Below, piece by piece: positions 1 to 64,000 of a DNA stretch of 64,000 nt. Every line of letters begins with the position of its first letter. The first letter of the stretch is position 1. The stretch lies in NCBI RefSeq assembly GCF_018145875.1, contig NZ_JAGSSV010000002.1:186001-250000 (forward strand). The letters run 5' to 3'. Both the position numbers and the translations under genes were made by a program. The notes below the pieces were generated by a model that did no database searches, had not been told where the DNA came from, and worked only from the letters and a program-made list of their open reading frames with translations. The stretch comes from Marinomonas vulgaris (lineage in GTDB: Bacteria > Pseudomonadota > Gammaproteobacteria > Pseudomonadales > Marinomonadaceae).

Positions 1-719
1 CGGCTAACCGTTTCTTCGGTAATACCAAGATAATTGCCTATATCTTTTCGAGACATGGTTAATTTGTGTTGTATTTCAGAGGACAGTGCATGTCTCTGGT
101 AATAGAGATTAAGTAAAAAAGAAGCTACTCGCTTTTCAGATTGCGTTTTTCCTAACAGTGAAAGGAGCTTTTGATTTTCATGTATTTGTCGGCTCATGAG
201 CTTGAAAATACTTCTTTGTAACTCAGGATCTTTCAGTGAAAGTGTTTCGATATCGCTAAACATGATCCGACATACATGGGTCGTTTCTAGTGCTCTTGCC
301 GAAACAGGATAGGTGCCGGCGTCGATGCCACTGAAGCCTAGAATGTCGTCTTGATGAAAAAAACAGGTTATTTTTTCGTTACCGGATAGTGTTGTGGTGT
401 AGGTTTTAACCGATCCAGAGAAAATCACATAAATATGATCGAAAGCCTCACCTTCTTTGAAAAGGATGCCTCCTTTTTTAATTTTGCTCACCTTAACGGT
501 TCTTGTCGCATTGGTTTCGATCAATCGATTAACAATGGATCTTCGCAATGTGCTTAGGATGTTTGCTTCTTTGTTGGCGGTCATAAAATGGGTAACCAAA
601 TCGTCGACTAAAAATGAATGCAGCTTAGAAAAGCGGGTAACACAATCACTTTTTATAAGCTTGCATGGCTTACATCTATAAAAATACGCTATATGATTAA
701 CTAAACTTACTGTTAGCAT
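1..719 (-). CDS. FNR-like Crp/Fnr family regulator (3' end cut by window)
   Basis: Read by translating the minus strand: 239 codons are visible and the C-terminal residues lie outside the window. A cyclic-nucleotide-binding fold (about residues 55-165) is followed by a helix-turn-helix; MSRKDIGNYLGITEETVSR closely resembles the FNR recognition region with its E--SR reading head. Cys16, Cys19, Cys26 and Cys150 (in ALETTHVC) resemble the four FeS ligands of E. coli FNR, but spacing is C-x2-C-x6-C and about 30 extra residues separate Cys26 from the nucleotide-binding fold. The start at 719 is the first in-frame ATG after a stop and has GGTGG upstream; Met46 (584) is an alternative that would lose the cysteines. 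Likely an oxygen- or redox-responsive transcription factor; the FeS cluster is inferred. Confidence 0.9.
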   Translation of the reverse strand, partial: MLTVSLVNHIAYFYRCKPCKLIKSDCVTRFSKLHSFLVDDLVTHFMTANKEANILSTLRRSIVNRLIETNATRTVKVSKIKKGGILFKEGEAFDHIYVIFSGSVKTYTTTLSGNEKITCFFHQDDILGFSGIDAGTYPVSARALETTHVCRIMFSDIETLSLKDPELQRSIFKLMSRQIHENQKLLSLLGKTQSEKRVASFLLNLYYQRHALSSEIQHKLTMSRKDIGNYLGITEETVS

Positions 720-835
720 GAATCATGCCACCAAGTTAAATATTTTTAAGTTTATGTTTATTAAGGAGAAAAAAACCAAAAATAAAATCAGCTTTGACTA
801 ATGTAGTGATTCTTGTCATATTTGACTGAGTTTTT

Positions 836-2215
836 ATGACAAAAGTGACATTTCTGATGAATATAATCGCAACCGATTCTCCTTCCACAGAAGGCTTGGC
901 AAATATGCTTGAAGGCTATGATTGCCCAGCTATTTTAGTGTCTGTGGAGTATCAAATATTGGCGACCAATCAGCATTATCGTAATGAGTTTGGGCGAGTT
1001 TCTTTAACCGATAAGCCTCGGTGTTATGAGGTATCCCACGGTTTTACTGTGCCTTGTGATGAGGCTGGTGAAGATTGCCCTTTGTCTGCTGTAGTACAAA
1101 GTGGTCATAAAGAGCGTATTTTACACATTCATCAAACCCCTCGAGGAAAAGAGCATGTAGACGTTGAAATGTTGCCTATTTTTGATGACGACGGTGCCTT
1201 GTTATTTTTTGTGGAATTGCTGCGCAGCATTCCGGTATCTAGCCCTGAAAATTTGAACACCAAATTAGTTGGGGCGAGCCGCCGCTTTAATCAGATGCTG
1301 GAAAAGGTGTCTAGAGTCAGTCAAAAAGATGCGTCTGTGTTGTTATTAGGGGAGTCCGGTAGTGGGAAAGAGCTGGTTGCGACAGCAATTCACCAAGGTA
1401 GTCAAAGGTCGAAGAATTCTCTTGTGACGCTTGAGTGTGCTGGCTTAACGGATTCTCTATTCGAAAGTGAGCTGTTCGGCCATGTCAAAGGCTCTTTCAC
1501 CGGAGCGAATAACAACCGAACGGGGCTAGTAGAGCTAGCGAATGGTGGTACATTATTTTTGGATGAAATAGGAGATGTACCTTTATCGATGCAGGTGAAG
1601 TTATTGCGACTGATTGAAACAGGGTCATTTCGACCTGTGGGGTCTTCTATTATCAAACACAGCAACTTCCGTCTCATTTGTGCCACTCACAAACATCTGG
1701 CCAATATGGTTAAGAAAGGAGAGTTTCGACAAGATTTATACTATCGGATCAATGTTTTCCCTATTCATGTTCCTTCATTGCGTGAAAGGCCTGATGATTT
1801 GCCCCTCCTTATAAGCACCTTATTGAAACGCATCAGTGAGGGCAAAGAATACCATTTAACCGATTCTGCTTTACGTGTGCTTAAGCGTTATGACTTTCCT
1901 GGTAATATCCGCGAATTAAGTAATCTCCTCAATCGCGCTGTTATCTTGTCTGACACCAACTTAATTGAGCCTAGCACCATTCAAGAGTGTTTAGACATTG
2001 ATTATGAGTTAAGTCAAGAAAATGATAATGATGCGCATTTAATGAATTCAGAGCTTGTATTAACACCCTCTAATAAGACAGAATGGGTTGACCTGAAGAC
2101 AGCTGAAAGCCGATATTTGTCGGAATTGATGGCTTTTTATCAGGGAGATAAGGATAAAGTGGCAAAGGTGGCGGGTATTAGCCTTAGATCTTTATATCGA
2201 AAGCTTGAATCCTAA
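836..2215 (+). CDS. Sigma-54-dependent activator with Cys/His-rich PAS domain
   Basis: 459-residue bacterial enhancer-binding protein. The N-terminal PAS-like domain (about 20-130) carries Cys63, His68, Cys74 and Cys81 in a C-x4-H-x5-C-x6-C-P-L arrangement. The central AAA+ domain (about 143-370) has Walker A GESGSGKE (172-179), the sigma-54 contact loop as GSFTGA (219-224, Ala to Ser against the GAFTGA consensus) and Walker B around FLDEIGD (241-247). A Fis-type helix-turn-helix occupies about 435-458. It is predicted to activate RpoN-dependent promoters (rpoN is in this window) in response to a signal sensed by the PAS domain. Downstream, in the same direction, lies a 1-Cys peroxiredoxin, which suggests a redox or peroxide signal (inference). 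There is little Shine-Dalgarno signal before the ATG. Confidence 0.93.
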   Translation: MTKVTFLMNIIATDSPSTEGLANMLEGYDCPAILVSVEYQILATNQHYRNEFGRVSLTDKPRCYEVSHGFTVPCDEAGEDCPLSAVVQSGHKERILHIHQTPRGKEHVDVEMLPIFDDDGALLFFVELLRSIPVSSPENLNTKLVGASRRFNQMLEKVSRVSQKDASVLLLGESGSGKELVATAIHQGSQRSKNSLVTLECAGLTDSLFESELFGHVKGSFTGANNNRTGLVELANGGTLFLDEIGDVPLSMQVKLLRLIETGSFRPVGSSIIKHSNFRLICATHKHLANMVKKGEFRQDLYYRINVFPIHVPSLRERPDDLPLLISTLLKRISEGKEYHLTDSALRVLKRYDFPGNIRELSNLLNRAVILSDTNLIEPSTIQECLDIDYELSQENDNDAHLMNSELVLTPSNKTEWVDLKTAESRYLSELMAFYQGDKDKVAKVAGISLRSLYRKLES

Positions 2216-2251
2216 TTAGTTTTTTCAATGACGATCATAGAAAAATCTGCG

Positions 2252-2282
2252 TTGAACTAAATATTAGATAATACTAATATTT
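2252..2282 (+). promoter_or_regulatory. Candidate promoter with overlapping palindrome upstream of peroxiredoxin
   Basis: TTGAAC (2252-2257) and TAATAT (2275-2280) are separated by 17 bp and could form a sigma-70 promoter. A perfect 9-bp inverted repeat, AAATATTAG (2259-2267) and CTAATATTT (2274-2282), sits on it with a 6-bp spacer. I see no GG-N10-GC sigma-54 signature in 2216-2340, so the neighbouring sigma-54 activator probably does not act here directly. The palindrome may be an operator; this is inference. Confidence 0.45.
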
Positions 2283-2340
2283 ACGCATTGAGCAAGCAAA
2301 GCTTAATGCTTATTTTAGTTTCTTATTAAGGAGTACAGTA

Positions 2341-2994
2341 ATGTCTTTACGTATTAATGATGTCGTTCCAAACCTAGAACTTGAAACAGACCTAGGCACA
2401 TTCAAATTACACGATTGGATCGGCGACAGCTGGGCGATCTTGTTCAGTCACCCAAAAGACTTTACACCAGTTTGTACAACAGAATTCGGTGCCGTTGCAC
2501 AGCTGTCTGCAGAGTGGGAAAAACGCGGCACGAAAGTCATCGGTTTGTCTGTTGACGGCGTTGAAGAACACAAAGAATGGAAAGCGGACATTGAGTCATA
2601 CTCTGGTGCCAAAGCAGGCTTCCCAATCATCGCTGATGATTCTCTAGAAGTATCGAAAGCGCTAGACATGTTGCCAGCTGATGCTTACCTACCAGACGGC
2701 AGCACAGCCGCTGATTCTGCAAGTGTTCGTGTTGTTTTCATCATCAGCCCAGACAAGAAATTGCAATTGTCTATGACTTACCCAATGTCTGTTGGTCGTA
2801 ACTTTGCAGAAGTATTGCGCGCACTAGACGCACTACAAGCAAGCTACGGTGTACCTGTTGCTATGCCAGCTAACTGGGAATTGGGTCAAGATGTTATCGC
2901 TGCCTTGTCTTTGACAGACGAGCAAGCGAAAGAAAAATTCGGTGAAGTGAACACAATTTTGCCTTACCTACGCACAGTTAAATTACCGTCTTAA
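2341..2994 (+). CDS. 1-Cys peroxiredoxin (Prx6 / AhpC-TSA family)
   Basis: 217-residue thiol peroxidase of the Prx6 type. The peroxidatic Cys45 lies in FTPVCTTEF, with the conserved Pro and Thr of the active site. There is no other cysteine in the protein, which makes it a 1-Cys enzyme needing an external thiol for recycling. The C-terminal extension (about 165-217), including the GVPVAMPANW segment, is typical of Prx6. Length fits the family. A clear AAGGAG lies before the ATG. It reduces hydrogen peroxide and organic peroxides in the cytoplasm. It follows the sigma-54 activator gene after a 125-bp gap with its own putative promoter and ends before a strong terminator. Confidence 0.96.
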   Translation: MSLRINDVVPNLELETDLGTFKLHDWIGDSWAILFSHPKDFTPVCTTEFGAVAQLSAEWEKRGTKVIGLSVDGVEEHKEWKADIESYSGAKAGFPIIADDSLEVSKALDMLPADAYLPDGSTAADSASVRVVFIISPDKKLQLSMTYPMSVGRNFAEVLRALDALQASYGVPVAMPANWELGQDVIAALSLTDEQAKEKFGEVNTILPYLRTVKLPS

Positions 2995-3001
2995 TATCGG
3001 T

Positions 3002-3028
3002 TGTCATTGTGAAAATTAGACAATGACA
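3002..3028. repeat. 9-bp inverted repeat after peroxiredoxin gene
   Basis: TGTCATTGT (3002-3010) and ACAATGACA (3020-3028) are perfect complements with a 9-nt loop. It lies between the peroxiredoxin stop codon and the main terminator and lacks a T-run, so it may be a 3'-UTR stabilising hairpin. Confidence 0.5.
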
Positions 3029-3050
3029 CAATCTGATTACTAAGAACTAT

Positions 3051-3079
3051 AAAGCCAGATATTGATTATCTGGCTTTTT
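3051..3079 (+). terminator. Rho-independent terminator after peroxiredoxin
   Basis: AAAGCCAGATA and TATCTGGCTTT pair around a 5-nt loop, followed by a T-run. It ends the peroxiredoxin transcript and lies between convergent genes, so it could act on both strands. Confidence 0.9.
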
Positions 3080-3113
3080 ATTGATCATGTTTACGAAAAA
3101 ATATCCGCCGTCG

Positions 3114-3668
3114 TTATGCTTCACCTCGCCATATTGGGGTCATGGCGCATTCTCCTAATTCACCAGAGATCCACATTTCACTGTCTTGAATCGTTACGTT
3201 TAATTGCATGGACCTTGTGCAAATTTTTACTAAGGTTTGCACTTGTGATTCAGGAAATTGCAGCACTCGCATGTTATCAAATCGGCTGTTTTTGCCCTTG
3301 TTCTGTTCCCACCAAATGTCTGATTTATCGTTGTAGTTCACTATGATGACCTGTTTAGCTCGACCGCAAGCTTTGCGCAAGCGTTTTTCATCTGGCTGTC
3401 CTAGCTCTACCCACAATAAAATGTCATCTGAATAGTTTTTCTGCCAAAGGTCAGGTTCATCTTCTGTACTAATGCCCTTGGTAAAGCTAAGTTGTTCGCC
3501 ACCTTCTTTTTCATCGGCTAATAACGCAAATGCTGCAAGGCGAACCATCATGCGTTCTTCTGTTTCAGATGGGTGTAATGCAAGCGTTAATTCATAACTT
3601 TGATAATGATTGCGGTCCATATCTGATACTTGAACCGATGCTTTGTACACTGTCGCTTTCGTTGCCAT
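3114..3668 (-). CDS. yaeQ: YaeQ family protein
   Basis: The MATKATVYKASVQVSDMDRN start and the body (RMMVRLAAFALLADE, DILLWVELGQPDEKRLRKACGRAKQVIIVNY) match the YaeQ family of compact proteins with a PD-(D/E)XK nuclease-like fold and unknown function. The open frame extends 18 codons further upstream to 3722, but family alignment favours the internal ATG at 3668, giving about 184 residues, the usual length. No strong Shine-Dalgarno is visible. In E. coli the homologue was reported as a multicopy suppressor connected with RfaH function, but the biochemical role is unknown. It is convergent with the peroxiredoxin gene. Confidence 0.9.
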   Translation of the reverse strand: MATKATVYKASVQVSDMDRNHYQSYELTLALHPSETEERMMVRLAAFALLADEKEGGEQLSFTKGISTEDEPDLWQKNYSDDILLWVELGQPDEKRLRKACGRAKQVIIVNYNDKSDIWWEQNKGKNSRFDNMRVLQFPESQVQTLVKICTRSMQLNVTIQDSEMWISGELGECAMTPIWRGEA

Positions 3669-3819
3669 GAGGTCACTTTCTAAATGGTTGCTAAGGAATA
3701 ATTGTGGCGAATTGTACAGCATACGCAGATAACAACACGATTATCTTTTGGGATTTACAGGGTGAAGATTCTGTTCGTTTGCAGTTTGCTCTAAATGACT
3801 CATGAGGTCTTTGCTTAAT

Positions 3820-3836
3820 TATCAATATCTTTGATA
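3820..3836. repeat. Inverted repeat TATCAA-N5-TTGATA upstream of S24 repressor
   Basis: Perfect 6-bp arms (3820-3825 and 3831-3836) around a 5-bp spacer, about 100 bp upstream of the repressor gene. The half-site order (ATCAA then TTGAT) is the reverse of an FNR box. It could be a second operator in this divergent regulatory region; function unknown. Confidence 0.35.
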
Positions 3837-3893
3837 GTTAATGTATGAACTAACAAAGAAAAACAGTTTTTACTGTATAAATAACAATTAATA

Positions 3894-3914
3894 TTGTTTG
3901 TTAGAAACAAACAA
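3894..3914. promoter_or_regulatory. Candidate operator palindrome of the S24 repressor
   Basis: TTGTTTGTT (3894-3902) and AACAAACAA (3906-3914) form a perfect 9-bp inverted repeat with a 3-bp centre. It lies 19 bp upstream of the most likely repressor start codon and just downstream of a TATAAA sequence (3876-3881). Size and position suit autorepression by a dimeric XRE-type repressor. The assignment is inference. Confidence 0.55.
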
Positions 3915-3933
3915 AGTTGTAATGATTCGAGCC

Positions 3934-4587
3934 ATGAAAATAGCCGAACGTATTAAACAGCAAAGACATAAATTAGGATTGACTCAAGTGGAGTTAGCGA
4001 GCCGCGTGGGCATTAGTCAGCAGTCATTGCAAAAAATCGAAGATGGCCAAACACGTAACCCTCGTAGAATTTTGGAGTTAGCCATAGCGCTTGACTGCAG
4101 CCCAGAATGGTTAATGCATGGTAAGGGTAAAGAAGTTCGAGAGCAGCCCTTTGGTTACGACGGTGATGTTGCTTCTGATCATATTCATAACGCTGGTAAA
4201 CGCCCCATTCTTACATACCAGCAAGCCGCATTGTGGCCTGATAAATACCACACGCCTACTAATGTGACTTGGGTGTCTACGTATTTCGATGCATCACAAG
4301 ATGCGTTTTGGTTATTAGTGAAAAATAACAGTATGACGTCTCAATCTGGGAGCAGCATTCCAGAAGGCTATCTTGTTTTAGTAGAACCAAGTCAAACGGC
4401 ACAAAATGGTGATGTTGTTGTGGTGAAATTAGCAGAGCATCAAGATGTCATTATTAAGAAAATGGTAGTAGAAGGTGACAATTGTTATTTGTGCTCTTTC
4501 AATACCGATTATACTCAGATCAAAGCGAACGACAGTATGACGATCATTGGCGTAGTAATATTTTCTATGCAAAAATTTCGTGATTAG
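3934..4587 (+). CDS. XRE-type transcriptional repressor with S24 (LexA/CI-like) peptidase domain
   Basis: Counting from the ATG at 3934 the protein has 217 residues. The N-terminal XRE helix-turn-helix (about 1-58) contains [20 protein letters not shown]. The C-terminal peptidase has a Ser133-Met pair (NNSM) and Lys175/Lys176 (VIIKK), matching the Ser-Lys dyad of LexA and lambda CI. An Ala87-Gly88 pair in the linker is the expected self-cleavage site, so RecA-stimulated autocleavage looks intact. Earlier starts (ATG 3922, TTG 3898) are possible, but the family normally begins close to the helix-turn-helix. Such proteins are usually prophage repressors; no phage gene is seen nearby, and csrA follows immediately. 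Its regulon is unknown. Confidence 0.93.
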
Positions 4588-4598
4588 AGCGCATCTGG

Positions 4599-4626
4599 TT
4601 GACAGCTATACAACGTAAACTGTATT
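4599..4626 (+). promoter_or_regulatory. Candidate csrA promoter
   Basis: A consensus -35 TTGACA (4599-4604) is 16 bp from TGTATT (4621-4626), a 4/6 match to the -10. It lies in the 74-bp gap between the repressor gene and csrA, with the predicted start point about 30 nt before the csrA ATG. Confidence 0.55.
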
Positions 4627-4661
4627 TTGATTTTGTCGATAACAACCAAAGGATAGGAATT

Positions 4662-4856
4662 ATGTTAATTATCACTCGACGCTCTGGTGAAACCATCAAC
4701 ATTGGAGACGATACGGAAATAACGGTATTAGGAATTCAGGGCTCTCAAGTCCGATTAGGTATTAAGGCACCCAAGGACGTGAGTGTCCATCGTGAAGAAA
4801 TTTATCACCGCATCAAAGCCGCCGAGAAGGAAGAAACAGCAACAAGTTCTTCTTAG
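4662..4856 (+). CDS. csrA: Carbon storage regulator CsrA/RsmA
   Basis: The frame is open from 4599, but the family start is the ATG at 4662 ([15 protein letters not shown]), giving 64 residues. The core [29 protein letters not shown] is the canonical beta-swapped RNA-binding dimer, including the RLGI and VHREEI stretches that contact GGA motifs. CsrA binds mRNA leaders and represses or stabilises them, controlling carbon flux, motility and biofilm. Its own leader has two GGA motifs (4651-4653 and 4656-4658) overlapping the ribosome-binding site, which suggests translational autoregulation. The Ser-rich tail (ATSSS) is variable in the family. Confidence 0.97.
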
Positions 4857-4882
4857 GGACATACCATAGAATCATAGATACC

Positions 4883-4916
4883 TTAAAAGGTAAGGCGCTC
4901 AGGCTTACCTTTTTTC
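4883..4916 (+). terminator. Terminator after csrA
   Basis: AAAAGGTAAG (4885-4894) pairs with CTTACCTTTT (4904-4913) around a short loop and runs into T residues. It separates csrA from the convergent acetyltransferase gene and may work in both directions. Confidence 0.88.
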
Positions 4917-4932
4917 GTCAGATCACTTCAAA

Positions 4933-5451
4933 TTAACCCACATAGCGCTCATTCTCAGCTACGTCTCGCTTTACCACGACATTTGCACCAATAATGGCAT
5001 TGTGGCCAATATTAATACCCGGCAAAACTTTTGCGCCACCGCCAATCCAGACGTTGTTGCCTATGAAAATAGGGCGGGCGCAACATTCGCCTTGTGCGCG
5101 TTGTTCTGGTTCTCTTGGATGATCAACAGTATAAAAGTGCACTCCTGGGCCTATTAACACATCGTCACCGATATGGATGTTGGCGCTGTCTAAAAACACA
5201 CAGTTAAAATTAATAAACACGCGTTCTCCAACGTCTATTTGCGTGCCGTAATCGCATTGAAATCCTGGCTCAATGACGAGACTGTCAAAAGACGAGAACA
5301 GGCGTGTTATATGGCGAAGGTTGCCTTTGCTTGGGTGAGCATTAAATTTAGCGCAGGCTAATCGAGCGGCTTCGCGCCGTAGGCGTAAATCTAGATCGAT
5401 GGCGTTAAAAGGTTTACCCTGCCGCATTTTGTCAAACTCTGTCAAATTCAT
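4933..5451 (-). CDS. Hexapeptide-repeat acetyltransferase (maltose/galactoside O-acetyltransferase type)
   Basis: 172 residues. An N-terminal maltose-acetyltransferase motif (TEFDKMRQGKPFNAIDLDL) is followed by left-handed beta-helix hexapeptide repeats (about 70-160). The catalytic His lies in FYTVDHPREP. The family (Maa, LacA, NodL) transfers acetyl from acetyl-CoA to sugar hydroxyls. The protein stops at ...NERYVG, without the GNPA-K-I tail most homologues have, so it is slightly short at the C-terminus. The catalytic parts are complete and it is probably functional. It has its own start downstream of the transaldolase terminator. Confidence 0.9.
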   Translation of the reverse strand: MNLTEFDKMRQGKPFNAIDLDLRLRREAARLACAKFNAHPSKGNLRHITRLFSSFDSLVIEPGFQCDYGTQIDVGERVFINFNCVFLDSANIHIGDDVLIGPGVHFYTVDHPREPEQRAQGECCARPIFIGNNVWIGGGAKVLPGINIGHNAIIGANVVVKRDVAENERYVG

Positions 5452-5474
5452 ATTCTCACCTTACAATAGACAGT

Positions 5475-5502
5475 AAAAACGCGACCTAGGTCGCGTTTTT
5501 TG
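5475..5502. terminator. Terminator between transaldolase and acetyltransferase genes
   Basis: AAAAACGCGACC (5475-5486) pairs perfectly with GGTCGCGTTTTT (5489-5500) around a TA centre. On the minus strand it terminates dusA-tal. Its symmetry allows function on either strand. Confidence 0.9.
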
Positions 5503-5526
5503 GTGTGCTTAATTACATAAAATATT

Positions 5527-6477
5527 TCACAGCATAGAGGCTAAGGTTACTTCTAGCTTACGTTGATCGACGGCGAAGTTACGGATGCCTTCAGACAATT
5601 TTTCAGTTGCCATAGCGTCTTCGTTCATTGCCCAGCGGAATGCGGCTTCAGTGATCGCCTCAGGCGCAGGTTTCACATCTGTTGCTGGGATGAGTTTGCG
5701 TTCCAATGTCCCTTCGTCTTTCTTTAACTCTTCCAGCAAATTTGGGCTGATAGTCAAACGGTCACATCCGGCTAATTGCTCAATTTCACCAATATTGCGG
5801 AAGCTCGCGCCCATAACCACGGTGTTGTAGCCATGCTCTTTGTAGTAATTGTAAATTTCTGTCACAGACACAACACCCGGGTCAGTCTCGGCTGTGTATT
5901 CTTGCCCAGTGGATTTTTTGTACCAATCTAGAATACGACCCACAAACGGTGAAATCAAAAACACACCCGCTTCAGCACATGCTTGGGCTTGAGCGAATGA
6001 AAACAGCAGGGTCAGGTTGCAATTAATACCTTCTTTTTCTAATTCTTCCGCCGCTTTGATGCCTTCCCATGTTGAGGCCGCTTTTATCAAAACGCGATCA
6101 CGAGAGACGCCGGCTTCTTCATACAGTGCAATCAGTTTACGAGCTTTCGCTAGGGTTGCTTCTTTATCAAAAGATAAGCGTGCGTCCACTTCTGTTGAAA
6201 TGCGACCTGGAATATACTTTAAAATCTCTGTACCTACGATTACGGCGAGTTTATCGCCGGCATCTAAAATTTGCTGATCTTTATCATCGCTTTGTGTTTT
6301 TGCCCAAGCCACGGCTTGATCAAGGAAGGGGGCATATTCAGGGATTTGTGCTGCTTTAAGCATTAAAGACGGGTTAGTTGTCGCATCTTCAGGTAAAAAG
6401 TCTTTAATTGCTGTGATATCACCGGTATCGGCCACAATGGTCGTGAACGCTTTTAATTGAGATAATTTGTTGCTCAT
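5527..6477 (-). CDS. tal: Transaldolase
   Basis: 316 residues, the standard length of TalB-type transaldolases. Lys132 in [10 protein letters not shown] is the Schiff-base lysine. DATTNPSL (31-38) and [12 protein letters not shown] are family signatures. The enzyme interconverts sedoheptulose-7-phosphate plus glyceraldehyde-3-phosphate with erythrose-4-phosphate plus fructose-6-phosphate in the non-oxidative pentose phosphate pathway. The start lies only 5 nt after the dusA stop, so the two genes are probably co-transcribed. Confidence 0.97.
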
Positions 6478-6482
6478 TGCTC

Positions 6483-7520
6483 TTATCCTTTGTGTTGATG
6501 GTGTTTGACCAAATCAATGGCCTCTAATAATACATTGATCTTGGCGTCGGCTTTATGACCGTTTTCAGACAAATAGCGACGAAACTGTTTGCCGCCGGGT
6601 TCACCTTGAAAAATGCCTAAAATATGACGAGTTAAATGCAGTAACCGTTCACCTTCGTCTAATTTTCGTTCTACATAAGGAACAAAAGCATCCAACGCGT
6701 CGAAGCGACTAGCCACGACAGCGACATCGTTAAACAGCTGTTGGTCGACTTCGCTCATTATCCAAGGGTTGTGGTAGGCTTCGCGCCCCACCATCACCCC
6801 ATCTACATGCGCTAACTGTGCTTGGCACTCAGCTACTGTTTTAATGCCGCCGTTTAAAATGATTTCAAGGTGTGGGAAATCTTTCTTTAACTGATGAACG
6901 TAATCGTACTTTAACGGTGGGATTTCACGATTTTCTTTTGGGCTTAAACCAGCCAAAATTGCGTTACGTGCATGAACAATAAAAGTAGTAACACCCGTTG
7001 TGGCGATGTCACCGACAAAATCTCGCACAACACTGTAGCTTTCTTCGTGATCTAAACCAATTCGATGTTTAATAGTCACTGGAATGTCGCAGTTGTCTTT
7101 CATGGCACACATGGCGTCTTTTACTTTGTCTGGGTGAGCCATCAAGCAGGCACCAATTAGACTGTTTTGTACACGATCGCTTGGGCAGCCTACGTTTAAA
7201 TTGACTTCATCAAAGCCAGCTTGTTCGGCCATTTTGGCACATTTTCCAAGAGCGGTTGCATCGGAGCCGCCCAGTTGCAGAGCAATAGGGTGCTCGCAGT
7301 CGTCATATCGTAAGAATCTTTCAGGATGATTACCTTGCAGCAAGGCTCCCGTTGTTACCATTTCTGTATACAACAAGGTACGCTTAGTCAGCGTTCTGGC
7401 GAAGACACGAAAATCAGATGTGGTCCAATCCATCATGGGTGCGATGGAAAAGCGTCTATCGACTGTATCCCTTGAGTTTACTGCATTTTTTTCTGTATTA
7501 CCGAGAGAGTCTTGTAACAT
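6483..7520 (-). CDS. dusA: tRNA-dihydrouridine(20/20a) synthase DusA
   Basis: 345 residues. FMN-binding TIM barrel beginning [11 protein letters not shown], with Cys112 in [12 protein letters not shown] as the catalytic acid, IKHRIGLD, and the C-terminal [14 protein letters not shown] helical region typical of DusA. It reduces uridines 20 and 20a in the tRNA D-loop using NADPH. About 22 residues precede the conserved core; this extension is variable. No clear Shine-Dalgarno is seen before the ATG at 7520. It lies directly upstream of tal in the transcribed direction. Confidence 0.96.
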
Positions 7521-7690
7521 TAATATGTCTATTTTGGGTCAGCTGGTGCGGTGAATGTTTGCAAGGTATGTATGTGTAGAGCGTCTTGTATTGCGCAGAT
7601 ATTGTCTTAATCACACTCATATTTGCTATTTATACCGTTGATTATGTCATAAAGTTACAACGTTTCTAACCATATTTAAAATTTCAGGCA

Positions 7691-7723
7691 AAAGAAAAGC
7701 CCCGGCTCATGACAAGACGGGGC
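7691..7723 (-). terminator. Terminator after chemoreceptor gene
   Basis: On the minus strand GCCCCG and CGGGGC form a stem with a 13-nt loop, followed by TTTTCTTTT. It lies about 30 nt after the chemoreceptor stop codon. Confidence 0.82.
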
Positions 7724-7752
7724 ATTACAGTGTGTCTACAAGGGCCGGTTGC

Positions 7753-9720
7753 TTATTCGGTACGGAATCGTGCCACCATAGAGTGTAACTCTTTGCTCAA
7801 TACATCTTGTTTGTGGCATAGGTCAGCCACATCCCCAGAGATGCTCGACACACGATGTGCAGATTGGCTGATGGTGTTGATGTTTTCGTTTACCCCTTCC
7901 GTGACCGCGCGCTGCTCTTCGGCGGAGGCTGCGGTTTGCATGGTCATATCGCGCATTTGCTTAACGACTTCTTCGATTTTTTCGAAGGATTCCAGTGCTT
8001 GGCTGGATAAGTCGATGGCACTTTCTGACTCAGCCACGCTGGTCAACATGGAATCCGACGCTTGTTTGGTGCGGTTTGCCAGTAGGCCAAGAATGTGGCT
8101 GATTTGCTCTGTGGATTCTTGAGTACGCCCTGCAAGGGTTCGTACTTCGTCTGCGACAACAGCAAAGCCGCGACCTTGCTCACCCGCTCGGGCGGCTTCA
8201 ATAGCCGCGTTTAGCGCCAATAGATTGGTTTGCTCAGCAATCCCTTGAATCGTCGATAAGATTTGATTGATATTGCTGGTTTCTTTCTGCAAATCACTAA
8301 TGATCTGATTAGACTCTTTTAATCGGGAACCTAAACGATTGACCCCATCTGCGCTGTTTTTCAATAAAGCTTTGCCCGCGATAGTAGTTTCTAGGCCTTG
8401 CTCAGAAAACTGAGCAGAATTGGCACAACTCTCCGCCGCTTCATTAGAGGCAATCAGCATTTGCTGACCGGCTTCAGCAATTAGCTCAATAGATTGAAGT
8501 TGCTCAGTTGCAGATTTGGCTACATCGCTTGCTTTTGAGGATGTGTCTGCCGCGGCTTGTTCCATTTGCACACTGGACTGCTTGATACCCAACATGAGTT
8601 TACGAGTAGACTCAATAAACTGATTAAACCAGTTCGATAAGGTGCCAGTTTCATCGTTAGTATCGATTGTAATTTTAGACGTTAAATCGCCTTCACCTTC
8701 TGCCAAGGTGCGCAAATGCATCGATACCGATTGAATCGGTGTGATTAGGTTTCGTGCCATAAAGAAGGCTAATGCGCCAAACACAATTAATAGCAGTACG
8801 CACACAATCAATGTTGTCTTGATCAGCTCAACCGTACTGGCGTAGATTTCAGCCGCAGGCATGAGGCCGATAAACTTCCACTTTAAATTTGGCGATGTCA
8901 TGATGTTGGCATAGTAATCTTTACCATCCATCGTGAAATTAATCATCCCTGAATCAGTGTTGGCAATGGCTGTGTAGGCTTTGCCTGGAATGTCTTTTAG
9001 ATTTTTAAAGTTATTATCCGGATGCAAGGGATCAACGAGCACAGTACCTGTGTTTTCAATCACCATGATACTGCCAGATTCACCAAGCTGGGTCTTGGCT
9101 GCCATTTCAGTCAAGGTTTTAATCGACACATCAACCGCAACAACACCACCTATCTCGCTCCCCTTGTTGTAGGTTTGAACGGCTGAAATGTAAACGGCGT
9201 CATCAGGTTCCCAGTAGTAGGCCTCTCGAAGCATGACTTCACCAGGATTTTCGAGCGCTTTTTTATACCAATCTCTCTCAACTGGAGACCATTCTGCATA
9301 TTCGTAGGTGCCTGGCCATTCAGAGTAGCCATTGGTTTTGTCACCAAGATAAACGTACACTAAATTGGGGTTATTGGTGCCAATTGCTTTAAATAGGTTG
9401 TAAAGACCTGCTTCCCGACCACCGTTTTGCATCGCGACCTTGCTAGGCGCTTTGCCTATAATATCCGCATAAGATGTTAAAGGCGGCGCATCTTTGGCGG
9501 TGACTTTATCGCTGTCGGCAATAAATCCTATTAGGTATTTCGTATCATTCATGAATTGAACAAAGGTTTCTTCGACAGCGCCTAACGTTTGTGCACTGTT
9601 TTTAGAGAAGCTGTTTAGTGCTTGATCTGAGGAGAAAAAAGCCGTGATGGAGCTCACAATGAGCACAGGCAAGAGCGTAGCAACCGAAAATGCAACCAGT
9701 AATTTCGTTTTGATTTTCAT
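7753..9720 (-). CDS. Methyl-accepting chemotaxis protein with dCache periplasmic domain
   Basis: 655 residues. TM1 (about 8-30), a periplasmic double-Cache domain (about 35-290), TM2 (about 297-318), HAMP (about 320-375) and a long cytoplasmic signalling coiled coil. The hairpin contains the near-invariant [20 protein letters not shown] signature. The distal Cache module has RDWYKKA and a later VAVDVS, resembling the R-x-W-Y ... D amino-acid-binding motif, but the upstream Tyr of that motif is Trp here, so an amino-acid ligand is only possible. It signals through CheA/CheW to flagella. No che genes are nearby. There is no C-terminal CheR-docking pentapeptide; the protein ends VARFRTE. Confidence 0.95.
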
Positions 9721-9816
9721 GATTTATACCCAATGGTTCTTAAGATCTATCATTAGGAAACATGATTATTTCCTATTTAAATAAATATAACGCAATACAC
9801 TGTGAGAAATGATATT

Positions 9817-9849
9817 AATAAGGACAAATTTGATTTTTTCGTCCTTATT
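9817..9849. repeat. 9-bp inverted repeat between VC0807-family and chemoreceptor genes
   Basis: AATAAGGAC (9817-9825) and GTCCTTATT (9841-9849) are perfect complements around a 15-nt T-rich loop. It may be a weak terminator for the upstream minus-strand gene or an element of the chemoreceptor promoter. The evidence does not decide between these. Confidence 0.4.
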
Positions 9850-9871
9850 TGGTTGTTATCTTTTGTGGAGT

Positions 9872-10567
9872 TTATTTTTTAATCAGCAGATCTTCTAGCT
9901 TCAAACCTGTTGCTTGTTTAATGCTGCGCAGTAGGTAGTAAAAAATAGCCATCATCATCACCATGGAAGGAATGGCGATCATAGGGTAACTGTATAGGGT
10001 CATTTGCCCTAACTCCTCATTAAACGCTTCGGTACCGGCTGGACTGGTCACTAACCATTTTGCCAGAATGTAATTCATGGTGGCAGAAAACGCGAAAGAG
10101 CCAGTAATAAAGTAGGTGGCTGTCATCAGCCTCTTTTCAAACAGTTCTGAACTGTTATTTTCTTCGAGTTTCTGCTTTATCATCTCCACATCCATAATGG
10201 ACGCATTGAAAAATAAGGCTCTGACCAAGGGGTAGGGGGTAAAGGTTGAGATTAAAACCGCCACGCCAATAATCGCAGGAATTGCTGCTTCTTTAATCGC
10301 GAGCCATTTATTGTCTAACTCGAATAAACCAATGCTACCAGTTAAAAATACGCTGACGATGCCTAGTAAAGCGATAAAGTTAAACTTTTTATATTTGATT
10401 AATTCGAACACACCCCAGCCAAAAGGAAAGGCCAGCGCCAACATAAGACCACCGCTTACGCCTAAAGCGTCTTCACCACTGAGCTTCATCAAAATAAAAG
10501 AAGGTAAAATGACGCTGACAATTAAGTCAACCATAGGACGTGGTTTGTGAGTAGGGGGGTTATTCAT
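9872..10567 (-). CDS. VC0807-family integral membrane protein
   Basis: The open frame reaches 10606, but the ATG at 10567 (MNNPPTHKPRPMVDLIVSVILPSFILM) is preferred because a GGAAA lies upstream and the longer N-terminus is not hydrophobic. The resulting ~231 residues contain about six membrane segments (around 15-32, 35-52, 62-85, 94-115, 148-170 and 195-215). The pattern of a polar KPRP lead, an FPFGWGVFELIKYKK loop and a central cytoplasmic helix rich in Glu and Lys resembles the VC0807 family, whose function is unknown. It appears monocistronic. Confidence 0.75.
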   Translation of the reverse strand: MNNPPTHKPRPMVDLIVSVILPSFILMKLSGEDALGVSGGLMLALAFPFGWGVFELIKYKKFNFIALLGIVSVFLTGSIGLFELDNKWLAIKEAAIPAIIGVAVLISTFTPYPLVRALFFNASIMDVEMIKQKLEENNSSELFEKRLMTATYFITGSFAFSATMNYILAKWLVTSPAGTEAFNEELGQMTLYSYPMIAIPSMVMMMAIFYYLLRSIKQATGLKLEDLLIKK

Positions 10568-10815
10568 AATAAAACGTTTCCAAAAAAGTTCAGGGGTACA
10601 GGGCAACTATCATAGAGCAAAAAATACCATAAGTTACAGAGTATCTATGAGTTTTTCTCGTCAAAATTAAGGGGTTAAAAGGTATTCAATGATTTTACTG
10701 TAAAAATGCTGTGCTGCGGCCGTCATTGGTTTCTTGAATAAAGCCAATAGCTTGATAAGTAAGCTTAATCTCAATATATTAGATGAACCTTAATTAACTT
10801 CTATGAGAGTACATC

Positions 10816-11160
10816 ATGCAATATACCCCAAAATTCCAAGCCATGGCCGATGCCGCTCAAGCCAAAGCCGAAGGCATTGAGCCAAGTTCTGTTAACGAGC
10901 GCATAGCAAATGGTGCGATTGCGCTAGACATTCGTGATCCTGATGAGCATGCGAAAAGCCACATTGAAGGTTCGTTAAACATCAGTCGCGGAAAACTAGA
11001 AATGATCGTGGAAGACAAAATTCCAGACTTAGAAACGGAAATTTTGTGCTACTGCAATGCTAATAACCGTGGCGCTTTGTCTGCCGCATCACTTAAAGAT
11101 ATGGGCTATGTAAATGCTAAATACGTGGCAGGTGGATTAAACGCGTATAAGGCGTTGTAA
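10816..11160 (+). CDS. Rhodanese-like domain protein
   Basis: 114 residues. Residues 20-114 form a single rhodanese domain: ALDIRDPDEHAKSHIEGSLNI is the conserved first half and YVAGGLNAYK the C-terminal signature. The active-site loop reads Cys80-N-A-N-N-R-G instead of the usual C-R-x-G-x-R-S. The nucleophile position and the Arg are kept, the loop Gly is replaced by Asn, and a second Cys (Cys78) sits two residues before. It could transfer sulfane sulfur or bind other thiophilic groups. There is no signal peptide, so it is cytoplasmic. A strong terminator follows. Confidence 0.88.
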   Translation: MQYTPKFQAMADAAQAKAEGIEPSSVNERIANGAIALDIRDPDEHAKSHIEGSLNISRGKLEMIVEDKIPDLETEILCYCNANNRGALSAASLKDMGYVNAKYVAGGLNAYKAL

Positions 11161-11212
11161 AAAGTCTGCTACTGGCGTTTGTTTTGCCAGCGCTAGAAAA
11201 AACACTGTTACA

Positions 11213-11247
11213 AATAAACCCCAGCTTGCTGGGGTTTATTGTTTTGT
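11213..11247. terminator. Bidirectional terminator between rhodanese and dienelactone hydrolase genes
   Basis: AATAAACCCCAGC (11213-11225) pairs perfectly with GCTGGGGTTTATT (11228-11240) around a 2-nt centre, followed by GTTTTGTT. It lies between convergent genes. Confidence 0.9.
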
Positions 11248-11250
11248 TAT

Positions 11251-11994
11251 TTAAGCTTTGTGAAGTGTCCGTTGGAATAGCGCGACTGCTTTTGCGTAGC
11301 ATTCAAGTGCCAATGCAGGGTCGTACCTATCACCTTCATCACGCATAAAGGCGTGTTGTCCGTTTACTTCTTGCCAAGTGAAATTGCGGTTCGTGTCGAT
11401 CAATTGCTGGTAGATTTTTTGGCGGCCTTCGGTCGGAACATGAGGGTCTTGCTTACCCCACACAAGAGCGATTTCCCCTTGAATGTCTTTAGTGCGCATA
11501 AAAGAATCGTTACCTTCTTGGCATGGTATAGTGTTGGAGTGAATGTCCGTGGCATACAAGCAGAAAGCCGCTTGGATTCGAGGGTTTAACGCCGCGCGGT
11601 AGGCCAAATGTCCGCCTAAACACACACCCATACTGCCAAATTGTCCTGTGCAATAGGTCTTTTGTTCGAAATATTCGATCATGGCTATTGTGTCACTGTC
11701 GTGTGCTTCCAGTGTTTTGGTGAATTTATCGGCGTTACCCTTATCTTTCCCTGCATCGTCATAACCCAGCACTGTGCCGATTGGGTTTAGTTCGTGGAAC
11801 ACTTCGGGCACAATGACCACAAAACCATGGCCTGCCATGATAGCGGCTGAGCGCGCAATGGGCGCAGTTTGTTGGAAAATTTCAGAATAGAAAAAGACGC
11901 AAGGGAATTTACCCTCTGCTTGAGGGCGATAAACGGTGCAGCGCATAGTGCCTGTTGGGGTGTCGATGTCTTGATCGTGACGTTGAATGATCAT
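11251..11994 (-). CDS. Dienelactone hydrolase family protein
   Basis: 247 residues, alpha/beta hydrolase. Cys125 lies in the nucleophile elbow GVCLGG, Asp183 in WGKQDPHVP and His214 in NGQHAFMRDE, forming the Cys-Asp-His triad of dienelactone hydrolases. Glu38 (FYSEIF) matches the glutamate that activates the Cys. Characterised relatives hydrolyse dienelactone in chlorocatechol degradation, but no aromatic-degradation genes are nearby, so the substrate is unknown. The gene is divergent from the glycosyltransferase gene, 52 bp away. Confidence 0.92.
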   Translation of the reverse strand: MIIQRHDQDIDTPTGTMRCTVYRPQAEGKFPCVFFYSEIFQQTAPIARSAAIMAGHGFVVIVPEVFHELNPIGTVLGYDDAGKDKGNADKFTKTLEAHDSDTIAMIEYFEQKTYCTGQFGSMGVCLGGHLAYRAALNPRIQAAFCLYATDIHSNTIPCQEGNDSFMRTKDIQGEIALVWGKQDPHVPTEGRQKIYQQLIDTNRNFTWQEVNGQHAFMRDEGDRYDPALALECYAKAVALFQRTLHKA

Positions 11995-12046
11995 GGTTTT
12001 CCTTAAAGAAATGTAATTTTCCTACATAATAGGCGAGCTGCCATGG

Positions 12047-13231
12047 ATGAGCCAGCCACAAAAGCACATTTTACCGACTAAATTTTTTGCAAATAACAAA
12101 GAGAACCCTGTGCGAATTTTATTGATCAGTGCCTACGAAGCCAGCAGTCACAAAGCGTGGTCTGATACCTTAATGACGGGGTTAAATCAGCACGAATGGA
12201 CCTATTTGTCTTTGCCAGCGCGACATTTTGCGTGGCGCATTCGCGGGAATGCCATGAGTTTTGCTTTTGACCCTCAGAATAAACCCACATTAGACGCTGG
12301 TTACGACCTGGTTATCGCCACCTCGATGACCGACGTGGTCGGCTTGAAAGCCTTTTGTCCCGCTTTGCAGTCCCTTCCGTGGTTGCTGTATTTTCATGAA
12401 AATCAATTTGCTTACCCTGCCAACGACAAACAGCAAGGCTTGGTAGAGATGCAAATGGTGACTTTGTACAGTGCGTTGGCGGCTGATCAATGTGTCTTTA
12501 ACAGCGTGTTTAATAAACACACATTTTTTGCCGGTGCGCGAGCGTTACTGAAAAAGCTGCCCGATTTTGTGTCGCCAAGCTGGCTTGATAAAGTGGAATC
12601 TAAAGCCGATGTGTTGCCTGTGCCTTTAGAAATACCTCAAGCTACCCTGTCGTCCCCATTTGCTCCAAACTCAATACCAAACATAGAGTCACCGATTAAA
12701 CTCGTCTGGTCGGCACGTTGGGAATTCGACAAAGGCCCAGAGCGTCTCTTCGCCATTCTCAAGGAATTGCAGCGACGAGGGGTTAAGTTTGAAATAGCTA
12801 TTTTGGGAGAACAATTTCGCACCACGCCGCCAATATTTGCACAAATACACGCTGAGTTTAGCGACCAAATCTCCCAATTTGGCTTTGCCCCCAGCCGGGC
12901 GGATTATCTGTCGTTTTTATCCTCGTCTCACATGGTGCTGTCCACGGCATTGCATGAATTTCAAGGTTTGTCCGTACTTGAAGCCGTCGCGTTAGGCTGT
13001 CTGCCCGTGCTGCCTAACAGACAGGTATACCCAGAATTGTTTGAGCCGCCATTTCTCTATCAAAGTCACATTGAAGACATAGCGCAGGAAGCCAAAGGGG
13101 CGGTAGACCGGATACTTGAGTTATCGTCAGCACCACTACGTAAGCCAGATGTCGCCCATTATTACGCTGAAAATTTGCTGCTGAAATACGACGTTTTACT
13201 GCAACAGCTGACGACACAAGGAGCCAGTTGA
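12047..13231 (+). CDS. GTDC1/QTMAN-like glycosyltransferase (probable tRNA-queuosine mannosyltransferase)
   Basis: 394 residues, GT-B fold of GT4 type. The N-terminal domain (about 22-195) matches the DUF3524 family that includes human GTDC1/QTMAN: the LLISAYEASSHKAW, LPARHFAWRIRG, YFHENQFAYP and CVFNSVFN blocks are characteristic. The C-terminal domain has SARWEFDKGPE and HEFQGLSVLEAVALGCLPVLP, the usual donor-sugar region. The eukaryotic relative mannosylates queuosine at position 34 of tRNA-Asp from GDP-mannose. The same role is plausible here but unproven. GTG at 12110 is an alternative start closer to the conserved core. The stop overlaps the next gene by 4 nt. Confidence 0.85.
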   Translation: MSQPQKHILPTKFFANNKENPVRILLISAYEASSHKAWSDTLMTGLNQHEWTYLSLPARHFAWRIRGNAMSFAFDPQNKPTLDAGYDLVIATSMTDVVGLKAFCPALQSLPWLLYFHENQFAYPANDKQQGLVEMQMVTLYSALAADQCVFNSVFNKHTFFAGARALLKKLPDFVSPSWLDKVESKADVLPVPLEIPQATLSSPFAPNSIPNIESPIKLVWSARWEFDKGPERLFAILKELQRRGVKFEIAILGEQFRTTPPIFAQIHAEFSDQISQFGFAPSRADYLSFLSSSHMVLSTALHEFQGLSVLEAVALGCLPVLPNRQVYPELFEPPFLYQSHIEDIAQEAKGAVDRILELSSAPLRKPDVAHYYAENLLLKYDVLLQQLTTQGAS

Positions 13232-13968
13232 TGATGTTTTCTTTGTCGTATGGTCGTGTTTATTTACCGGTTTTTTTCGTGCTTTGGCTTGGGTTATTGT
13301 TAGACAGCGACACCATGGCGATGCGTATAGAACAAGGCCAATCGATCACCAATGGCTTGGTGTTGGCGTGCTTTGTTTGGGTATATTGGCAAGTCAGCCA
13401 TAGAATTAAAAAGTTGATGCTCTACGGCGTCGGCCTCGCATACCTTGGGGAAGTCGTATTTGCACTCTGGTTGGGTATGTATGAGTACCGGCTCGGCAAT
13501 GTGCCTTTTTATGTGCCACTTGGGCACAGCTTGGTTTACGCCGCGGTATTTTATCTCCATAAAGAAAGGTGTGTTCAAAAGTACAAAAAGCCGTTGACCA
13601 CCATTTTGTATGGCGTAATGGTGGTCTATTCGAGCCTTTGGTTATGGCTTGATCAAGACCGTTTTGGCTTTTTATGTACCTTGGTTATTCTGTTATTGCT
13701 AAGAAAGAAAACCGGCTATGAACTCTTCTTTCTTATCATGTTTTTTATGGTGGTGTACCTAGAACTCTTAGGAACGTATTTTGGCAGCTGGACATGGCCA
13801 GATACTTGGTTTGCAACCGTGTCATTTATCACCAGCAGCAACCCACCCAGCGGCATCAGCATGTTTTATTTTGGCTTCGACATTGGCTGTTTGTGGCTTT
13901 ATAAACAATTCAACAAACCACAGTGGCATCGAATGAAACGACTCAGAGCTCTGAAGCGCGCTGTATAA
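13228..13968 (+). CDS. Polytopic membrane protein of unknown function
   Basis: 246 residues with about seven hydrophobic segments and few charges outside the ends. Conserved-looking polar spots within the membrane part include GNVPFYVPLGHSLVY (about 88-102), YLELLGTYFGSWTWPDTWF (about 178-196) and NPPSGIS (about 205-211). His, Glu and Tyr within such segments suggest a catalytic or transport site rather than a simple anchor. I do not recognise the family. The ATG overlaps the stop of the queuosine-mannosyltransferase-like gene by 4 nt, so the two are translationally coupled and probably functionally linked. It might handle a lipid or sugar donor, but that is conjecture. Confidence 0.8.
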   Translation: MMMFSLSYGRVYLPVFFVLWLGLLLDSDTMAMRIEQGQSITNGLVLACFVWVYWQVSHRIKKLMLYGVGLAYLGEVVFALWLGMYEYRLGNVPFYVPLGHSLVYAAVFYLHKERCVQKYKKPLTTILYGVMVVYSSLWLWLDQDRFGFLCTLVILLLLRKKTGYELFFLIMFFMVVYLELLGTYFGSWTWPDTWFATVSFITSSNPPSGISMFYFGFDIGCLWLYKQFNKPQWHRMKRLRALKRAV

Positions 13969-13990
13969 TTTCTTTCAACTATTTCATTTA

Positions 13991-14018
13991 AAAGCGCCAC
14001 CCAATCAGGTGGCTTTTT
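13991..14018. terminator. Terminator between the convergent membrane-protein and ynjD genes
   Basis: GCCACC (13996-14001) pairs with GGTGGC (14008-14013), flanked by AAAA and TTTTT. The stem covers the last bases of the minus-strand ATPase gene. Confidence 0.8.
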
Positions 14019-14640
14019 CCAGTTCCAAACACTTGCCTTGCATGGCTTTGGCGTCTTCTGAATCGTGAGTAACCAGTAATGCAGGGATGTTGGCGTGGCG
14101 TATTTCGGCCAGCACGAAGGCGCGCACGTCCCGTCGTAGGGCGGGGTCGAGTTTGCTAAAAGGCTCGTCTAGCAGCAGATAATCTGGTTTTGAAAGCAAG
14201 GTACGAAGTAAGGCGACACGGGCTTGTTGTCCGCCAGATAATTCCTTCGGCAGTGCGTTGGCTTTGTCGGGTATGCCGAGCTTTTCCAGCGCCTGTTGCG
14301 CCATTTTGTGGCGCTGCTCAGGTGGAATGTCTTCGGCAATGGCAAACAGTAGGTTTTCCAAAATGCTCATGTGTGGAAACAGCAAGGGCATCTGCTGCAA
14401 CAAGCCGACTCGCCTAGCCGTCGTAGGCTTACCGTGAAGCGCCGTATCATTCAAAAAGGCTTCCCCTGTCGCGGTGAGGCTTTGGTGTAAAGTGCCACTC
14501 AAAAAGTGCAACAAGCTGGATTTACCAATACCGCTTGGCCCCATAATGGACAGCACCTGGCCATTGTCGATGTCGAAACTCACGTGTTGAATCAGTCGTT
14601 TATCTTTAAGGGATAAGCAGAAGTCTTTTACGATTAGCAC
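14005..14640 (-). CDS. ynjD: ABC transporter ATPase, YnjD-like
   Basis: 211 residues. Walker A GPSGIGKSS (about 34-42), signature LSGGQQARVALLR, Walker B DYLLLDEPFSKLD and an H-loop VTHDSED. It is short, like E. coli YnjD and the thiamine-type ATPases. Its start overlaps the end of the permease gene by 7 nt. With YnjB and YnjC it should form an importer. The E. coli system has no firmly established substrate; similarity to thiamine/iron-type transporters (ThiBPQ, FbpABC) is all that can be said. Confidence 0.93.
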   Translation of the reverse strand: MLIVKDFCLSLKDKRLIQHVSFDIDNGQVLSIMGPSGIGKSSLLHFLSGTLHQSLTATGEAFLNDTALHGKPTTARRVGLLQQMPLLFPHMSILENLLFAIAEDIPPEQRHKMAQQALEKLGIPDKANALPKELSGGQQARVALLRTLLSKPDYLLLDEPFSKLDPALRRDVRAFVLAEIRHANIPALLVTHDSEDAKAMQGKCLELEKAT

Positions 14641-16385
14641 TGGGTGTCCTTTTTGAAGAAAAAGTGTTTGCTACGAATGACGCACTGTTTGATGAAGAGA
14701 CGCCATCTTGTCCAACGACGAGGAATAAATTGTGCGAGCCAAAACACCAATATGGGGAAGAAAGCTTGCAACATGGCCATGCTGCCCACTTGCTTACGAT
14801 CGCCAGAGGCAGCTTGCGCAACGGCTTCGGTAGTGAGTGTGCTGTAGCGGCCTTCGCCAGCAATGAGCGTTGGCAGGTATTGCGCAATACTGACCGAGAA
14901 ACCAATGGCGAATGCGGTAAACATCGCGGGTTTGAGCATGGCGATTTTGATGCCGAGGTAATTTCGCCAAGGCCGATAATGGATGCGGTTCGCCTGTTGC
15001 AAATAGCCTTCTTCGTAGCTCAGATAAGGGCCCTTGAGGGTTAAGTAGACATAGGGCAGCACGTACATCAGATGCAGAGCAATAATGGCACAAAGGTCGC
15101 CGTTGAGTTCCAAGTAAATCAGTAAAACATGCAAGCCAAACAAGAAGCCAATCTGCGGCAGCAAAATCGGTACATAAATCAACCAATCGAATAAATGGTT
15201 TTTCGTGTGCTGATGTTGCTTGTCCATATCCTGACGTTTGGTTTCCAGCATGATCAGGCTAATAGCGCACGCCAGTAAGGTAGACAAAAACGCGATTAAC
15301 AGCGTGTTTGTCGTGAGTTCCAGTAACAATGGGCCCGCACGTTCAAGATTGCTAAGCGTCCATTGGCTTGGCAAGGCATCGGGAAAACGCCAGCGTCGAG
15401 CCAAAGACCATATCGGCAACAATACCAGAGCAACAAAGCCATTCAGCAACGCCAATAACCCAACAATAACACCTAAGCGTAGTAAGTTGTCGCTCAAACC
15501 GGCGCGTTTGCCGTTGCTACGCTCGGAACGAGTGATTTTGCTGGTCAGTTTGTGGCTCAACTCCCAGCCTGCCAACACAGACACCACGCACAACATAAGA
15601 AATACGGCCCCAGCGCTGGCCATGAATCGCATCGACAGATCTGGGTTGTTAAACCAGCGCAATAAAGTAACCGCTAAGGTAGAGGGTGTGTTGGGGCCAA
15701 TGACCAGTGCCAAATCCACCACGGTAAGACTAAAGGCCACGACAATAAAAATCGGCAAACGCACAATAGGGTATAACTGCGGGATCAAGACTTTACGCCA
15801 CAAGGTAAAACGGCTGTAGCCAAGGGCCTGTCCTACCTGCAAGCTTTCACGAGCCTTAATGCTTTTCATGGTGGTGAGCATGACAAACAACAAATAAGGC
15901 ATTTCTTTGATCACCAAGGCGATAATCAAAGACACGCCGTAAGGGTCTTGTACGCTGATCCAATTAGGTGGTCGTTCAAATCCAGTTAACCAAGGGCTAA
16001 AAACCCGCACCAACCAGCCCGAAGGACTGAGCAAAAACAGCAAACCAATAGCGATGGCCGCATGGGGAATGGCCAACAAGGGCGACAGCAAGGCTTCTAT
16101 TTTAGTAAAAAAAGGTCGCTGATAGCCCCACGCTAACAATGATAACGCCAGCCATAAAGACAAAATAGGCGCGCCAATGCCGGTGATCAGAGTTAACTTC
16201 AGGCTGGCGTAAAACTCGCCGTGGGAAAATAAATCTCGCCATGGTGACAACGACAGTTGATATTCACCCAGTGGCGGGAAATATTGAAAGGCAGGCAATA
16301 AGGTACCGATGAGACCAATGGCAATGGGGATCATCAGTACCAAAGCCATTACCCAAGTAATAAGGCGTGTGTGAATTAGGGGCAT
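14634..16385 (-). CDS. ynjC: ABC transporter fused permease, YnjC-like
   Basis: 583 residues with about 12 membrane segments in two homologous halves, each carrying a binding-protein-dependent permease loop (about 160-215 and 430-500; YLQQANRIHYRPWRNYLGIKI in the second). Such double permeases (ThiP, FbpB, YnjC) need no second subunit. It lies 26 nt downstream of the binding-protein gene and overlaps the ATPase gene, so the three form one operon on the minus strand. Confidence 0.93.
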   Translation of the reverse strand: MPLIHTRLITWVMALVLMIPIAIGLIGTLLPAFQYFPPLGEYQLSLSPWRDLFSHGEFYASLKLTLITGIGAPILSLWLALSLLAWGYQRPFFTKIEALLSPLLAIPHAAIAIGLLFLLSPSGWLVRVFSPWLTGFERPPNWISVQDPYGVSLIIALVIKEMPYLLFVMLTTMKSIKARESLQVGQALGYSRFTLWRKVLIPQLYPIVRLPIFIVVAFSLTVVDLALVIGPNTPSTLAVTLLRWFNNPDLSMRFMASAGAVFLMLCVVSVLAGWELSHKLTSKITRSERSNGKRAGLSDNLLRLGVIVGLLALLNGFVALVLLPIWSLARRWRFPDALPSQWTLSNLERAGPLLLELTTNTLLIAFLSTLLACAISLIMLETKRQDMDKQHQHTKNHLFDWLIYVPILLPQIGFLFGLHVLLIYLELNGDLCAIIALHLMYVLPYVYLTLKGPYLSYEEGYLQQANRIHYRPWRNYLGIKIAMLKPAMFTAFAIGFSVSIAQYLPTLIAGEGRYSTLTTEAVAQAASGDRKQVGSMAMLQAFFPILVFWLAQFIPRRWTRWRLFIKQCVIRSKHFFFKKDTQC

Positions 16386-16411
16386 TTTACTTCTTAGTCA
16401 GTGGTTGGCGA

Positions 16412-17626
16412 TTATTGTGCGTAACGCTCACGCCATTCTTTTTCTAAAGCGGTCACCCAGCTGCTATGAGGTTCAGGCAGTGTTTGTCCAAGCTCCTCAA
16501 TACTTAAGGTGGCAATACCACGGGGAATAGTGTCGAAGGCTTGTTGCTGTTCCTTGGACAATTTCGCATAGGACAAGACACTTAAATCGCCCCAAACAGT
16601 GGGGTTTTGTTTGCGAATTTGCGCCTCGGGAGACAACATAAAGTTGGCTACTACTTGAGCGCCCGCTTTGGCGCTGCTGTTGTAAGGAATGGCCAAAAAG
16701 TGCGTATTGCCAATGGTGCCTTTAGTAAACACATAAGAACGAACCGAGTCTGGCAAATTGCCGCGGTCGATTTGTATCGACGCCGCTGAAATGTCAAAGC
16801 TCAACGCCACGTCGATTTCCTGATCGTCGAGCAAACGCATCATTTCTTCAGAACTGGAAGGAAAGGTTTGGCCGTTGCGCCACGCCACTTGATGCAGCTG
16901 ATCCAAATACGCCCATAAAGGCGCGGTAACAGCGTGAAAATCTACTTGATCGACAGGGTTGGATAACAAGCTGGTATCAGGTGTTAACTCATGCAGCGCT
17001 TGTTTTAGAAACGTGGAGCCTAAAAACTGCGGCGGCTCTGGGTAGGTAATTCGGCCTGGGTTGGCTTGGGCATAACTAAGTAGCTCATTCATGGATTTAG
17101 GCGGCGTTGCTAAGGTTTCGGTATCGTGCATGAAAATCACCTGTGCCATGCCCCAAGGCGACTCCATGCCATCAACAGGCGTACCAAAATCTTGGGTCAA
17201 ACTTTGACGAGCGGACTCGTCGACGTAATGAGCATAGTTAGGCAAATTGTGGCTAAAAGGCCCAAACAGCAATGCGTTGTCTTTCATGGCACGAAAGTTT
17301 TCACCGTTTAACCAAATAAGATCAATGGAGCCTTCACTGTTTTTGCCTGCGGCTTTTTCGGCCAATACACGGTTCACCGCATCGGACGCGTCGGTCAGTT
17401 TTACCTGCTTGAGCGTCACGTCGTATTCTTGTTCAATACGATCGGCTGCCCATTGAATGTAATCGTTGATATTATCGGCGCCACCCCACGCATTAAAATA
17501 CACGGTTTGGCCTTTGGCTTGTTCAAGTGTTTGTTGCCATTGGTCGTTGCTGGTGACGGCCAAAGCGGACACGCTTGAGAGCATAAAAGCGGCGGCCATT
17601 GACGCAGCGATAAAGGTTTTTTTCAT
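16412..17626 (-). CDS. ynjB: ABC transporter substrate-binding protein, YnjB-like
   Basis: 404 residues. Signal peptide 1-23 ends at SALA. FNAWGGADNINDYIQWA, VNRVLAEKAAGKN, DLIWLNGENFRAMK and SPWGMAQVIF match YnjB-type periplasmic binding proteins closely. It is the first gene of the operon ynjBCD. The promoter should lie in the 186-bp gap shared with the divergent deacylase gene. I saw no THI-box riboswitch there, so thiamine control is not supported. Confidence 0.94.
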   Translation of the reverse strand: MKKTFIAASMAAAFMLSSVSALAVTSNDQWQQTLEQAKGQTVYFNAWGGADNINDYIQWAADRIEQEYDVTLKQVKLTDASDAVNRVLAEKAAGKNSEGSIDLIWLNGENFRAMKDNALLFGPFSHNLPNYAHYVDESARQSLTQDFGTPVDGMESPWGMAQVIFMHDTETLATPPKSMNELLSYAQANPGRITYPEPPQFLGSTFLKQALHELTPDTSLLSNPVDQVDFHAVTAPLWAYLDQLHQVAWRNGQTFPSSSEEMMRLLDDQEIDVALSFDISAASIQIDRGNLPDSVRSYVFTKGTIGNTHFLAIPYNSSAKAGAQVVANFMLSPEAQIRKQNPTVWGDLSVLSYAKLSKEQQQAFDTIPRGIATLSIEELGQTLPEPHSSWVTALEKEWRERYAQ

Positions 17627-17812
17627 GGTTTTTTCCTAACAGTCATAAGCGATTTATTATAAGACGTATGTAACGGGTGAATTGTTACACCGATGGCAAT
17701 TGTTTTTTATTAAAAATGGCTTTTAGCGTACCATGTTGCAGCGGTAAATAGAGTGCATCTGACTGTGTCATTATGTATACCTTGTGTCGATTACGGTCAT
17801 TGATGAGGTGTT

Positions 17813-18955
17813 ATGACGTACCAAATTTTTTCCCATGCGTTACCTAATGCAACCCCAGGAACTCAGCGTGTGCTTAAAGCGAATCATTTTGGCGAGGCTG
17901 GAGCGCGACCGAAAGTGTATCTTCAAGCGGGACTACATGCCGATGAATGGCCGGGCTTTTTGGTCCTCAATACTTTACTTCGAATGCTCAAAAAAGCCGA
18001 TGAAGCGGGTTTAATTCAAGGGGAAATTGTCATTGTTCCCGTGGCTAACCCTATTGGTTTGGCGCAGAATTTCCATGGCTATATTCCAGGGCGATTTGCT
18101 TTTTCGGATGGTGGCGGTAATTTTAATCGCAATTGGCCTCAGCTCGGGCAAAAAGTAGAAAAGCGCATCAAAAGTGAGATAACAGGCGATATTGCGGCCA
18201 ATGTTGACCTAGTCCGTCATGCCATTCACGAAGAACTATGCTTACTGCCAGAAACCACAGAATTACAAGGCATGAAGAAAACCTTACTGGCCTTGTCGAT
18301 GGACGCAGACGAAGTGCTGGACTTACATTGCTCGGGTGAAGCCAGTATGCACGCCTATGTAGCGCAAGAATTTGAAGGGCACTTTCGACCGCTGTTGGCG
18401 TTGTTGGGTGCTAAGGTGGGCTTATCTGAATTAGAAACCGGCGCGGCTTCATTCGATGAAACCAATGTCAGTGTATGGCGCGAGCTAAAAGCCCATTATG
18501 CGCATTTAGTGCCTTGGGGAACGCGCTCGCTCACTGTAGAACTGCGCGGCGAAAACGATATTTCTAACGACTTTGCGCAACAAGATGCTCAAGCTTTGTT
18601 TGATTATTTGGTGTTGCGCGAGGTCATTGCTGGTAAAGCACCGGCGATCGACGACAGCGAACTGGTGTATTACCCCCTTGACGCGATGGATCTGGTGAAA
18701 GCCCCGTGCGCGGGCATCGTGTGTTATCACAAAGCCATTGGCGACGAAGTAGAGGCGGGCGAAGTGATTGGCGAGGTGGTGAATCTAACCGACGACAACG
18801 TGGAAACCTCTTCCTATCCGTTAGTTGCTCGCACCAATGGCGTTTTATTTGCCCGTGTGCAACGTCGGCTGGTGGTGTGCGGTGAATCCATTGCTAAAAT
18901 CGCCGGCAGAGAGCATCTTGCGTTTCGTGAGATGGGCCATTTATTTGAAGACTAG
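17813..18955 (+). CDS. M14-family zinc deacylase (succinylglutamate desuccinylase/aspartoacylase type)
   Basis: 380 residues. Zinc ligands His42 and Glu45 in GLHADEWPG and His172 in LDLHCSGE; NFNRNW (103-108) binds substrate, and Glu243 in LTVELRGE is the likely general base. The C-terminal part (about 275-365) forms a barrel-sandwich-like domain (VKAPCAGIVCYHKAIGDEVEAGEVIGEV), as in larger AstE/AspA-like enzymes and ectoine-pathway deacetylases. It probably hydrolyses an N-acylated amino acid or related amide. No ast or doe genes are adjacent, so the substrate is open. The helicase and oxygenase genes follow closely in the same direction. Confidence 0.9.
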   Translation: MTYQIFSHALPNATPGTQRVLKANHFGEAGARPKVYLQAGLHADEWPGFLVLNTLLRMLKKADEAGLIQGEIVIVPVANPIGLAQNFHGYIPGRFAFSDGGGNFNRNWPQLGQKVEKRIKSEITGDIAANVDLVRHAIHEELCLLPETTELQGMKKTLLALSMDADEVLDLHCSGEASMHAYVAQEFEGHFRPLLALLGAKVGLSELETGAASFDETNVSVWRELKAHYAHLVPWGTRSLTVELRGENDISNDFAQQDAQALFDYLVLREVIAGKAPAIDDSELVYYPLDAMDLVKAPCAGIVCYHKAIGDEVEAGEVIGEVVNLTDDNVETSSYPLVARTNGVLFARVQRRLVVCGESIAKIAGREHLAFREMGHLFED

Positions 18956-18985
18956 CGCTTTGATCATGAACAAGGTTAGATTATT

Positions 18986-21292
18986 TTGACAGCTGTACAA
19001 TCTGATGCCCGCCTATCCTCGTCGTTAACCGATGAGCAGCAAGGGGTCGTTGATCACGACTTGACCACGCCAGCGAAAGTCATTGCTGTGGCGGGGGCGG
19101 GGAAAACCACGACCTTAATCGCTCGTATCGAGCATTTATTGGCGCAAGGTGTCGATCCTTCACACATTGGCGTGTTTATGTTTAACAAAAGCGCCCAAGC
19201 GGAGTTTGCTGAGCGTTTGAGCAAGCGCTTAAACGCAGCAGGGTACTTTCGTTCTCCGAGTGTGATGACATTTCATGCCTTTGGTATGCAGTTTTGCCGA
19301 CGCTTAGAACAGCAAAATTGGTTGCCAGCCGCCAAGCTGGTGACGGACGATTTTAGTTTAGTGAAAATGTTGCGCGACGCCTTGCAACGCTTGGTGCGCA
19401 AAGGCGATCAGATTTCTTTGCAAGATGAAAAAGACTGGCTAGAAGATGCCCTACTGTTTATCGATCAAGTGAAAGCGTCGGACCAATCGGCACAACGTGT
19501 TTTTGATGCTCTTGGTTGGTCAACTGAGCGACGTTTTTTCCCCGACTTATACGATGAACTAGAACGTTTACGCAAACGCGATAACGTCCGTTTTTTTGCT
19601 GACTTGCTCAGTGACCCTTATCAGTTGATCAGCGAATTGCCCGAAGCAGAGTGCTTACGAGTCAGGCAGCTGGTGCCGGATTTTCGCTACTTGCTTATTG
19701 ATGAATTTCAAGACATCAACCCCTGTCAGTATGAGTTGTTAAAGCGGCTTTATCCTGCGCCGTGTCAATGGATGATTGTGGGTGACGTGCAACAATGCAT
19801 TTATGAATGGCGTGGTGCTAGCCCTGAGATCATGGCGACCCAGTTCGATATAGACTTCGATAAAGCGGTGACTTACCCGCTGAGCAGCAGTTTTCGTTTT
19901 GGTCATGCGGTGGGGTTAATGGCGTCCAGCGTGATCAGTGAAAATGACCCAGATGCCTTGGTAATCGGCGCTGGCGAGCGTACTAGAGTGTCTTTTGCTC
20001 GTGCGCCAAAAACCGGAAAAGCTCTATTGGGAGAGCTGAAATCTTGGGTAGATGAAGGCCATGCCCTGAGCGACAGTGCCGTGCTGGTTCGTCTTTACAG
20101 CGACATGGTGCCGGTGCAACTGGCCTTGATGCACAAGGGTGTACCTTATCAATTGCATGGGGATTCACCCTTGTTGGAAAATCGTCAAATTCGCATGTTA
20201 ATGGCGTATTTGGCGGTGATTGCGGGTGGCTTAGAAAATCCTGCGGTATTTTTTCATCGGGATGATGTGGAGTATTTACTGACCGTTCCCAGTTTGGGTG
20301 GCTCCATGGCACAACGAAAAACCTTGATTCAGCAGGCTCGTCAGTCACCCCATTTGTTGCCACAAATGATAGAAACACTGGCGGATTCGATGGATGGCTG
20401 GCGTGCGAAAAAGCTTTATGAACGGGCAGATTGGTTACGCAGCTTAGGCATGTATCGCCGCGATCCGGCGCAAGGCTTAGCGCACACCTTGGAGAAACTG
20501 GGCATTTATCGTTACTTTGAAAGCACCAGCAGCAAAGACATCCAAACCCAAGAGAAAATTGCCACCTGCGATGCTTTTATGGCTTATGTTCGCGGTGTGG
20601 GCGGTGAAGCTCAGTCTATTCTAGAGCAACTTGCCACCTTGAATGAAAGGCACACCGACGACAGCCATGGCGTGCACCTGATGACGATTCATAAGTCTAA
20701 GGGGTTGGAATTTGATCAGGTGTTGTTGTCGGGGCTACAAGAGGGGCGCTTCCCCTATTACGACGAAGATTTGAGCGCCATTGACAAGCAAGCCGCCAGC
20801 GATTTGGCTTCCGAGCGTCGTTTGTTTTATGTGGCCATTACTCGTGCTAGGAAAAAATTGGTGATCCTTGAAACACCGACGGCTGACGAGCATAAACGCA
20901 TGAAGCAGGGCGATATTCCTCGTGCGGCGGTCAAAAGTTTGTCCTTATCCCGCTTTGTGTTTGAAGCTCAGCCTTACGCTGTTAGTCAAATTTGTGAAGC
21001 CTGGTACGATGTGCCCTCTGGCACACCCATTGCTTCCGAAAAGGGCGCGGTTTTTCAGCGTTATTTAAGCGCGGTGGAACCTTCTCCGTCGTTAGTGTTC
21101 CACCATCGTGTGGAGGCGCAAAATGGTTTAAAACCCGGTGACAAGGTTCGTCACGACAAGTTTGGCCAAGGTGTTATCGTCCGCCAAGAGCAAGGCGATA
21201 AACCTATGATAGTCGTCGATTTCGGCGAAGTGGGATTAAAGCGTTTTAATACCAAGCACACTCAACTTATTAAATTATCTTCCAGAATGTAA
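18986..21292 (+). CDS. UvrD/Rep-type superfamily 1 helicase with C-terminal Tudor-like domain
   Basis: 768 residues from a TTG start, with AAGG 10 nt upstream; no ATG fits. Walker A AGAGKTTT (36-43), the Q-motif TDEQQGVVDHD, Walker B LLIDEFQD, MIVGDVQQCIYEWRGA (motif III), VHLMTIHKSKGLEFDQV (motif V) and ASERRLFYVAITRARKKL (motif VI) define a 3'-5' DNA helicase. Residues about 705-765 (GDKVRHDKFGQGVIVRQ...VDFGEVGLKRF) form the small Tudor-like domain found at the end of UvrD/PcrA that contacts RNA polymerase. It is longer than UvrD's core only modestly and lacks nuclease motifs. It probably works in repair or at transcription-replication conflicts. Confidence 0.92.
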   Translation: MTAVQSDARLSSSLTDEQQGVVDHDLTTPAKVIAVAGAGKTTTLIARIEHLLAQGVDPSHIGVFMFNKSAQAEFAERLSKRLNAAGYFRSPSVMTFHAFGMQFCRRLEQQNWLPAAKLVTDDFSLVKMLRDALQRLVRKGDQISLQDEKDWLEDALLFIDQVKASDQSAQRVFDALGWSTERRFFPDLYDELERLRKRDNVRFFADLLSDPYQLISELPEAECLRVRQLVPDFRYLLIDEFQDINPCQYELLKRLYPAPCQWMIVGDVQQCIYEWRGASPEIMATQFDIDFDKAVTYPLSSSFRFGHAVGLMASSVISENDPDALVIGAGERTRVSFARAPKTGKALLGELKSWVDEGHALSDSAVLVRLYSDMVPVQLALMHKGVPYQLHGDSPLLENRQIRMLMAYLAVIAGGLENPAVFFHRDDVEYLLTVPSLGGSMAQRKTLIQQARQSPHLLPQMIETLADSMDGWRAKKLYERADWLRSLGMYRRDPAQGLAHTLEKLGIYRYFESTSSKDIQTQEKIATCDAFMAYVRGVGGEAQSILEQLATLNERHTDDSHGVHLMTIHKSKGLEFDQVLLSGLQEGRFPYYDEDLSAIDKQAASDLASERRLFYVAITRARKKLVILETPTADEHKRMKQGDIPRAAVKSLSLSRFVFEAQPYAVSQICEAWYDVPSGTPIASEKGAVFQRYLSAVEPSPSLVFHHRVEAQNGLKPGDKVRHDKFGQGVIVRQEQGDKPMIVVDFGEVGLKRFNTKHTQLIKLSSRM

Positions 21293-21303
21293 GGAACAGG
21301 GCA

Positions 21304-22266
21304 ATGTCTATCCCATTAATTGATTTATCCAAACTGACTCACGGCAGCAGCGACGTTCGTCAGAGTGAAATACAGGCGTTAGACACAGCGTGTCGAGAAA
21401 TTGGCTTTTTCTATTTGATTAATACCGGCATCCCGAATGAGCTTATGTCGGCCTTAATGCGTGAGGCGAAGCGCTTTTTTGGTCAGCCACAAGATGTCAA
21501 AAATGCCATCGATATTAAACACAGCATCAATCATCGTGGATATGGCAATATCGGCGAAGAGCAGTTAGACGAAAAAGGCCACGCCGACTGGAAAGAAACC
21601 TTCGACATGGCATTGGATTTTTCAAACGATCACCCTTTAGCGGCGAAATACCCAACCATGTACGGGCCTAATCAAAACCCAAGTGATCCAAAAACCGTCG
21701 AAGTACTGCAAGACTATTATGTGGAAGCCTTTAAGGTCGCGCAAAAGCTGCTAACCGCTATGGCGCAAGCCCTGTCTCTAGACGACGACTTTTTCACCCG
21801 ATGCTTTCAGAACCATGTGACTGTGTTACGCATGATCCATTACCCGCCGCGTCCAGCCAGCGAACACGACAATGGCGCAGGCGCTCACACAGATTACGGT
21901 TGTGTGACTTTATTGTTGCAAGATCAAATTGGTGGATTGCAAGTGAAGACTCGTCAAGGTGAATGGGTTGATGCGACGCCTATTGAAAACGCCATCGTGG
22001 TAAACATTGGCGACTTAATGCAACGCTGGACCAACGACGAATACGTGTCGACCGCGCACCGTGTGAGAGCGTCCTTGCCAGACGTACATCGTTACTCCTT
22101 CCCATTTTTCGTGGAACCCGATTACGAAACCAATGTGGAATGCGTGCCTAGCTGTGCCACGGCAGAAAAACCAGCGAAATATGACGCCATCCTCAGCGGT
22201 GACTGGATACAGTCGCGTTTTGACGCCACCTACGCTTATCGCGAAAAAGAAGCAGCAGGGCAGTAA
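21304..22266 (+). CDS. 2-oxoglutarate/Fe(II)-dependent oxygenase, isopenicillin-N-synthase family
   Basis: 320 residues. His195 and Asp197 in GAHTDYG and His252 in TAHRV form the iron facial triad; Arg263 and Ser265 (HRYS) bind the 2-oxoglutarate carboxylate. The N-terminal DIOX_N domain starts IPLIDLSKL and contains IGFFYLINTGIP. Bacterial members hydroxylate or desaturate small molecules. The substrate cannot be read from sequence. A good AAGGAA lies before the ATG, 11 nt after the helicase stop, suggesting co-transcription. Confidence 0.94.
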   Translation: MSIPLIDLSKLTHGSSDVRQSEIQALDTACREIGFFYLINTGIPNELMSALMREAKRFFGQPQDVKNAIDIKHSINHRGYGNIGEEQLDEKGHADWKETFDMALDFSNDHPLAAKYPTMYGPNQNPSDPKTVEVLQDYYVEAFKVAQKLLTAMAQALSLDDDFFTRCFQNHVTVLRMIHYPPRPASEHDNGAGAHTDYGCVTLLLQDQIGGLQVKTRQGEWVDATPIENAIVVNIGDLMQRWTNDEYVSTAHRVRASLPDVHRYSFPFFVEPDYETNVECVPSCATAEKPAKYDAILSGDWIQSRFDATYAYREKEAAGQ

Positions 22267-22359
22267 AAGGAAGTTAGAAAATTTTCTTACTATCTGAAAT
22301 TGTTCTAAAATTTACGATAGTTGGTTGACCTAAAACATGACCACACGGAGGGCAAAGGA

Positions 22360-22617
22360 ATGCCTGTGATTAGTCGTTTTTATGGGATTTTGATTGCTAT
22401 GTATTTTAACGATCACAATCCCCCTCATTTTCATGCCAAATATTCTGGCTATGAAGCCTTGTTTGACTTTGACGGCGTTGTTTTAGATGGTGAATTGCCA
22501 CGAAGAGCCTGTACTTTTGTCCAAGAATGGATTGATATCCACAAAGTTGAGTTAGAAGAAAACTGGTCTCGAGCAAGAGCCGGTGAGCCTTTAAATCCTA
22601 TCGACCCACTGGAGTAA
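22360..22617 (+). CDS. DUF4160 family protein
   Basis: 85 residues from the ATG at 22360, which has GGAGGGCAAAGGA upstream; the frame is open from a TTG at 22321. The conserved block ISRFYGILIAMYFNDHNPPHFHAKYSG is the DUF4160 hallmark (FYG-I--M-Y-DH-PPHFH-Y). It lies 3 nt before a DUF2442 gene. The two families are often adjacent in bacterial genomes and have a toxin-antitoxin-like size and arrangement. No function is established. Confidence 0.9.
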   Translation: MPVISRFYGILIAMYFNDHNPPHFHAKYSGYEALFDFDGVVLDGELPRRACTFVQEWIDIHKVELEENWSRARAGEPLNPIDPLE

Positions 22618-22620
22618 GTT

Positions 22621-22881
22621 ATGTTGCATGTAACATCGGTAAAGTATCTTTCAGGTTTCAGGCTTTGGGTGGCATTTGATGACGGAACCTCGGGGAACAT
22701 TGATCTCACCGATGAGTTAAAAGGGCCTATGTTTGAACCGCTTAAAAGCGTTGAGACATTTAATCAGGTTGCCCTTGATCCTGAGTTAGAAACACTGGTC
22801 TGGCCGAATGGGGCTGACTTCGCTCCTGAATTTTTAAAGAGACTTCATTGCAAACAACAAACAGCGAGTCAGTTGAAATGA
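22621..22881 (+). CDS. DUF2442 family protein
   Basis: 86 residues. VTSVKYLSGFRLWVAFDDGTSGNIDLTDELKGPMFEPLKS and LVWPNGADFAPEFL are the DUF2442 core, including the W-P-NG-D--P motif. It is coupled to the DUF4160 gene before it. Possible partner, antitoxin or substrate-binding subunit of a small two-gene module; not characterised. Confidence 0.9.
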   Translation: MLHVTSVKYLSGFRLWVAFDDGTSGNIDLTDELKGPMFEPLKSVETFNQVALDPELETLVWPNGADFAPEFLKRLHCKQQTASQLK

Positions 22882-22910
22882 ATCGCTCTTTGTTATTCTA
22901 AGCCGTCATG

Positions 22911-23633
22911 TCAGTTTTTTACGCAAACATACACCGAGTTGGTGGAGTCTTTGCCTTGAAAGGGATTGAAAAAAGATACCAGATGAGCGTCGACCTGGTT
23001 AAAAACCGTGCCTAGTAGAGCAATGAAATTGTCCTCCGGTGGGTTTTGTGACCACATGGCAAACACACCGTTGGGTTTAAGCTGCTCTGCCATGAGCGTG
23101 AGGTTGTCAGTGGTGTAAAAACCGGCGTTGGAAGGGTTGAGAAACTCGGTAGGGGAGTGATCGATGTCGAGTAAAATCGCATCGAATTTTTTACCGTTAG
23201 ATGTTGGATCAAAGCCTGTTTCTGGGGCCGTGGCAAGGTCAAAAAAACTGCCGAGTACGTAGCGATTTCGTGAATCTTCATTGAGTACTTTACCCAGTGG
23301 CACGAGTTCTTTTTGGTGCCAGCTGATCACGGTTTCTAGGGCATCGACCACCAAGAGTTCTTTGATTCGTGGGTCTTTTAACGCCGCGACGGCGGTGTAG
23401 CCTAAGCCTAATCCGCCAACAACAACGCTCAAATTCTCGCCTTTGACTTGGGCTAAACCGAGATCGGATAGAGCTTCTTCCGCGTCGACAAACATGCTCG
23501 ACATCAAAAATTCTTCACCGAGTTTTACTTCGTAAATATCACGGTCGCCAAACGTCGGAATGCGACGTTTACGTAAAGAAATTTCGCCTAATGGCGAGTC
23601 TTGGCTGTCGATTTCTTCAAATAATAAAGACAT
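22911..23633 (-). CDS. Spermidine-synthase-like methyltransferase-fold protein
   Basis: 240 residues. The class I Rossmann motif VVVGGLGLGYTAVAAL (about 69-84), the acidic end of strand 2 (LLVVDA) and FDAILLDIDHSP (about 151-162) resemble SpeE-type aminopropyltransferases. It has the DIDHSP rather than the DSSDP active-site pattern, and no S-adenosylmethionine decarboxylase gene is near. It is therefore more likely a SpeE-like methyltransferase than a true spermidine synthase. It lies 22 nt after the rhlE stop in the same direction. Confidence 0.82.
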   Translation of the reverse strand: MSLLFEEIDSQDSPLGEISLRKRRIPTFGDRDIYEVKLGEEFLMSSMFVDAEEALSDLGLAQVKGENLSVVVGGLGLGYTAVAALKDPRIKELLVVDALETVISWHQKELVPLGKVLNEDSRNRYVLGSFFDLATAPETGFDPTSNGKKFDAILLDIDHSPTEFLNPSNAGFYTTDNLTLMAEQLKPNGVFAMWSQNPPEDNFIALLGTVFNQVDAHLVSFFNPFQGKDSTNSVYVCVKN

Positions 23634-23655
23634 AAAGTAAGACCTTTTATAGGGT

Positions 23656-24852
23656 TTAGCGTTGGCTCTTGCGAACGTAATTTAAAATAGAAACCGGTAC
23701 GACTTTGCGTACGGGGAAGCCATCGATTTCTTTACGTTCAATAAGGTGGTTGAGGCGACTTTCGATTGCACAGAGGTTTTTAAAATCTCCCATGGCAACA
23801 AACGAAATAGCTTCGCCGCTGGCACCAGCGCGACCGGTTCGACCAATGCGGTGAATGTACTCTTCTGGTTTGAATGGCAGATCGTAATTCACCACACGGC
23901 TTAATGCGCCGATGTCGATACCGCGTGCCGCGACGCCCGTTGCCACTAGGTATTTGAGTTCACCGGATTTAAATTGGTTTAAAATTTGCTCGCGCATAGC
24001 TTGGCTGCGATCGCCATGAATGGAATCGGCAATAATGCCGCGTTTAGCTAATTGATCGACGAGTTTGGCCGCCCCGTGTTTTTTCTCAATAAAGATCAGT
24101 GCCTGATCCCATTCTTGCTCTTTGATCAAGTGACTCAGTAAGGCCGATTTGGTGTCTTTATCGACAGTGATCAACCATTGTTTGATGTTCGCAGCAGCTT
24201 TGGTTTTAGGCGAAATAGCGATTTCAAACGCAGGCTTGTCTTGTTTGCTGTCGGAAAATTCGTTCGCAATCACACGCACGCTGTCGGTCATGGTGGCGGA
24301 AAAAAGCAAATTTTGACGCTGGGATGGCAGTCGGTCGAGAATATTGTAAATATCGTCAACAAAGCCCATATCAACCATTCTATCGGCTTCGTCGAGCACG
24401 AGGTGTTCCAGTTCGTCAAAATGCACCGCCCGTTGATGTGCCAAATCCAGCAGTCGACCCGGTGTGGCGACGAGAATGTCTACGCCTTCGATCAGGCTTT
24501 GTTTTTGTGCGTCGCTGTCCACTCCGCCATAGACGGCCAAACAGCGGACGTTTAAATGTTGACTGTATTGAGCCACATTGGACGCGACTTGCACCGCCAA
24601 TTCTCGTGTTGGTGTGATGATCAAGGCTTTGATGCGTTTGCTGCGGCGCGTTTGAATGTGCTGAAGTTTTTCCAATATGGGCAATACGAACGCCGCTGTT
24701 TTACCTGTGCCTGTTTGCGCCGTCGCTATGAGGTCTTTTCCAGCGAGAATGACGGGGATGGCTTGCTGTTGAATGGGTGTTGGGTGTTGGTAGCCTTGAT
24801 CTTGCACGGCTTTAATAATAGCAGGAGATAATCCTAGCGTTGAAAATGACAT
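23656..24852 (-). CDS. rhlE: DEAD-box RNA helicase RhlE
   Basis: 398 residues from the ATG at 24852 (MSFSTLGLSPAIIKAVQDQG); the frame runs upstream to 24912 but the family starts here. Motifs in order: Q-motif HPTPIQQQAIP, AQTGTGKT, PTRELA, TPGRLLD, VLDEADRM, FSATM, and in the second domain ATGVAARGID and HRIGRTGRAG. RhlE members remodel rRNA during ribosome assembly and mRNA in the cold. The usual long basic tail is short (ends YVRKSQR). Confidence 0.92.
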   Translation of the reverse strand: MSFSTLGLSPAIIKAVQDQGYQHPTPIQQQAIPVILAGKDLIATAQTGTGKTAAFVLPILEKLQHIQTRRSKRIKALIITPTRELAVQVASNVAQYSQHLNVRCLAVYGGVDSDAQKQSLIEGVDILVATPGRLLDLAHQRAVHFDELEHLVLDEADRMVDMGFVDDIYNILDRLPSQRQNLLFSATMTDSVRVIANEFSDSKQDKPAFEIAISPKTKAAANIKQWLITVDKDTKSALLSHLIKEQEWDQALIFIEKKHGAAKLVDQLAKRGIIADSIHGDRSQAMREQILNQFKSGELKYLVATGVAARGIDIGALSRVVNYDLPFKPEEYIHRIGRTGRAGASGEAISFVAMGDFKNLCAIESRLNHLIERKEIDGFPVRKVVPVSILNYVRKSQR

Positions 24853-25160
24853 AAGTGGCTCAAATGGGTGAGTAAAAATAAAGTGGCGTAATATCTGCGC
24901 AGTATAACGCAATCAGGAACAAAACGTGCTTGGTTTACCGAATGATGGGTGTTTAGCAAATGGTAGACACTCACAACGCTTTATCATTTATGCCTAAATG
25001 AAACAGAGAAACGTCATAAACTGAATATTTTGTGCGTTTTATCACTGTTTTTATACTGTTTAATGATGGTGGTGTGTGATCAATGTTAGAATTGCGCGCC
25101 ATTCTTGCATTCGCTTTTTATGGGCTGTGAGCGTTTGCTGTTAACTCATCAAGGAAAAGC
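24853..25160. other. Divergent rhlE / lactate-permease-family intergenic region (308 bp)
   Basis: AT-rich spacer between two divergent genes. It should hold both promoters; a TATACT at 25052-25057 is the best -10 for the plus-strand transporter but its -35 is poor. I see no RNA gene, repeat or small open frame with a ribosome-binding site. Confidence 0.5.
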
Positions 25161-26741
25161 ATGACTACTTTTGTTTCTGGTTTACCCATTTTGCTTCTAA
25201 TTTGGGCCATGACGAAGCGCAATGCCGTGCCTTCGCACATTGCTCTGCCTCTAACCGCCATAATGGTGGCGTTCATTCAGTTGTTTTTGTTCCAGGCGGA
25301 TATGCGTTTGCTGAGCGCTAATGTGGTGGCAGGCGTATTGTCTGTTTTGACGCCTATTTCTATTGTTGCTGGGGCGATTTTGTTGAATCGTATTTTGTTC
25401 TTTTCCGGTGCTGAGGCGGTATTGAGTCAGTGGCTCAAAAGCATCAGCACCAATAAAGTGGCTCAGTTGATGATTATTGGTTGGGCGTTTGCCTTTATGA
25501 TTGAAGGCGCGTCTGGTTTTGGTACGCCTGCGGCGATTGCTGCGCCTATTTTGGTGGGATTGGGTTTTCCTGCCATTCCTGTGGCGATTTTCACCTTAGC
25601 GATGAACTCGGTGCCGGTATCATTTGGCGCCGTGGGCACACCGATATGGTTTGGTCTGTCGGCACTGCCGCTTTCTGAACTTCAATTGATGGATATTTCA
25701 AAGCAAACGGCGCTGTTGAATAGTCTGGCGGCGTTAGTGATTCCTTTTGTGGCATTGCGTTTCTTATTGAGCTGGAAAGAAATTCGTCAGAATACGGTGT
25801 TTATTGTTCTGAGTGTGCTGTCTTGTACTGTGCCGTATGTGCTGTTTGCCCAATGGAATTATGAGTTTCCCTCTTTGATTGGTGGCGCAGTTGGCCTTGG
25901 TTTTAATGTGTTTTTTGCAAAAAAAGGCTTGGGTTTGAAGGCTGCGTCTGAGGTGAGTAACGAAGACGCACCGGTTAGCTTGCGTCAAGTGGCAAAAGTC
26001 TTTTTACCCTTTGCGCTGCTGATTCTGATTCTTATCGTTACCCGAATTCCCCAGTGGGGCATAAAAGATTTACTCAACAGCATGGTGCCTTTGTGGTCGG
26101 CTCAAATGGGCACAACCGAATTTGAGCTAAGCCAAGCGTTAGTCTTTAGCCTAAATAACATTTTAGGTACGTCTGTCAGTTGGCAATATAAGAGTTTGTA
26201 TGTGCCGGCGATGATCCCTTTCCTAATCGTCTCACTGATTTGTATTCCGCTTTTTGGCATGTCGCGCTCTCTGGTAAGCCGATCTTTTCGTGATACCGGC
26301 CAACGCTTACTTTTGCCAGTATTGTCGTTAATTGGTGCTTTGGTGATGGTGAAGCTGATGATGCAAGGTGGTGACGCCGCACCTATGTTGTTGCTGGCAC
26401 AGGCGTTTGCCAACTTATTGGGCGATTACTGGGGTTATGCTGCCGCTTTGTTGGGTGGGTTAGGGTCTTTCTTCTCGGGTTCCGCGACGGTTTCCAACAT
26501 CACTTTTGGTGGCATTCAATTAGGCATCGCACAAGAGGTGGGTTTGCCTGTGACCTTGGTGTTGGCTTTGCAGTCGGCTGGTGCGGCCATGGGGAACATG
26601 GTGTGCATTAACAACATTATTGCTGTCTCGACGATCCTAGGCATTAAAAACCAAGAGGGTTACATCATTAAGCGTACGATTGTGCCCATGCTTTTTTATG
26701 CTTTAGTTGCGGCCTTGTTTGCAGTGGTGACCTTGCTTTAA
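25161..26741 (+). CDS. L-lactate permease family transporter
   Basis: 526 residues with about 13 membrane segments. FMIEGASGFGTPAAIAAPILVGLGFP and SVPVSFGAVGTPIWFG are signatures of the LctP/LldP/GlcA family of lactate/glycolate:proton symporters, as are FFSGSATVSNITFGGIQLG and GAAMGNMVCINNIIAV near the C-terminus. AAGGAAAAG precedes the ATG. No lactate dehydrogenase gene is adjacent, so the substrate within the 2-hydroxy-acid range is unconfirmed. Confidence 0.93.
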   Translation: MTTFVSGLPILLLIWAMTKRNAVPSHIALPLTAIMVAFIQLFLFQADMRLLSANVVAGVLSVLTPISIVAGAILLNRILFFSGAEAVLSQWLKSISTNKVAQLMIIGWAFAFMIEGASGFGTPAAIAAPILVGLGFPAIPVAIFTLAMNSVPVSFGAVGTPIWFGLSALPLSELQLMDISKQTALLNSLAALVIPFVALRFLLSWKEIRQNTVFIVLSVLSCTVPYVLFAQWNYEFPSLIGGAVGLGFNVFFAKKGLGLKAASEVSNEDAPVSLRQVAKVFLPFALLILILIVTRIPQWGIKDLLNSMVPLWSAQMGTTEFELSQALVFSLNNILGTSVSWQYKSLYVPAMIPFLIVSLICIPLFGMSRSLVSRSFRDTGQRLLLPVLSLIGALVMVKLMMQGGDAAPMLLLAQAFANLLGDYWGYAAALLGGLGSFFSGSATVSNITFGGIQLGIAQEVGLPVTLVLALQSAGAAMGNMVCINNIIAVSTILGIKNQEGYIIKRTIVPMLFYALVAALFAVVTLL

Positions 26742-26756
26742 GTCGTTACAAGAAAC

Positions 26757-26797
26757 AAAAAAAGCCACTTCACTATTACCGTGAAGTGGCTTTTTTT
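26757..26797. terminator. Bidirectional terminator between lactate-permease-family and AGCS genes
   Basis: AAAAAAAGCCACTTCAC (26757-26773) is the exact complement of GTGAAGTGGCTTTTTTT (26781-26797), with a 7-nt loop. It serves two convergent genes. Confidence 0.93.
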
Positions 26798-26813
26798 GAA
26801 CGTTTAGAAAAGA

Positions 26814-28328
26814 TTATTTCTTCGCGTTTTTCTGAGCTTGCTGTTCGTCGTAACGTTTTTCCCAGAACTCCGCGCCTTTGATGCCAAGGGCTTTCGGGTT
26901 AAAGGTATATTCTGTTACGCCAGCGGCTTTTTGGTCTTCGTAATCACGCAATGTCTTCATGGTCGGACGAGACATGAAGAAAATAGCGATGATACCGACA
27001 ATATTCAACCAAGCCATTAAGCCCACGCCTACATCACCTAGGTTCCAAATGTAACCTGCGGTGTTAACTGTGCCGTAAGCTACCATGAACATGATCAATA
27101 GCTTAACGAAAGTCAAAGACACGTTAATTTTCAATGCGCGACGAAGGTACGCCACGTTGGTTTCTGCAATGTAGTAGTACGCCAAAATCGTTGTGAAGGC
27201 GAAGAAGAACAAGGCGATACCCACAAAGATTGGTCCAATGCTACCAAACACACTGGCCAAGGCCATTTGTGTAAAGGCAGGGGAAGCAATAATAGTGGAA
27301 GGATCGACGTTTTGTACGATGAACTGACCATCTGGCAAGGTGCCTTGCACGTTGTACTGTTGAGTGATCAAGATCATTAAGGCGGTTGCTGTACAGATAA
27401 ACAAGGTATCAACATACACAGAAAAAGCTTGAACCAAACCTTGCTGTGCAGGGTGTTGCACTTCGGCCGCGGCCGCCGCATGAGGACCAGTACCTTGACC
27501 TGCTTCGTTTGAGTAAACACCACGTTTCACGCCCCAACCAATCGCTGCACCAAAACCGGCTTGAGCGGTGAACGCATCAGAGAAGATCATACCGAAGATG
27601 CCAGGCACCTTGTCTATGTTTAAGAGCACGACAATCAAAGCCATCACAATGTAACCTAGCGCCATAAACGGCACGACGATTTGTGTGAAGCCTGCGATGC
27701 GTTTGATGCCACCAAAAATGATAAAGGCCAACACCAACAAAATAGCCGCTAACGCTACTAATTTTGTAGAACCCACATCACCGAAAGAGCTAGAAACCAC
27801 CACACCTTCACCGAAGATTTGCGTTACCGCATTACCCACCGAGTTGGCTTGGATGCCTGGAAGGAAGATGCCACACGCAAGGATGGAAGCAAAAGCAAAC
27901 AACACCCCCAGCCATTTTGAGCCTAGGCAGCGTTCAAAATAATACGCTGGGCCACCACGGTATTGGCCGTTGTCGTTTTCTTTGTAAAGCTGACCAAGCG
28001 TTGATTCTGCGTAGGCGGTGCTTGCGCCTAAAAACGCCACAACCCACATCCAGAAAACAGCACCAGGGCCACCAAAACCAATTGCAGCGGCAACGCCTGC
28101 GATATTACCGGTACCCACACGACCTGAAAGTGACACAGCTAAGGCTTGGAAAGACGAGATGCCTTTGTCTGAGTCGTTTGAGTTGAAAAGTAAAGAACAC
28201 ATTTCTTTGAAATGTCGTACTTGGGCAAAACGGGTAAGTATTGAGTAAAATAAACCGGCACCTAAACACAAATAAATTAGGGCAGGGCTCCAAATGACTC
28301 CGTTTAAGAAATCAATGAATGCTTGCAT
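26814..28328 (-). CDS. Alanine/glycine:cation symporter family protein (AGCS)
   Basis: 504 residues with about 11 membrane segments. SGRVGTGNIAGVAAAIGFGGPGAVFWMW is the AGCS signature, and GWGVKRGVYSNEAGQGTGPHAAAAA is the second hallmark. These are sodium- or proton-coupled importers of alanine, glycine or related amino acids. Length is normal, with a basic Gln/Lys-rich cytoplasmic tail. AGGAC lies before the ATG. The 530-bp region upstream is unusually long and contains a possible structured leader. Confidence 0.95.
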   Translation of the reverse strand: MQAFIDFLNGVIWSPALIYLCLGAGLFYSILTRFAQVRHFKEMCSLLFNSNDSDKGISSFQALAVSLSGRVGTGNIAGVAAAIGFGGPGAVFWMWVVAFLGASTAYAESTLGQLYKENDNGQYRGGPAYYFERCLGSKWLGVLFAFASILACGIFLPGIQANSVGNAVTQIFGEGVVVSSSFGDVGSTKLVALAAILLVLAFIIFGGIKRIAGFTQIVVPFMALGYIVMALIVVLLNIDKVPGIFGMIFSDAFTAQAGFGAAIGWGVKRGVYSNEAGQGTGPHAAAAAEVQHPAQQGLVQAFSVYVDTLFICTATALMILITQQYNVQGTLPDGQFIVQNVDPSTIIASPAFTQMALASVFGSIGPIFVGIALFFFAFTTILAYYYIAETNVAYLRRALKINVSLTFVKLLIMFMVAYGTVNTAGYIWNLGDVGVGLMAWLNIVGIIAIFFMSRPTMKTLRDYEDQKAAGVTEYTFNPKALGIKGAEFWEKRYDEQQAQKNAKK

Positions 28329-28381
28329 AGAAAGTCCTCGATTGTGATTCGCTATAAGCGTTTTTTGTCGTTATGAAGAGT

Positions 28382-28470
28382 GTAGATGCAGCGTCTCGTC
28401 CATGGAGACAGCCGCTGTTACTTTGTGTGATATTACGAAGAGGTAAATAACGCATGAAAAGTGCATCTAC
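28382..28470 (-). ncRNA. Possible structured leader of the AGCS gene
   Basis: GTAGATGCA (28382-28390) is an exact complement of TGCATCTAC (28462-28470), which could close an 89-nt domain on the minus-strand transcript. Inside, GTCTC/GAGAC (28393-28397 and 28405-28409) forms a hairpin and a weak second stem is possible near 28427-28450, giving a three-way-junction shape about 53 nt before the start codon. A 9-bp match at this distance could also arise by chance. Confidence 0.25.
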
Positions 28471-28734
28471 GAGGTAAGAATTTATCATGAAAAAAAAGCC
28501 AGATCTATTTGTAAATCTATGTTATTGAGTGTTTTCTTTTGTTGCAGTAACAATTTTAAAGAATAAGTGCGTTATCAAATGCAAAATAACCGATTTATCT
28601 TCTATCTGTAGAATCGGGGTATTAACAAAGTGCTCATTCAATTTATCTAATATAATAAACACAGCAATCTATTGTTAATGAATTACTTTGTAAAAATGAA
28701 CTTTTTGTTTGGCTTGAAGAGGAGTAAAAGGGTA

Positions 28735-28794
28735 ATGCTGAAAAAAGAGGTGCTTAGCACATTGTTGAGAAAGCCAATTAATGAAACTGTCTGA
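28735..28794 (+). CDS. Possible 19-residue small peptide
   Basis: ATG CTG AAA AAA reads MLKKEVLSTLLRKPINETV and stop. The only support is a very strong purine-rich ribosome-binding stretch (AAGAGGAGTAAAAGGG, about 28717-28732) and a TATAAT sequence 80 nt upstream. It is short, basic at the start and amphipathic. It could be a small protein, a leader peptide or nothing. Confidence 0.2.
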   Translation: MLKKEVLSTLLRKPINETV

Positions 28795-28808
28795 CGTCAT
28801 TCATTTTG

Positions 28809-28839
28809 AAAAGCTTTGAGCTAACACCCAAAGCTTTTT
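28809..28839. terminator. Terminator after DUF2750 gene
   Basis: AAAAGCTTTG (28809-28818) pairs with CAAAGCTTTT (28829-28838), flanked by T-runs on both strands. On the minus strand it follows the DUF2750 stop by 20 nt. Confidence 0.75.
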
Positions 28840-28858
28840 GTACTTAAATGTAATTTTA

Positions 28859-29224
28859 TTAACCCTGAATGTCTGCCCTGTGCTCTTGCGCTGAGGACAC
28901 AATGCATTCGCCAGCTAAATTAGGGGCAACGCCAACGGCAAAGCCGTCTTTTTCCATGCCAGGTAGCCATTTTTCAATCCAGTCAGTTGCTTTAATTTCA
29001 AGCGCCTGAAAGCCTTCGTAATCTTTTTCGCCCCAAGCTTGGGCTAAGGCTTGTTCTGGCCAAATGGGGAGTACTTTATCACTGCCAAGATCAATAATTA
29101 AACAGCCTTCGTTGTCGGCCAGCGTCCAGATTGCGTGTTGTTTTTTGATTAGAGTCAGCACCTGATCGTAGCGTTCACTGCTGGGCAAACGATAAAAAGT
29201 GTCGTCGAAAGCGGAGGTTGTCAT
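28859..29224 (-). CDS. DUF2750 domain-containing protein
   Basis: 121 residues. IKKQHAIWTLADNEGCLIIDLGSDKVLPIWPEQALAQAW and the closing GFAVGVAPNLAGECIVSSAQE match the DUF2750 family of small soluble proteins. The tryptophan-rich, repeat-like layout resembles immunity- or SMI1-like small folds, but function is unknown. It is monocistronic. Confidence 0.85.
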   Translation of the reverse strand: MTTSAFDDTFYRLPSSERYDQVLTLIKKQHAIWTLADNEGCLIIDLGSDKVLPIWPEQALAQAWGEKDYEGFQALEIKATDWIEKWLPGMEKDGFAVGVAPNLAGECIVSSAQEHRADIQG

Positions 29225-29273
29225 AAGAATGGCTCAATAATAAAAAACGCCATATTATCATACTGGTAAAACG

Positions 29274-29301
29274 AAAAGCGACGCGATATACGTCGCTTTT
29301 G
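29274..29301 (-). terminator. Terminator after adenine deaminase gene
   Basis: AAAAGCGACG (29274-29283) pairs with CGTCGCTTTT (29291-29300) around a 7-nt loop, giving a minus-strand terminator with a T-run about 35 nt after the stop codon. Confidence 0.85.
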
Positions 29302-29335
29302 TCTGGGCGAGACGCACGATGAAGAACGGCTTTAT

Positions 29336-30361
29336 TTATTTGTATTGCTTAAAGAGGGCGTCCAGCGTGTTGAGGTGAACAGATTGTTGGGCCCTTGTCA
29401 TCCAGCTGCCGGTAATGCCGTTTTTGGCTAATTGATACAGTTGAGCTAGATTTATACCTGTGTGTTGAATCAAAGAGGCGTAATTGTCATTCATGTAACC
29501 ACCGAAGTAGGCCGGGTCGTCTGAATTGACCGTGGCTTTTAAACCAAGCGCCAGCATGCGGGTAATGGGGTGGTCTTTCATATCGTCCACGACGCACAGC
29601 TTTAAGTTAGATAAGGGGCACACGGTAAGGGTTAAATTACGTTGTTGAATGGTGCAAATTAGGTTGTTATCTTCCAGTGCTCGGTTGCCGTGATCTATTC
29701 GATCAACGCCAATGTCTTCAATGGCCTGCCACACGTATTCTGGTGGTCCTTCTTCACCTGCATGAGCGGTTACTTTTAGTCCTAATGCTTTGCAGGCTTG
29801 GAAAACTCGTAGAAATTTTTCTGGAGGGTGGCCAAGCTCTGAGCTATCTAGACCAACACCATCAATCCACTTTAAATAGGGTTTGGCTAAGGCCAAGGTT
29901 TCAAAGGCACTTTCTTCACTAAGATGTCTTAAGAAAGACATTATGAGCTTGCTGGTCATGCCCCACTGTTGCTTAGCATCTTGAAGGGCACGATAAATGC
30001 CCTTGATTTGCACATCAAAAGACACATCGCGAGACAAGTGACCTTGGGGGTCGAAAAAAATCTCCACATGCACCACGTTCTCACTGTGTACTTTCGTCAG
30101 ATAGGCCATGGTGAGATCGTAAAAATCTTCTTCATGCAAAAGGACAGACATGCCTTGGTAGTAAAGGTCAAGGAAGTCTTGAAGGTTAGTAAACTGGTAC
30201 GCAGCGATTAATGCTTCAACGGAATCGTATTTAAGGGCCACCTGATTGCGTTGTGCAATGGCAAACATTTGTTCCGGTTCAAACGTGCCTTCTATGTGTA
30301 AATGTAGCTCGGTTTTTGGCATGGCTTTAGAAAGCGCAATCAATGTGTTTGTTGTGTCCAT
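29336..30361 (-). CDS. Adenine deaminase (adenosine-deaminase superfamily, Aah1-type)
   Basis: 341 residues. Zinc ligands His20 and His22 in ELHLHIEG, His200 in TAHAGEEGP with Glu203, His224 in RIDHGN, and Asp281 in VNSDDPAYFGG. The GTFEPEQMF start and DSSELGHPPEKF are typical of the Aah1-type adenine deaminases rather than true adenosine deaminases. The enzyme would convert adenine to hypoxanthine. It is the last gene after a four-gene purine/nucleoside-type ABC importer, separated by a terminator, so uptake followed by deamination is likely. Confidence 0.85.
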   Translation of the reverse strand: MDTTNTLIALSKAMPKTELHLHIEGTFEPEQMFAIAQRNQVALKYDSVEALIAAYQFTNLQDFLDLYYQGMSVLLHEEDFYDLTMAYLTKVHSENVVHVEIFFDPQGHLSRDVSFDVQIKGIYRALQDAKQQWGMTSKLIMSFLRHLSEESAFETLALAKPYLKWIDGVGLDSSELGHPPEKFLRVFQACKALGLKVTAHAGEEGPPEYVWQAIEDIGVDRIDHGNRALEDNNLICTIQQRNLTLTVCPLSNLKLCVVDDMKDHPITRMLALGLKATVNSDDPAYFGGYMNDNYASLIQHTGINLAQLYQLAKNGITGSWMTRAQQSVHLNTLDALFKQYK

Positions 30362-30405
30362 AGCGATACCTTTGGTGACTTAATGACAATGGGAAACGAT
30401 GTTAG

Positions 30406-30449
30406 TGTAAAAAAAGAAAGCAAATAAACAGAAATCTGTTTATTTGCTT
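30406..30449 (-). terminator. Terminator between BMP binding-protein and adenine deaminase genes
   Basis: AAGCAAATAAACAG (30418-30431) is the exact complement of CTGTTTATTTGCTT (30436-30449). On the minus strand the stem is followed by TTCTTTTTTT. It probably limits read-through from the abundant binding-protein message into the deaminase gene. Confidence 0.88.
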
Positions 30450-30499
30450 AGAGGTTGTAAGACTTGGCAGAGATACCTATCCGCGCTGAACTAGATGTA

Positions 30500-31567
30500 T
30501 TAGCGAGGAATCTCGTCGGTAATGCCTTCTACATACCAGTTCACTTTCGCAAGTTCTACGTCAGTCAAAGAATGGTTTGCAGGCACAACAAGGTTGCCTT
30601 TATTGTCTGTGATTGGGCCAGTAAAAGGCTTAAATTCACCTGATTTGATTTTGTCGTGCGTTTCATCGATTTTAGCTCGAACATCGGCAGGCAGGTTCGA
30701 GTTAATAGACGCTAGCGTTAGCATGTCGTCTTGGAATCCACCCCAGAAATCTTTAGGTTCCCATGTGCCATCCATAACGGCCTGTACTTGTTTGATGTAG
30801 TACGGAGACCAATCATCGCGAACAGAGAAAATGTGCGCTTTAGGAGCAAACTTGCTTTGATCTGACGCTTGACCAATACCACGTAAACCGCGTTTTTCCG
30901 CCGCAATAAGTGGCGCTGGGCTGTCTGTGTGTTGCAATAAAATATCTACGCCTTGGTCCATTAACGCATTTGCTGCATCGGTTTCTTTACCTGGATCGTA
31001 CCAGGTGTTCGCCCAGACGATTTTGATTTTCACGTCTGGGTTGACGCTTTTCGCACCCATGTAAACGGCGTTGATATCACGAATAACTTCTGGAATAGGA
31101 AAAGATCCGATGTAACCAATGGTATCGGTTTTGGTCATCATGCCGGCGGTGACACCAGAAATATAGCGGCCTTCATAAGTACGCAATACATAGGTGCCCA
31201 AATTTTTAGACAGTTTATAGCCAGTGGCATGTTCAAAAGTTACATTTGGAAAGCGTTTCGCAACTTTCACTGTTGGGTTCATAAAACCAAAAGACGTAGT
31301 GAAGATCATGTCATTGCCAGATTTAGCCAACTGCGTGATAACGCGTTCTGCATCGGCACCTTCTGGCACGTTTTCAACGAATGTGGTTTCTACTTTATCG
31401 CCAAAGTATTCTTCCAAGCCTTTACGACCCATATCGTGTTCGTAGCTCCAGCCTAAGTCGCCTACTGGGCCGACATAGACAAAACCTACTTTAAATGGGT
31501 CTTCGGCGTGAACCAGGGAGGCTCCTGCTAATAATCCCAAACTAACCAGTAAACTTTTAAGTTTCAT
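30500..31567 (-). CDS. BMP-family ABC transporter substrate-binding protein
   Basis: 355 residues from the ATG at 31567, which has AAGGAGC upstream; an in-frame start at 31585 is less likely. Signal peptide 1-21 (ends VHA, no lipobox). The PnrA/Bmp-type core begins FKVGFVYVGPVGDLGWSYEHDMGRKG and has TYEGRYISGVTAGMMTKT. Relatives bind nucleosides or purine bases. Its position after two permease genes and an ATPase gene and before an adenine deaminase supports a purine substrate, perhaps adenine itself. Confidence 0.93.
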   Translation of the reverse strand: MKLKSLLVSLGLLAGASLVHAEDPFKVGFVYVGPVGDLGWSYEHDMGRKGLEEYFGDKVETTFVENVPEGADAERVITQLAKSGNDMIFTTSFGFMNPTVKVAKRFPNVTFEHATGYKLSKNLGTYVLRTYEGRYISGVTAGMMTKTDTIGYIGSFPIPEVIRDINAVYMGAKSVNPDVKIKIVWANTWYDPGKETDAANALMDQGVDILLQHTDSPAPLIAAEKRGLRGIGQASDQSKFAPKAHIFSVRDDWSPYYIKQVQAVMDGTWEPKDFWGGFQDDMLTLASINSNLPADVRAKIDETHDKIKSGEFKPFTGPITDNKGNLVVPANHSLTDVELAKVNWYVEGITDEIPR

Positions 31568-31664
31568 TGCTGCTCCTTTTGCCACTGAGGCGATTTTGTT
31601 GTATTAACTAAAATTATATTTAAATCACATATATAAGACTATTTTAAAGGGTATAAATTTCTTC

Positions 31665-32597
31665 TTATGCCATTTGTCTAGGATCAAAGGGCTTGCCTAA
31701 AGACCGAGGCGATAAGAGTTTCTCTTTAAATTTGTCTGCACTGATGATCACCATCACGACTACGGTGGCGACGTAAGGCAACATGGCCAAGAGGTTCGGT
31801 GAAATAGACCAGCCTAGCCCTTGTAGAACCAGATGCATAATACTGGCCAAACCGAATAGGTATGCGCCCAGCATAATGCGACCTACCCGCCATGAGGCAA
31901 ACACAACCAACGCCAGAGCGATCCAGCCTCGTCCTGCTGTCATGTTTTCTACCCACATTGGTGTATAAACCAATGACATATAAGCGCCTGATATACCCGC
32001 CATGACACCGCCAAACATGACCGCTAAATAACGTACTCTGAGCACCTTAATACCAATGGCGTTAGCAGCGTGAGGGTTTTCGCCAACAGCTTTCAAGGTT
32101 AAGCCAATGCGAGTTTTGTTCACTACAAACATAAGTACAAAGGTCATAACGAAAGAGGTATACACCAAAATATCGTGCTGGAATAAAATGCGACCCAAGT
32201 AGGGAATGTCTGATAATAAAGGAATAGCGATAGGCTGGAAGCCTTGAAGGGTCTGACCCACAACACCAGAGCCAATGAAAGCACTTAAGCCAGTACCGAA
32301 GATAGTTAGTGCCAGTCCTGTAGCCACTTGATTTGCCCCAAGATGTAAAACCAAAAAAGCAAAAATAAGGCTCATGATACTGCCCATTAGCATAGCGGCT
32401 ATGACCCCAAGGCCGGCATTTCCCGTTGTGTAGGCCGCTAGAAAACCAACCACGGCGCCCATTAGCATCATGCCTTCTTGGCCTAGGTTTAACACGCCCG
32501 ATTTTTCACAAATAACTTCGCCTAAGGCGATGAATAAAAGCGGAGTCCCGGTTTTTATCGCGGCAAATAAGATTTGTATAATAAGATCTGAGTCCAT
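31665..32597 (-). CDS. ABC transporter permease, nucleoside/purine type (second subunit)
   Basis: 310 residues with about nine membrane segments. GEVICEKSGVLNLGQEGMMLMGAVVGF and RIGLTLKAVGENPHAANAIGIKV are signatures of the BPD_transp_2 family (YufQ/NupQ-like). It pairs with the upstream permease. The start lies 9 nt after the first permease gene; 97 nt separate its stop from the binding-protein gene. Confidence 0.93.
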   Translation of the reverse strand: MDSDLIIQILFAAIKTGTPLLFIALGEVICEKSGVLNLGQEGMMLMGAVVGFLAAYTTGNAGLGVIAAMLMGSIMSLIFAFLVLHLGANQVATGLALTIFGTGLSAFIGSGVVGQTLQGFQPIAIPLLSDIPYLGRILFQHDILVYTSFVMTFVLMFVVNKTRIGLTLKAVGENPHAANAIGIKVLRVRYLAVMFGGVMAGISGAYMSLVYTPMWVENMTAGRGWIALALVVFASWRVGRIMLGAYLFGLASIMHLVLQGLGWSISPNLLAMLPYVATVVVMVIISADKFKEKLLSPRSLGKPFDPRQMA

Positions 32598-32606
32598 AAT
32601 AGGCTC

Positions 32607-33674
32607 CTAATTTGTCGCTTGATTGGTAAAAGAAAGGCGGTTATTGATGAAGAAATCACACGCCAATAAAAAGAACAACAATACCCCTTGGAACATACTG
32701 ACAACGGCAACAGGTATACCCATTTCAATTTGTGCCAAATCGCCGCCCATATAAAGTACGGCCATAAATGCGGCGGCTAAAATAGCACCGATAGGGTGTA
32801 GTCGCCCTAAATACGCCACGATAATTGCGGAGTAGCCGTAACCTGGAGAAACATTTGGAACCAACTGACCAATGGGTCCGGAGGTTTCACCAATGCCGGC
32901 AAGTCCTGCCAAGGCACCAGCAAACAACATCACAAACCAGCTTAGTTTTTTGCCGCTAAAACCTGCGTATCGTGCGGCAGGTTCGTCGGCCCCAAACACG
33001 CGAATTTGAAAGCCTAGGTGGGTTTTGCTTAAAATAAACCAACCTACCACGCCAGCCAGCACAGCAAACACAATTCCCAAGTGGGTACGGCTACTTTCAA
33101 ACAAAGTCGGTAACATAGTAGCATCAGAAAACATTGCCGATTCAGGAAAGCCATAGCCATCAGGATCTCTCAATGGACCGTGTACCGCCCATATCAAAAG
33201 ATACAAAGCGATATAGTTAAACATGATGGTGGTCAAGATGAGGTTGGAGTTGAAGTGTAATTTTAAAAACGTCGGAATGGCAGACCAAAGCATTCCCGAT
33301 ACCATACCGGCGAGTAAGGTGATCGGCAAAGCAAAAACAGAGTCAGAGTCAATGAAATACAATGCCATAGCGGAGCCGCCTAGCGCCCCAGCAAGAAGCT
33401 GACCCTCAGCGCCTATGTTCCACATATTCGCTCTGTAACAAAGCGAAAGGCCGACAGCACACAACAAAAGAGGCGCCATTTTAACGAACATTTCGCCTAT
33501 GTTGTAGCTGTCTGCCAAGGGCGCAATCAACAACACGTGCAATGCTTGCGATGGTGATTTACCTATTGCGGTAAACAAAATACTGCCGAAAATTAATGTC
33601 AGTACGATGGCCAACACAGGCGACAGTACTTTCATTAACGAGCTGGGCTCAGTTCGAGCTTGGATGCGAATCAT
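32607..33674 (-). CDS. ABC transporter permease, nucleoside/purine type (first subunit)
   Basis: 355 residues, about ten membrane segments. YRANMWNIGAEGQLLAGALGGSAMALYF and GADEPAARYAGFSGKKLSW are typical of YufP/NupP-like permeases. It overlaps the ATPase gene by 4 nt (ATGA type), so the two are coupled. Confidence 0.93.
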   Translation of the reverse strand: MIRIQARTEPSSLMKVLSPVLAIVLTLIFGSILFTAIGKSPSQALHVLLIAPLADSYNIGEMFVKMAPLLLCAVGLSLCYRANMWNIGAEGQLLAGALGGSAMALYFIDSDSVFALPITLLAGMVSGMLWSAIPTFLKLHFNSNLILTTIMFNYIALYLLIWAVHGPLRDPDGYGFPESAMFSDATMLPTLFESSRTHLGIVFAVLAGVVGWFILSKTHLGFQIRVFGADEPAARYAGFSGKKLSWFVMLFAGALAGLAGIGETSGPIGQLVPNVSPGYGYSAIIVAYLGRLHPIGAILAAAFMAVLYMGGDLAQIEMGIPVAVVSMFQGVLLFFLLACDFFINNRLSFTNQATN

Positions 33675-35224
33675 GCGCCAGCTCCTTGCGTTGATTGATT
33701 AATCGTGTCAATAAAGGTACCCGCCATCCATTGTCCTATTTGATCTATGTTTGTTGAATCTGTTTTGACGACGGGAGACAAGTAGCCATCACAGACTGCA
33801 GCCATTCGGTCTGCCAATAAAAATAGCTCGTCGATGTCTTCTGAGATTAGCAAAATAGCCGCACCTTGATCTCTTAGTTCCAGTAAGGCTTGGTGGATAG
33901 CGAGAGCTGCGCCCACATCGACTCCCCACGTTGGGTGAGCACAAATTAAGACGCTCGGGTTCTGACCAATTTCACGCCCCATAATGAACTTTTGCAGGTT
34001 GCCGCCACTGAGACTTTTCGCCTCGGAAAACTCGCCGTGACATTTGATTTTGTATTTTTTAATGATGGAAGCGGTGTAGTCTTTGATGCTTTGCCAATCG
34101 ACCAAGCCTTTTTTGATAAAACCATCACTGTGGGTTAGCAGGGTGTTCTCGGATAGGCTCATGTCTGGCACGGCACCTCGTCCTAAGCGTTCTTCAGGAA
34201 CATACGCCATACCACGCTTGCGTCGCTCTCCTGCGTGCAAATGACCGATAGGAGCACCATTTAAAGACAGCTGATTTTTGACATTCCGTTCGTCTTCGCC
34301 ACTAATAACCGCCATGAGCTCGTCTTGACCGTTGCCCGCGACGCCTGCAATTCCCAAAATCTCGCCGGCTTTTAGGTCAAACTGAATGTTTTTCAACGCC
34401 GTGCCAAAGGGTTGTTTAGAAGGCAGAGACAGGTTATCCACTTCAAATATGCGCTCTTGACCTTCTCTTTTAACGTAACCGGCGTCTTGTTCAGCTAAGT
34501 CGCCGACCATCATTTTGGCAATAGAGGCAGGTGTTTCTTCGTTAGGCACACAAGTATCAACGACTTTACCGCCACGTAAAATAGTCGCTTTGTGGCAGAT
34601 TTCTGTCACTTCATGCAACTTGTGGCTGATAAATAAAATACTGCAACCCTCTTCTGATAACGTGCGAAGAACCTCAAACAATCCGGCGACTTCTTGTGGG
34701 GTCAGCACTGAGGTGGGTTCATCAAGAATGAGTAGTTTTACTGACTGCACAAGACAGCGCATGATCTCAACACGCTGACGTTCGCCGATAGAGAGAGAGT
34801 GAACATATCGGGTTGGATTAACATTTAGACCGTATTCTTCAGATAATTCAGTTATACGAGTCGCTAAATCGCCAATTTGGTGAAGTTGAGTCTTACTCAG
34901 GCAGAGCTCGATATTTTCACTAATCGTTAGGGTTTCGAACAAAGAAAAGTGTTGAAACACCATACCGATTCCCAAATCGCGCGCTATGGAAGGCGATTTG
35001 ATATCAACTTCTTTACCATCCCAAATAATGGCACCTGCGTCAGGAGAAACGACACCATAAATACTCTTAACTAAGGTGCTTTTTCCAGCACCATTTTCGC
35101 CTAATAAAGCATGAATTTCACCGGGCATAAGCGTTATGCTGATGTTGTCGTTGGCAAGGCAGCCTGGGTACTGTTTGGTCAGCTTGACAAGTTCAAGTCG
35201 TGATACCAAATGTTGTTTTTTCAA
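33671..35224 (-). CDS. ABC transporter ATPase with two nucleotide-binding domains (purine/nucleoside importer)
   Basis: 517 residues from a TTG start with AAGGTG 8 nt upstream. The first domain (about 8-240) has Walker A GENGAGKST, signature LSIGERQRVEI and Walker B LLILDEPTSVL. The second (about 262-500) has a degenerate Walker A GVAGNGQDEL, signature LSGGNLQKFIMGRE and a Walker B lacking the usual DEPT (ICAHPTWGVD). This asymmetry is normal for the family (YufO, RbsA-like). First gene of the operon; a 487-bp region lies upstream. Confidence 0.95.
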   Translation of the reverse strand: MKKQHLVSRLELVKLTKQYPGCLANDNISITLMPGEIHALLGENGAGKSTLVKSIYGVVSPDAGAIIWDGKEVDIKSPSIARDLGIGMVFQHFSLFETLTISENIELCLSKTQLHQIGDLATRITELSEEYGLNVNPTRYVHSLSIGERQRVEIMRCLVQSVKLLILDEPTSVLTPQEVAGLFEVLRTLSEEGCSILFISHKLHEVTEICHKATILRGGKVVDTCVPNEETPASIAKMMVGDLAEQDAGYVKREGQERIFEVDNLSLPSKQPFGTALKNIQFDLKAGEILGIAGVAGNGQDELMAVISGEDERNVKNQLSLNGAPIGHLHAGERRKRGMAYVPEERLGRGAVPDMSLSENTLLTHSDGFIKKGLVDWQSIKDYTASIIKKYKIKCHGEFSEAKSLSGGNLQKFIMGREIGQNPSVLICAHPTWGVDVGAALAIHQALLELRDQGAAILLISEDIDELFLLADRMAAVCDGYLSPVVKTDSTNIDQIGQWMAGTFIDTINQSTQGAGA

Positions 35225-35323
35225 TGTTCTGGCACCTTATCTTTAAGATTAAGTAAATGCTAAAAGGCTATTTATTACGTGTTGCGCCGCGTATGCGCGC
35301 ATATTACAAAACATAGAATCATT

Positions 35324-35364
35324 TCGCACCAATATGAGCCGGGTTATGTGCCACTTTGGTGCGA
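35324..35364 (-). promoter_or_regulatory. 9-bp inverted repeat in the leader of the purine importer operon
   Basis: TCGCACCAA (35324-35332) and TTGGTGCGA (35356-35364) are exact complements with a 23-nt spacer, about 100 nt upstream of the ATPase start. It could be a hairpin in the mRNA leader or two operator half-sites. GC-richness against an AT-rich background makes chance less likely. Confidence 0.45.
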
Positions 35365-35569
35365 CAAAAATGCAATGCTTTCACTTATTTGACCGATTAG
35401 TTAAATTTAAAGTGTTTTTTTAAAATTTGATTTATGGATATCAATTATCATGCCAATACACTTTATTAACGCGGCGTAGAATACGAGATTTTCACTCATT
35501 TGTCTTTAATGACGTTATTTACAACTTGCTGTTATACCCACCATAGGCGTCATGTTATGTTGGAGATTT

Positions 35570-35608
35570 GTATCCTGCGGCCTTATGAATAGGAAAAGTG
35601 CAGGATAC
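35570..35608 (+). promoter_or_regulatory. 9-bp inverted repeat upstream of diguanylate cyclase gene
   Basis: GTATCCTGC (35570-35578) and GCAGGATAC (35600-35608) pair exactly around 21 nt. No T-run follows, so it is not a standard terminator for a plus-strand transcript. Possible leader hairpin or operator, about 100 nt before the cyclase start. Confidence 0.4.
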
Positions 35609-35711
35609 TCTGTAGAATAATGGCCTTTATTTTAGCATTGTGGACGTCTCATTACGGACAAGGTTGTTTTATTCCTTGCTTTGATAATGTCGCTTCGATA
35701 ACAATTGATCA

Positions 35712-36821
35712 ATGTGGGGCACTGTGTTTGCATCGATAAAAACAACGATAAATAAGCTGTTAAATTTAGGCTTTGATGATGAGTTTGACAACGATTTAAA
35801 CCAAAAGCACGTTGTTAACTTCTCTTATATGATGTTTTGCGCCAGCTCGCTGTTTATGCTGGTGGTTTTTGCAACGCGTTCAATGTATGCCGTGGCTTTT
35901 TTCTCTTCTTTAGGTCTGCTCATTGGTTTGGCGGGCTTGCGTTACAATTACATCGGTCATTTTTCTCGTGCTCAATGGTTAATGCCAGTCACTAAGATTG
36001 CTCAGGTGACTATTTTAAGTGTGTTTTACTTTGGTACAGGCAGTGGCTTCCATTGGTTTTTTCTTAATGTCATTTCCTATGCATTTGTCGTGTTTAGAGC
36101 AGATCAGCGAGCGCACAAATATTGGCTGGTTTGTGCTTCATTAGCTTTGTTTTTAATGTGTGAACTTTTGGAAACGCGTGGGATGTTACTCACAGCAGTG
36201 GATAAAAGTATTTCCATCAGTTTGGTTTTTTTCTTAGTAGCAATCAATTTTGCATTAATGATTAGTTTGGTCATGAGTCGATTAAAATCGGTTAATCATC
36301 ATTTGCGAACCTTGGCGGAAAAAGACGAATTAACCGGTTTATCTAACCGACGTAAGGTCTTGGCCGATGCGGTAAATATTTTCGCGGACTCTGTGATCAA
36401 TTCTGAATCTTGTGTGTTTTCCATTGTGGACTTGGATCATTTTAAGAAAATCAATGATACCTACGGCCATGAAGCCGGCGATCTCGTGTTGACCAAGGTC
36501 GCTGCTGTGATGGCCGATGTGATTCGTCCGCAAGATGAAATTGGTCGCTACGGCGGCGAAGAGTTTATTGTGATTATGCGTGACACCAGTTTGAGTGACG
36601 CTGAAAGCGTGATGGAAAAAATGCGCCAAGCCGTTGAAGCCATGCTTATTGAAACCGATCACGGCATTGTGATTCCTGTCACCGTGAGCATAGGATTAGC
36701 TGCCATTGATTCCCATGTATCTCGTTACGAAGAGATCTTGGCTCAAGCGGATAAGGGTCTATATGCCGCTAAACGAAATGGCCGAAATCAACTTTCGGTA
36801 CAGTCCGAGTACCAGTATTAG
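35712..36821 (+). CDS. Membrane-bound diguanylate cyclase (GGDEF)
   Basis: 369 residues. About six hydrophobic segments occupy residues 36-188, followed by a GGDEF domain (about 200-365). The active site is GGEEF (281-285), and Arg272-x-x-Asp275 five residues upstream is an intact inhibitory site, so feedback inhibition by c-di-GMP is expected. DELTGLSNRR and VDLDHFKKINDTYGHEAGD are the standard substrate-binding stretches. The N-terminal membrane region is not a recognised sensor. It makes c-di-GMP from two GTP. The ATG has no clear ribosome-binding site; GTG at 35724 is an alternative. Confidence 0.95.
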   Translation: MWGTVFASIKTTINKLLNLGFDDEFDNDLNQKHVVNFSYMMFCASSLFMLVVFATRSMYAVAFFSSLGLLIGLAGLRYNYIGHFSRAQWLMPVTKIAQVTILSVFYFGTGSGFHWFFLNVISYAFVVFRADQRAHKYWLVCASLALFLMCELLETRGMLLTAVDKSISISLVFFLVAINFALMISLVMSRLKSVNHHLRTLAEKDELTGLSNRRKVLADAVNIFADSVINSESCVFSIVDLDHFKKINDTYGHEAGDLVLTKVAAVMADVIRPQDEIGRYGGEEFIVIMRDTSLSDAESVMEKMRQAVEAMLIETDHGIVIPVTVSIGLAAIDSHVSRYEEILAQADKGLYAAKRNGRNQLSVQSEYQY

Positions 36822-36924
36822 AATATAGTTACTTCTTTGTATTGACATATGAGTTGTCCACTTTCTCTGTGGATAAACTTGTTGGCTAATCGATTTTTTC
36901 TTTATTTTTCGTGAAGAGGCTGCT

Positions 36925-37596
36925 TTGATCACTGTCGTTTATAGTTGTGATGATTATTGGGTAATTGAAAAACCGGCAGGCATGAGCTTCCATGCGGAGT
37001 CAGAATCGGTCGGCGTGATGCAATATATGTCTCAAACCTATCCTGATCACACTTTTTACCCTGTGCATCGGCTGGATAAAATGACCTCGGGTCTGTTGCT
37101 TGTGGCCTGTAACAGTCAAGCGGCGGCGACCTTTGGGTCGTTATTTGAGCAGCATTTGGTTGAGAAGCGTTATTTGGCATTGTCGGCCAAAAAGCCCAAG
37201 AAGAAACAAGGGACGATTACAGGGGGAATGTCGCCCAGTCGACGGGGTCAATGGAAGTTAACCAAAACCTTAGAGAATGTCGCTGAGACGCAGTTTTTTT
37301 CAGCATTTTATCAAGGACTTAGGGTGTTTTATGTGAGACCCCTAACGGGTAAAACACACCAAATTCGTGTGGCATTGAAAAGCATTGGCTCACCCATCCT
37401 CGGGGATGCTAGATACAGTGGTGAAGATGCGGACCGAGGCTATCTTCATGCTTATCGATTGGCGTTTGAATGGCAAGGTGAACCTAAAGAATATCTGTAT
37501 CCTGCTCGCTCGGGGGAATACTACTCGGATGAGTTGGTGCAGTTTGTAATGACGAATTTTGATGAAGCGGCCTTACATTGGCCGTCTAAAAAGTAA
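36925..37596 (+). CDS. RluA-type RNA pseudouridine synthase (TIGR01621-like)
   Basis: 223 residues from a TTG start with AGAGG 8 nt upstream. HRLDKMTSGLLLVA contains the catalytic Asp of the RluA family, and RPLTGKTHQIRVALKSIGSPILGDARY is the second signature. The overall pattern, without an S4 domain, fits the subfamily known as TIGR01621, whose RNA target has not been established to my knowledge. It lies 47 nt upstream of rlmM, another rRNA modification gene. Confidence 0.88.
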   Translation: MITVVYSCDDYWVIEKPAGMSFHAESESVGVMQYMSQTYPDHTFYPVHRLDKMTSGLLLVACNSQAAATFGSLFEQHLVEKRYLALSAKKPKKKQGTITGGMSPSRRGQWKLTKTLENVAETQFFSAFYQGLRVFYVRPLTGKTHQIRVALKSIGSPILGDARYSGEDADRGYLHAYRLAFEWQGEPKEYLYPARSGEYYSDELVQFVMTNFDEAALHWPSKK

Positions 37597-37642
37597 TTAA
37601 TAAGACTTAGTGGTCGTTGTGGCTGACTAAGAAGGAATATGA

Positions 37643-38695
37643 ATGAAAAATGTTTTGGTGTATTGCCGTCAAGGGTTTGAAAAAGACTGTGCGGCAGAGC
37701 TGTCTGACGTCGCCAGTAAGAAAGGGTTTTATGGGTACGCCAAGGTCGTGCCGGATTCAGGTTTTGTTGTGTATAACTTTGAGCAAAGTGATGCGGGAGA
37801 GACCTTAATACAGCAGTTGGATTTTAATCGCCTAATTTTTGCTCGTCAGATTATTGCAGTTAACGACGTGATCGAATTAGAGCAGGGTGGTCGCGTAGAA
37901 TCTCTGCTGGAGGCAGCGCGCGAATTGCCCCTTGCCGAAGAAATATGGATTGAAACAGCGGATACTAACGAAGCAAAATCCTTATCAAGTTTAATCAAAA
38001 AGCTTGAAAAACCTCTGCGCGAAGGTTGGAAGAAATCCGGTGTGTTACGCAATAAAGCCGTCGGTGTGCGCCACCATGTGTTTATGTTGGATGGTGGTTC
38101 GGCTTATTTAGGTGTTTCTTACGCTTCTTGTCGCAGTGAATTCCCTATGGGGATTCGCCGTTTACGATTTCCTGCAGCGGGACCGAGTCGTTCAACGTTG
38201 AAGCTCGAAGAAGCTTTTTTGCAGTTTGTTCCAGAGCGAACGTTAAGTCGAGACTTAACTGAAGGCATGACGGCCGTAGATTTAGGGGCAGCACCGGGTG
38301 GTTGGACTTATCAGTTTGTTAAGAAAGGCATCCACGTGATTGCCATTGACAACGGCCCTATGCAAAAAGAGCTTATGTCTACTGGCTTGGTCGATCATGA
38401 AAAAGCCGACGGTTTCAAATATGAGCCACCTTATACGGTTGATTGGTTGGTGTGCGATATGGTGGAGCGTCCGATTAAAGTCGCTGAGCTAATGGCCAAA
38501 TGGCTAGCGAATGGTTGGACACGTCGAGCGGTATTTAACTTAAAACTGCCGATGAAAAAACGCTATCAAGAAGTGGTGTTGTGCCTTGAGGCTATTGAGA
38601 GCTTGCTGAAAAAAGCAGGCGTTGGTTATCACTATCAAATTAAGCATCTGTATCATGACCGCGAAGAAATCACCGTGTGCATCATGGTGAAATAG
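37643..38695 (+). CDS. rlmM: 23S rRNA 2'-O-ribose methyltransferase RlmM
   Basis: 350 residues. N-terminal ferredoxin-like/THUMP region (about 1-170) and a C-terminal Rossmann methyltransferase with AVDLGAAPGGWTYQFV (SAM motif), VDWLVCDMVERP and a late Lys in LKLPMKKRYQEV, consistent with the K-D-K-E tetrad. It methylates the 2'-OH of C2498 in 23S rRNA. Length agrees with the family. A strong terminator follows. Confidence 0.96.
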   Translation: MKNVLVYCRQGFEKDCAAELSDVASKKGFYGYAKVVPDSGFVVYNFEQSDAGETLIQQLDFNRLIFARQIIAVNDVIELEQGGRVESLLEAARELPLAEEIWIETADTNEAKSLSSLIKKLEKPLREGWKKSGVLRNKAVGVRHHVFMLDGGSAYLGVSYASCRSEFPMGIRRLRFPAAGPSRSTLKLEEAFLQFVPERTLSRDLTEGMTAVDLGAAPGGWTYQFVKKGIHVIAIDNGPMQKELMSTGLVDHEKADGFKYEPPYTVDWLVCDMVERPIKVAELMAKWLANGWTRRAVFNLKLPMKKRYQEVVLCLEAIESLLKKAGVGYHYQIKHLYHDREEITVCIMVK

Positions 38696-38719
38696 AATTT
38701 AAACAGCGTAAGACATAAT

Positions 38720-38760
38720 AAAACGCCTCATAAACCTCATTGGTTTATGAGGCGTTTTTT
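38720..38760. terminator. Terminator between rlmM and the L,D-transpeptidase gene
   Basis: AAAACGCCTCATAAACC (38720-38736) pairs exactly with GGTTTATGAGGCGTTTT (38742-38758) around a 5-nt loop. It serves two convergent genes. Confidence 0.93.
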
Positions 38761-38787
38761 ATGGTGTACGCGAGCAAAGCAAAAATA

Positions 38788-40458
38788 TTAGATAGAGTCA
38801 CTAGCTTTAAAAGGAGAATATCCCATGGCTTCTTCCATTAGAGCGTCGCGCTCGTAAACATCGTTTCTAAATTCCAGCATGCCATTAGCATTGGGCACAA
38901 CGGTAAAGTACACCAAGTAGACAGGGATGTAGGTAGGCAATGAGATCACAGTGTTAGAGCCATTTTTCATGGCCGAGTTCATTTCATCAAATTGTTTAAA
39001 GCCTTTGGTGATTTCTTGAGCAAATTCAGCAGGACTCTCTAAGCGCACACAGCCAGAACTGAAGGCTCTGTCATTCTCGCGGAACAGATGTTTTGCCGGC
39101 GTATCGTGCAAGTAAATTTCATTTTTGTTGGGGAACATGAATTTGTACTGACCAAGCGCATTGCCTTCATCGGGTTCTTGCTCGAAGCGATAAGCTAGCT
39201 TGTCTTCACTGATGGCGCTCCAGTTGATTTTAGTAGAGTCCAACTCTTTAGCGGAAACGCTCCAGCTTGAATAAAGCTTATAGCCATGTTTGACCAAATA
39301 ATTGGGGTCAGATTGCAGTTTAGGCAATAGGTTTTCTCGTGCAATTCTGTGGGGGACTCGCCATGTTGGGTTGGCAACCATGTAGGTCATGGTGCCTTTA
39401 AAAACGGGCGTTTTACGCTCTTTTTTACCGATCACCGCTTTCATAGAGGTGCGCTCACCATGGAGAAACATATCTACTGTGTAGTTGGTAAGATCGACCC
39501 AGATACGATTAGACTCCAGTTCACTGGGCATCCAGCGCCATCTTTCTAAATTATAGGCAATCTGTTTTGCACGCTCTTTTAAAGGAATGTTGAGCATTTG
39601 AATGGTTCGGGAGCCGGCGGCACCGTCTGCGGATAAATGGTGGCGCTGTTGAAAGCGAATAAGCGCTTCTCGTAGGCGGTCATCAAATTCTTCTTCATTG
39701 ACCTTGCGTGTGGAAAAGCGAATATCGCCCAGCTGCACAAGACGTGCCCTTAGTTGTGCAACACGTGGGCCTTCGTCCCCTTGGGACAACGGCACACCTG
39801 CGCTCACAAAGATGTCTTTTTCTTTAATGGCAAGGTCTTGGTAATACACGAGCCATTTTTGTAGAACTTGATACTGAGGGCTTCGAGGGGCTAACAAAGG
39901 CAAAGAATTAACCATATCGGTGGCGGACGCTAGATATAGCAAATCTTTCCAGTTGTTACTGGGGGCGTCGAGTTGCCAGTTTGGATCAATAAGTTGAGGT
40001 TCGTAACGGCCGTTGCTTAAGTCGTGGGCATAGCTTGTCAAGGCGATGGTAGTAATAACGTCCATTTCCGCCAATTGCTGTGGCGTTGGCTCTTTAATAT
40101 CAAGGTATTCTTTGATAATGCCGGCGTGGTAATGGATGGGGTTTAGGCCGTGAGTGTAAGATTGCTCCAGTAAGTCGACCAGCTTGTAGATAGACATATT
40201 AATGGTTTTGTCTTTGATCCAAATCGGTTCGTATTCACGCATTTCATAGGCGTCTAGTACGGTGTTGTTGGGCAGCGCTTGGCCAGCCACCGGTGTAAAG
40301 GCATTGAGTGTGAGCAATACTTGGTCTTTGACGCTGCTTTCTATTTGCGCTTCGCTCGGAGGTACTACAACAAAGCGTGGTGCTTGATTTGAAGAAGAGC
40401 AGGCGCTGATTAGAACGCTTACGCAAATCAGCGGAATGATGTGTTTTACTAATGTCAT
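38788..40458 (-). CDS. L,D-transpeptidase, YcbB/LdtD-like lipoprotein
   Basis: 556 residues. A lipobox LISAC (Cys20) predicts a membrane-anchored lipoprotein. A peptidoglycan-binding domain (about 222-292) is followed by a YkuD catalytic domain with His451 in YLHDTP and Cys470 in SSGCVRLE. The layout is that of LdtD/YcbB, which makes 3-3 cross-links in peptidoglycan. E. coli LdtD has an uncleaved membrane anchor, so the lipoprotein form is a variation. The ATG shares one base with the stop of the YkgJ-like gene before it. Confidence 0.93.
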   Translation of the reverse strand: MTLVKHIIPLICVSVLISACSSSNQAPRFVVVPPSEAQIESSVKDQVLLTLNAFTPVAGQALPNNTVLDAYEMREYEPIWIKDKTINMSIYKLVDLLEQSYTHGLNPIHYHAGIIKEYLDIKEPTPQQLAEMDVITTIALTSYAHDLSNGRYEPQLIDPNWQLDAPSNNWKDLLYLASATDMVNSLPLLAPRSPQYQVLQKWLVYYQDLAIKEKDIFVSAGVPLSQGDEGPRVAQLRARLVQLGDIRFSTRKVNEEEFDDRLREALIRFQQRHHLSADGAAGSRTIQMLNIPLKERAKQIAYNLERWRWMPSELESNRIWVDLTNYTVDMFLHGERTSMKAVIGKKERKTPVFKGTMTYMVANPTWRVPHRIARENLLPKLQSDPNYLVKHGYKLYSSWSVSAKELDSTKINWSAISEDKLAYRFEQEPDEGNALGQYKFMFPNKNEIYLHDTPAKHLFRENDRAFSSGCVRLESPAEFAQEITKGFKQFDEMNSAMKNGSNTVISLPTYIPVYLVYFTVVPNANGMLEFRNDVYERDALMEEAMGYSPFKASDSI

Positions 40459-40742
40459 TAAGGCATCCTTATTGATGAGCGAGACGGAATGGGGGCAGTG
40501 TCATTTTCAAGTTGGGTTAAAATGCGTATGGCGTCTGTTTTTGAGTCGCCGCATACATAGTGTTCCGCGGTGAAATCTTCGCACACCTTGGGGCGAGTCG
40601 ATTGTCCAAACAAAGCGCAGCGCAAATCGTCCAGTAATTGTATGCAGGGCTCGCCTGCTTTTTTGCCATCAGGCATACCTGGAATGGGGGTACTGATGGA
40701 GGGAGCTGTACAACATGCGCCGCAACTTGGTCGACATTGCAT
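40458..40742 (-). CDS. YkgJ-family zinc/iron-chelating cysteine-cluster protein
   Basis: 94 residues. Eight cysteines: CRPSCGACC at the N-terminus, then GEPCIQL, DLRCALF, PKVCEDF and YVCGD. This is the CxxCxxCC plus downstream-Cys pattern of the YkgJ family, which is presumed to bind a metal or FeS cluster. It is translationally coupled to the L,D-transpeptidase gene by a 1-nt overlap (TAATG). Function is unknown. Confidence 0.9.
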   Translation of the reverse strand: MQCRPSCGACCTAPSISTPIPGMPDGKKAGEPCIQLLDDLRCALFGQSTRPKVCEDFTAEHYVCGDSKTDAIRILTQLENDTAPIPSRSSIRMP

Positions 40743-40861
40743 TAAAACGATCCTTATTTACCCTAGAGTAGATGTCAGTTTTTAAACAATATATGTATAG
40801 AAAGTGACAAGTGTCGTCTATTCTAGAATATTGATGGCTGAGGGAATAGGGGCGATGGGAT

Positions 40862-40893
40862 AAAAAAATACCGTACTCAAAGTACGGTATTTT
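40862..40893 (-). terminator. Terminator after gatB
   Basis: AAATACCGTACT (40866-40877) and AGTACGGTATTT (40881-40892) pair around a 3-nt loop. On the minus strand it follows the gatB stop by about 45 nt and has a T-run (A-run on the plus strand). Confidence 0.87.
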
Positions 40894-40938
40894 CATCGTT
40901 CTAACAGAATAGCGCTTATAGCAGTTGCCAAATAACGA

Positions 40939-42384
40939 TTAACCTTTCAGCATTTTAGCCAAGATAGGATTGACCATGCCAGGGTTGGCTTTGCCTTGTG
41001 AGGCTTTCATTACTTGCCCAACAAAGAAGCCAATCATTTTCTTCTGCTTATCTTCGTCGGCCGCGCGGAATTGCTCCACTTGTGCTGTATTGGCATCGAG
41101 AATGCCTTGGATCATGGCTTCAATGGCGCCTGTGTCGGTGACTTGCTTCAGGCCTTTCGCCTCAATGATGTCATCGGCGGAGCCTTCTCCTTGCCACATG
41201 GCCTGCAACACATCTTTGGCGGTTTTGCCGTTGATAGTATTGTCTTTGATACGAACCAATAATTCACCGAAAGCGATTGCGTTTACCGGCGACTGATCAA
41301 TATCGATCTGTTCTTGATTGAGTAATTTACTCAATTCGCCCATTGCCCAGTTAGCCGTCAGTTTCGCATCTTTTACCACGCTTTGAGCGTTTTCAAAGTA
41401 CTCGGCCATGGCGCGAGACGAAGACAATACGTGCGCATCGTATTCGCTTAAGCTGTATTCGCTTTGGAAGCGAGCCGCTTTTTGGCTTGGTAGCTCAGGT
41501 AGCGTGGCTTTGATGTCATCTACATATTCCTGCGTTAACACAATAGGCAGCAGGTCTGGGCAGGGGAAGTAGCGGTAGTCGTTAGCGTCTTCTTTAGAGC
41601 GCATGCTGCGTGTTTCGTTTTTCTCTGGATCATACAAGCGTGTTTCTTGGATAATACGTCCACCGTCTTCAAGGATGTCAGCCTGACGCTCGATTTCGGT
41701 GTAGATGGCCTTTTCAATAAAGCGGAACGAGTTGACGTTTTTGATCTCGGTGCGTGTGCCGTATTCTTGTTGCCCTTTTGGACGCAAAGACAAGTTGATG
41801 TCGCAGCGCATTGAGCCTTCAGCCATGTTGCCATCACAAATGCCAAGATAAGTCACAATAGAGTGAATCATTTTCACATAAGCGACGGCTTCCTTGGCAG
41901 AACGGATATCCGGTTCGGAAACGATTTCCAGCAGAGGCGTGCTCGAACGGTTTAAATCGATGCCCGTCATACCATGAAAATCTTCGTGCAAGGATTTACC
42001 GGCGTCTTCTTCAAGGTGCGCGCGGGTGATGCCGACACGTGATGTAGTGCCATCTTCCAATGTGACGTCTAAATACCCTTTGCCAACGATAGGATGATCC
42101 ATTTGGCTGGTTTGGTAGCCTTTAGGCAAATCTGGGTAAAAATAGTTTTTGCGAGCAAATACGGACGTCATGCCAATTTCTGCATTAATGGCATGGCCAA
42201 ACATCACCGCCATGCGTAATGCTTCTTTGTTAAAAACCGGTAAAGCGCCTGGCATTCCAAGGTCCACTAAGGTGGTTTGAGTGTTTGGTTCTGCGCCAAA
42301 CCCAACTGCAGCACCAGAAAACAATTTAGATTTGGTAGAGAGCTGAGTATGAATCTCAAGGCCAATGACTACTTCCCAATTCAT
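40939..42384 (-). CDS. gatB: Asp-tRNA(Asn)/Glu-tRNA(Gln) amidotransferase subunit B
   Basis: 481 residues. [19 protein letters not shown], the kinase/aspartyl cradle with [30 protein letters not shown] and [10 protein letters not shown], and the C-terminal YqeY-like domain (about 330-480). GatB activates the misacylated tRNA by phosphorylation. The start overlaps the gatA stop by 4 nt. Operon order gatC-gatA-gatB. Confidence 0.97.
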
Positions 42385-43847
42385 GCTTGTGCTCCTTTTG
42401 CTAAGTCAGGGGTTTGTAAATGCCAATCAGTATGCTGCTGATATTGGTGGGCGATGTTTAGCAGTTTCGCTTCAGCAAAGTAGTCGCCCATGATTTGTAG
42501 TCCAACTGGCATACCGTCAACAAAGCCCGCTGGAACAGACATAGCAGGGATGCCGGCTAAGTTAACGGATAGGGTGTAAATGTCTTCTAGATACATGGCC
42601 ACAGGGTCGCTGGTTTTGCTTCCAAGGCCAAATGCCGTGGTCGGAGCAACAGGGCCCATAATCACATCCACTTCTTTAAGGGCGTTGACAAAATCCTCTT
42701 TGATGAGGCGACGAATCTTTTGAGCTTTCAAGTAATAGGCGTCGTAATAACCCTCTGACAGCGCGTAAGTGCCGACCATGATGCGTTTTTGAACTTCTCT
42801 ACCAAAGCCTTCAGCACGCGAGCGTGTGTACATATCCATTAAATCTTTTGGGTTTTCACAGCGATGGCCAAAGCGAACGCCGTCGAAGCGAGATAGGTTG
42901 GACGATGCTTCGGATGGTGCAATTACGTAATACGCTGGGATGCTCAGTTGCAAATTGGGCAGTGAAACATCTTTAATGGTGGCGCCAAGCTTTTCAAATT
43001 CTTTAACGGCTGTATTAATGGTGTCGGCGACCTTAGAATCTAAGCCTTCACCAAAGTATTCTTTTGGCAAGCCGATAGTAAGACCAGTAAGCGGTGCATT
43101 CAAGTTTGTCAAATAATCATCGTTTGGTGTTTCAGATGATGTGGAATCTTTATCATCAAAGCCACCCATAGCTTGCATTAGGTGTGCGCAATCTTCGGCA
43201 CTTTTTGCCATTGGGCCGCCTTGGTCAAGGCTGGATGCGTAGGCGATCATGCCAAAGCGAGACACTCGACCGTAGGTGGGTTTTAAACCAGTGATGCCAC
43301 AAAAAGACGCGGGTTGGCGAATCGAACCGCCTGTGTCTGTGCCGGTCGCTGCTACAGCAAGGCCAGCTGATACCGCTGCGGCGGAGCCACCAGAAGAACC
43401 GCCTGGCACTTTGTTAAGATCCCAAGGGTTTTTTACTGCGCCGTAGAAGCTGTTTTCGTTCGATGAACCCATGGCAAATTCATCCATGTTGGTTTTGCCC
43501 AGCATAACCGCGCCGGCTTGCTGAAATCGGCTGGTTACCGTGGATTCATACGGTGGGATAAAATTGTTTAAGATGTTGGAGCCGCACGTCGTTAGGGTGC
43601 CCTGGGTGCAAAATAAATCTTTGTGTGCGATGGGAATGCCCGTCAAGCTGGTGGCGTTGCCATTGGCAAGAAGAGTATCTGCCGCTTTGGCTTGTTGCAG
43701 TGCCAGTTCATCGCTGACAGTGATGAAGCTGTTAAGTTGTGGGTCAATGGTTTTAATGCGATCGAGGAAAAGACGAGTCAACTCGACGCTGGATACTTCT
43801 TTGTCGCGCAGCTTTTGCGCAAGGGTGCTGATGCTCTGTTCAAACAT
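42381..43847 (-). CDS. gatA: Asp-tRNA(Asn)/Glu-tRNA(Gln) amidotransferase subunit A
   Basis: 488 residues, amidase-signature enzyme. Lys76 (AHKDLF), cis-Ser151 (GGSSGGS) and Ser175 ([11 protein letters not shown]) form the Ser-cisSer-Lys triad with the spacing known from GatA. It releases ammonia from glutamine for transfer through GatB. It lies 12 nt after gatC. Confidence 0.97.
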
Positions 43848-43859
43848 GATAGGGTCTCG

Positions 43860-44147
43860 TTATTCAATCACTTGAGGGACTAGGAAAAGGCCGGCGTCAG
43901 TTTTGGGGGCATTGGCTAAAAATGCGTCTCGGCGATTCTCTTCGGTGACTTTGTCTTCACGCAGTCTTTGCGTCATTTCCAGTGGGTTTGAAAGCGGTTC
44001 TACGCCATCGGTATTCACAGATTGCATTTGCTCAACAAGCGATAGAACGCTGGATAAGGAGTGTTGGTACTGGTCGGCGTCTTCCTCAGTAAGGGCGAGG
44101 CGCGCCAGGTGCGCAATTTTTTGCACGTCTTGTTTGTCTATGGACAT
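43860..44147 (-). CDS. gatC: Asp-tRNA(Asn)/Glu-tRNA(Gln) amidotransferase subunit C
   Basis: 95 residues. DVQKIAHLARLALTEEDADQYQHSLSSVLSLVEQM and VEPLSNPLEMTQRLREDKVTE are the family signatures; GatC belts GatA and GatB together. AGGTGG precedes the ATG. First gene of gatCAB, divergent from mreB with 237 bp between them. Confidence 0.96.
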   Translation of the reverse strand: MSIDKQDVQKIAHLARLALTEEDADQYQHSLSSVLSLVEQMQSVNTDGVEPLSNPLEMTQRLREDKVTEENRRDAFLANAPKTDAGLFLVPQVIE

Positions 44148-44348
44148 GTTCCACCTGATTCCTTTGTCAATCGTAAATGGCCGCTATTGTATCTCTTCAA
44201 TGTGAGCCTATAAAGCACGCTTGGTTAAAAACACAGCTTATTTTGCAATTATTAAAAATATTTTAGTAAACAAGGGAATAGCTGTGAAGTTTTTGAAAAT
44301 TTACGCTGAATCAACTTGCCCAATCCCCCCTTGATTGTTACATTTTGA

Positions 44349-45428
<1,080 letters not shown>

Positions 45429-45444
45429 AAGTTAGGAGTGTGTC

Positions 45445-46281
45445 ATTAATAATTCGCTTCCCTTTAATGGCAAGGTATCCAGTGCCCGTTTTGTGATATT
45501 GGTACTCTTGTCAGTGGCGATGATAGTCGCGGATGTTCGTTATGGGATGTTCGCGAATGCAAGGCCTTACCTGACTTTGTTCGTGACGCCGATCCAGATT
45601 GTTGTCACAGCTCCGCAAAAAGCCCTGAATTGGGCGAGTGAACACCTCGCTAGTCGTGAAGATTTGGTTCAAGAGAACCAAGCTCTACAAGGCGAAGTCT
45701 TGCTACTACGCAGTCGACAGCAGCGACTGGATTCCCTCCAAGCCGAAAATGTTCGTTTGCGCGAATTGCTCGATGCCTCACAGCGCGTGGATGAAAAGAT
45801 TGTCATGGCGGAAGTCATTGGCTTTGATCAGAACGCTTACAGCCACAAACTGATGATAGACAAAGGCTTTTCTTCGGGTGCTTATGTTGGTCAGCCTGTG
45901 TTAGACGCGACGGGTGTGTTAGGTCAAGTTGTGGAAATGTCGGCTTATAGCAGTCGAGTGCTGTTGATTGCTGATGCCAGTCACTTTGTGCCTGTGCAAC
46001 TTGCACGAACCGGTTTTCGTAGCATTTTGCGCGGCACAGGTAGCTTGAAGCGACTAGAGCTTATGAGTGTGCCTCGTTCTGTAGACATAAAAAAAGGCGA
46101 TATTCTCACTACTTCAGGTTTGGATAAGCGTTTTCCAAGTGGTTATCCCGTTGGTGTGGTTAGAAGTGTGACCTATACGCAAGGTAAATCCTACGCGGAT
46201 GTAGATGTTGTGCCGTTGGCGCAATTGGGCCGAAGTCGTCATGTTATGTTGATTGAAAAGGCCAAGGTGGACGCTGAATGA
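45445..46281 (+). CDS. mreC: Rod-shape determining protein MreC (apparent ATT start)
   Basis: In-frame translation upstream of the first GTG (45493) gives NNSLPFNGKVSSARF before VILVLLSVAMIVADVRYG. Starting at ATT 45445 the protein is 278 residues and its N-terminus aligns residue for residue in length with E. coli MreC (cytoplasmic lead, then one membrane helix ending AD-R-G). AGGAG lies at 45434-45438, 6 nt before the ATT. A GTG start would cut into the membrane helix. Other parts: helix about 18-34, coiled coil about 70-112, and beta-rich periplasmic domain with SGLDKRFPSGYPVG. It bridges MreB/RodA-PBP2. It overlaps mreD by 4 nt. Confidence 0.9.
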   Translation: MNNSLPFNGKVSSARFVILVLLSVAMIVADVRYGMFANARPYLTLFVTPIQIVVTAPQKALNWASEHLASREDLVQENQALQGEVLLLRSRQQRLDSLQAENVRLRELLDASQRVDEKIVMAEVIGFDQNAYSHKLMIDKGFSSGAYVGQPVLDATGVLGQVVEMSAYSSRVLLIADASHFVPVQLARTGFRSILRGTGSLKRLELMSVPRSVDIKKGDILTTSGLDKRFPSGYPVGVVRSVTYTQGKSYADVDVVPLAQLGRSRHVMLIEKAKVDAE

Positions 46282-46751
46282 AACCTTTCATTGTATTCTT
46301 CTTAACCCTGCTAGTGGCCTTGATGCTGGAGGCTTTGCCGTTTCCTGAGGGCTTTGTTTGGTATCGTCCGGAATGGGCATTGTTGGTTATCTTGTATTGG
46401 GTTATTGCCTTGCCGTTTCGTGTTGGCGTCGGCGCTGCTTGGTTTTTGGGCCTGATGGTAGATCTGTTACAAGGTGGCATCATTGGTCAGCATTCGTTAA
46501 CGTATGTAATTATTGCTTATGTTTGTTCTGTATTTTATAAACGATTAAGAATGTACCACACGTGGCAGCAGGCGGTGTTTATCTGTTTACTGGTGAGTAT
46601 TAACCAGCTGTTGGATTTTTGGATAGACCATTACCTAGGTCATGCTGATCCTACGTTGATGATCTTTATGCCAGCGGTGATTACGGGGCTGCTGTGGCCT
46701 TGGTCATTTATTGTATTGCGCAGCGTACGGCGTATTTATGCGATCCGTTAG
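46278..46751 (+). CDS. mreD: Rod-shape determining protein MreD
   Basis: 157 residues with about five membrane segments. The FPEGFVWYRPEWALLVILYWVIALPFRVGVG stretch and GLMVDLLQGGIIGQHSL are the MreD hallmarks. Integral inner-membrane part of the elongasome, coupled to mreC by a 4-nt overlap. Confidence 0.94.
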   Translation: MKPFIVFFLTLLVALMLEALPFPEGFVWYRPEWALLVILYWVIALPFRVGVGAAWFLGLMVDLLQGGIIGQHSLTYVIIAYVCSVFYKRLRMYHTWQQAVFICLLVSINQLLDFWIDHYLGHADPTLMIFMPAVITGLLWPWSFIVLRSVRRIYAIR

Positions 46752-46770
46752 TGGGGCTTGAGGAAGGATT

Positions 46771-47382
46771 ATGCTTGTTTTGGCTTCGGCCTCGCCGAGA
46801 AGAAAAGAGTTGTTGGGAACATTGGTAGTGTCTTTTCAGGTGTTGCCTGCCAATATTGATGAAACGCCTTACGAGCAAGAAGCTCCCGCCGATTATGTGG
46901 TGCGTATGGCAAAAGAAAAAGCTCAGGCCTCGATACACAAATACCAACAGCAAGCCGCCGATCTACAAGACAAGGCGGCCATTTTTATTGCTTCCGATAC
47001 CAGTGTTGTTATTGATGGCAACATATTAGGAAAGCCCGCTTCCCTTGATGAAGCAAAAGTCATGTTAAGGCAGCTTTCCGGTCGATCTCATCAAGTTTTA
47101 ACCTCGCTCTGTATTTCGAACCTAGAGCAGGATCACCTAGTGGCTAAGTGCGTTAGCAGTGATGTGTGTTTTCGTGACATTTCAGATGTCGAAATTGAAC
47201 ATTACTGGCGTTCTGGTGAGCCTCAAGACAAAGCTGGTTCTTATGCTATTCAAGGGTTGGGTGCGGTTTTTGTGCGCTCAATGTCCGGTTCTTATTCCGC
47301 TATTGTTGGTCTGCCTTTGTTTGAAACGTCGCAGATATTGTCTCAGTTCGGAATCCATTCATTAGAGGTACTGTCCCCATGA
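46771..47382 (+). CDS. maf: Maf-family nucleotide pyrophosphatase (YhdE type)
   Basis: 203 residues. LASASPRRKELL is the Maf signature, and ASDTSVVIDG, LGKPASLDEAKVMLRQLSGRSHQVLT and DKAGSYAIQGLGAVFV complete the active site. The usual mreD-maf-rng order and the sequence type point to the dTTP/UTP pyrophosphatase YhdE. It hydrolyses dTTP and modified nucleotides. It overlaps rng by 4 nt. Confidence 0.94.
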   Translation: MLVLASASPRRKELLGTLVVSFQVLPANIDETPYEQEAPADYVVRMAKEKAQASIHKYQQQAADLQDKAAIFIASDTSVVIDGNILGKPASLDEAKVMLRQLSGRSHQVLTSLCISNLEQDHLVAKCVSSDVCFRDISDVEIEHYWRSGEPQDKAGSYAIQGLGAVFVRSMSGSYSAIVGLPLFETSQILSQFGIHSLEVLSP

Positions 47383-48833
47383 GTGAAGATGTTTTAATTA
47401 ATGTAACGCCAATGGAAATCCGGGTGGCGCTGGTAGAGAACGGTGTATTACAAGAAGTTTATATCGAACGCTCGAGTCGCAAAGGCATAGTCGGCAACAT
47501 TTACCAAGGTAAAGTCGTCCGAGTGTTGCCAGGTATGCAGGCGGCGTTTGTTGATATTGGCCTTGAAAGAGCGGCGTTTATTCATGTATCCGAAGTGGTT
47601 AGCCGTGATGCGGTGAACCCGAGCGATCAAATAGGTGATTACTTGCGTGAAGGCCAATCGCTGGTGGTGCAGGTCACCAAAGACCCTATTAGCTCTAAAG
47701 GCGCGCGATTGACCACGCATTTGTCTGTTCCATCTCGTTATCTTGTGTACATGCCAGATCAAGCTCATGTGGGTGTGAGTCAGCGCATCGAAGACGAAGT
47801 AGAGCGCGAGCGTTTGAAGTCTTTGGTGTCCAGTGCGTTAACCGATGCGGATGAAAACAGCGGTTATATTTTAAGAACCGCCGCTGAACGTGCTGGCGAA
47901 GAAGAAATACTTTCTGATATTAAGTTTTTGACTCGATTGTGGCAATCGGTAAAGCGCCGCATGCAACATGCTAAAGCGCCGTCTGTTATCTATGAAGATT
48001 TACCGTTACATCTTCGTACCATGCGAGATCTTGTGGGCTTGACCACGGAAAAAATTCGTATTGATTCAAAAGAGAACTACGCCAAATTGCGGGCGTTTGC
48101 TGAAGATTTTATTCCAGAATTAAAAGAGCGTATCGAATACTACCCAGGCGAGCGTCCTATTTTCGATCTATACAGCGTAGAAGACGAAATTCATAAGGCG
48201 CTGGATCGTAAGGTGCAGTTAAAGTCAGGTGGGTATTTGTTGGTTGAACAAACCGAATCCATGACCACGATCGATGTGAATACGGGTGCTTTTGTTGGTA
48301 GTCGAAACCTTGAAGAAACCATTTATAAAACCAATCTTGAGGCCGCAACGGCCATAGGTCGACAGCTTAGGTTGCGAAACCTAGGTGGCATCATCATTAT
48401 CGATTTTATCGACATGGAAGACGAAGAACATAAGCGACAAGTGTTGCGGATGTTGGAAAAAACACTGGAAGGCGACCACGCAAAAACCAAAATAACCGGT
48501 GTTTCTGAGCTAGGCTTGGTTGAAATGACCCGTAAACGCACCCGAGAAAGTTTGGGGCAAACCTTGTGTGAGCCTTGTCGATCTTGTCGCGGTATTGGTT
48601 TAGTGAAAACCCCAGAGACGGTATGTTATGAGGTGTTTCGGGAGATTTTACGGGCTGATCGCGCCTACGATTCTCAAACTTATACTGTGTTAGCCGCTAG
48701 TACGGTAGTGGAACGTTTTCTGGATGAGGAAAGTGTTGCCGTGGCTGAGCTAGAAGCTTTTATTGGTAAAAGCATCCGCTTTCAGGTGGATTCTGTGTAC
48801 ACTCAAGATCAATACGATGTTGTCCTTCGTTAA
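47379..48833 (+). CDS. rng: Ribonuclease G
   Basis: 484 residues. The S1 domain lies at about 35-125. The DNase-I-like catalytic region has TTIDVNTGAFVG (Asp) and GGIIIIDFIDMEDEEHKRQ (Asp, magnesium site). The zinc-link motif CEPCRSCRG is near 406-414, and the closing helical region follows. Length fits RNase G rather than RNase E, which has a long tail. It matures the 5' end of 16S rRNA and degrades some mRNAs. Confidence 0.96.
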   Translation: MSEDVLINVTPMEIRVALVENGVLQEVYIERSSRKGIVGNIYQGKVVRVLPGMQAAFVDIGLERAAFIHVSEVVSRDAVNPSDQIGDYLREGQSLVVQVTKDPISSKGARLTTHLSVPSRYLVYMPDQAHVGVSQRIEDEVERERLKSLVSSALTDADENSGYILRTAAERAGEEEILSDIKFLTRLWQSVKRRMQHAKAPSVIYEDLPLHLRTMRDLVGLTTEKIRIDSKENYAKLRAFAEDFIPELKERIEYYPGERPIFDLYSVEDEIHKALDRKVQLKSGGYLLVEQTESMTTIDVNTGAFVGSRNLEETIYKTNLEAATAIGRQLRLRNLGGIIIIDFIDMEDEEHKRQVLRMLEKTLEGDHAKTKITGVSELGLVEMTRKRTRESLGQTLCEPCRSCRGIGLVKTPETVCYEVFREILRADRAYDSQTYTVLAASTVVERFLDEESVAVAELEAFIGKSIRFQVDSVYTQDQYDVVLR

Positions 48834-48850
48834 TTAGATAAGGCCGTAAT

Positions 48851-51800
48851 ATGCGCTGGCTATTGAGTAAGTTAATCCTTATTTCTTTTTGGGGAGCGGT
48901 GACTTTCTCAGCTATTATTGCGATTTTTGCCCTGTCTGTAGGGCAATTACTGCCTTATCTTGATAATTACCGTCCTCAAATTGAGCAAAATTTAGAACAA
49001 ATTATTGGCTATCCAATTAGTCTTAACGATATTGATGGGCGGTTAGAGGGCATTGACCCGACTGTATCGATAAGTGGATTTCAACTGAACACCAAAGACC
49101 AAACCGCCGTAAATATTGATGAGCTACGTGTTCGGCTTGATACGGTAAAATCTCTGATAAATCTGAGCCCGCAGTTTACTTACATTCGTTTTATTCGTCC
49201 CTCAGTTAACCTTCAAGAGCGAGAAGGGCAATGGCAGCTGAGTGGTGCCACGGCGTCTCGCAGCAAGCAAAACGATGTGGGTATGGAAAGGGTGTTGGAT
49301 TATTTGTCAGCACAACAGAATTTTTCCATTCTTGACGCCAATATGGCCGTAGACAGCGACCAATTTGGAGAGCATACGCTTAATATTCCTCACATCTATC
49401 TGGTTAAAAATACCTTTGAATCCTTACTAAGCGCTGATTTGTATTTGGATGATGCGACCTCACCACTGACTCTAAGTGCTCGCATCAATAAAACACACAG
49501 TGTTTTGGGTGATTATCGTGTTAAAGCGTCAATTCAAACGCCAGACATGGCACTGCCAGTTGACACTCTTCTCCCTAGCAATAATTTTTCATTGGCATCC
49601 GTTCGGTTTGGTAGCGATATCTGGCTGGATTATAGACTGGGTAAAGAGTTGGAGATACAGACTCAAAACACGGCGCTGACATTGGCATTTGAAGATGGTC
49701 AGACTTACCAGTTACGTTCTGCCGCTAAGTTAAATTATGCTCAAAAACACCCCGCGGTGCGTTTGGATGTGAGTGATTTGCGAATTGAAGACAAGGAGGG
49801 CGTCATTTATCCCCCTAGCGATATGGTCTTTGATTGGTCTTCGTTAACTGGCCGATCTAGTGTGGCGTTCAATCGACTCGATTTGGCGTTATCAAACCGT
49901 ATTGCTGCGTATTTTGTTCCTGATGAGACGGTGGCAGCGAAAATCCTCACCGGTCTTAGTCCTGTTGGTACGGCCAAGAATGGCGTAGTTCGGCTGTGGA
50001 AAGAAGACGAGCAGGTGTCATTTCAGTTTCTTAGTAACTTACAATCCACTTCTGTGAATGCTTATAACGGCATCCCTCAGGTGAGTAATATCAACGCCAT
50101 TTTGAGTTTGTCCAATGATGGCGGCTATGTGGATTTTAAAGGCCAAGGTAGTCAGCTTTATTTCGACACAGTGTACGACGATGCTTGGCGCACAGACGCC
50201 TTATCGGGTTTTGTCGGTTGGCAAAAACAGCAAGACGCTTTTGTTGTTTCTGGGCGAGATTTGATAGTTCAACGTAAAGGCGCTGATGTCAGCGGTGGTT
50301 TTCGCCTTGAAGTGCGAGACAGTGAACCTGATTTGATCGCTTTGGATTTACACGGCAATAACTTATCGGTCGATGATCGGTTGACCTATATTCCGCCCAA
50401 AGCGTTGAGCACAGATTTAATGACGTGGATCGAAGAGGCTTTTCAAGGCGATGGGCAGATCCCAACGGCCGATGTTATTGTGCATGGCGAATTGTCTGGG
50501 GGTGGTCAACCACACGTTAGGGTCAAGATGGCTGTGTCAGATGCGGATGTGATGTTTGATAAAAACTGGCCGACAGCAACGGACGTGAATGGGACGTTTG
50601 CTTACGATGCGGCGGGTGTTTCTGTGGCTGTGTCGTCAGGGTATTTGTTAGAGTTGCCGGTAAAAAATCTCGCTCTCAGTGTGCCCGTTACTGAGGGAGA
50701 AGCGCCTTGGTTGAACTTGCGAGGTGCGATGGACGAGAACGTTAACTTGTTACTGACGACCTTGCGCAAAACTCCACTGGCGGAGCTGGTGCTACAGCCG
50801 TTCGAGAGCTGGTACGTTGGGGGGGATGTTTCTGGTGATTTTGATGTGGCGATTCCTTTTTCTGAGGGGCAAGACGCTAAGGTTGCCTTGAATCTAGCGT
50901 TTCAAGACAATGCTTTATCGATAAAAGACATCCAGCTTGAAGGCTATGTTCAGTCGGGAGCATTTCACTACGATACCGAGCGTGGTGTGACAGATTCTGA
51001 ATTTGATGTGCAAGCCTTGGGTGGCGTTACTCAATTAGCCTTGAGTTCAGCTACCACGCCGGAGGGTGGATTGGCCATATTGGGTGATTTAGCGGGAACG
51101 GTCGATATCAAAAAAGTCGCCATCTGGAACAACCTTCCAGATGTGGGTGTGAAGAAAATACAAGGTCAAGCTCGTTATACTGGACGATTGGCTATAAACG
51201 AATCTCAAGAGGGGCAAATCGACCTTGATATCGACAGTCTTTTGGTGGGAGTGGCGGCCACTTTGCCTGAGCCAGTGGGTAAAACGGCAGAAGAAGAAAC
51301 CCCCCTGCGAGTCAAGGTGATGTTGCACGAAAGCGATATAGTGATAGATGCCGACTACGCTGCTATGTCTAAGGCGCGCATCTTGCTGCAAGACGGCGCT
51401 TTTGCTGGTGGAGAGTTGGTTCTTGGAAGAAAAGATGGCATGACCCTACGCTCTTCTATTCCCAAAGGTTTGGTTGTAACGGGCAGTTTCCAGCGTTTCA
51501 TGGTGGAAGATTGGCAGTCGGCGTTTACGGATTTGTCCGATACTAAGGCGAGTGTTGAGAATCAAGCGCCGAACTTTGATTTGCCGGAATGGGTAAGCCA
51601 AGCCAACGTCATTGTAGACGAAGTGGTGGTGAACGATTACAACACCTGGCACAACGTTAAACTTGCCTATAATCGCGGTGAGGGTGGCGCGTTGCGTGTC
51701 AGTTCTGACGAAATGAATGTTTCCATTACTAAGCAAGGCGGCGTGCCAGATGTGCACTTTGGTTTTCTCAGTTGGAACACCGAGCCAGAAGATGTGTCTG

Positions 51801-52675
51801 TTGCAGAAACCGACGCCTCAATTGCACCAATCACAGCGCAACAAATCCCTAATATGAGCCTATCGGTTGACCAGTTTTATTTGAATGAAAGCCCTTATGG
51901 TGACTGGCAAATGACCATTACACGCGACGGTGATAGGGTAAAAATAGAGCCTATCGGCTCCAAGCTAAAAACTGGGCAATTTAAAGGGCATCTTTATTGG
52001 CTAGACCGAGGAGTCGATTCCAGCGTCGAGCTGGCCATTAATGCAAATGGCGCTGATCTGGCTGAATTGACAGGAAAATTTTCAAACGACGCTTTTGTCT
52101 CGTCCAAGAAATACAACATCGATGTTGGGTTGAATTGGCAAGGTCATCCTTTCCATTTTGCTCGCGAAACTGTTTCGGGAAATATCGACTTCTCAGCTGA
52201 GAATGGCAACTTTGTCAAAGTTGATGAATTACCTGCGTTTTTGAAGGCGTTGGGGATTTTTAATATGGGGGCGCTGAGTAGGCGCTTGACCTTGGATTTT
52301 TCGGATGTGTATCAGCCAGGTTTAACCTATGACTCCTTCAAAGGGACGCTTTCACTGAACAACGGCATTTTGAAAACGGTCTCGCCGATTACGATTATTT
52401 CACCCTCCGCTGAATTGGTGGTGTCTGGTGAGGCGAACATTGTTACTGAAACCTTGAACGAAAAATTGACCGCTACTTTTCCTATTTCGGGCACCTTGCC
52501 CTTAGCTGGGCTGCTGTGGGGAACGCCGCAATTGGCGGGCATTCTCTTCATTACCGACAAGTTAATTGGTGACCAGCTGTCAAAGGTGACCAGTGTACAA
52601 TATAAGGTAGAGGGCTCTTTCAATGATCCTGTTATGAGCCCCGTTCGCTATCAACCATTGGGTAAATCAAAATGA
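48851..52675 (+). CDS. yhdP: YhdP-family AsmA-like envelope protein
   Basis: 1274 residues. One N-terminal membrane helix (about 5-30) anchors a very large periplasmic beta-rich body built of AsmA/TamB-type repeats. The end (SGTLPLAGLLWGTPQLAGILFITDKLIGDQLSKVTSVQYKVEGSFNDP) is the conserved C-terminal signature of YhdP. In E. coli YhdP, TamB and YdbH act together in phospholipid transport to the outer membrane. Length agrees with YhdP (about 1266). It overlaps the nitrilase gene by 4 nt. Confidence 0.94.
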   Translation: MRWLLSKLILISFWGAVTFSAIIAIFALSVGQLLPYLDNYRPQIEQNLEQIIGYPISLNDIDGRLEGIDPTVSISGFQLNTKDQTAVNIDELRVRLDTVKSLINLSPQFTYIRFIRPSVNLQEREGQWQLSGATASRSKQNDVGMERVLDYLSAQQNFSILDANMAVDSDQFGEHTLNIPHIYLVKNTFESLLSADLYLDDATSPLTLSARINKTHSVLGDYRVKASIQTPDMALPVDTLLPSNNFSLASVRFGSDIWLDYRLGKELEIQTQNTALTLAFEDGQTYQLRSAAKLNYAQKHPAVRLDVSDLRIEDKEGVIYPPSDMVFDWSSLTGRSSVAFNRLDLALSNRIAAYFVPDETVAAKILTGLSPVGTAKNGVVRLWKEDEQVSFQFLSNLQSTSVNAYNGIPQVSNINAILSLSNDGGYVDFKGQGSQLYFDTVYDDAWRTDALSGFVGWQKQQDAFVVSGRDLIVQRKGADVSGGFRLEVRDSEPDLIALDLHGNNLSVDDRLTYIPPKALSTDLMTWIEEAFQGDGQIPTADVIVHGELSGGGQPHVRVKMAVSDADVMFDKNWPTATDVNGTFAYDAAGVSVAVSSGYLLELPVKNLALSVPVTEGEAPWLNLRGAMDENVNLLLTTLRKTPLAELVLQPFESWYVGGDVSGDFDVAIPFSEGQDAKVALNLAFQDNALSIKDIQLEGYVQSGAFHYDTERGVTDSEFDVQALGGVTQLALSSATTPEGGLAILGDLAGTVDIKKVAIWNNLPDVGVKKIQGQARYTGRLAINESQEGQIDLDIDSLLVGVAATLPEPVGKTAEEETPLRVKVMLHESDIVIDADYAAMSKARILLQDGAFAGGELVLGRKDGMTLRSSIPKGLVVTGSFQRFMVEDWQSAFTDLSDTKASVENQAPNFDLPEWVSQANVIVDEVVVNDYNTWHNVKLAYNRGEGGALRVSSDEMNVSITKQGGVPDVHFGFLSWNTEPEDVSVAETDASIAPITAQQIPNMSLSVDQFYLNESPYGDWQMTITRDGDRVKIEPIGSKLKTGQFKGHLYWLDRGVDSSVELAINANGADLAELTGKFSNDAFVSSKKYNIDVGLNWQGHPFHFARETVSGNIDFSAENGNFVKVDELPAFLKALGIFNMGALSRRLTLDFSDVYQPGLTYDSFKGTLSLNNGILKTVSPITIISPSAELVVSGEANIVTETLNEKLTATFPISGTLPLAGLLWGTPQLAGILFITDKLIGDQLSKVTSVQYKVEGSFNDPVMSPVRYQPLGKSK

Positions 52676-53508
52676 CTTCAACCTTAAATATCGCCGCAAT
52701 ACAGCTCACCAGTACGAAAGATTGGCAGCAAAACCTGAATGAAGTAACTCGTTTGGTCGAGTTGGCCGTCAAAGACGGCGCTCGTTTGGTGGTATTGCCT
52801 GAAAATGTATTCCTGTTTGGTGGCAAAGAAATGCGTCAGCTGGCGGAATCGGAAGACCAAGCGGTTTTACTGGCACGAATTTCAAACTTAGCTAAGCTGC
52901 ATAATATCTATCTTGTGGTCGGCTCTCATCCTTCCTTGTCGCGTCCAGACGGGACTGAAGTTGAGCATAAGCGCGTTAGGCAAACATGTTGGGTAATTAA
53001 TCCCGAGGGCGATTTTGTAGAACGTTATGACAAGATTCATTTATTCGATGTGATGGTGGATGACAAGGCGGCGTCTTATAAGGAATCTGATTCTATTGAA
53101 CCTGGCGATCTTGCACTCAATATGGTCAATGTTGATGGTTTTAATGTCGGTTTGAGTATTTGCTACGACGTGCGTTTTCCAGAGTTGTATCGAGAATTGG
53201 CTGCGCAAGGGGCGGATGTTTTCTTAGTTCCTGCGGCATTTACCTATGTGACCGGCAAGGCGCACTGGGATATTTTACTGGCCGCACGATCCATAGAGAA
53301 TCAATGTTACGTGTTAGGTGTTGGTCAATGTGGTTGGCACAGTCCGACACGACAAACCTATGGTCACAGTGTGTTGTATTCGCCTTTTGGTGAGCGATTA
53401 GCGGGGTTAGAGGATGAGCCTGGCTATTTTGTTTATTCTATCGATAAAGATTCGTTATCCGAGCGACGAGCCAAAATGCCTTGCCAAGCGCACCGACGAT
53501 TGCGTTAA
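52672..53508 (+). CDS. Carbon-nitrogen hydrolase (nitrilase/omega-amidase family)
   Basis: 278 residues. Glu44 (LPENVF), Lys121 (YDKIHLFDV) and Cys164 (SICYDVRFPELYR) are the catalytic triad. Close to Nit1/NitFhit and YbeM-like proteins, of which characterised members deaminate by-products such as deaminated glutathione. The position after yhdP in the rng operon is common in gammaproteobacteria. Confidence 0.93.
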   Translation: MTSTLNIAAIQLTSTKDWQQNLNEVTRLVELAVKDGARLVVLPENVFLFGGKEMRQLAESEDQAVLLARISNLAKLHNIYLVVGSHPSLSRPDGTEVEHKRVRQTCWVINPEGDFVERYDKIHLFDVMVDDKAASYKESDSIEPGDLALNMVNVDGFNVGLSICYDVRFPELYRELAAQGADVFLVPAAFTYVTGKAHWDILLAARSIENQCYVLGVGQCGWHSPTRQTYGHSVLYSPFGERLAGLEDEPGYFVYSIDKDSLSERRAKMPCQAHRRLR

Positions 53509-53511
53509 TAA

Positions 53512-53546
53512 AAAAACCTCAGTTCAACCAGGTTGACTGAGGTTTT
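53512..53546. terminator. Bidirectional terminator between nitrilase and darP genes
   Basis: AAAACCTCAG-T-TCAACC pairs with GGTTGA-CTGAGGTTTT with one bulged T. It separates two convergent genes. Confidence 0.85.
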
Positions 53547-53576
53547 ATATCAGAATAAGTAACGACAGTGCTCGAA

Positions 53577-54113
53577 CTATTCCTTTAGACCAAGACGCTT
53601 TTCTTCAGTTTCACGTAAAAAGCGAAACAGTTTTTTGCGATTAGTGGTGTTTGATCCTTGTGAAACTTCTTTCTGAGACAAGCGAATAAGCTGTCTTAGC
53701 AATTGAATTTCTTCAATTTCTGGATTCTCGTCAAGGTATTGGGACAGCACTTCTTTGCTGTTTTCACCGATCAGAGCGTCGCGTTTGGTTTCCAGCTGAT
53801 GAAACAGCTTGTTGTACGCCGCAGAGGTTGAATCAAACAAAGCAACGCGATGGGCGATGGCTTCATGGTCTTCTGTGCGCATCACTTTACCAATGTATTG
53901 CATATGACGGCGCATGGCTTCATGTTGCTTTATACGGCCTGCTTCGACAAACGCTTCGCGTAGAGTGTCTGACATCTCTACTTTTTTTAACTGATTTTTG
54001 CTCAAGCTCATGAGCTTTTTACCTAAATCTTGCAAGGCTTCCATTTCACGCTTGATCTGGGTTTTGCTTTTAGGGATGTCTTCTTCGTTTTCAAATTGAT
54101 CAAAATCTGTCAT
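53577..54113 (-). CDS. darP: Ribosome-associated assembly factor DarP (YjgA)
   Basis: 178 residues, highly charged and helical. SKTQIKREMEALQDLGKKLMSLSKNQLKKV at the N-terminus and LDENPEIEEIQLLRQLIRLSQKEV mark the YjgA/DarP family. It acts in late 50S subunit assembly. Last gene of the long minus-strand operon, 6 nt after mgtE. Confidence 0.94.
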   Translation of the reverse strand: MTDFDQFENEEDIPKSKTQIKREMEALQDLGKKLMSLSKNQLKKVEMSDTLREAFVEAGRIKQHEAMRRHMQYIGKVMRTEDHEAIAHRVALFDSTSAAYNKLFHQLETKRDALIGENSKEVLSQYLDENPEIEEIQLLRQLIRLSQKEVSQGSNTTNRKKLFRFLRETEEKRLGLKE

Positions 54114-54119
54114 GGGAAC

Positions 54120-55472
54120 CTATATAAGAAAAATAGTAGCGAGACCAAGGAAGGAAAGAAATCCGACCACATCGGTCACGGTTGTCAAAATTACGCTGCC
54201 TGCGAGTGCTGGATCGATACCCAGCTTCTTCAATAAAATTGGCAGCAGTGTACCAGTGGTGGCCGCAAATAGCAGGTTTATTATGATTGCGCCCGCAATG
54301 ATATAGGCAATCTTAATGTTGTCAAACCAAACGGCGGTGAGTGCTGCGATGACCGTCGCCCACAATAGACCATTGATAAGGCCGACAATCAGCTCTCTAT
54401 TTAGTAGCCACCGCGCATTAGCAGAGCCAATCTGGTTCAGCGCAATACCACGAATCACCAGCGTTAACACCTGAGATCCAGCAATGCCGCCCATGCTAGC
54501 AACAATCGGCATTAAAATAGCCAATGCCACAACCTGATCCAAGGTGTCTTGGAACAATCCAATTACATAGGAAGCGATAAACGCGGTGACCAAATTGATA
54601 CCTAGCCACACAGCCCTGCGTCGAGTGGTTTTCAGAATAGGGGAGAAGGTGTCTTCATCTTCGTCTAAACCTGCCATGCTTAGCATTGAGTGCTCGGCTT
54701 CGTCGCGAATTACATCTACCACGTCATCGATCGTAATACGACCCAATAATTTTTGGGTTGTACCGTCGACAACGGGTGCCGATACCAAGTCCATTTTTTC
54801 GAATATTTGTGCAACTTCATTGGCGGGTGTGTCGGCTTTTATGACAGTGCAATCGGTCTCCATGATGTCGCGAACGGTTAGGTTTACATCAGAAACAAGG
54901 AGTCTGGTGAGGGGCAAGATGCCAAGCAAGCGATCGGAACGACTGACGACTAAAAGGCTGTCTGTCATGTCGGGTAATTTGCTGTGCCTGCGTAAATAGC
55001 GTAACACTATGTCCAAAGTAATGTTTGGTCGTATAGTAATGGTGTCCGTGTTCATCAAGCCACCAGCGGAATCTTCCGAGTAGCTTAATAGAGCTTCAAG
55101 CCGCATTCTGTCTTGCGCGGTCATGGAAGCAAGGACTTCCTTTACGATGGTCTCAGGCAAATGCTGAAGTAAATCGGCCAGATCATCGCTTTCAAAGTGC
55201 TCAGAAACGGCAATCAGCCGCTCTGTATCCATGTCTTTTAGAAATTGGACGCCAATTTCTTCACTGAGGTATTGAAGTACTTCGCCTTCGTTTTTAGCTT
55301 CGATCAGCTCCCAAAGTAACTTACGCTCTTTTGGAGGAGAGGATTCTAATAACCGTGCGACATCTTGAGCGGGTAAAGCGCCATTGAGCAAATAACGTAT
55401 CTGTACCGTTGTCCCCGCTTCCAAGGACTCCGTGATGGTTTGCAGATGATTAAGGTTATCTTGCTCAGACAT
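54120..55472 (-). CDS. mgtE: Magnesium transporter MgtE
   Basis: 450 residues. N-terminal MgtE_N superhelical domain (about 35-135), a CBS pair (about 140-260, with DIMETDCTVIKADTP), a connecting helix and five membrane helices (about 285-450). MPIVASMGGIAGSQVLTLVIRG contains the pore motif. It is a magnesium channel gated by cytoplasmic Mg. It lies 6 nt after ptsO. Confidence 0.95.
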   Translation of the reverse strand: MSEQDNLNHLQTITESLEAGTTVQIRYLLNGALPAQDVARLLESSPPKERKLLWELIEAKNEGEVLQYLSEEIGVQFLKDMDTERLIAVSEHFESDDLADLLQHLPETIVKEVLASMTAQDRMRLEALLSYSEDSAGGLMNTDTITIRPNITLDIVLRYLRRHSKLPDMTDSLLVVSRSDRLLGILPLTRLLVSDVNLTVRDIMETDCTVIKADTPANEVAQIFEKMDLVSAPVVDGTTQKLLGRITIDDVVDVIRDEAEHSMLSMAGLDEDEDTFSPILKTTRRRAVWLGINLVTAFIASYVIGLFQDTLDQVVALAILMPIVASMGGIAGSQVLTLVIRGIALNQIGSANARWLLNRELIVGLINGLLWATVIAALTAVWFDNIKIAYIIAGAIIINLLFAATTGTLLPILLKKLGIDPALAGSVILTTVTDVVGFLSFLGLATIFLI

Positions 55473-55478
55473 GAGAGA

Positions 55479-55748
55479 TTACTCGTCTTCGCCAAAGCGA
55501 TTGTTAATAAGCTCGATGATGGCCTTTAACGCCGCTTCTTCATCCTCGCCATTGGTTTTGATCAGAATGTCGGTGCCTTTTCCTGCGGCCAGCATCATCA
55601 TCGCCATAATGCTTTTTCCATCGACATTTCGACCGTCTTTTTCAATGGTGATGTCACAAGAAAAAAGAGATGTTGTTTCTACCAGCTTGCCTGCTGCGCG
55701 AGCGTGTAAGCCCAGTTTGTTAATAATGGTGATGGGCGCTTCTTGCAT
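55479..55748 (-). CDS. ptsO: Phosphocarrier NPr (HPr-like, nitrogen PTS)
   Basis: 89 residues. His15 in KLGLHARAAG is the phosphorylation site. The region around GKSIMAMMMLAAGKG matches the second HPr signature. Being next to ptsN and rpoN marks it as NPr of the nitrogen-related phosphotransferase system, taking phosphate from PtsP. No rapZ lies between it and ptsN. Confidence 0.93.
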   Translation of the reverse strand: MQEAPITIINKLGLHARAAGKLVETTSLFSCDITIEKDGRNVDGKSIMAMMMLAAGKGTDILIKTNGEDEEAALKAIIELINNRFGEDE

Positions 55749-55757
55749 GCTTTCTTC

Positions 55758-56207
55758 CTATATGAGGGCGTCAAATATATTAAATAGATCTTCGTTAGTT
55801 TGTGCGGCTCGGAGTTTGTCGAGCGCTTCTGGCGACTGTGCCAGTTCGGCAATTTGCGCCAAGGTGGCAAGATGCTGATCGCATTCTTGAGGCGGCACAA
55901 TCAAGGCAAATACAAGATCTACTGCTCTTTTGTCGATAGAGTCAAAATCAATCGGCGTTTGCAGTGACATCACCACAATGGCGGTTTGGTTGGCCGATTC
56001 TAAACGACAATGGGGAATGGCGATGCCATTACCTATGCCGGTGCTGCCGAGTTTTTCTCGACCTAAAAGGGCATCATAAATGGCTTCGTTATCGCAATGC
56101 AATCGGTTAGACACCACGTCGGCCACGCACTCAAGGACGCGTTTTTTGCTCACAATGTCTTGTTTAGCAAGAACAAGTTCTGCTTTTAATAATGATTTCA
56201 AGGACAT
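55758..56207 (-). CDS. ptsN: PTS IIA-like nitrogen-regulatory protein PtsN
   Basis: 149 residues. EIIA fold with His66 in GIAIPHCRLES as phospho-acceptor. Phosphorylated by NPr, PtsN regulates potassium transport and envelope-stress pathways in relatives. It lies 17 nt after rpoN; the hpf gene normally found between them is absent. Confidence 0.94.
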   Translation of the reverse strand: MSLKSLLKAELVLAKQDIVSKKRVLECVADVVSNRLHCDNEAIYDALLGREKLGSTGIGNGIAIPHCRLESANQTAIVVMSLQTPIDFDSIDKRAVDLVFALIVPPQECDQHLATLAQIAELAQSPEALDKLRAAQTNEDLFNIFDALI

Positions 56208-56224
56208 GATAAAATGGTATCCGT

Positions 56225-57697
56225 TTAGATCAGTCGTTTTCGTTCGTTGGAAGGAGGGATGTTCATCGCCTCACGATATTTGGCCACAGTGCGTCTTGCA
56301 ACCTGTATGCCCTGATCGGCTAAAATAGCCGCTAATTTATTATCGCTTAATGGTTTTTTAGCTGGCTCATCGGCCACCAATTTTTTAATCATAGCGCGTA
56401 TCGCTGTGGAAGAACATTCTCCTCCAGAAGCGGTGTTAACATGGCTAGAAAAGAAGTATTTTAGCTCAAAAATGCCTTTTGGCGTGTGCATGTATTTTTG
56501 GGTTGTTACTCGAGAAATAGTCGATTCATGCATGCCCACTTCTTCGGCAACATCGTGCAATACCATGGGTTTCATGGCCTCTTCGCCCAACTCAAAAAAG
56601 TCAATTTGACGACTGACGATGCAGCTGGCCACTTTCAGTAGAGTTTCATTCCGACTTTGTAAGCTTTTGATGAACCATTTTGCTTCCTGTAAAGACGTTT
56701 TTATGTAAGTTGCGTCTTCAGAGGTGGCCGCTGTGCTGGCCATTGCGGAGTAGGTTTCATTGATTTTAACGGGTGGTAAGGCTTCGTTATTGAGCTCAAC
56801 TTGCCATACGTTGTGACGTTTTTTAACGGACACATCAGGAATGACATAATCGGTGTCGTCGGCGTCGATCACTGAGCCTGGGCGCGGATTCAGCTGTTGG
56901 ATTAAATCCACCACTTCCTTGAGTGCTTCGTCTTTTAGTTTGGTTTTCCGGCTTAATTGAGCGAAATCCCGATTACCCAGCAAAGGCAGGTACAGATCAA
57001 TAAGGTTGTAGGTGCTCTTGAACAGTGGGTGTGTATTAAAGGCTTCAAGTTGCACCAGTAGGCAGTCGCGTAAGTCAATTGAGCATACGCCGACTGGGTC
57101 AAAGCGTTGCAATCTATGCTGTACAGCCATGACTTCGTCGATGTCTAGGTCGTCTAGCACTTGGCACAAAGACTCACAAATGTCCTCGGTAGAAATGCTC
57201 AAGTAACCGTCTGGCTGAACACATTCAATAATAGCGTAAGCGATTTCGATGTCTCGGTCTGACATGTGAGTCAGATTTAACTGCCAAATAAGGTGGTCTT
57301 GAATGCTTTCTGCTGGCGCGTTGCGGTTTTCAAAATCACCATCACCATCATGACTGTTGAGATCACTGACGGCTGCCGAGCTCTGATAGGTATCATCCCA
57401 ATTGCTATCAATGGAGAGTTCTTCTGGGATGCTTTCTGTCCATTCGGATTCGAGTCGAGGCTCTTCAGATTGCGTATCAACGGGCGTGTCCGTTGCGCTT
57501 TTGGATTCAATGCTTGCAGGAACGTCAACGTGAATTTGTTCGTCGTCGTCGAGTTCAAGAAGAGGGTTAGATTCAAGAAATTCGTGGATTTCTTGTTTTA
57601 AATCCAAAGTCGACAATTGCAGCAAACGAATGGCTTGTTGCAGCTGCGGTGTCATGGTCAGTTGTTGACCAAGCTTTAACTGTAAAGACTGCTTCAT
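56225..57697 (-). CDS. rpoN: RNA polymerase sigma-54 factor
   Basis: 490 residues. Region I, glutamine- and leucine-rich (LGQQLTMTPQLQQAIRLLQLSTLDL), an acidic region II (about 55-130), the core-binding domain, and at the end the RpoN box ARRTVAKYRE (467-476). It directs transcription from -24/-12 promoters with activators such as the one at 836-2215. A 75-bp gap from lptB is the largest in this operon and may hold a promoter. Confidence 0.97.
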   Translation of the reverse strand: MKQSLQLKLGQQLTMTPQLQQAIRLLQLSTLDLKQEIHEFLESNPLLELDDDEQIHVDVPASIESKSATDTPVDTQSEEPRLESEWTESIPEELSIDSNWDDTYQSSAAVSDLNSHDGDGDFENRNAPAESIQDHLIWQLNLTHMSDRDIEIAYAIIECVQPDGYLSISTEDICESLCQVLDDLDIDEVMAVQHRLQRFDPVGVCSIDLRDCLLVQLEAFNTHPLFKSTYNLIDLYLPLLGNRDFAQLSRKTKLKDEALKEVVDLIQQLNPRPGSVIDADDTDYVIPDVSVKKRHNVWQVELNNEALPPVKINETYSAMASTAATSEDATYIKTSLQEAKWFIKSLQSRNETLLKVASCIVSRQIDFFELGEEAMKPMVLHDVAEEVGMHESTISRVTTQKYMHTPKGIFELKYFFSSHVNTASGGECSSTAIRAMIKKLVADEPAKKPLSDNKLAAILADQGIQVARRTVAKYREAMNIPPSNERKRLI

Positions 57698-57772
57698 AGA
57701 GCAACTCTTTCTATTTGAGTGAATTGGAACGAGTTATGCATACTACTCCCTTTCTACAACGATGATAAGGGG

Positions 57773-58498
57773 TTACAGGCGGAAGTCGTCGCCTAAATAG
57801 ACTTTTTTAACCTGTTCATTATTGATGACGGTACTAGCATCGCCCGAGGCAATAATGTAACCGTTTCCAACAATGTAAGCCTTATCGCAAATGTCGAGTG
57901 TTTCTCTGACGTTGTGGTCGGTAATTAATACGCCGATGCCACTTTCTTGGAGGTGTTTTATGATGAGTTTGATGTCGCCAACCGAAATAGGGTCAACACC
58001 AGCAAAGGGTTCATCTAGTAGGATGAATTTTGGGTTCATCGCGACAGCCCTTGCTATTTCTACACGGCGTCTTTCGCCGCCTGATAATGCCATTCCTAGG
58101 TTACTGCGAATATGAGTTATATGAAATTCTTCTAGTAAGTCTTCCATTCTGTCTTGTTGTTGCTTTTTGCTTAGCTCTTTTCGGGTTTCCAAAATAGCCA
58201 AAATGTTGTCTTCAACAGACATTTTGCGAAAAATCGAGGCTTCTTGAGGAAGGTAACCAACCCCTTTTTGTGCACGTACATGCATGGCATCGCGAGTGAT
58301 GTCTTGCCCGTCGATAAAAATACCACCGGCATCGTTGGTGACCATGCCTACTATCATATAAAAACAGGTAGTCTTACCAGCACCGTTAGGTCCGAGTAGG
58401 CCAACCGCTTGGCCGGACTCTACCGAAATAGACACGTCTTTGACTACTTGGCGCTTTTTATAACTTTTGGCCAGGTGCTTTGCTTCTAATATTGCCAT
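57773..58498 (-). CDS. lptB: Lipopolysaccharide export ATPase LptB
   Basis: 241 residues. Walker [10 protein letters not shown], signature [15 protein letters not shown], Walker [15 protein letters not shown]-loop [10 protein letters not shown]. The sequence is that of LptB of the LptB2FG exporter. It begins immediately after the lptA stop. Confidence 0.97.
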
Positions 58499-59008
58499 TT
58501 ACTTTTTCGCCTCAGGTGTTTGAGGTTGTAAAGTCATAGATACTCGGCCTGTGTCTTTTTTTTCTGCGCTGAAAGTGCCGTCTTGGATTTTATAGAGAAT
58601 ATAGTCCGCCGTGATGGAGTTTTGCATCCGGCTTAAATACCCTTCGCCGATGATTTCAAGCTGCGAATCGCTGGTAGAGTAATGTATTTCGTTGCCTTGG
58701 CTGATGACTATATTGCCACTCCAATCAATTTGCTGACTGAATTTAGCCGGCTTACCCGTGGCTTCGAGTTGGCTAAAGGTTCTAGTTTCGGGGTTGGTGG
58801 TGACTTTTAAGTATTCCGCCTGAATTTCGATGGTGCCTTGTTTGACAAAAACATTACCTTGATAAATGGCTTCACCGGTATTTTGATTGAAAGATGCTTC
58901 ATCGGCTTGAATTTCCAATGGCATGTTGACGTCTTCGGGTAATGCAAAAGCGCCTTGGCTCCATAAAATGGAAGCTACTATGATGCTGGCGTTAACGAAT
59001 TGATTCAT
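58499..59008 (-). CDS. lptA: Lipopolysaccharide transport protein LptA
   Basis: 169 residues. Signal peptide about 1-22 (ends GAFA). The OstA/LptA beta-jellyroll has LEIQADEASFNQNTGEAIYQGNV and LEATGKPAKF. It forms the periplasmic bridge that carries LPS from LptC to LptD. It overlaps lptC by 17 nt. Confidence 0.94.
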   Translation of the reverse strand: MNQFVNASIIVASILWSQGAFALPEDVNMPLEIQADEASFNQNTGEAIYQGNVFVKQGTIEIQAEYLKVTTNPETRTFSQLEATGKPAKFSQQIDWSGNIVISQGNEIHYSTSDSQLEIIGEGYLSRMQNSITADYILYKIQDGTFSAEKKDTGRVSMTLQPQTPEAKK

Positions 59009-59564
59009 ATAGTCCTCGTACGGATCCGGTCATGATAACTTCTTCTGAGTGAACAAACGTAGTAATTGTCTCAGCGGAAGTTTTGCCCTGCGTAGAAAGT
59101 AATGTTGCATTGCCATAACTGGTTAATGTTTGATCATTGTCTAAATAATGTACATTGTCGGCCATCAATTGGATGTCTTCTGCATCTAAATATTGTTTGG
59201 TGGCCGTGGCGTTGTCTGTCAGTAGGATATCATCACTTCCGTCTTCGATAACGCCTTTATCTGCTTTTGCTGTCCATTTCCCTGAGACGTTTCTGCGCTC
59301 GACACTTGGATTTTCAAGAAGGGTTGTGGATCTGGCGATATAGTGAAGCGTCTGCTCTGCATGCAGCGTTTCTACAAGAGCCCCAGTGTCGTCGAATTTT
59401 TTCACTGCTACTTTTGTGATGAAGTAATCCGGTGAACTGCTCAACGAGTTATCCTGTACGAGAGATTCCTTGGTGGTAGCGCCAAACCAGAAAGCCGAAG
59501 AGGCGACACCTAAACCCATAATGATTAATCCGATACGACTCAAAAGGGTGCGATTTTTAGCCAT
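58992..59564 (-). CDS. lptC: Lipopolysaccharide export protein LptC
   Basis: 190 residues. One N-terminal membrane helix (about 10-30) and a periplasmic jellyroll with LHYIARSTTLLENPSVERR and LTSYGNATLLS. It receives LPS from LptB2FG and hands it to LptA. It lies 5 nt after yrbG; the kdsD and kdsC genes usually between them are missing. Confidence 0.92.
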   Translation of the reverse strand: MAKNRTLLSRIGLIIMGLGVASSAFWFGATTKESLVQDNSLSSSPDYFITKVAVKKFDDTGALVETLHAEQTLHYIARSTTLLENPSVERRNVSGKWTAKADKGVIEDGSDDILLTDNATATKQYLDAEDIQLMADNVHYLDNDQTLTSYGNATLLSTQGKTSAETITTFVHSEEVIMTGSVRGLYESIR

Positions 59565-59569
59565 AATAA

Positions 59570-60568
59570 TTAAGCCACACTGCTGGTACTAACGATCAGC
59601 AGATAAGCGGCATAAGATAAAATGAGTGGTAAACCAATCCATCTTGGAACGCGATTGTTCTTCGAGCGCTGAAACACAAATACAGCAATGGCCAAGGCCG
59701 CCGTCAAGCCCAAGACCCAAGGGTAATCGCGAGCTACAACACTATTATCTATTAAGCCGGGTGCGATTAAAGCTGGCAAGGGTAGCACTGTTGCAAGATT
59801 AAAAATATTCGAGCCGAGTATATTGCCAATGGCAATATCATGATGCCCCTTACGAACGCTACTTACTGAAGCTGCTAACTCGGGTAAGCTAGTACCAACG
59901 GCCACTATGGTGAGCCCTATAACCAGCTCGCTCACGCCGAGTGCCGTCGCAATCCCAATCGCACCCCATACCAATAATTTAGAGCTGCCTATCAGAATGG
60001 CCAAACCAATCACAGCAATGACTATAGATTTACCAATAGAACTATCGTCTTCTTCTGGCAGACTGTCTTGCAGTTCTGCCTCTAAATCCTTATTACCACG
60101 CAACAAAAGGGTCAATATCACCACAAAAGCCAAGATCAGAATGATGCCATCCCATGTGGTTAGTGCTTGATCAAAGAGCAATACACCCACTAATACTGTG
60201 ATTGCTAACACAAGTGGCACCTCTTTGGTCGATAACCCTTTGGCGACAGGAATCGCAGAAAAGAGCAAGGTGACGCCCAGAACTAAAGCAATGTTAGCAA
60301 TGTTTGAACCTAAAACATTACCAATGGCAATTTCTGGCGCGTTGTCAAATGCAGCAATAGCGGACACCACCATCTCAGGTGCCGAGGTGCCAAATGCCAC
60401 CAAGGTGATGCCAATTACCATGGGATTTACGTTTAGCTTTTCCGCAACTAAAGCAGAATGTTCAATGAATTTGTCGGAACTCATAACCAGTAAAATTAGC
60501 CCTGCAATAAGGGCAATGGAAAACAACAGCATGGTGGTGGCGTGACTCATAATATTAGGGGCTACCAT
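59570..60568 (-). CDS. yrbG: Calcium/sodium antiporter (YrbG type)
   Basis: 332 residues with ten membrane segments in two inverted halves. GTSAPEMVVSAIAAFDNAPEIAIGNVLGSNIANIALVLG and GTSLPELAASVSSVRKGHHDIAIGNILGSNIFNLATVLP are the two alpha repeats of the CaCA family. First gene of the lpt-rpoN operon and divergent from mlaF. Confidence 0.94.
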   Translation of the reverse strand: MVAPNIMSHATTMLLFSIALIAGLILLVMSSDKFIEHSALVAEKLNVNPMVIGITLVAFGTSAPEMVVSAIAAFDNAPEIAIGNVLGSNIANIALVLGVTLLFSAIPVAKGLSTKEVPLVLAITVLVGVLLFDQALTTWDGIILILAFVVILTLLLRGNKDLEAELQDSLPEEDDSSIGKSIVIAVIGLAILIGSSKLLVWGAIGIATALGVSELVIGLTIVAVGTSLPELAASVSSVRKGHHDIAIGNILGSNIFNLATVLPLPALIAPGLIDNSVVARDYPWVLGLTAALAIAVFVFQRSKNNRVPRWIGLPLILSYAAYLLIVSTSSVA

Positions 60569-60692
60569 TTAATGAGGTTTGACGTTGAAATTCAAGTTTT
60601 GATCTTACAAACAAAATGGATTTGACTGAGCCGCGATGTTATTTGCAGAGTCCCGATGGTAATATCTAAACGTTTTTATCAGGATTAAAGGT

Positions 60693-61493
60693 GTGGCAGT
60701 GACAGAGGCTTATATAAAAGTTCAGAACGTGCGCTTTTCAAGAGGGGGGCGGATGATCTATGACGATGTTTCCCTCACGATACCTAAAGGGAAGATAACC
60801 GCGGTTATGGGGCCAAGCGGCACAGGGAAAACCACCTTGTTGCGTTTGATTGCTGCTCAACTTACACCAGATAGTGGCACAATTTTAGTAGATGGCCAAA
60901 ATGTTCATGCCTTGTCTCGATCTGCTCTGTATAAAGTGAGAAAAAAAATGGGCATGTTGTTCCAAAGCGGCGCTTTATTCAGTGATATGTCTGTTGCTGA
61001 AAATATTGCCTTCCCGATGGAAGAACACACCAAGCTTACTCGAGATGAGATAGCAACAATTGTGTCCAGTAAATTGCACAGTGTGGGGTTGCGTGGCGCA
61101 GCAAGTTTGATGCCTTCGGAGTTGTCCGGTGGTATGGCGCGTCGTGTGGCGTTGGCGAGAGCCATTGCGTTAGACCCAGAATTGGTCATGTACGATGAGC
61201 CCTTTACTGGGCAAGATCCTATTTCGAAAGGCGTTTTGGTGAAACTGATACGACAACTCAACGACGACGCTAATATTACGTCGGTGTTGGTGTCGCACGA
61301 TGTGGAAGAGTCTCTTTCAATTGCTGACCACGTTTGTATTTTGTCTGGTGGCACAGTGATTGCTGAAGGCTCTGCGGCGGAGATTCAAGCGTCTAGCGAC
61401 CCTCAAGTGGTGCAGTTTTTAAAAGGTGAGCCGGACGGGCCTGTGCCTTTTCACTACCCTGAAGATAAACACAGTGAAGAGGCGGTTATATGA
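60693..61493 (+). CDS. mlaF: Phospholipid transport ATPase MlaF
   Basis: 266 residues from a GTG start (a second GTG is at 60699). Walker A GPSGTGKTT (40-48), signature LSGGMARRVALARA, Walker B LVMYDEPFTGQDP, H-loop VSHDVEES. This signature-loop variant (GGMARR) is typical of MlaF/Mkl ATPases. It drives lipid transport by MlaFEDB between the membranes. It overlaps mlaE by 4 nt. Confidence 0.95.
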   Translation: MAVTEAYIKVQNVRFSRGGRMIYDDVSLTIPKGKITAVMGPSGTGKTTLLRLIAAQLTPDSGTILVDGQNVHALSRSALYKVRKKMGMLFQSGALFSDMSVAENIAFPMEEHTKLTRDEIATIVSSKLHSVGLRGAASLMPSELSGGMARRVALARAIALDPELVMYDEPFTGQDPISKGVLVKLIRQLNDDANITSVLVSHDVEESLSIADHVCILSGGTVIAEGSAAEIQASSDPQVVQFLKGEPDGPVPFHYPEDKHSEEAVI

Positions 61494-62272
61494 AATCCAT
61501 TTCCCTCTTAGGTGCGGCTTTGCTGGATTGGTTTGAGGCCGTCGGGCGAGCGGGCATTTTTTTAGCGCAAAGTATTTTTCGTGTGCCTGTGCGCTTTAAT
61601 GAGGCAGTACGGCTGCTGGTGCAACAACTTTACTCGGTGGGTGTGTTGTCGCTGGTTATTGTGGTGGTGTCTGGTGCTTTTATTGGCATGGTGTTGGCGC
61701 TGCAAGGTTACAGTATTTTGGCCAAGTTTGGTTCGGAAGAAGCGGTAGGGCAATTGTTGGCGCTGTCGTTGTTGCGTGAATTGGCGCCAGTGGTTACGGC
61801 TTTGTTGTTTGCCGGTCGAGCCGGCTCTTCGTTAACCGCGGAAATTGGTCTGATGAAAGCGACTGAGCAGCTGTCGAGCTTTGAAATGATGGGTGTCGAT
61901 CCGCTGCGTCGTGTGATAGCGCCGAGGTTCATCGCTGGGGTAATTTGTTTGCCCTTGTTAAGCCTGATTTTCTCAGCAACCGGGATCATGGGTGGCTATG
62001 TTGTGTCGGTAAATTGGTTGGGGGTTCATGATGGTGCTTTTTGGTCGCAAATGCAGCAATCCGTATATTTTGATACCGATATTATTAACGGTTTTATCAA
62101 GGCTTTGTGTTTTTCTGTTGCTGTTACTTGGATCGCTGTTTATCAGGGGTACGAGTGTGTTCCCACATCAGAAGGGATAGGGAAAGCAACCACCCGTACT
62201 GTCGTATTAGGTTCATTGGCTATTTTGGCGCTGGACTTTGTATTAACTGCCGCCATGTTTGGAGATTTTTGA
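61490..62272 (+). CDS. mlaE: Phospholipid transport permease MlaE
   Basis: 260 residues, about five to six membrane helices. FIGMVLALQGYSILAKFGSEEAVGQLLALSLLRELAPVVTALLFAGRAGSSLTAEIGLMKATEQLSSFEMMGVDP is the MlaE core, cited here only by its position at about 60-140. It dimerises in the inner membrane with MlaF and MlaD. Confidence 0.96.
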   Translation: MKSISLLGAALLDWFEAVGRAGIFLAQSIFRVPVRFNEAVRLLVQQLYSVGVLSLVIVVVSGAFIGMVLALQGYSILAKFGSEEAVGQLLALSLLRELAPVVTALLFAGRAGSSLTAEIGLMKATEQLSSFEMMGVDPLRRVIAPRFIAGVICLPLLSLIFSATGIMGGYVVSVNWLGVHDGAFWSQMQQSVYFDTDIINGFIKALCFSVAVTWIAVYQGYECVPTSEGIGKATTRTVVLGSLAILALDFVLTAAMFGDF

Positions 62273-62273
62273 A

Positions 62274-62735
62274 ATGAGAAGTAAGCGTACAGAGTTGTTT
62301 GTTGGGTGTTTTATTGTTTTAGGGGTTCTTGCTTTCGTCTATTTAGCAGTTCAAGTGAGTGGGTTGGCGTTTTCTGCTAAAAAAGACTCTTATCAAATTG
62401 TCGCGAGATTTGACGACATTGGCGGTTTAACCAATCGTGCAAAAGTCACTATTGCGGGTGTGACGGTTGGCTCGGTTGAGTCTATTGTTTTGGATAAAGA
62501 GCTGTATATGGGGCTTGTGACCATGAATATCGACGCGGACGTGGATAACATCCCACTAGACAGTTCGATTGCGATATTAACCAGTGGCCTTTTGGGAGAA
62601 AAGTACCTCGGGCTGTCTATTGGTGCAGATGATGAAATGCTAGGTAATGGCGATGAAATTTACGATACCCAGTCGGCCCTCGTCCTTGAGACCCTTATCA
62701 GTCAATTCTTATTTAAAAGCGATTCAGAGGACTAA
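62274..62735 (+). CDS. mlaD: MCE-domain lipid-binding protein MlaD
   Basis: 153 residues from the ATG at 62274, one base after the mlaE stop, with GGAG upstream; an in-frame TTG at 62259 is less likely. One membrane helix (about 8-28), then one MCE domain with VARFDDIGGLTNRAKVTIAGVTVGSVESI and LGEKYLGLSIG. MlaD forms a hexameric ring that channels phospholipid. Confidence 0.94.
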   Translation: MRSKRTELFVGCFIVLGVLAFVYLAVQVSGLAFSAKKDSYQIVARFDDIGGLTNRAKVTIAGVTVGSVESIVLDKELYMGLVTMNIDADVDNIPLDSSIAILTSGLLGEKYLGLSIGADDEMLGNGDEIYDTQSALVLETLISQFLFKSDSED

Positions 62736-62738
62736 GTT

Positions 62739-63353
62739 ATGTCTAAAATTATCCCAGTTATGGTATTTGTGCTGTCGTTGTTCGGTGCCAGTGTGTCCTG
62801 GGCGAATGGCGAAGAGGCCCGTGATGCTGTGGTGAAAATAGTCGATGCGTTTCGCACTGACATCGTAGCTGATAAAGCCGTATTAGCGAATGATCCTGCT
62901 TTGCTTGAAAAGCGCGTTGACAACATATTGGCTAAAGTTGTCGATTTTGATGATTTTTCCAAAAAAGTGATGGGTAAATATTATCGTCGAGCAACACCTG
63001 AGCAACGTTTACGTTTTGCGAATGTTACCAAGGATACCTTGTTAAAAACCTACGGTTCCTCTTTGTTAGAACTCGATCCAGATCGGATTAACGTCTTGCC
63101 ACTTGGTCCACAGGGGCGCGGCAGAGAAACCAAAGTCGACGTGGATTTTGAAATGGAAGCGGGTGGGTTGTTGAATATTTCCTTCTACATGGAGTCGGAA
63201 GAGTCTGGTTGGATGCTAAGCAATGTTGTTATTAACAATATTAACTTTGGTCTGACTTTTCGCAAGCAGTTTGGTGTGATGATGGAGCAAAACAGAAATG
63301 ACATCGAATCGGCTATTACGGCATGGCGTGACTCTTTAGCAAAAAAATCTTAG
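62739..63353 (+). CDS. mlaC: Periplasmic phospholipid-binding protein MlaC
   Basis: 204 residues. Signal peptide about 1-22 (ends SWA). The Ttg2D/MlaC fold includes FDDFSKKVMGKYYRRATPEQRLRF and VDVDFEMEAGGLLNISFYMESEESGWMLSNVVINNINFG. It shuttles phospholipid between the outer-membrane MlaA complex and MlaD. The last codons lie within a 24-bp tandem repeat. No mlaB follows. Confidence 0.94.
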   Translation: MSKIIPVMVFVLSLFGASVSWANGEEARDAVVKIVDAFRTDIVADKAVLANDPALLEKRVDNILAKVVDFDDFSKKVMGKYYRRATPEQRLRFANVTKDTLLKTYGSSLLELDPDRINVLPLGPQGRGRETKVDVDFEMEAGGLLNISFYMESEESGWMLSNVVINNINFGLTFRKQFGVMMEQNRNDIESAITAWRDSLAKKS

Positions 63354-63410
63354 TACTGGTTAGCGAAAAAATCTTAGTGCTGGTTGGCAAGAAAAAGCTG
63401 AGTATTGAGC
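63339..63410. repeat. Three imperfect 24-bp tandem repeats across the mlaC stop codon
   Basis: Copy 1 at 63339-63362, copy 2 at 63363-63386 (differs at a few bases), copy 3 at 63387-63410 (more diverged). Copy 1 encodes the last residues AKKS and the TAG stop; copy 2 repeats the same sense and stop sequence. It looks like duplication of the gene end by slippage. Confidence 0.85.
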
Positions 63411-63446
63411 TTAATGTAAACAGCTATTTGTAGCGGCCAGAAGAAA

Positions 63447-63480
63447 ATCCGAACCCATTGAATGGGTTCGGATTTTTTGT
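63447..63480 (+). terminator. Terminator between mlaC and ibaG
   Basis: AAAATCCGAACCCATT pairs with a TGGGTTCGGATTTT stretch around GAA, followed by a T-run ending near 63480. It ends the mlaFEDC transcript before the ibaG gene. Confidence 0.88.
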
Positions 63481-63625
63481 TTCATACCCTGTGAATAGTC
63501 AGCCTTAATTAAAATGTAAGGAAACACCGACTTTTTTGTCCGTGGAGATTGTCAGGGGTGTTAAGTAGTTGGCTGAACTCATGTAGAATACGACAAATTA
63601 CACATACATATCTGTTGGAGCGACT

Positions 63626-63862
63626 GTGAACGCAGCTGAAGTTAAAGCACTTTTAGAATCCTCAATCCGTGACTGCGAAGTTGAAGCGCAGGGCGAAGGT
63701 TGCAACTTTCAAGTAGTGGTAGTAGCAAACGAATTCGAAGGTTTGTCTACGGTTAAAAGACAGCAACTTGTCTATTCACATCTTCAAGACGCGATTGCAA
63801 GCGGAGCCATTCACGCGGTTACGATGAAAACTTACACGCCAGAACAAATAAGCAAGCTATAA
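63626..63862 (+). CDS. ibaG: BolA-family protein IbaG
   Basis: 78 residues from a GTG start with GGAG 7 nt upstream. The BolA fold with VEAQGEGCNFQVVVVANEFEGLSTVKRQQLVYSHL contains the conserved Cys and the FEG-s-v-RQ motif. IbaG-type BolA proteins work with monothiol glutaredoxins in iron-sulfur handling. It precedes murA, the usual order. Confidence 0.95.
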   Translation: MNAAEVKALLESSIRDCEVEAQGEGCNFQVVVVANEFEGLSTVKRQQLVYSHLQDAIASGAIHAVTMKTYTPEQISKL

Positions 63863-63883
63863 AAGCAATTATAAGAGATTTAA

Positions 63884-64000
<117 letters not shown>

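Follow-up and report, generated by a model that had tools for sequence, protein, structure and literature searches.

QTMAN (GTDC1) is the tRNA-queuosine alpha-mannosyltransferase of animals, which uses GDP-mannose to attach mannose to Q34 of tRNA-Asp; the QTMAN family takes its name from this animal enzyme. Sugar-bearing queuosine (Q) has been described for animals. The glycosyltransferase family to which QTGAL (B3GNTL1), the tRNA-queuosine galactosyltransferase, belongs differs from that of QTMAN. The queuosine of tRNA-Asp is glutamylated by GluQRS (YadB), the glutamyl-queuosine tRNA-Asp synthetase. GluQRS is a paralogue of glutamyl-tRNA synthetase and, to our knowledge, is absent from animals. 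According to one report, galactose is carried by the Q of tRNA-Tyr (PMC12518689).

In a 2025 review of modifications in bacterial tRNA, one passage lists Q34 and GluQ34; neither of the stems 'mannos' and 'galactos' is present in the text of the review (PMC12548931). No paper on a bacterial QTMAN or its product was found in the literature search, most subscription journals being beyond its scope. The enzyme described here is a bacterial member of this known family, the bacterial product of which is unreported in the literature searched.

The analysed stretch of DNA (64 000 nucleotides; hereafter the window) comes from Marinomonas vulgaris (positions 186001-250000 of contig NZ_JAGSSV010000002.1, assembly GCF_018145875.1). 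The genome holding it is denoted G000 and comprises 3.45 Mb. The features of the locus are as follows.

11251..11994, - strand: dienelactone-hydrolase-family gene, divergent from QTMAN (PF01738, E 2.6e-20).
12047..13231, + strand: QTMAN-like GT4 glycosyltransferase gene, 394 aa from ATG 12047 (PF12038, PF00534 and an alignment of 20 bacterial members).
12956..12982, + strand: codons of the GT4 E-x7-E (E304-E312, EFQGLSVLE; alignment of 20 bacterial QTMAN members).
13218..13223, + strand: AAGGAG, which probably serves the membrane-protein gene as its ribosome-binding site and is placed 7 nt upstream of ATG 13231 (from reading of the sequence).
13228..13968, + strand: membrane-protein gene (MEMB), 246 aa from TTG 13228; ATG 13231 or 13234 is the likelier start.

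The glycosyltransferase and its gene

The ORF at 12047-13231 was compared with Pfam. It matched QTMAN_N (PF12038) over the whole profile (1-168 of 168; 183.7 bits, E 3.2e-54; cut-off 25 bits), and Glycos_transf_1 (PF00534) was found in its C-terminal part (36.9 bits, E 3.3e-9; cut-off 26.4 bits). E-x7-E is the signature of GT4; among the 20 aligned bacterial members its first place is E or D and its second (E312) is invariant. The original prediction of a glycosyltransferase of the QTMAN kind was borne out by the full-profile match together with the GT4 domain and its E-x7-E. The alignment contains 31 invariant columns, which include HENQ (117-120), H303 and E312. W221, R224, W225, D228 and K229 of the sequence WxxRWxxDK (221-229) are also invariant in the 20 members. 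A search of the PDB with the QTMAN profile at E <= 1e-5 gave a single relative, 5i45 (36 bits), which was matched in the C-terminal half only. Translation may alternatively begin at GTG 12110 to give a protein of 373 aa, because the relatives at loci L057 and L059 comprise 373 aa and begin there.

Internal stops were observed in two QTMAN genes, one in a Marinomonas genome (G010:C1:2059764-2060279) and the other, which is also incomplete, in a further class genome (G107:C30:38780-39142); each is a pseudogene or a sequencing error. Two long frames (726 and 707 aa) were rejected by eye as QTMAN fusions. The actual QTMAN ORF comprises 412 aa in one, and the additional ~300 N-terminal residues of the other resemble noise in GC-rich DNA. 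QTMAN was matched by five phage records, in the C-terminal GT part only, and in the one record inspected the glycosyltransferase follows a gene annotated as GlcNAc-malate deacetylase. Viral contigs gave one match, also C-terminal, and no QTMAN match was obtained with plasmids.

Gene neighbourhoods were mapped for 43 QTMAN loci, one of which (L144) was left out as it contained no QTMAN ORF. QTMAN is solo in the remaining 42: of the genes up to five places away, none is shared by more than three of the 21 family groups. The widest recurrences, in three groups each, are those of a quinone-oxidoreductase-like gene (four loci) and an M18-aminopeptidase-like gene (three loci), and a TadA-like gene lies within five genes of QTMAN in two of the 42 loci; all three labels are presumptive. 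The neighbourhood of QTMAN gives almost no hint of work on tRNA. A rhodanese-domain gene is found near QTMAN at seven loci from two groups, the window included. In six distant genomes (L177-L180, L182 and L183) it is two genes away from QTMAN, and in the window (10816-11160) it is on the opposite side.

The divergent dienelactone-hydrolase-family gene is conserved beside QTMAN at each of the other 19 Marinomonas loci of QTMAN that were mapped. Two genomes from a different bacterial family (L104:6182-6952 and L105) also have such a gene directly before the membrane gene; its occurrence beside both genes is probably due to chance because the family is common. A VC0807-family protein is encoded in the window at 9872-10606 on the - strand (NF041646, 180 bits).

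Queuosine genes and the acceptor of the enzyme

Queuosine-synthesis genes, which the predicted function presupposes in the host, were found in G000, where QueA scored 502 bits and QueG 489 bits. QueA was over its cut-off in all 39 QTMAN genomes tested (22/22 and 17/17), which is weak evidence because queuosine synthesis is widespread among the sampled groups (all 56 relatives, with or without QTMAN, gave QueG scores over the cut-off). In one Marinomonas genome QueG consists of two overlapping pieces with internal stops (G011:C33:13759-14768), owing to a sequencing error or a broken gene.

QTMAN_N was matched in the genomes of 35 of the 56 relatives. GluQRS was over its cut-off of 276.7 bits in 53 of the 56, including all 35 with QTMAN, and scored 309.8 bits in G000. 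Replacement of GluQRS by QTMAN was rejected, the two being found to coexist. In the class sample, GluQRS reached at least 300 bits in 18 of 21 QTMAN-bearing genomes versus 32 of 56 QTMAN-free genomes (every sixth of 347; Fisher p 0.03), the reverse of what exclusion would give. The excess is not significant among larger, more complete genomes (17/19 versus 29/36, p 0.47), a recount from which 22 of the 77 rows were dropped as genomes smaller than 2.3 Mb or less than 90% complete. The three QTMAN-bearing class genomes below 300 bits are G208, in which the hit is cut by a contig end, G387, which is 82% complete, and G131, with 7% contamination, for which the GluQRS search yielded only GluRS-like rows. 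For GluQRS, scores of 343-362 bits were obtained in seven additional genomes with QTMAN from the order and class. The ten more distant QTMAN holders tested in family f221 (by our guess, perhaps Zetaproteobacteria) encode a short GluQRS-like protein that remains below the cut-off (223-244 bits); the f221 rows over the cut-off are long ORFs resembling GluRS.

Since GluQRS and QTMAN are encoded in the same genomes, a bacterial QTMAN would act on another tRNA or another hydroxyl, or would compete with GluQRS. For an enzyme of tRNA-Asp this coexistence is awkward. A further report places manQ on tRNA-Tyr of a mosquito (PMC11705514), and the acceptor tRNA may therefore not be fixed in the QTMAN family. 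We tentatively favour another Q-tRNA, or tRNA-Asp shared with GluQRS, as the acceptor of the bacterial enzyme.

It has also to be considered that the bacterial enzyme glycosylates a target other than queuosine (another nucleoside, a lipid or a small molecule) and that its name has been carried over from the animal branch. Such a target would be consistent with the animal substrate, the Q of tRNA-Asp, being already claimed by GluQRS in 35/35 QTMAN-bearing relatives, and with the patchy distribution of QTMAN, which is present in 22 of the 369 class genomes. It would also agree with the lack of a widely recurring neighbour, none of the neighbours having been recognized as a Q-pathway gene (family scans covered a minority of them). 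The full-length match to the N-terminal domain that defines the family, the many invariant residues and the presence of QueA in every holder tested argue against it, and we regard this explanation as rather unlikely. The favoured substrate of the enzyme is Q34.

The downstream membrane-protein gene

An overlap of 4 nt between QTMAN and the membrane gene had been proposed. It applies if TTG 13228 is the start codon and is lost with the likelier starts, as ATG 13231 forms a 1-nt TGATG junction with the QTMAN stop codon and ATG 13234 gives no overlap. The suggestion that the protein is undescribed was upheld within Pfam and NCBIfam, in which it matched no family at E <= 0.1. Stray weak matches were produced by other members of its family: the 28 members taken together matched 17 Pfam families weakly (E <= 0.5), the best being LptF_LptG (E 6e-4), which was matched by three of the 28. 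INSIG was not among the 17.

A model of the protein was built from the 28 family members (mean pLDDT 89, pTM 0.84). Eight long membrane helices, rather than the seven originally counted, are predicted; three further helices are short, and the one at the C-terminus is basic. The topology was derived from the modelled helices by means of the positive-inside rule, assuming the helix limits of the model. Over the 28 members, Lys and Arg residues number 427 in the inner half versus 71 in the outer half. All 18 invariant residues of the family (Q38, E75, Y87, R88, P93, G99, H100, D144, E179, G182, T183, W188, W190, N205, P206, P207, Y214 and D218) are placed on the outer half of the predicted topology. 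The chance of such an arrangement under random placement is 4e-6, which serves as a guide only because neighbouring residues are not independent and the helix limits are assumed. In this model the conserved site probably faces the periplasm, a position difficult to reconcile with joint action with a tRNA enzyme of the cytoplasm.

Structural comparison using VIA-align gave 4xu6 (MvINS, which we take to be an Insig homologue) as the best match, with a Z score of 8.7 (5.0 for the second-best match) and an r.m.s.d. of 3.9 over 140 residues; a Z score of this size is common for helical bundles and becomes meaningful from about 13. The best E values from Foldseek were 2.5 for the better model and 0.53 for the first model, neither of them to Insig. 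The likeness of the modelled protein to Insig is regarded as a lead only.

A profile scan of named genomes gave 28 loci of the membrane family, 11 in Marinomonas and 17 in other hosts (Psychromonas, Poseidonibacter, Arcobacter, Sulfurimonas, Sulfuricurvum, Sulfurovum, Tenacibaculum and others). The family thus spans Gammaproteobacteria, genomes of Campylobacterales type and Tenacibaculum, and its gene behaves as an orphan without a fixed neighbour. Its neighbours change with lineage, and recurrences are found within Campylobacterota-type genomes or one family. In Poseidonibacter they are an ABC and FtsX-like pair, an M23 gene and DUF188; elsewhere they include a DEAD helicase (Sulfurimonas), EamA (Sulfuricurvum) and RlmN (Tenacibaculum). 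In the window, a three-gene ABC importer is located at 14005-17626 on the - strand, the substrate-binding protein of which matches NCBIfam NF008633 (557 bits).

Among 35 Marinomonas genomes, QTMAN is present in 26 and the membrane gene in 12, all of which hold both. The membrane gene is thus found in 12 of the 26 genomes with QTMAN versus none of the nine without it (Fisher p 0.015), an association that was counted as one event because all 12 share one inherited locus. In each of the 12 the membrane gene is downstream of QTMAN on the same contig and strand, and QTMAN is close to it at each of the 11 Marinomonas loci obtained in the scan of named genomes. This constant order, the absence of the membrane gene from every Marinomonas genome without QTMAN, the direct abutment of the two genes in three of the 12 (the window, L045 and L054) and the TGATG junction in the window are what speak for a functional pair, in which the membrane protein would supply a lipid-linked donor or anchor the enzyme and the product would be a glycosyl-queuosine or another glycoconjugate.

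Direct adjacency is not conserved, however, since one or three genes separate QTMAN from the membrane gene in the other nine genomes. A Gate-domain (nucleoside recognition, PF07670) membrane gene intervenes in 9/12 (for example L050:8210-9589), and a carboxymuconolactone-decarboxylase (CMD)-family gene and an AraC-type regulator additionally intervene in 6/12; the families of these genes were scanned in L050 and the positions were taken from gene maps. At L057 a Gate-domain gene follows QTMAN and the other membrane gene is absent. The membrane gene is missing from 14 of the 26 QTMAN-bearing Marinomonas genomes.

Outside Marinomonas, no QTMAN was found near the membrane gene at any of the 17 loci in the stretch fetched. 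QTMAN_N also had no match in the whole genomes of these 17 holders, in which the positive controls were silent too; the same model had matched the 35 of 56 relatives in a separate search. The expected co-occurrence of the two families across genomes failed to appear: QTMAN was found in 0/25 non-Marinomonas genomes with the membrane gene (the 17 named genomes, those of the class sample and G050), although single absences are soft because at least 13 of the 25 (13 of the 17 named) are uncultured or metagenome assemblies by title. In the 369 class genomes the membrane gene was found in eight and QTMAN in 22, and both were found only in G000. A functional pair was rejected on the basis of this distribution, the intervening genes and the predicted topology, and we consider it very improbable.

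Proposed function and comparison with known systems

What stands of the proposed glycosyl-queuosine pair is a QTMAN-family enzyme in a genome with QueA and QueG; the membrane partner was abandoned, as the two were not found together in the genomes searched outside Marinomonas. The reading that we prefer, and consider fairly probable, is that of a stand-alone Q34 hexosyltransferase with an unrelated membrane neighbour that has its own job. The product of ORF 12047-13231 would be a stand-alone cytoplasmic GT-B (GT4) enzyme of the QTMAN family. Its most likely reaction is the transfer of a hexose, donated by a sugar nucleotide, to a hydroxyl group on the cyclopentenediol of Q34 in one Q-tRNA or another; the sugar is probably mannose and the donor GDP-mannose. 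With GluQRS in the same cell, the enzyme might act on a different Q-tRNA, the obvious candidate being tRNA-Tyr, on the other hydroxyl or on a shared tRNA-Asp. The product of the downstream gene would be an inner-membrane protein with eight helices, from a family not yet described, with a conserved site facing the periplasm and a job of its own. The gene would have arrived beside QTMAN within Marinomonas, and a single arrival is the simplest account.

A wider proposal is that Marinomonas and other Pseudomonadota make hexosyl-Q beside glutamyl-Q, QTMAN acting on a non-Asp Q-tRNA or on a free hydroxyl, so that bacteria too would mark their Q-tRNAs differently. This is a tentative suggestion, to which we give somewhat less than even weight. 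If the bacterial QTMAN has the activity expected from its family, hexosyl-Q extends beyond animals, and the presence of GluQRS and QTMAN in one cell poses the question of which tRNA receives which cap. The membrane protein represents a separate undescribed family, the conserved site of which is probably periplasmic, and is not to be grouped with QTMAN.

The closest structural match to the membrane protein, Insig/MvINS (4xu6; Z 8.7), differs from it in sharing 15% identity and in that INSIG is absent from the Pfam families matched by the 28 members at E <= 0.5. QTGAL resembles QTMAN in transferring a sugar to queuosine. GluQRS resembles it in further modifying Q in bacterial tRNA and is encoded in the same genome, but is an unrelated enzyme that adds glutamate, whereas QTMAN adds a sugar. 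With animal QTMAN (GTDC1) the Marinomonas protein, when compared via the Pfam model, shares the same N-terminal family over its full length, a GT4 C-terminal domain and E-x7-E. The Marinomonas host has queuosine genes, and it differs in that it also carries GluQRS.
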